Of a stretch of 11,229 nucleotides of DNA, positions 1 through 11,229 are shown in pieces. The position numbers were made by a program, and so were the translations under genes. Numbering within the stretch: the first letter of the stretch is position 1; the number at the start of each line of letters is the position of its first letter. The notes beneath the pieces were generated by a model that was not told where the DNA came from, made no database searches, and was given only the letters and a program-made list of their open reading frames with translations. The stretch is from Paracoccus sp. (in: a-proteobacteria) (GTDB lineage Bacteria > Pseudomonadota > Alphaproteobacteria > Rhodobacterales > Rhodobacteraceae): contig JAGPGI010000048.1 of NCBI GenBank assembly GCA_018056045.1, forward strand, positions 1-11,229, in the 5' to 3' direction.

Positions 1-1
1 G

Positions 2-1111
2 TTAACAATGATCCACATGACAAGGGCATCTGACTGGACCAGCGGAGAAACTGTTCCGGTCTGCTATCGACAGCAGATCAAAGTGGCGGCCGCCTCGGGC
101 GTTACCACCAGAACAACCAGAAGCCACGAGGCAATCCTTGAAGCCTTGGGACTGATTACAAAGGCAGTTGGCGCCGATGGAAGTCGAGGTAAGTTCGGCA
201 AGGGTGAGGTCATTCATGGAATTTCCTTTTCCCCGCTGATCGAGCGGTTCCCTTCCCTTCTCGCCCTGGCCGAGGGGGTAGAGGAAGAAACACGCCATAC
301 CGAAATCTTCCGTCGCAGGTGCAGCGCAGCCCGGCGCAGCTTCAATAAAGCCCTGTCCGTGCTCATAGAGGCGGACCCTAAGAACGCGACGGTGCCCTTG
401 TTTCTTGCGATCAAAGCTGACCTGCCACGCCGCTATGAAGGAATGGGCCTCAATGAGCTGCAGCAGCTTTTTGAGCATGTGGATAACGCCGCCCGGAACT
501 GCTGGGATGCCCTGACTGGAAGCGCAGAATCGACCGTCACGCCGGAAGTTTTCTGCCGCCCTCATATACAAGCTACAACAGAAGCTGATCTTGAATCTTG
601 TAGCGGTTCCTCCGCCAATGATCGGACAGCCCGCAAGCGGGCTGAGGCCGATCGTTACGCTGCCGCGCCTATAGGCGCGGCAGAATGCAGGGAAACAGAT
701 GGTCGCATGTCCGACCGTGGCCACAAGCCGGAATTTACCGAAACGTTCAGCCCGAAGCAGCTCTACTGGATGGCCTCTGAAGACATGCGAATGTATGTCG
801 ATGCGGTCTGCCGGGATTGTAGCAGCCTGACAGGGCATGATTTCGTTCAAGCAGCCATTTCCATCCTTCCCGCGATCGGGATCAATCACTCGGCATGGGA
901 TGAGGCACAGGAGGCAATGGGGGACATGGCGGCCGCCCTGTCGGTTCTGATTATAGACGCGAACCGGCACCATCCCGTGAAGCCCATACATTCGCCTGGC
1001 GGCGCGCTGAGGACGTTCGCGCGGCTTGCAATCGCTGGATGCCTGAACCTGCACGGAAGCCTGATCGGACTAAAACAGAGGATGGAGGCACGGCGCGCGG
1101 AGGACGTCTGA
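2..1111 (+). CDS. repC: Plasmid replication initiator RepC (5' partial)
   Basis: RepC initiates replication of repABC plasmids and chromids by binding the origin, which lies inside its own gene. Residues are numbered from the ATG at 8. Residues 4-50 fit the RepC DNA-binding region: an xxDW stretch, a PVCYRQQ-like segment, then a helix-turn-helix-like VAAASGVTTRTTRSHEAILE and an AGL-type end. Residues 71-115 match the GxxxSPL..R segment followed by a charged helix. Residues 290-358 match the C-terminal domain: GI..S.W.EA...MG, an Ala-rich helix, then IHSPGGALRTF and a short AG.L.L tail. In the family the DW segment is internal, and this frame is open to the window edge, so the real start lies upstream and roughly 60 residues are missing; the ATG at 8 is probably not the start. 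repA and repB would be expected just upstream. The gene is less GC-rich than the metabolic genes downstream. The long minus-strand frame opposite it is a shadow. Identification is by family resemblance. Confidence 0.82.
   Translation, partial: LTMIHMTRASDWTSGETVPVCYRQQIKVAAASGVTTRTTRSHEAILEALGLITKAVGADGSRGKFGKGEVIHGISFSPLIERFPSLLALAEGVEEETRHTEIFRRRCSAARRSFNKALSVLIEADPKNATVPLFLAIKADLPRRYEGMGLNELQQLFEHVDNAARNCWDALTGSAESTVTPEVFCRPHIQATTEADLESCSGSSANDRTARKRAEADRYAAAPIGAAECRETDGRMSDRGHKPEFTETFSPKQLYWMASEDMRMYVDAVCRDCSSLTGHDFVQAAISILPAIGINHSAWDEAQEAMGDMAAALSVLIIDANRHHPVKPIHSPGGALRTFARLAIAGCLNLHGSLIGLKQRMEARRAEDV
572..683. other. Inverted-repeat cluster inside repC, candidate oriV
   Basis: Three inverted repeats lie within 112 bp of the repC linker. 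GCTACAA at 572-578 pairs with TTGTAGC at 598-604. CAGCCCGC at 627-634 pairs with GCGGGCTG at 637-644 across a 2-base loop. Positions 660-683 form a perfect 24-bp palindrome centred on TATA. Positions 561-604 are only 17 of 44 G+C, clearly poorer than the flanks. In repABC replicons the origin is known to sit within the repC coding sequence, in a less GC-rich stretch. The encoded protein here is a low-complexity linker between the two RepC domains, so the DNA is free to carry a second signal. The origin role is inference. The repeats could instead only affect mRNA folding. Confidence 0.45.
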
Positions 1112-1425
1112 TGGTCGATCGTTTTCCCAAGGCCAGCCCTGAACGCCACTTCGATCCGCTTCAGTTCCGCGGGCCGAAGCGAAGCATTGCTGATGCCAAG
1201 GTTCATACTCAAAGCGTCGGTAGGGATCGCTTCTTTCCGGAGCTCAACTTCGAAAGCCAACAAGTGTATCTCAAACCGCCTCAGCACCCGAATTCCAGTG
1301 CCTTCACGCGGACTATGTCGAGATGCAGGTCGCGGATACATATATCCCGGGTCTACATTCCGTCACAGCACGCTAACGATGTGTCGCAGTATCCGCACGC
1401 AAGGCCATGCGGGGTATCTGGATGA
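1111..1425 (+). CDS. Small hypothetical ORF coupled to repC
   Basis: This 104-residue frame begins with an ATG whose A is the last base of the repC stop codon (TGATG). GGAGG at 1099-1103 lies 7 bases upstream, which is ideal Shine-Dalgarno spacing and suggests translational coupling. The product is basic and begins MVDRFPKASPERHFDPLQF. It has no signal peptide, membrane segment or motif that I recognise. Codon usage in the first half is moderately GC-biased at third positions; the last third is rich in Arg, Ser and His and looks less like a gene. An overlapping minus-strand frame (886-1341) contains a fairly natural-looking helical stretch around 1110-1300 and cannot be fully excluded. The start signal is the only strong support. 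The frame could also be a decayed remnant at the edge of the replication module. Confidence 0.3.
   Translation: MVDRFPKASPERHFDPLQFRGPKRSIADAKVHTQSVGRDRFFPELNFESQQVYLKPPQHPNSSAFTRTMSRCRSRIHISRVYIPSQHANDVSQYPHARPCGVSG
1332..1396. repeat. 8-bp inverted repeat with 49-bp spacer
   Basis: GCGGATAC at 1332-1339 is exactly inverted as GTATCCGC at 1389-1396. It lies in the stretch between repC (ends 1111) and the oxidoreductase gene (ends 1485), where apart from the weak small ORF I see no convincing gene. The spacing is long for a terminator. It could be the trace of a recombined element end or a protein-binding pair, or chance. Confidence 0.25.
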
Positions 1426-1484
1426 CTCGTCGCGCCGTTGCAGGGTCGGCACCGGCGGCGCAATGGAGGTGGGGCCTAGGTCGG

Positions 1485-3161
1485 TCAGAAACTTCGCTGA
1501 TTGACGATTTCCTTCACCAAGGCGACGTCCTGCGGCGCAATCGGGGCGGGCGGCGGGGCGCTTCGACCACGGATCATGTCAGATGCCTTCTCGGCGATCA
1601 TAATCACGGTGGCGTTCAGGTTCGCCCCCACGCAATGCGGCATCGCGGAAGCATCCACCACCCTCAGCCCCTCTATCCCGTTCAGGCGCAGTTGCGGGTC
1701 CAGAACGGCGCCCTGATCCACGCCCATCCGGCAGGTGCAGGACGGGTGGAATTCGGTCTTCACATATTGGCGGAGGGCCGCGTCGATCTCAGAATCCGTC
1801 TGCGCCGTCTCGCCCGGAGCGACCTCAAGCGTCCCCAACCTGGCTAGTGGCCCCCGCGACGTGATCTCACGCGTGACCTTGATGCCTTCGCGCATTTCCA
1901 CCACGTCGCGCGGATCGCTGAAGAAGCGGAAGTCGATCTTGGGGGCATCGCCAGCGGAGGCACTGCGCAGGCTGATCCGGCCCCGGCTGCGCTGGCGCAG
2001 CTGCGACAGGTGCAGGGTAAAGCCGTGCGAGAGGCTGAAGCCGCCATCCGGGCGGGCGTCGATCTTCATAGGCGCCACATGGTAATGCACCGTCGGCAGA
2101 CCGGAATCCTGCATTGCCTTGGCGAAGCCCCCGATCTCCCAGATGTTCGAAGCGCCGGGGCCGGAGCGGTTCAGCAGCCATTCCGTCCCCACCCGCGCCT
2201 TGCCAAGGGTCGATCCCATCCAAGCGTGGGAAATCGGCTCGCTGCAGCTATAGCTCATCCCCATGTCCAGATGGTCCTGCAGATTGCCTCCGACATTGGG
2301 CTGATCTAATGCGACGCGGATGCCCTGCTGGCGCAATTCATCCGCCGGGCCGATGCCGGACAACATCAGCAATTGCGGCGTGTTGATCGCGCCGCCGGAA
2401 AGGATGATCTCGCGGCTCGCCATGGCGGTGTGGCTCTGGCCGCCGGCGCGGTATTCAACGCCCACCGCCTTGGCCCCCTGCAGGATCACCCGCTGCGTCA
2501 GCGCTCCTGTCCGCAGTGTCAGGTTCGTGCGCCCCAACGCCGGGCGCAGATAGCCGACCGAGGCGCTGCAACGGCGCCCGTTGCGCTTGTTGCTGTCCAA
2601 CCGACCGATCCCCACCGCATCCGGTCCGTTCAGGTCGTCGACCAGCCGGTGGCCCGTCGCGACCGAGCTTGCCTCGAAGGCGTCGAAGATCGGCGATTTC
2701 AGGCTGGCCCGGCTGACATGGATCGGGCCGTCGCCACCGTGATAGTCGGATGCGCCCCGGTCCGAGGTTTCGGAGCGTTTGAAATAGGGCAAGCAATGCG
2801 CGAAGCTCCAGTCGCTCAGCCCCTGCGCCGCCCAGGCATCGTAATCCGCCGGATGCGCGCGTAGCCAGACCATCGAGTTGATCGAGGAGGATCCCCCCAG
2901 CGTCCGCCCGCGCGGCACGGGGATGCGGCGATTCATCAGCTCGGGTTGCGGCTCGGAGTCATAGTTCCAGTTGAAGCGGGGGTTGTGGAAGACTTTGTAG
3001 ACCGCCGCCGGGATCATCATCATCAGCGAGCGGTCGTGATGGCCGGCCTCCAGCAGAAGGACTTTGCAGCCGGGATCCTCGGTCAGTCGGGCGGCCAGAA
3101 CGCTGCCCGCGGAGCCCGCGCCCACGATGATGTAGTCATATTCGTCGGCGCGCATGGGCAT
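1485..3161 (-). CDS. GMC-family FAD-dependent alcohol dehydrogenase
   Basis: Predicted flavoprotein of 558 residues that oxidises a primary alcohol to an aldehyde; choline dehydrogenase-like enzymes of the glucose-methanol-choline family are 530-560 residues, so this is full length. The N-terminus has the FAD-binding GAGSAGS (14-20), with E38 at the end of the second strand as the likely ribose ligand. GMC signature 1 is GRTLGGSSSINSMVWLR (85-101). Signature 2 is SGGAINTPQLLMLSG (255-269). The C-terminal domain has HPSCTCRMG (472-480) and VVDASAMP...GANLNAT (501-517); H472 and N516 fit the catalytic His-Asn pair. No signal peptide is visible, so it should be cytoplasmic or loosely membrane-associated. 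The Shine-Dalgarno is weak (an AGACAGG-like run); a second ATG at 3155 is an alternative start. It is divergent from the AcuI-like gene and they share a 329-bp upstream region. Choline, a polyol and a 3-hydroxyacid are all possible substrates; the family does not reveal which. Confidence 0.9.
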   Translation of the reverse strand: MPMRADEYDYIIVGAGSAGSVLAARLTEDPGCKVLLLEAGHHDRSLMMMIPAAVYKVFHNPRFNWNYDSEPQPELMNRRIPVPRGRTLGGSSSINSMVWLRAHPADYDAWAAQGLSDWSFAHCLPYFKRSETSDRGASDYHGGDGPIHVSRASLKSPIFDAFEASSVATGHRLVDDLNGPDAVGIGRLDSNKRNGRRCSASVGYLRPALGRTNLTLRTGALTQRVILQGAKAVGVEYRAGGQSHTAMASREIILSGGAINTPQLLMLSGIGPADELRQQGIRVALDQPNVGGNLQDHLDMGMSYSCSEPISHAWMGSTLGKARVGTEWLLNRSGPGASNIWEIGGFAKAMQDSGLPTVHYHVAPMKIDARPDGGFSLSHGFTLHLSQLRQRSRGRISLRSASAGDAPKIDFRFFSDPRDVVEMREGIKVTREITSRGPLARLGTLEVAPGETAQTDSEIDAALRQYVKTEFHPSCTCRMGVDQGAVLDPQLRLNGIEGLRVVDASAMPHCVGANLNATVIMIAEKASDMIRGRSAPPPAPIAPQDVALVKEIVNQRSF

Positions 3162-3490
3162 GATCAGACCTGTCTTGGGGTGGGATGGGGTGACCGAAGA
3201 CTAGCTGTCCGCGGGCATCGCGAAAGGTGAAAATTCTTGGGTCGATATAACTTCATATTATGGCATGCTACACCGCGACGGGGGGACATCCGCGCGGCAT
3301 CCCGGTTTCCCTTTGCCGGGCAAGGACCTAGGGCGAATTTCTGGGGCAGGACGACCTTTGCCAGAGATCCATGCGCGGCGCTCCACCGCCGCCGCGCGAG
3401 GGGGATGGCTGCAGCGGGCTTGATCTGACCCGCCATCCGCGCCAGCACTGTAGGCGCCATCCGACCGTACACAGAAAGCGGAGACCCGAA
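3162..3490. promoter_or_regulatory. Divergent promoter region
   Basis: This 329-bp gap lies between two genes that point away from each other and must hold both promoters. The AT-rich island at about 3228-3270 (with ATATAACTTCATATTATGG) stands out in GC-rich surroundings and has TATTAT at 3256-3261 and TATAAC at 3245-3250 as -10-like hexamers. TTGGGT at 3237-3242 is only 13 bases from the TATTAT, too close for a standard sigma-70 pair, so no exact promoter can be called. A GCATGC palindrome sits beside the island at 3263-3268. No gene is seen here; the in-frame extension of the downstream ORF back to 3371 is Pro/Arg-rich and not supported. Confidence 0.4.
3480..3483 (+). promoter_or_regulatory. 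Shine-Dalgarno fixing the acuI start
   Basis: GGAG lies 7 bases before the ATG at 3491. It selects that codon over the upstream in-frame ATG at 3371, which would add 40 residues that no AcuI/YhdH relative has. Confidence 0.7.
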
Positions 3491-4480
3491 ATGACCGATG
3501 CCTTCGAAGCCATGCTGATCCAAGATGTGGACGGAAAACCCAAGGCTGGACTGGCCGATCTGACGCTTGCGGACCTGCCCGACAACGAAGTGCTGGTCAA
3601 GATCAGCCATTCCAGTCTGAACTACAAGGACGGGCTGGCGATCACCGGAAAGGGCCGCATCGCGCGGCGGTTGCCCATGGTGGCGGGGATCGATCTGGCC
3701 GGGGTGGTGGTGGAATCGCGCTCCCTGGATTGGAGGGCGGGCGATCGGGTTCTGGTCAACGGCTGGGGCCTATCCGAGACGGAATGGGGCGCCTATTCCC
3801 ACTTCCAGCGGCTGAAGCCGCAGCACCTGACCACCATGCCCACAGATTTCAGCGCCGAGGAGGCGATGGCCATCGGCACCGCCGGGTATACGGCGGCGCT
3901 CTGCGTGCTGGCGCTGGAGCGGCACGGGGTGCTGAAGGGCGACGGAGAGTTTCTCGTGACCGGGGCGGCGGGAGGGGTCGGCACGGTGGCGATTTCACTG
4001 CTGGCCGCGCGGGGGGTAAAGGTAATCGCCTCGACCGGACGGGTGTCGGAGGAAGAGTTCCTCATGGGGCTGGGCGCGAGCGGGATCATCGACAGGGGCA
4101 CGTTGTCCACGCAGGGCAAGATGCTGCAGGCGGAGCGCTGGTCGGGTGGCGTCGACTCGGTCGGCAGCCATACGCTGGTGAATGCGCTGGCGCAGACGGT
4201 TTATGGCGGTGCTATCGCGGCCTGCGGGCTGGCGGGTGGGGCGGATTTGCCGGGCTCGGTCATGCCGCATATCCTGCGTAGCGTGGCGCTGCTGGGCGTC
4301 GATTCTGTCATGTGCCCGCAGGCGCGCCGGGCCGAGGCGTGGGCATTGCTGAACCGCGATCTCGACCGCAAGAAGTTGGCGGCGCTGACCACGGTGGCGC
4401 CGATGGCGGATCTGCCGAAGCTGGCCGAGGAGATCGTGGCCGGCAGGATCCGGGGCCGCACGGTGATCGAGATCGGGTGA
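3491..4480 (+). CDS. acuI: Acrylyl-CoA reductase (NADPH), AcuI/YhdH type
   Basis: Medium-chain dehydrogenase/reductase of 329 residues, the usual length for AcuI and E. coli YhdH. These enzymes reduce acrylyl-CoA to propanoyl-CoA with NADPH. They detoxify a reactive intermediate of DMSP, acrylate and 3-hydroxypropionate metabolism. Visible features: N-terminal GroES-like domain with SHSSLNYKDGLAITGKG (39-55) and VAGIDLAGVV (64-73); NGWGLSE.EWGAYS (90-103), characteristic of this subfamily; the Rossmann motif VTGAAGGVGTVAISLL (156-171); and STGR (181-184), the probable NADPH phosphate-binding loop. There are no zinc-ligand cysteines, as expected for this branch. It is cytoplasmic. It is transcribed away from the GMC dehydrogenase and converges on the transporter operon. 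No acuR regulator, dddL or dmdA is in the window, so a DMSP role is inference; the subfamily call is strong. Confidence 0.9.
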   Translation: MTDAFEAMLIQDVDGKPKAGLADLTLADLPDNEVLVKISHSSLNYKDGLAITGKGRIARRLPMVAGIDLAGVVVESRSLDWRAGDRVLVNGWGLSETEWGAYSHFQRLKPQHLTTMPTDFSAEEAMAIGTAGYTAALCVLALERHGVLKGDGEFLVTGAAGGVGTVAISLLAARGVKVIASTGRVSEEEFLMGLGASGIIDRGTLSTQGKMLQAERWSGGVDSVGSHTLVNALAQTVYGGAIAACGLAGGADLPGSVMPHILRSVALLGVDSVMCPQARRAEAWALLNRDLDRKKLAALTTVAPMADLPKLAEEIVAGRIRGRTVIEIG

Positions 4481-4568
4481 CCTGCGGAGCGCCGGTGCAA
4501 GGAAAGTGAGTGCCTGAAGGCGCAGAATTTTTGTCTCGTCGTTGGGCTTGCGCCCTCCTCCTCGGACT

Positions 4569-4585
4569 CGGGGGCTCCGCCCCCG
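4569..4585. terminator. GC-rich hairpin downstream of acuI
   Basis: CGGGGGC (4569-4575) pairs with GCCCCCG (4579-4585) across a 3-base TCC loop, giving a very stable stem 89 bases after the acuI stop. No T-run follows on either strand, so it may be a pause or mRNA-stabilising structure instead of a classical intrinsic terminator. Confidence 0.45.
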
Positions 4586-4603
4586 GAGGTGCATCGTACC
4601 TTT

Positions 4604-4681
4604 CCCGCGGGATTTTTGGGGACAGGTGAATGGTAAGAAGAGCTCTTTGCCCCATCTCCTGTCTTCAAAAATACCCGCCGG
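4604..4681. terminator. 78-bp inverted repeat, bidirectional terminator
   Basis: The two 39-bp halves are imperfect inverted copies meeting at the 10-bp palindrome AAGAGCTCTT (4638-4647). The outer arms are CCCGCGGG (4604-4611) and CCCGCCGG (4674-4681), each followed inward by an ATTTTTG-type run and GACAGG. Read on the minus strand, the right half is GGCGGGTATTTTTG, a sequence type I recognise from many Rhodobacterales intergenic regions. The position between two convergent gene ends fits a terminator working in both directions, since each half has a GC stem plus a T-run in its own sense. It could also be a REP-like dispersed element. Confidence 0.6.
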
Positions 4682-4718
4682 AGGCTCCTACCGATCCGCG
4701 AGGCGTTCCCGCATCCTA

Positions 4719-4740
4719 TAAGGGAGGGGGCCATCCCTTA
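4719..4740. terminator. Hairpin after the ATPase gene
   Basis: TAAGGGA (4719-4725) pairs with TCCCTTA (4734-4740) across an 8-base loop, beginning 14 bases beyond the ATPase stop at 4754 in its reading direction. A competing GC-rich pairing with 4742-4755 is possible. There is no strong T-run, so it may act together with the larger inverted repeat next to it. Confidence 0.4.
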
Positions 4741-4753
4741 CAGGCCCGCCCCC

Positions 4754-6376
4754 TTACGCCGCGCGTGTGGCGATGAGATCGTCCAGCCAGCCGGTCGCCA
4801 TGGCGGGGACCGAGGCGAGGAGCGTCTCGGTATAAGGCTGGTGCGGCGGGGAGAAGACCTCGTCCCGCGTGCCCTGTTCCACGATCCGCCCGTGCTGCAT
4901 CACCACCACCCGATCGGCGATGGCACGAACGACCTCGATGTCATGGGTGATGAAGAGATAGGACACGCCCAGTTCGGCCTTCAGCTTCATCAGCATCCGC
5001 AGGACTTCGGCCTGCACCACCTTGTCCAGCGCCGAGGTGATCTCGTCGCAGACGATCAGCTCGGGGTTCGCGGCGAGAGCGCGCGCGATGGCGACGCGCT
5101 GCTTCTGCCCGCCGGAGAGTTGGCCGGGGGTGCGGTCGGCGTAGCCTGCGTCCAGCTCGACCATCTTCAGAAGTTCGATCAGCCGCGCCTCGCGCTTGGC
5201 CCCCCTCAGCCCGTGATACAGGGCCAGCGGGCGGCCCACGATCTTGCGGACGGTCTGGCGCGGGTTCAGGGCGGTGTCGGCGGATTGGTAGATGATCTGG
5301 ATGCGCTTCAAGGTCTCCAGCGAGCGTTGGCCCAGCTTCGCGGGCAAAGCCTTGCCGTCATAGCTGACCGTTCCCGCCGCAGGCTCCTTCAGGCCCACGA
5401 CCAGCCGCCCGAGGGTGGATTTGCCCGATCCGGACTCACCCACCAAGGCCACGGTTTCCCCCCGGCCCACGGTCAGGGAGATGTCGGTCAGCACCTGGAA
5501 ATCGTGATACTTCGCCGCCACGCCGTTCAGCGCCAGCAGGGAAGCGCCCTTCCGCCCATGATAATGACCATTGCTGACCGACAGTTCATGAATGGCCCAC
5601 AGCGTCTTGGTATAGGCATGCTGCGGCTTGTCCATGATGTCGGCGATCGCCGCCTCCTCGACCACCTCGCCATAGCGCAGCACCACCACGCGATGGGCGA
5701 TCTGGGCGACGACGGCCAGGTCATGGGTGATGTAGATCGCGGCGACTTTGAACTCCTCGATCACCTTGCGGATTGAGATCAGGACCTCGACCTGCGTGGT
5801 CACGTCCAAGGCGGTGGTCGGCTCGTCGAAGACGATCAGGGCCGGATTGCAGATCATCGCCATGGCGATCATGGCGCGCTGCAATTGTCCGCCCGAGACC
5901 TGGTGGGGATAGCGGCTGCCGAAGGTGGCAGGCTCGGGCAGTTGCAGGGCGGTGAACAGGTCCACCGCGCGCTTTTCGGCCTGCGCCCGCGTCATCCCGC
6001 CCCGATCCACCGCGACCATCACGATCTGGTCCATCAGGCGGTGCACCGGGTTGAACGCCGCCTGCGCGCTTTGCGCGACATAGGCGACCTTCGTGCCCCG
6101 AATCTTGCGGCGGGCTTCCTCGGGATCGTCCAGAAGGTTGCGACCGTTCAGTAGCACCTGTCCTTCGGCCACCCGCGCGCCGGGGCGGAAGTAGCCCAGT
6201 GCGGCAAGGCCGATGGTGGATTTGCCCGCGCCGGATTCACCGACCAAACCTACCACCTCGCCCGATCGGACGGTGACGGAGATGCCGTTCACGATGGTGT
6301 TCCAGCGGTCGTTTGACTTCGCCTCGATCTTCAGATCGCGGATCTCGAGTGCAGGACGGGGGGCGGGTGTGGACAT
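4754..6376 (-). CDS. Fused double-NBD ABC ATPase, DppD-DppF type
   Basis: Energises import through the two permeases encoded just upstream in the operon. The 540 residues hold two complete nucleotide-binding domains, replacing the separate D and F subunits of classical peptide transporters. NBD1: Walker A GESGAGKST (46-54), Q-loop Q102, signature SGGQLQR (161-167), Walker B LIVFDEP (180-186), switch H218. NBD2: Walker A GESGSGKST (313-321), Q-loop Q364, signature LSGGQKQR (420-427), Walker B LIVCDE (440-445), switch H478. Each half ends with a piece of the oligopeptide-type tail (P.HAYTKTLW, PHQPYTETLL). All catalytic residues are present, so both sites should hydrolyse ATP. NBD2 has DEITSALD where DEPTSALD is more usual, a substitution I associate with these fused ATPases. 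The start is set by AGGAGG ending 7 bases before the ATG at 6376, one base after the stop of the preceding permease gene. The upstream ATG at 6391 overlaps that permease and the Shine-Dalgarno itself. Substrate is unknown. Confidence 0.92.
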   Translation of the reverse strand: MSTPAPRPALEIRDLKIEAKSNDRWNTIVNGISVTVRSGEVVGLVGESGAGKSTIGLAALGYFRPGARVAEGQVLLNGRNLLDDPEEARRKIRGTKVAYVAQSAQAAFNPVHRLMDQIVMVAVDRGGMTRAQAEKRAVDLFTALQLPEPATFGSRYPHQVSGGQLQRAMIAMAMICNPALIVFDEPTTALDVTTQVEVLISIRKVIEEFKVAAIYITHDLAVVAQIAHRVVVLRYGEVVEEAAIADIMDKPQHAYTKTLWAIHELSVSNGHYHGRKGASLLALNGVAAKYHDFQVLTDISLTVGRGETVALVGESGSGKSTLGRLVVGLKEPAAGTVSYDGKALPAKLGQRSLETLKRIQIIYQSADTALNPRQTVRKIVGRPLALYHGLRGAKREARLIELLKMVELDAGYADRTPGQLSGGQKQRVAIARALAANPELIVCDEITSALDKVVQAEVLRMLMKLKAELGVSYLFITHDIEVVRAIADRVVVMQHGRIVEQGTRDEVFSPPHQPYTETLLASVPAMATGWLDDLIATRAA

Positions 6377-6377
6377 C

Positions 6378-7253
6378 TCAGCCCTCCTCATTCAGGCCGC
6401 TGGCCTTGTTCAGTTGCCAATCAACGACGAAGTTCACGGCGATGGCCAGGAAGGCAATGGCGGCGGCGGGGATCAGCGGGGTGATGTTGCCCATGTTGAT
6501 CAGGGCGGCATTCTCGCGGACCATGGAGCCCCATTCCGCCATGGGCGGCTGGATGCCTACGCCCAAGAAGGACAGGGCAGCGATGTTCAGGAAGATGAAG
6601 CAGAAGCGCATACCCAGTTCCGACAGAAGCAGCGGCAGGATATTGGGAAAGACCTCGTTCACCGCGATCCAGACGAGGCTCTCGCCCCGCACCCGCGCGG
6701 CCTCGACATAGTCCAGGCTGGCCACGTTTAGTGCGGCGGCGCGGGCGATCCGGAAGAAGCGGGTCGAGGTCAGGATCGCGATGATCAGGATCAGGTTTAG
6801 GATAGAGCCGCCGAAGATCGACAAGATCATCAGAATGAAAATCAGGTCGGGGATCGACATGACCGCATCCACGAAGCGCGAGATCACCTGGTCCAAGAGC
6901 CCGCCCACCAGCGCCGCGATCATCCCGGCGAGGCAGCCGATGGTGAAGGAGATCAGCGTGGTCACCAGCGCGATGGAGATGGAGTTGCGCGCACCATAGA
7001 TCAGCCGGGACAGGAAATCGCGGCCCAGCTGATCGGTGCCCAGCAGGAACTCCGCACTCCAGGGCGAATAGGGGGTGCGCGAGACGACCTCGACCTCGCC
7101 ATAGGGGGCGATGAGCGGGGCGAAGACCGCGACGAATACATAGATCACCACGACCACCATGCCGAATTTCGCGGTGAGCGGGGCTTGGCGCGAGGCCCTC
7201 AGCAGCAGGCTCAGGCGGCTGGGCTGGGCAGTGAAGGAGAGGTTGGATTGCAT
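6378..7253 (-). CDS. ABC permease, DppC/OppC-like
   Basis: One of the two inner-membrane channel subunits of the family-5 (peptide/nickel/opine-type) importer. The 291 residues match the usual length. The N-terminal cytoplasmic stretch and first membrane segment (about 29-49) form the OppC N-terminal domain. They are followed by the signature FLLGTDQLGRDFLSRLIYGARNS (69-91). Hydrophobic segments lie near 93-118, 132-163, 205-232 and 258-280. The EAA-type coupling region that docks on the ATPase falls around 184-215 (EAARVRGE, then NEVFPNILP). The family ending SFLGVGIQPP..EWG..V (228-245) is present. The start ATG follows GAGGGGA, which overlaps the stop of the preceding permease gene (9 bases between the genes), indicating tight coupling. 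Confidence 0.92.
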   Translation of the reverse strand: MQSNLSFTAQPSRLSLLLRASRQAPLTAKFGMVVVVIYVFVAVFAPLIAPYGEVEVVSRTPYSPWSAEFLLGTDQLGRDFLSRLIYGARNSISIALVTTLISFTIGCLAGMIAALVGGLLDQVISRFVDAVMSIPDLIFILMILSIFGGSILNLILIIAILTSTRFFRIARAAALNVASLDYVEAARVRGESLVWIAVNEVFPNILPLLLSELGMRFCFIFLNIAALSFLGVGIQPPMAEWGSMVRENAALINMGNITPLIPAAAIAFLAIAVNFVVDWQLNKASGLNEEG

Positions 7254-7262
7254 GTGTTCCCC

Positions 7263-8228
7263 TCAGCGCGGATGCAGAAGGCGTGGATTGCTGACGATCG
7301 AGATGATGTCGGCGATCAGGTTGAAGCCGATATAGGCGGCCGAGAAGATCAGGGCGCAGGCCTGGATGACGGCGATGTCGCGGTTGCGCACGGCGTCGAT
7401 CATCGCCTGGCCGACGCCCGGGTAGACGAAGACCACCTCGACCACGACCACGCCCGAGATGAGATAGGCCAGGTTCAGCGCGACGACGCTGGCGATGGGG
7501 CCGATGGCGTTCGGCAAGGCTTCCCGCATCACCACGCGGCCCTCGGGCTGGCCCTTCAGGCGGGCCATTTCGACATAGGGGCTGGACATGACGGACAGGA
7601 TCGCCGCGCGGGTGTTGCGGGCCATATGGGCTAGGATCACCAGAAGCAGGGTCAGGATCGGCAGGATCATCCGGTAAAGCTGTTCCCCGAAATCCATACT
7701 CGCGCGGATGCCCGCCATGGAAGGGAGCCATTTCAGCTGCACAGCAAGGACCACCATCACCACATAGGCGACCAGGAACTCGGGCACCGAGATGGCCGCC
7801 AGCGTGCTGGTCGACAGGAAGCGGTCCGCAAGCCGGCCCCGATAGCGCGCGCAGAAGATGCCCACCCCGATCGCCAGCGGCACGGCGATGGCGGCCGTGA
7901 TCGAGGCCAGGATCAGCGTGTTCTGCAGCCGCGGCCCGATTACTGCCATCACCGGCCTGCCGGAGAAAGAGGTGCCCAGATCGCCCATCGCCGCATTGCC
8001 CAGCCATTCCACGTAGCGGATTGGTAAGGGGCGGTTCAGGCCCAGTTGTTCCTCCATCGCCGCCACCGCCTCGGGCGTGGCGTTCTGACCTAGGATGGCC
8101 GTGGCATAGCTGCCGGGCAGCAGCTCCACCGATGAGAAGATCACCAGCGTCACAATCAGCAGGCTTAGCAGCCCAAGACCGATCCGACTGACTGTCATCG
8201 ACAGGATCGGATGGGATTTGCGTGTCAT
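7263..8228 (-). CDS. ABC permease, DppB/OppB-like
   Basis: Partner channel subunit of the importer, 321 residues, the normal DppB length. Hydrophobic segments lie near 12-34, 104-126, 142-166, 186-206, 243-270 and 285-312. Family marks include LPGSYATAILGQNATPEAVAAM.EQLGL (37-64), Y.EWLGNAAMGDLGTSF (72-88), the EAA coupling loop KGQPEGRVVMREALPNAIGPI (225-245), and VVVEVVFVYPGVGQ (261-274). The ATG at 8228 begins MTRKSHP directly before the first membrane segment. A longer frame to 8405 adds 59 residues that overlap the end of the upstream gene and look unlike the family. The Shine-Dalgarno is weak (GGAG about 12 bases upstream); an ATG at 8198 is an alternative start. It is separated from the binding-protein stop by 133 bp containing two hairpins. 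Confidence 0.9.
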   Translation of the reverse strand: MTRKSHPILSMTVSRIGLGLLSLLIVTLVIFSSVELLPGSYATAILGQNATPEAVAAMEEQLGLNRPLPIRYVEWLGNAAMGDLGTSFSGRPVMAVIGPRLQNTLILASITAAIAVPLAIGVGIFCARYRGRLADRFLSTSTLAAISVPEFLVAYVVMVVLAVQLKWLPSMAGIRASMDFGEQLYRMILPILTLLLVILAHMARNTRAAILSVMSSPYVEMARLKGQPEGRVVMREALPNAIGPIASVVALNLAYLISGVVVVEVVFVYPGVGQAMIDAVRNRDIAVIQACALIFSAAYIGFNLIADIISIVSNPRLLHPR

Positions 8229-8281
8229 CAATCTCGGGCTCCGGGCAGGCTGTTCGTGAAGGGGATAGTGACGCCAAGATT

Positions 8282-8304
8282 GGGCGCCGGAAAGGGCGGC
8301 GCCC
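8282..8304. other. Intergenic hairpin before the permease gene
   Basis: GGGCGCC (8282-8288) is inverted as GGCGCCC (8298-8304) with a 9-base loop. It lies 54 bases before the permease start in the operon's sense and has no T-run. Stem-loops between binding-protein and permease genes commonly stabilise the upstream message so that more binding protein than permease is made; that role is inferred here. Confidence 0.45.
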
Positions 8305-8321
8305 GCAGGGCGTTGGATCGT

Positions 8322-8354
8322 CCGCGTCTGCGGAACAAATCCGCAGAGGCGCGG
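8322..8354. other. Strong hairpin after the binding-protein stop
   Basis: CCGCG plus TCTGCGGA (8322-8334) pairs with TCCGCAGA plus CGCGG (8340-8347 and 8350-8354), giving 13 base pairs with a 5-base loop and a 2-base bulge. It begins 7 bases after the stop codon at 8362 in the operon's sense. Without a T-run it is more likely an mRNA 3'-end stabiliser or partial attenuator than a full terminator. Confidence 0.55.
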
Positions 8355-8361
8355 GTCAGGA

Positions 8362-9855
8362 TCAGGCGGTCTTCCACCAGCGTTCGCACATGCGCATATT
8401 GTCATTGGGCATCAGCCCGCCGATATCGGCATGGCCGACCGCATTCGACACCGCAAAGCGCCAATCCACAAAGGCCACGGTGATCATGTTGCCTTCGTTG
8501 TGGATGATCTCCTGCATCTCGGCATAGGCTGCGGTGCGCTTCGCCACATCGGTCTCGGCCCGGGCCTGGGCGTGCAGCTCGTCAAAACGGGCGTTGGACC
8601 AGCCGGTGTTCCAAGGCGCATCCGAGGTGTAGATGGTCGAGAACAGCCAGTCGACCGTCGCCCGGCCGAACCAGTCGACCCCGGCGAAGGGCTTCTTCAG
8701 CCAGACATTTTCCCAATAGCCATCGGTGGCTTCCTGGATCACGTTGATGGTGATCCCGGCGGGCGCGGCGTGTTCCTTGAACAGTACCGCCGCCTCGATG
8801 GCACCGGGGAAGGCGTTCTCGGCCACCGACAGATCGACGGTGACGGTTTCCAGACCTGCCTTTGCCAGATGCTCCTTGGCCTTCTCTATGCTGTATTCGC
8901 GCTGCGGCATCTCGTGATAGAAGGTCTGGATGGTCGAGACCGGGTTGTCGTTGCCCTTCTTCCCCTCGCCCAGGAACACCTTCTCGATGATGTCGTCACG
9001 GTCGATGGCGTATTTCAGCGCGAGGCGGACATCCGGGTTGTCGAAAGGCGCGACCGTCGTGTCCATGTCGAACGAGAAATGCCGCAGGCTGGGCACGCGC
9101 AGCACCGTGAAATCGGCGCTGCTCTCGATCATCGCGACGTTGCGGATGTCCACATCGGTGATGACATCGACCTCACCGGTCAAAAGCGCGTTCAGCCGCG
9201 CCGTGGCATCGGGGATCCCGATGAATTCGCAGGAATCGACATGCGGAAGGTCCGCCTTGTGGTAGTTCGGATTGCGCGCCAAGGTGGTGGCGATGCCTGG
9301 CTCGAAGCTGTCCAGCAGGAAGGCGCCGGTCCCCACGCCTGACATGTCGATCCCGCCGCCCTCGAGCGCCGGAAGGATCGACAGGTGATAGTCCGACAGC
9401 AGGAAGGGGAAGTCGGCATTGCCGTCGGTCAAGGTGAAGATGACCGTATCCGTCCCCTCGATGTCGATCTGCGAGATCTGCTTGACGATCGCCAGCGCCG
9501 CCGAGGTCGAGCCCTCCTTCATGTGATGCAGGAAGGACTGGCGGATGTCTTCCAGCGTCAGATCGCGGCCGTCATGGAACTTGATGCCCTGGCGGATCTT
9601 GAAACGCCAGACGGCGGCACCCGTCTCCGGCTCCCAGCTTTCGGCCAGATCCGCGCCGACCGAGCCGTCGGGCAGGATCTCGACCAAATTGTTGTAGATG
9701 CCGCCGTTGAAGCTAGTGCCGGTCCAGCTGGTGCTCCAGGTGCCCGGATCCAGGTTGTCGTTCTGCGAGGCGTTCGGCTGGCCGATGCGCAGTACCCCTC
9801 CTTGGACAGGCGCGCCTTGCGCGCGGGCCATGCCCGGCACGCCCATCGCGGCGGC
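8362..9855 (-). pseudogene. Family-5 solute-binding protein part, signal peptide lost
   Basis: In the intact form this would be the periplasmic receptor of the importer. Residues of the fusion are used for numbering. AMGVPGMARA then QG (451-462) looks like the end of an export signal and its cleavage site; the positively charged start and most of the hydrophobic core are missing. The mature body is complete: GGVLRIGQPNA (467-477), then ESWEPETGAAVWRFKIRQGIKFHDGRDLT.ED (the family-5 signature region, about 524-555), a hydrophobic core, VRLALKYAIDRDDIIEKV near 740-757, and a normal C-terminus ending CERWWKTA. In the fusion, about 450 cytoplasmic residues precede it, so export by Sec or Tat is not expected. 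The ligand is unknown; this family includes peptide, nickel, opine and sugar binders. Confidence 0.8.
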
Positions 9856-11199
9856 AAGGACAGTCTCCACCTCGCGCGCGGCGATGTTCTCGGCGGAGCG
9901 GCGAATCATGTCCTTCTTGCGGCCGACGATGTAGTAGAATCCGTCCCCGTCCTGCCGGAACAGATCCCCGGTCGAGAACCAGCCATCCTTCAGGACCTCG
10001 GCCGTGGCCTTGGGGTTGTTGTAATAGCCCAGCATGATCCCGGGTCCGCGCAGTTGCAGCTCTCCGACTTCGCCCGGCGGGACCGGCTGGCCGTCCTCTC
10101 CCACGATCCGGCATTCGCGGAACGGGCATGGGACGCCGCAGGAGCCGGAGCCGACCTTGTCCGCGCGCTCGATGGGGACGAACATGGAGGGGCCTAGCTC
10201 GGTCATCCCGAAGGCCTCACGTGCGTTCAGATCGAAGCGCTGTTCAAGGCCCTCATGCAGACCCTTGGGGCAGCCGTAGATGTTCGCGCGGATGATGCGG
10301 TTGTCGGCATCATGCGCCTGCGGCTCCATCCCGTGCAGCACCCAGGGGAGCAGGCAGAACTCGATGTCGAACTCTTTCAGCCAACCCGAGAAGCGGCTGG
10401 TGGATTGCTTGGCCGCAACGAACAGCGTGCCGCGTTGGAACAGCGTCATCAGCAGCAGCCATTGCGGGTCCATGTAGAAGAACGGGGTCGAGGCGAGGAG
10501 GCGGCGGTAGCGCCGACCATCGCGAAAAGCGTTCACCTTGCCGGCGGAGATCCAGTAGCGCTGCGACAACATGCAGCCCTTGGGGAAGCCCGTGGTGCCC
10601 GAGGTGAACTGGATGTTCAGCAGGTCGTCATGTCCCACGGGGTCCGGCGCGGTGAAGCTGTCCGCAGGGCTGGAGGTCAAGACTTGCCAGTCATGCGCAC
10701 CCTTCGGCACCTCGCCACCGACCACGAGCATCTTCTCGGGCGGGAAGTTCACCAGCCCCTCGGTATGGGCCTGGTCCAGCGTGGCGCGGGTGTCGGCATG
10801 GGTGACGATCCATTCCGCCTCGGCCACCTTGGTCACATGCTCGATCTCGCGCGGGCGGTAGCCGGGGTTGATCGGCAGCATGACGGCGCCGATGCGGCCC
10901 AAAGCCAGCCAGGTCAGCGGGAAGGCCGCGATGTTCGGCAGCATCACGCCGACATGGGTGCCCTTGCGGATGCCCAAAGCGACGAAGGCCGCCGCCAGCC
11001 CGTTCACCTGCCGCCGCATCTGCGCGTAGGTGATCGTCTCGCCGCTGTCGAAGAAATTCCAGAGAAGCTGATCGCCCGCCGCCTCGGCCGCCTTGTCGAT
11101 CAGGGCGCCGATGTTTTCCGGCAAAGGATCGGCCTCGATCCGGCGGCGGCGTTCCTCGTAGGGAACAACGGGTTCGGACAGGACCTGGTCCTTCCACAT
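8362..11199 (-). CDS. Chimera: truncated acyl-CoA ligase fused to ABC solute-binding protein
   Basis: A single uninterrupted 945-residue frame joins two unrelated proteins. Residues 1-448 are an ANL-superfamily AMP-forming acyl-CoA ligase. Residues 451-945 are a family-5 solute-binding protein (DppA/OppA type). The switch occurs within VETVLAAAMGVPGMARA (444-460), so the junction lies near 9844-9858, in GCC/GCG-rich sequence suited to a short-homology deletion. The ligase lacks its C-terminal subdomain and the binding protein lacks the front of its signal peptide. I know of no natural protein with this arrangement, and the halves belong in different compartments. The start at 11199 is preceded by GGAGAAAG at good spacing and matches ligase N-termini. 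The next genes are the permeases and ATPase of the same importer family. A real deletion allele or a misassembly are the two candidate explanations; a functional fusion is least likely. Confidence 0.85.
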   Translation of the reverse strand: MWKDQVLSEPVVPYEERRRRIEADPLPENIGALIDKAAEAAGDQLLWNFFDSGETITYAQMRRQVNGLAAAFVALGIRKGTHVGVMLPNIAAFPLTWLALGRIGAVMLPINPGYRPREIEHVTKVAEAEWIVTHADTRATLDQAHTEGLVNFPPEKMLVVGGEVPKGAHDWQVLTSSPADSFTAPDPVGHDDLLNIQFTSGTTGFPKGCMLSQRYWISAGKVNAFRDGRRYRRLLASTPFFYMDPQWLLLMTLFQRGTLFVAAKQSTSRFSGWLKEFDIEFCLLPWVLHGMEPQAHDADNRIIRANIYGCPKGLHEGLEQRFDLNAREAFGMTELGPSMFVPIERADKVGSGSCGVPCPFRECRIVGEDGQPVPPGEVGELQLRGPGIMLGYYNNPKATAEVLKDGWFSTGDLFRQDGDGFYYIVGRKKDMIRRSAENIAAREVETVLAAAMGVPGMARAQGAPVQGGVLRIGQPNASQNDNLDPGTWSTSWTGTSFNGGIYNNLVEILPDGSVGADLAESWEPETGAAVWRFKIRQGIKFHDGRDLTLEDIRQSFLHHMKEGSTSAALAIVKQISQIDIEGTDTVIFTLTDGNADFPFLLSDYHLSILPALEGGGIDMSGVGTGAFLLDSFEPGIATTLARNPNYHKADLPHVDSCEFIGIPDATARLNALLTGEVDVITDVDIRNVAMIESSADFTVLRVPSLRHFSFDMDTTVAPFDNPDVRLALKYAIDRDDIIEKVFLGEGKKGNDNPVSTIQTFYHEMPQREYSIEKAKEHLAKAGLETVTVDLSVAENAFPGAIEAAVLFKEHAAPAGITINVIQEATDGYWENVWLKKPFAGVDWFGRATVDWLFSTIYTSDAPWNTGWSNARFDELHAQARAETDVAKRTAAYAEMQEIIHNEGNMITVAFVDWRFAVSNAVGHADIGGLMPNDNMRMCERWWKTA
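9856..11199 (-). pseudogene. Acyl-CoA ligase part, C-terminally truncated
   Basis: The intact enzyme would activate a carboxylic acid with ATP and CoA through an acyl-adenylate. The P-loop motif FTSGTTGFPKGCML is at 198-211, the A5 motif AFGMTELG at 329-336, A7 STGDL at 409-413, and the A8 hinge GRKKDMIRRSAENIAAREVE at 426-445. It resembles the CaiC-like (crotonobetaine/carnitine-CoA ligase-like) and medium-chain ligase branch, but the substrate is not determinable. ANL ligases are usually 510-560 residues. Roughly the last 90-100 are absent, including the A10 motif whose lysine catalyses adenylation and the lid that rotates for thioester formation. Activity of this half is therefore expected to be lost or strongly reduced. 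Confidence 0.8.
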
Positions 11200-11229
11200 G
11201 GGCTTTCTCCGCGGAAAGAGGGGCCGGTG

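Follow-up and report, generated by a model that had tools for sequence, protein, structure and literature searches.

An in-frame fusion of ligase and binding-protein genes in a Paracoccus gene cluster is probably a deletion product

How does one uninterrupted reading frame come to begin as an acyl-CoA ligase and to end as the solute-binding protein (SBP) of an ABC transporter? The question is raised by the stretch of DNA analysed here (the window; 11,229 nt), which is the entire contig C425 of a 3.04-Mb, 491-contig, 71.8%-complete metagenome-assembled genome (MAG) of Paracoccus. A first-pass annotation took the junction for either a deletion or an assembly collapse.

Results

One frame carries parts of a ligase and a binding protein

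The fusion is a single open reading frame of 945 codons on the minus strand (window 11199..8362), encoding 945 aa with zero internal stops. Pfam AMP-binding matched residues 47-393 (6.6e-63) and SBP_bac_5 matched residues 516-860 (7.7e-67), and no match to AMP-binding_C was found in the 945-aa protein; that domain is present in the intact Tabrizicola soli ligase. The N-terminal part (9847..11199, minus strand; residues 1-451) is a class I adenylate-forming acyl-CoA ligase; the ligases encoded at the 12 nearest loci (L035-L044, L046 and L069) are 79-84% identical to it in amino acids. The motifs of ANL ligases are named A3, A5, A7, A8 and A10, and the fusion carries A3 at residue 198, A5 at 330, A7 at 409 and A8 at 426. 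A scan with a loose A10 pattern gave no match in the fusion; 32 of 69 relatives did match it, among them all 20 nearest ones examined (L035-L044 and L046-L055); it is informative among near kin only, most remoter ligase relatives having no match.

The rest of the frame (8362..9846, minus strand) is a family 5 binding protein (SBP1), consisting of the end of a Tat-type signal (VPGMARAQG) and the mature protein. The intact binding proteins inspected start with a Tat-type signal containing SRRxFL. Judged by eye, SRR(A/E)FL lies upstream in all 6 intact binding proteins and in 4 loci inspected, and this n-region is absent from the binding-protein half of the fusion.

Comparison with ligase and SBP relatives showed that the frame is ligase-like up to ...ENIAAREVETVLAA(A) and SBP-like from (A)MGVPGMARAQG, which placed the joint in codons 449-452 (A A A M; 9844..9855, minus strand). 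These codons are ambiguous, as a ligase sequence of the VLAAAPGV type meets an SBP signal peptide of the LAA..AM type. The fusion passes from VETVLAA(A) to (A)MGVPGMARAQG, and the intact ligases inspected go on as VL(A/S)AAPGV. The in-frame ligase-SBP junction annotated at 9836..9866 was thus confirmed, with the four codons falling inside that span. No DNA hairpin was found at the joint (z 0.36).

Five genes separate the ligase and the binding protein in relatives

Among genome contigs, 71 related loci were found, two of which (L034 and L045) are the window's own locus. Ligase and binding protein were separate and in the same direction in 16 of the others and in three further genomes (L161, L163 and L164; L162 was left out, its sequence being the same as that of L041). 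The spacing in these 19 loci was 6,300-7,687 nt, and every interval held an amine oxidase/FAD protein, an amidohydrolase, a TetR gene, a deacetylase-like gene and an amidase. What lies between the two genes in relatives, a comparison proposed in the first-pass annotation, is therefore 6.3-7.7 kb of DNA with five genes. In full, the ligase gene was followed by the five genes, one binding-protein gene or more often two, a pair of permease genes and the ATPase gene. This agrees with the ancestral order that had been suggested (ligase, possibly other genes, binding protein, permease, permease, ATPase), to which it adds the interval genes and, mostly, an extra binding protein. The block was partly inverted in L040, where the ligase is complete; the contigs of L046 and L052 end ahead of any binding protein, and the other 50 loci hold ligase relatives in different settings.

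Of 69 related ligases with a frame that ends within the locus, 68 ran 85-114 codons past the aligned part before the stop. The exception (L074 10001-11344) is a ligase relative whose frame stops 7 codons past the aligned part, possibly through a frameshift.

No second fusion was found among relatives

In a protein search with 8000 candidates scored and 3134 hits, only the query's own sequence (P0001) spanned both halves among the best 120 of the 3134; the rest of these 120 were separate ligases or separate binding proteins with 47-55% query coverage. DNA searches of 125 genus and 394 family genomes (own genome counted in each), most of them without the locus, gave among the matches listed no fusion save that of the own genome. 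At E <= 1e-60 the genus search matched only the own genome, G456 and G491; ligase and binding-protein halves are separate in G456, G491, G112, G300 and G324 (the last judged by search coordinates alone). Among the matches listed for 61 genomes there was likewise no fusion; some distant ligases sit in open frames as long as 951 aa, but these matched the query over its ligase half only. PLSDB gave no close DNA match, and at the protein level none of 689 records had one place covering 80% of the query, the 25 listed covering 45-55%. Fused orthologues, which would speak against a one-off scar, were thus found by neither protein nor DNA searches among relatives.

Short homology at the break sites

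The first-pass annotation also pointed to a GCC/GCC/GCG run at the joint as suited to a short-homology deletion. The longest identical stretch between the two break sites was 6-11 nt in 10 relatives. The 11 nt seen in L039, L044 and L069 exceeded nearly all random pairs, L039 and L069 being close kin, and the 6-7 nt of the other seven were not above random pairs. The argument is therefore weak, the identity beating random pairs in three of the 10 relatives and lying at background in seven. Judged from relatives, short-homology deletion would be a plausible mechanism.

The joint recurs in a second assembly

Contig JAGPEG010000010.1 of Tabrizicola sp. Gw_SlAct_bin_90 (bin_90) is identical to C425 over 1,441 nt. 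The match begins 30 nt upstream of the ligase and runs, joint included, until the contig ends 55 nt past codon 452. A second bin_90 contig (JAGPEG010000137.1) begins 49 nt past codon 452 and is identical over the next 7,793 nt. The two contigs overlap by 7 nt only, about 50 nt past the joint, and this break looks like a coverage hole or a dead end. The neighbouring contig of the window's bin, C266, aligned with bin_90 from end to end and differed at 2 of 16,395 nt; these SNPs, situated 1,986 and 89 nt from the contig end, could be errors. In bin_90 the GMC oxidoreductase gene, which is whole in the window, is interrupted between window positions 2003 and 2002, where an ISKra4-type element starts (L045 7794-8320; a call on a 150-aa fragment whose 102 bits fall short of the whole-protein cut-off of 205). 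The two SNPs and the insertion indicate that the loci of the two MAGs are not one assembled sequence.

Outside the window's assembly the joint is thus reproduced in L034 and also on a 9,504-base contig (not 11,229) in the protein database, which encodes the same 945-aa protein (P0001, 100%) and may stem from the same reads. The two MAGs and this contig may not stem from independent samples, which would weigh against the deletion reading. C425 and C266 overlap by exactly 127 nt, which we infer to be as in raw contigs of a k=127 graph. Since two versions of the locus that are not identical have this joint in common, and the protein recurs on the 9,504-base contig, we read it as a true deletion; the break of the bin_90 contigs next to the joint weighs the other way. 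Between the two options of the first-pass annotation, deletion is favoured by the order in relatives and by a second assembly that differs by two SNPs and an IS; collapse is less probable.

The same locus, 99.98-100% identical (L034, L045, L105 and the window), occurs in MAGs placed in two genera, Paracoccus and Tabrizicola, through either a shared plasmid or mis-binning. That the two MAGs are one organism was rejected, because two other contigs of the 491 in the window's bin matched bin_90 at 66-93% only (longest stretch 1,208 nt at 76%). Our reading is that the bins represent different organisms with this locus in common, or that one of the two bins has received the locus by mis-binning. In tetranucleotide profile, C425 and C266 correlated better with a few short bin_90 pieces (0.966 and 0.973) than with five further contigs from the window's bin (0.916-0.955 for C425 and 0.949-0.969 for C266), few samples in all.

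The rest of the locus and its plasmid setting

Downstream of the fusion, all on the minus strand, lie ABC permease 1 (7263..8228; Pfam BPD_transp_1; start codon chosen by us, the frame being open from 8405), ABC permease 2 (6378..7253; BPD_transp_1 and OppC_N), an ABC ATPase with two ABC_tran stretches (4754..6391; ABC_tran and oligo_HPY) and the full-length GMC oxidoreductase (1485..3161; GMC_oxred_N/C), which is 77% identical to its T. soli counterpart in the same cluster. An alcohol-dehydrogenase-type gene (3371-4480, plus strand) lies between the ATPase and GMC genes on the opposite strand; no such gene was seen in six relatives with both neighbours visible (L036-L039, L069 and L164). SBP2, a second binding protein whose signal is of the Tat type (L105 12644-14431, minus strand), is encoded on C266. 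It adjoins a LysR gene, and in 12 relatives with two binding proteins the second is placed between SBP1 and the permeases.

At the contig edge, a RepC-like replication protein (8-1108, plus strand), cut by the edge with its frame open there, scored above the cut-off for Pfam RP-C and RP-C_C, and reached 93 bits with NCBIfam RepABC_RepC, below that model's cut-off of 150. Its best PLSDB match was 54% identical (Gemmobacter fulvus). The presence of this gene on the same contig suggests that the locus is carried on a RepABC-type plasmid.

A contig with the interval genes differs from the window locus

The window's bin contains a further contig, C264 (L108 1-4878; 4,878 nt), which carries a partial amidase, the deacetylase-like gene, TetR, the amidohydrolase and a partial amine oxidase in the relatives' order. 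It is cut at both ends, inside the amidase and about 240 nt into the amine oxidase. GC3 was 77.5 for C264 versus 86.0 for the C425 genes, a gap of 8.5 points, and the flank-minus-interval difference was 0-5.1 points in 18 distinct relatives (L046, with few codons, -0.8). The C264 proteins were 84.4-86.4% identical to Rhodobacter/Cereibacter/Paracoccus copies (L041-L044 and L161-L163) and grouped with them in the tree. C425 was 77.5-80.0% identical to the copies with the full flank set (L042-L044 and L161-L163) and fell elsewhere in the tree (support 0.94; neighbouring split only 0.57). The tetranucleotide profile of C264 correlated at 0.932 with C425 and 0.952 with C266. We considered C264 simply as the missing middle, against which GC3 and the tree argue, though not conclusively. 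On this discordance with the window locus, C264 probably stems from a different strain or organism or from a separate copy. In bin_90 nothing closely matching C264 turned up (40 of 174 candidates scored), and a DNA search of the window's bin (40 of 270 candidates scored; bin 71.8% complete) found no ligase C-terminus or SBP1 5' end belonging to C264.

The fused halves show no extra decay

Own-locus changes at columns invariant in all other representatives numbered 13/447 in the ligase part, 17/483 in SBP1, 11/327 in permease 1, 9/281 in permease 2 and 6/200 in the ATPase, and were lower in AldDH (10/437) and SBP2 (7/482). Per 100 columns, the fused halves had 2.9 and 3.5 unusual substitutions versus 3.0-3.4 in the permeases and ATPase. 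SBP2 aside, the own locus had the highest count of the nine representatives in every one of these genes, six in all. The pattern points to divergence of the whole locus, not of the fused halves in particular, and would fit a recent event. The earlier description of the allele as recent agrees with this absence of extra decay.

Discussion

We consider it likely that a real deletion made this in-frame fusion in a gene cluster that probably resides on a RepABC-type plasmid. Direct observations are the open frame, the absence of domains from both halves, the unbroken gene order of the relatives and a joint that two assemblies share, and around them the following course can be proposed. The plasmid's ancestor would have had the usual interval of about 6.3 kb. 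Recombination between short similar stretches of Ala codons may then have formed the joint, removing the last ~100 ligase codons (about a fifth), the following genes and the first ~37 SBP1 codons with the Tat n-region, from a cluster apparently of the amine/amide-catabolic type; the ends would have rejoined in frame by chance. The A10 lysine of the ligase C-domain has a recognised role in these enzymes. With neither the domain that holds it nor an export signal, both functions would be lost, so the product is predicted to be inactive as a ligase and not exported. Going by its sequence, the fusion is probably a broken, non-functional remnant rather than a new kind of protein. Since the permease, ATPase and GMC genes are full length and SBP2 has a Tat-type signal, transport may persist, and SBP2 could serve the permeases.

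The joint might instead be an assembly chimera across a coverage hole, with a true order of ligase, amine oxidase, amidohydrolase, TetR, deacetylase, amidase and SBP1, and with C264 as the excised middle. C264 sits in the same bin, holds the relatives' interval in order and ends within its two outer genes, and the two bin_90 contigs, which overlap by 7 nt, break off about 50 nt beyond the joint; however, an artefact would have to recur in two assemblies set apart by SNPs and an IS and in the protein of the 9,504-base contig, C264 is discordant with C425 in GC3 and tree placement, and the 40 bin_90 candidates scored include no close C264 match. We regard this as unlikely. Somewhat less likely still is a mixed population in which the deletion allele (C425) occurs beside an intact allele or second cluster copy (C264) of the same or a neighbouring strain. 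It would account for two contigs in one bin that are unlike in GC3 and phylogeny, and for a GMC gene that is intact in one assembly and broken by the IS in the other, but the candidates scored in the incomplete bin held no C264-type ligase C-terminus or SBP1 5' end; on this reading the deletion is in any case real.

It is very improbable that the fusion is functional and under selection, with a cytoplasmic binding domain tethered to the ligase N-domain. The frame is open and neither half is more decayed than the permeases and ATPase, but a recent deletion would likewise show no decay, the A10/C-domain and the Tat n-region are lost, and the relatives searched hold no fused orthologue. Just as improbable is a working protein that would combine partial chemistry of the ligase N-domain with cytoplasmic substrate binding and would have spread by plasmid in Paracoccus and Tabrizicola.

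With a real deletion as the preferred reading, the 945-aa entry should be annotated as a deletion product, neither a ligase nor a binding protein, and neither an intact pathway in the window's bin nor its ownership of these contigs should be presumed. A catabolic cluster, probably plasmid-borne, loses steps here while its permease and ATPase genes remain intact. The first-pass annotation was mostly right, in that its observation and its deletion interpretation stand, and the biology is ordinary.

Compared with ANL acyl-CoA ligases, which consist of AMP-binding and AMP-binding_C, the fusion shares the N-domain with A3, A5, A7 and A8 but has a binding protein in place of the C-domain with A10. 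Like family 5 peptide/nickel-type solute-binding proteins, it keeps the mature SBP_bac_5 domain and is followed by its own permeases and ATPase; unlike them, it is without the Tat-type SRRxFL signal and its frame starts far upstream, inside the ligase. In-frame gene fusions that arise by deletion between short matching sequences form a known class. As in those, two genes of a cluster are joined here and the intervening DNA is lost, whereas the microhomology at this joint is at background level in seven of 10 relatives.
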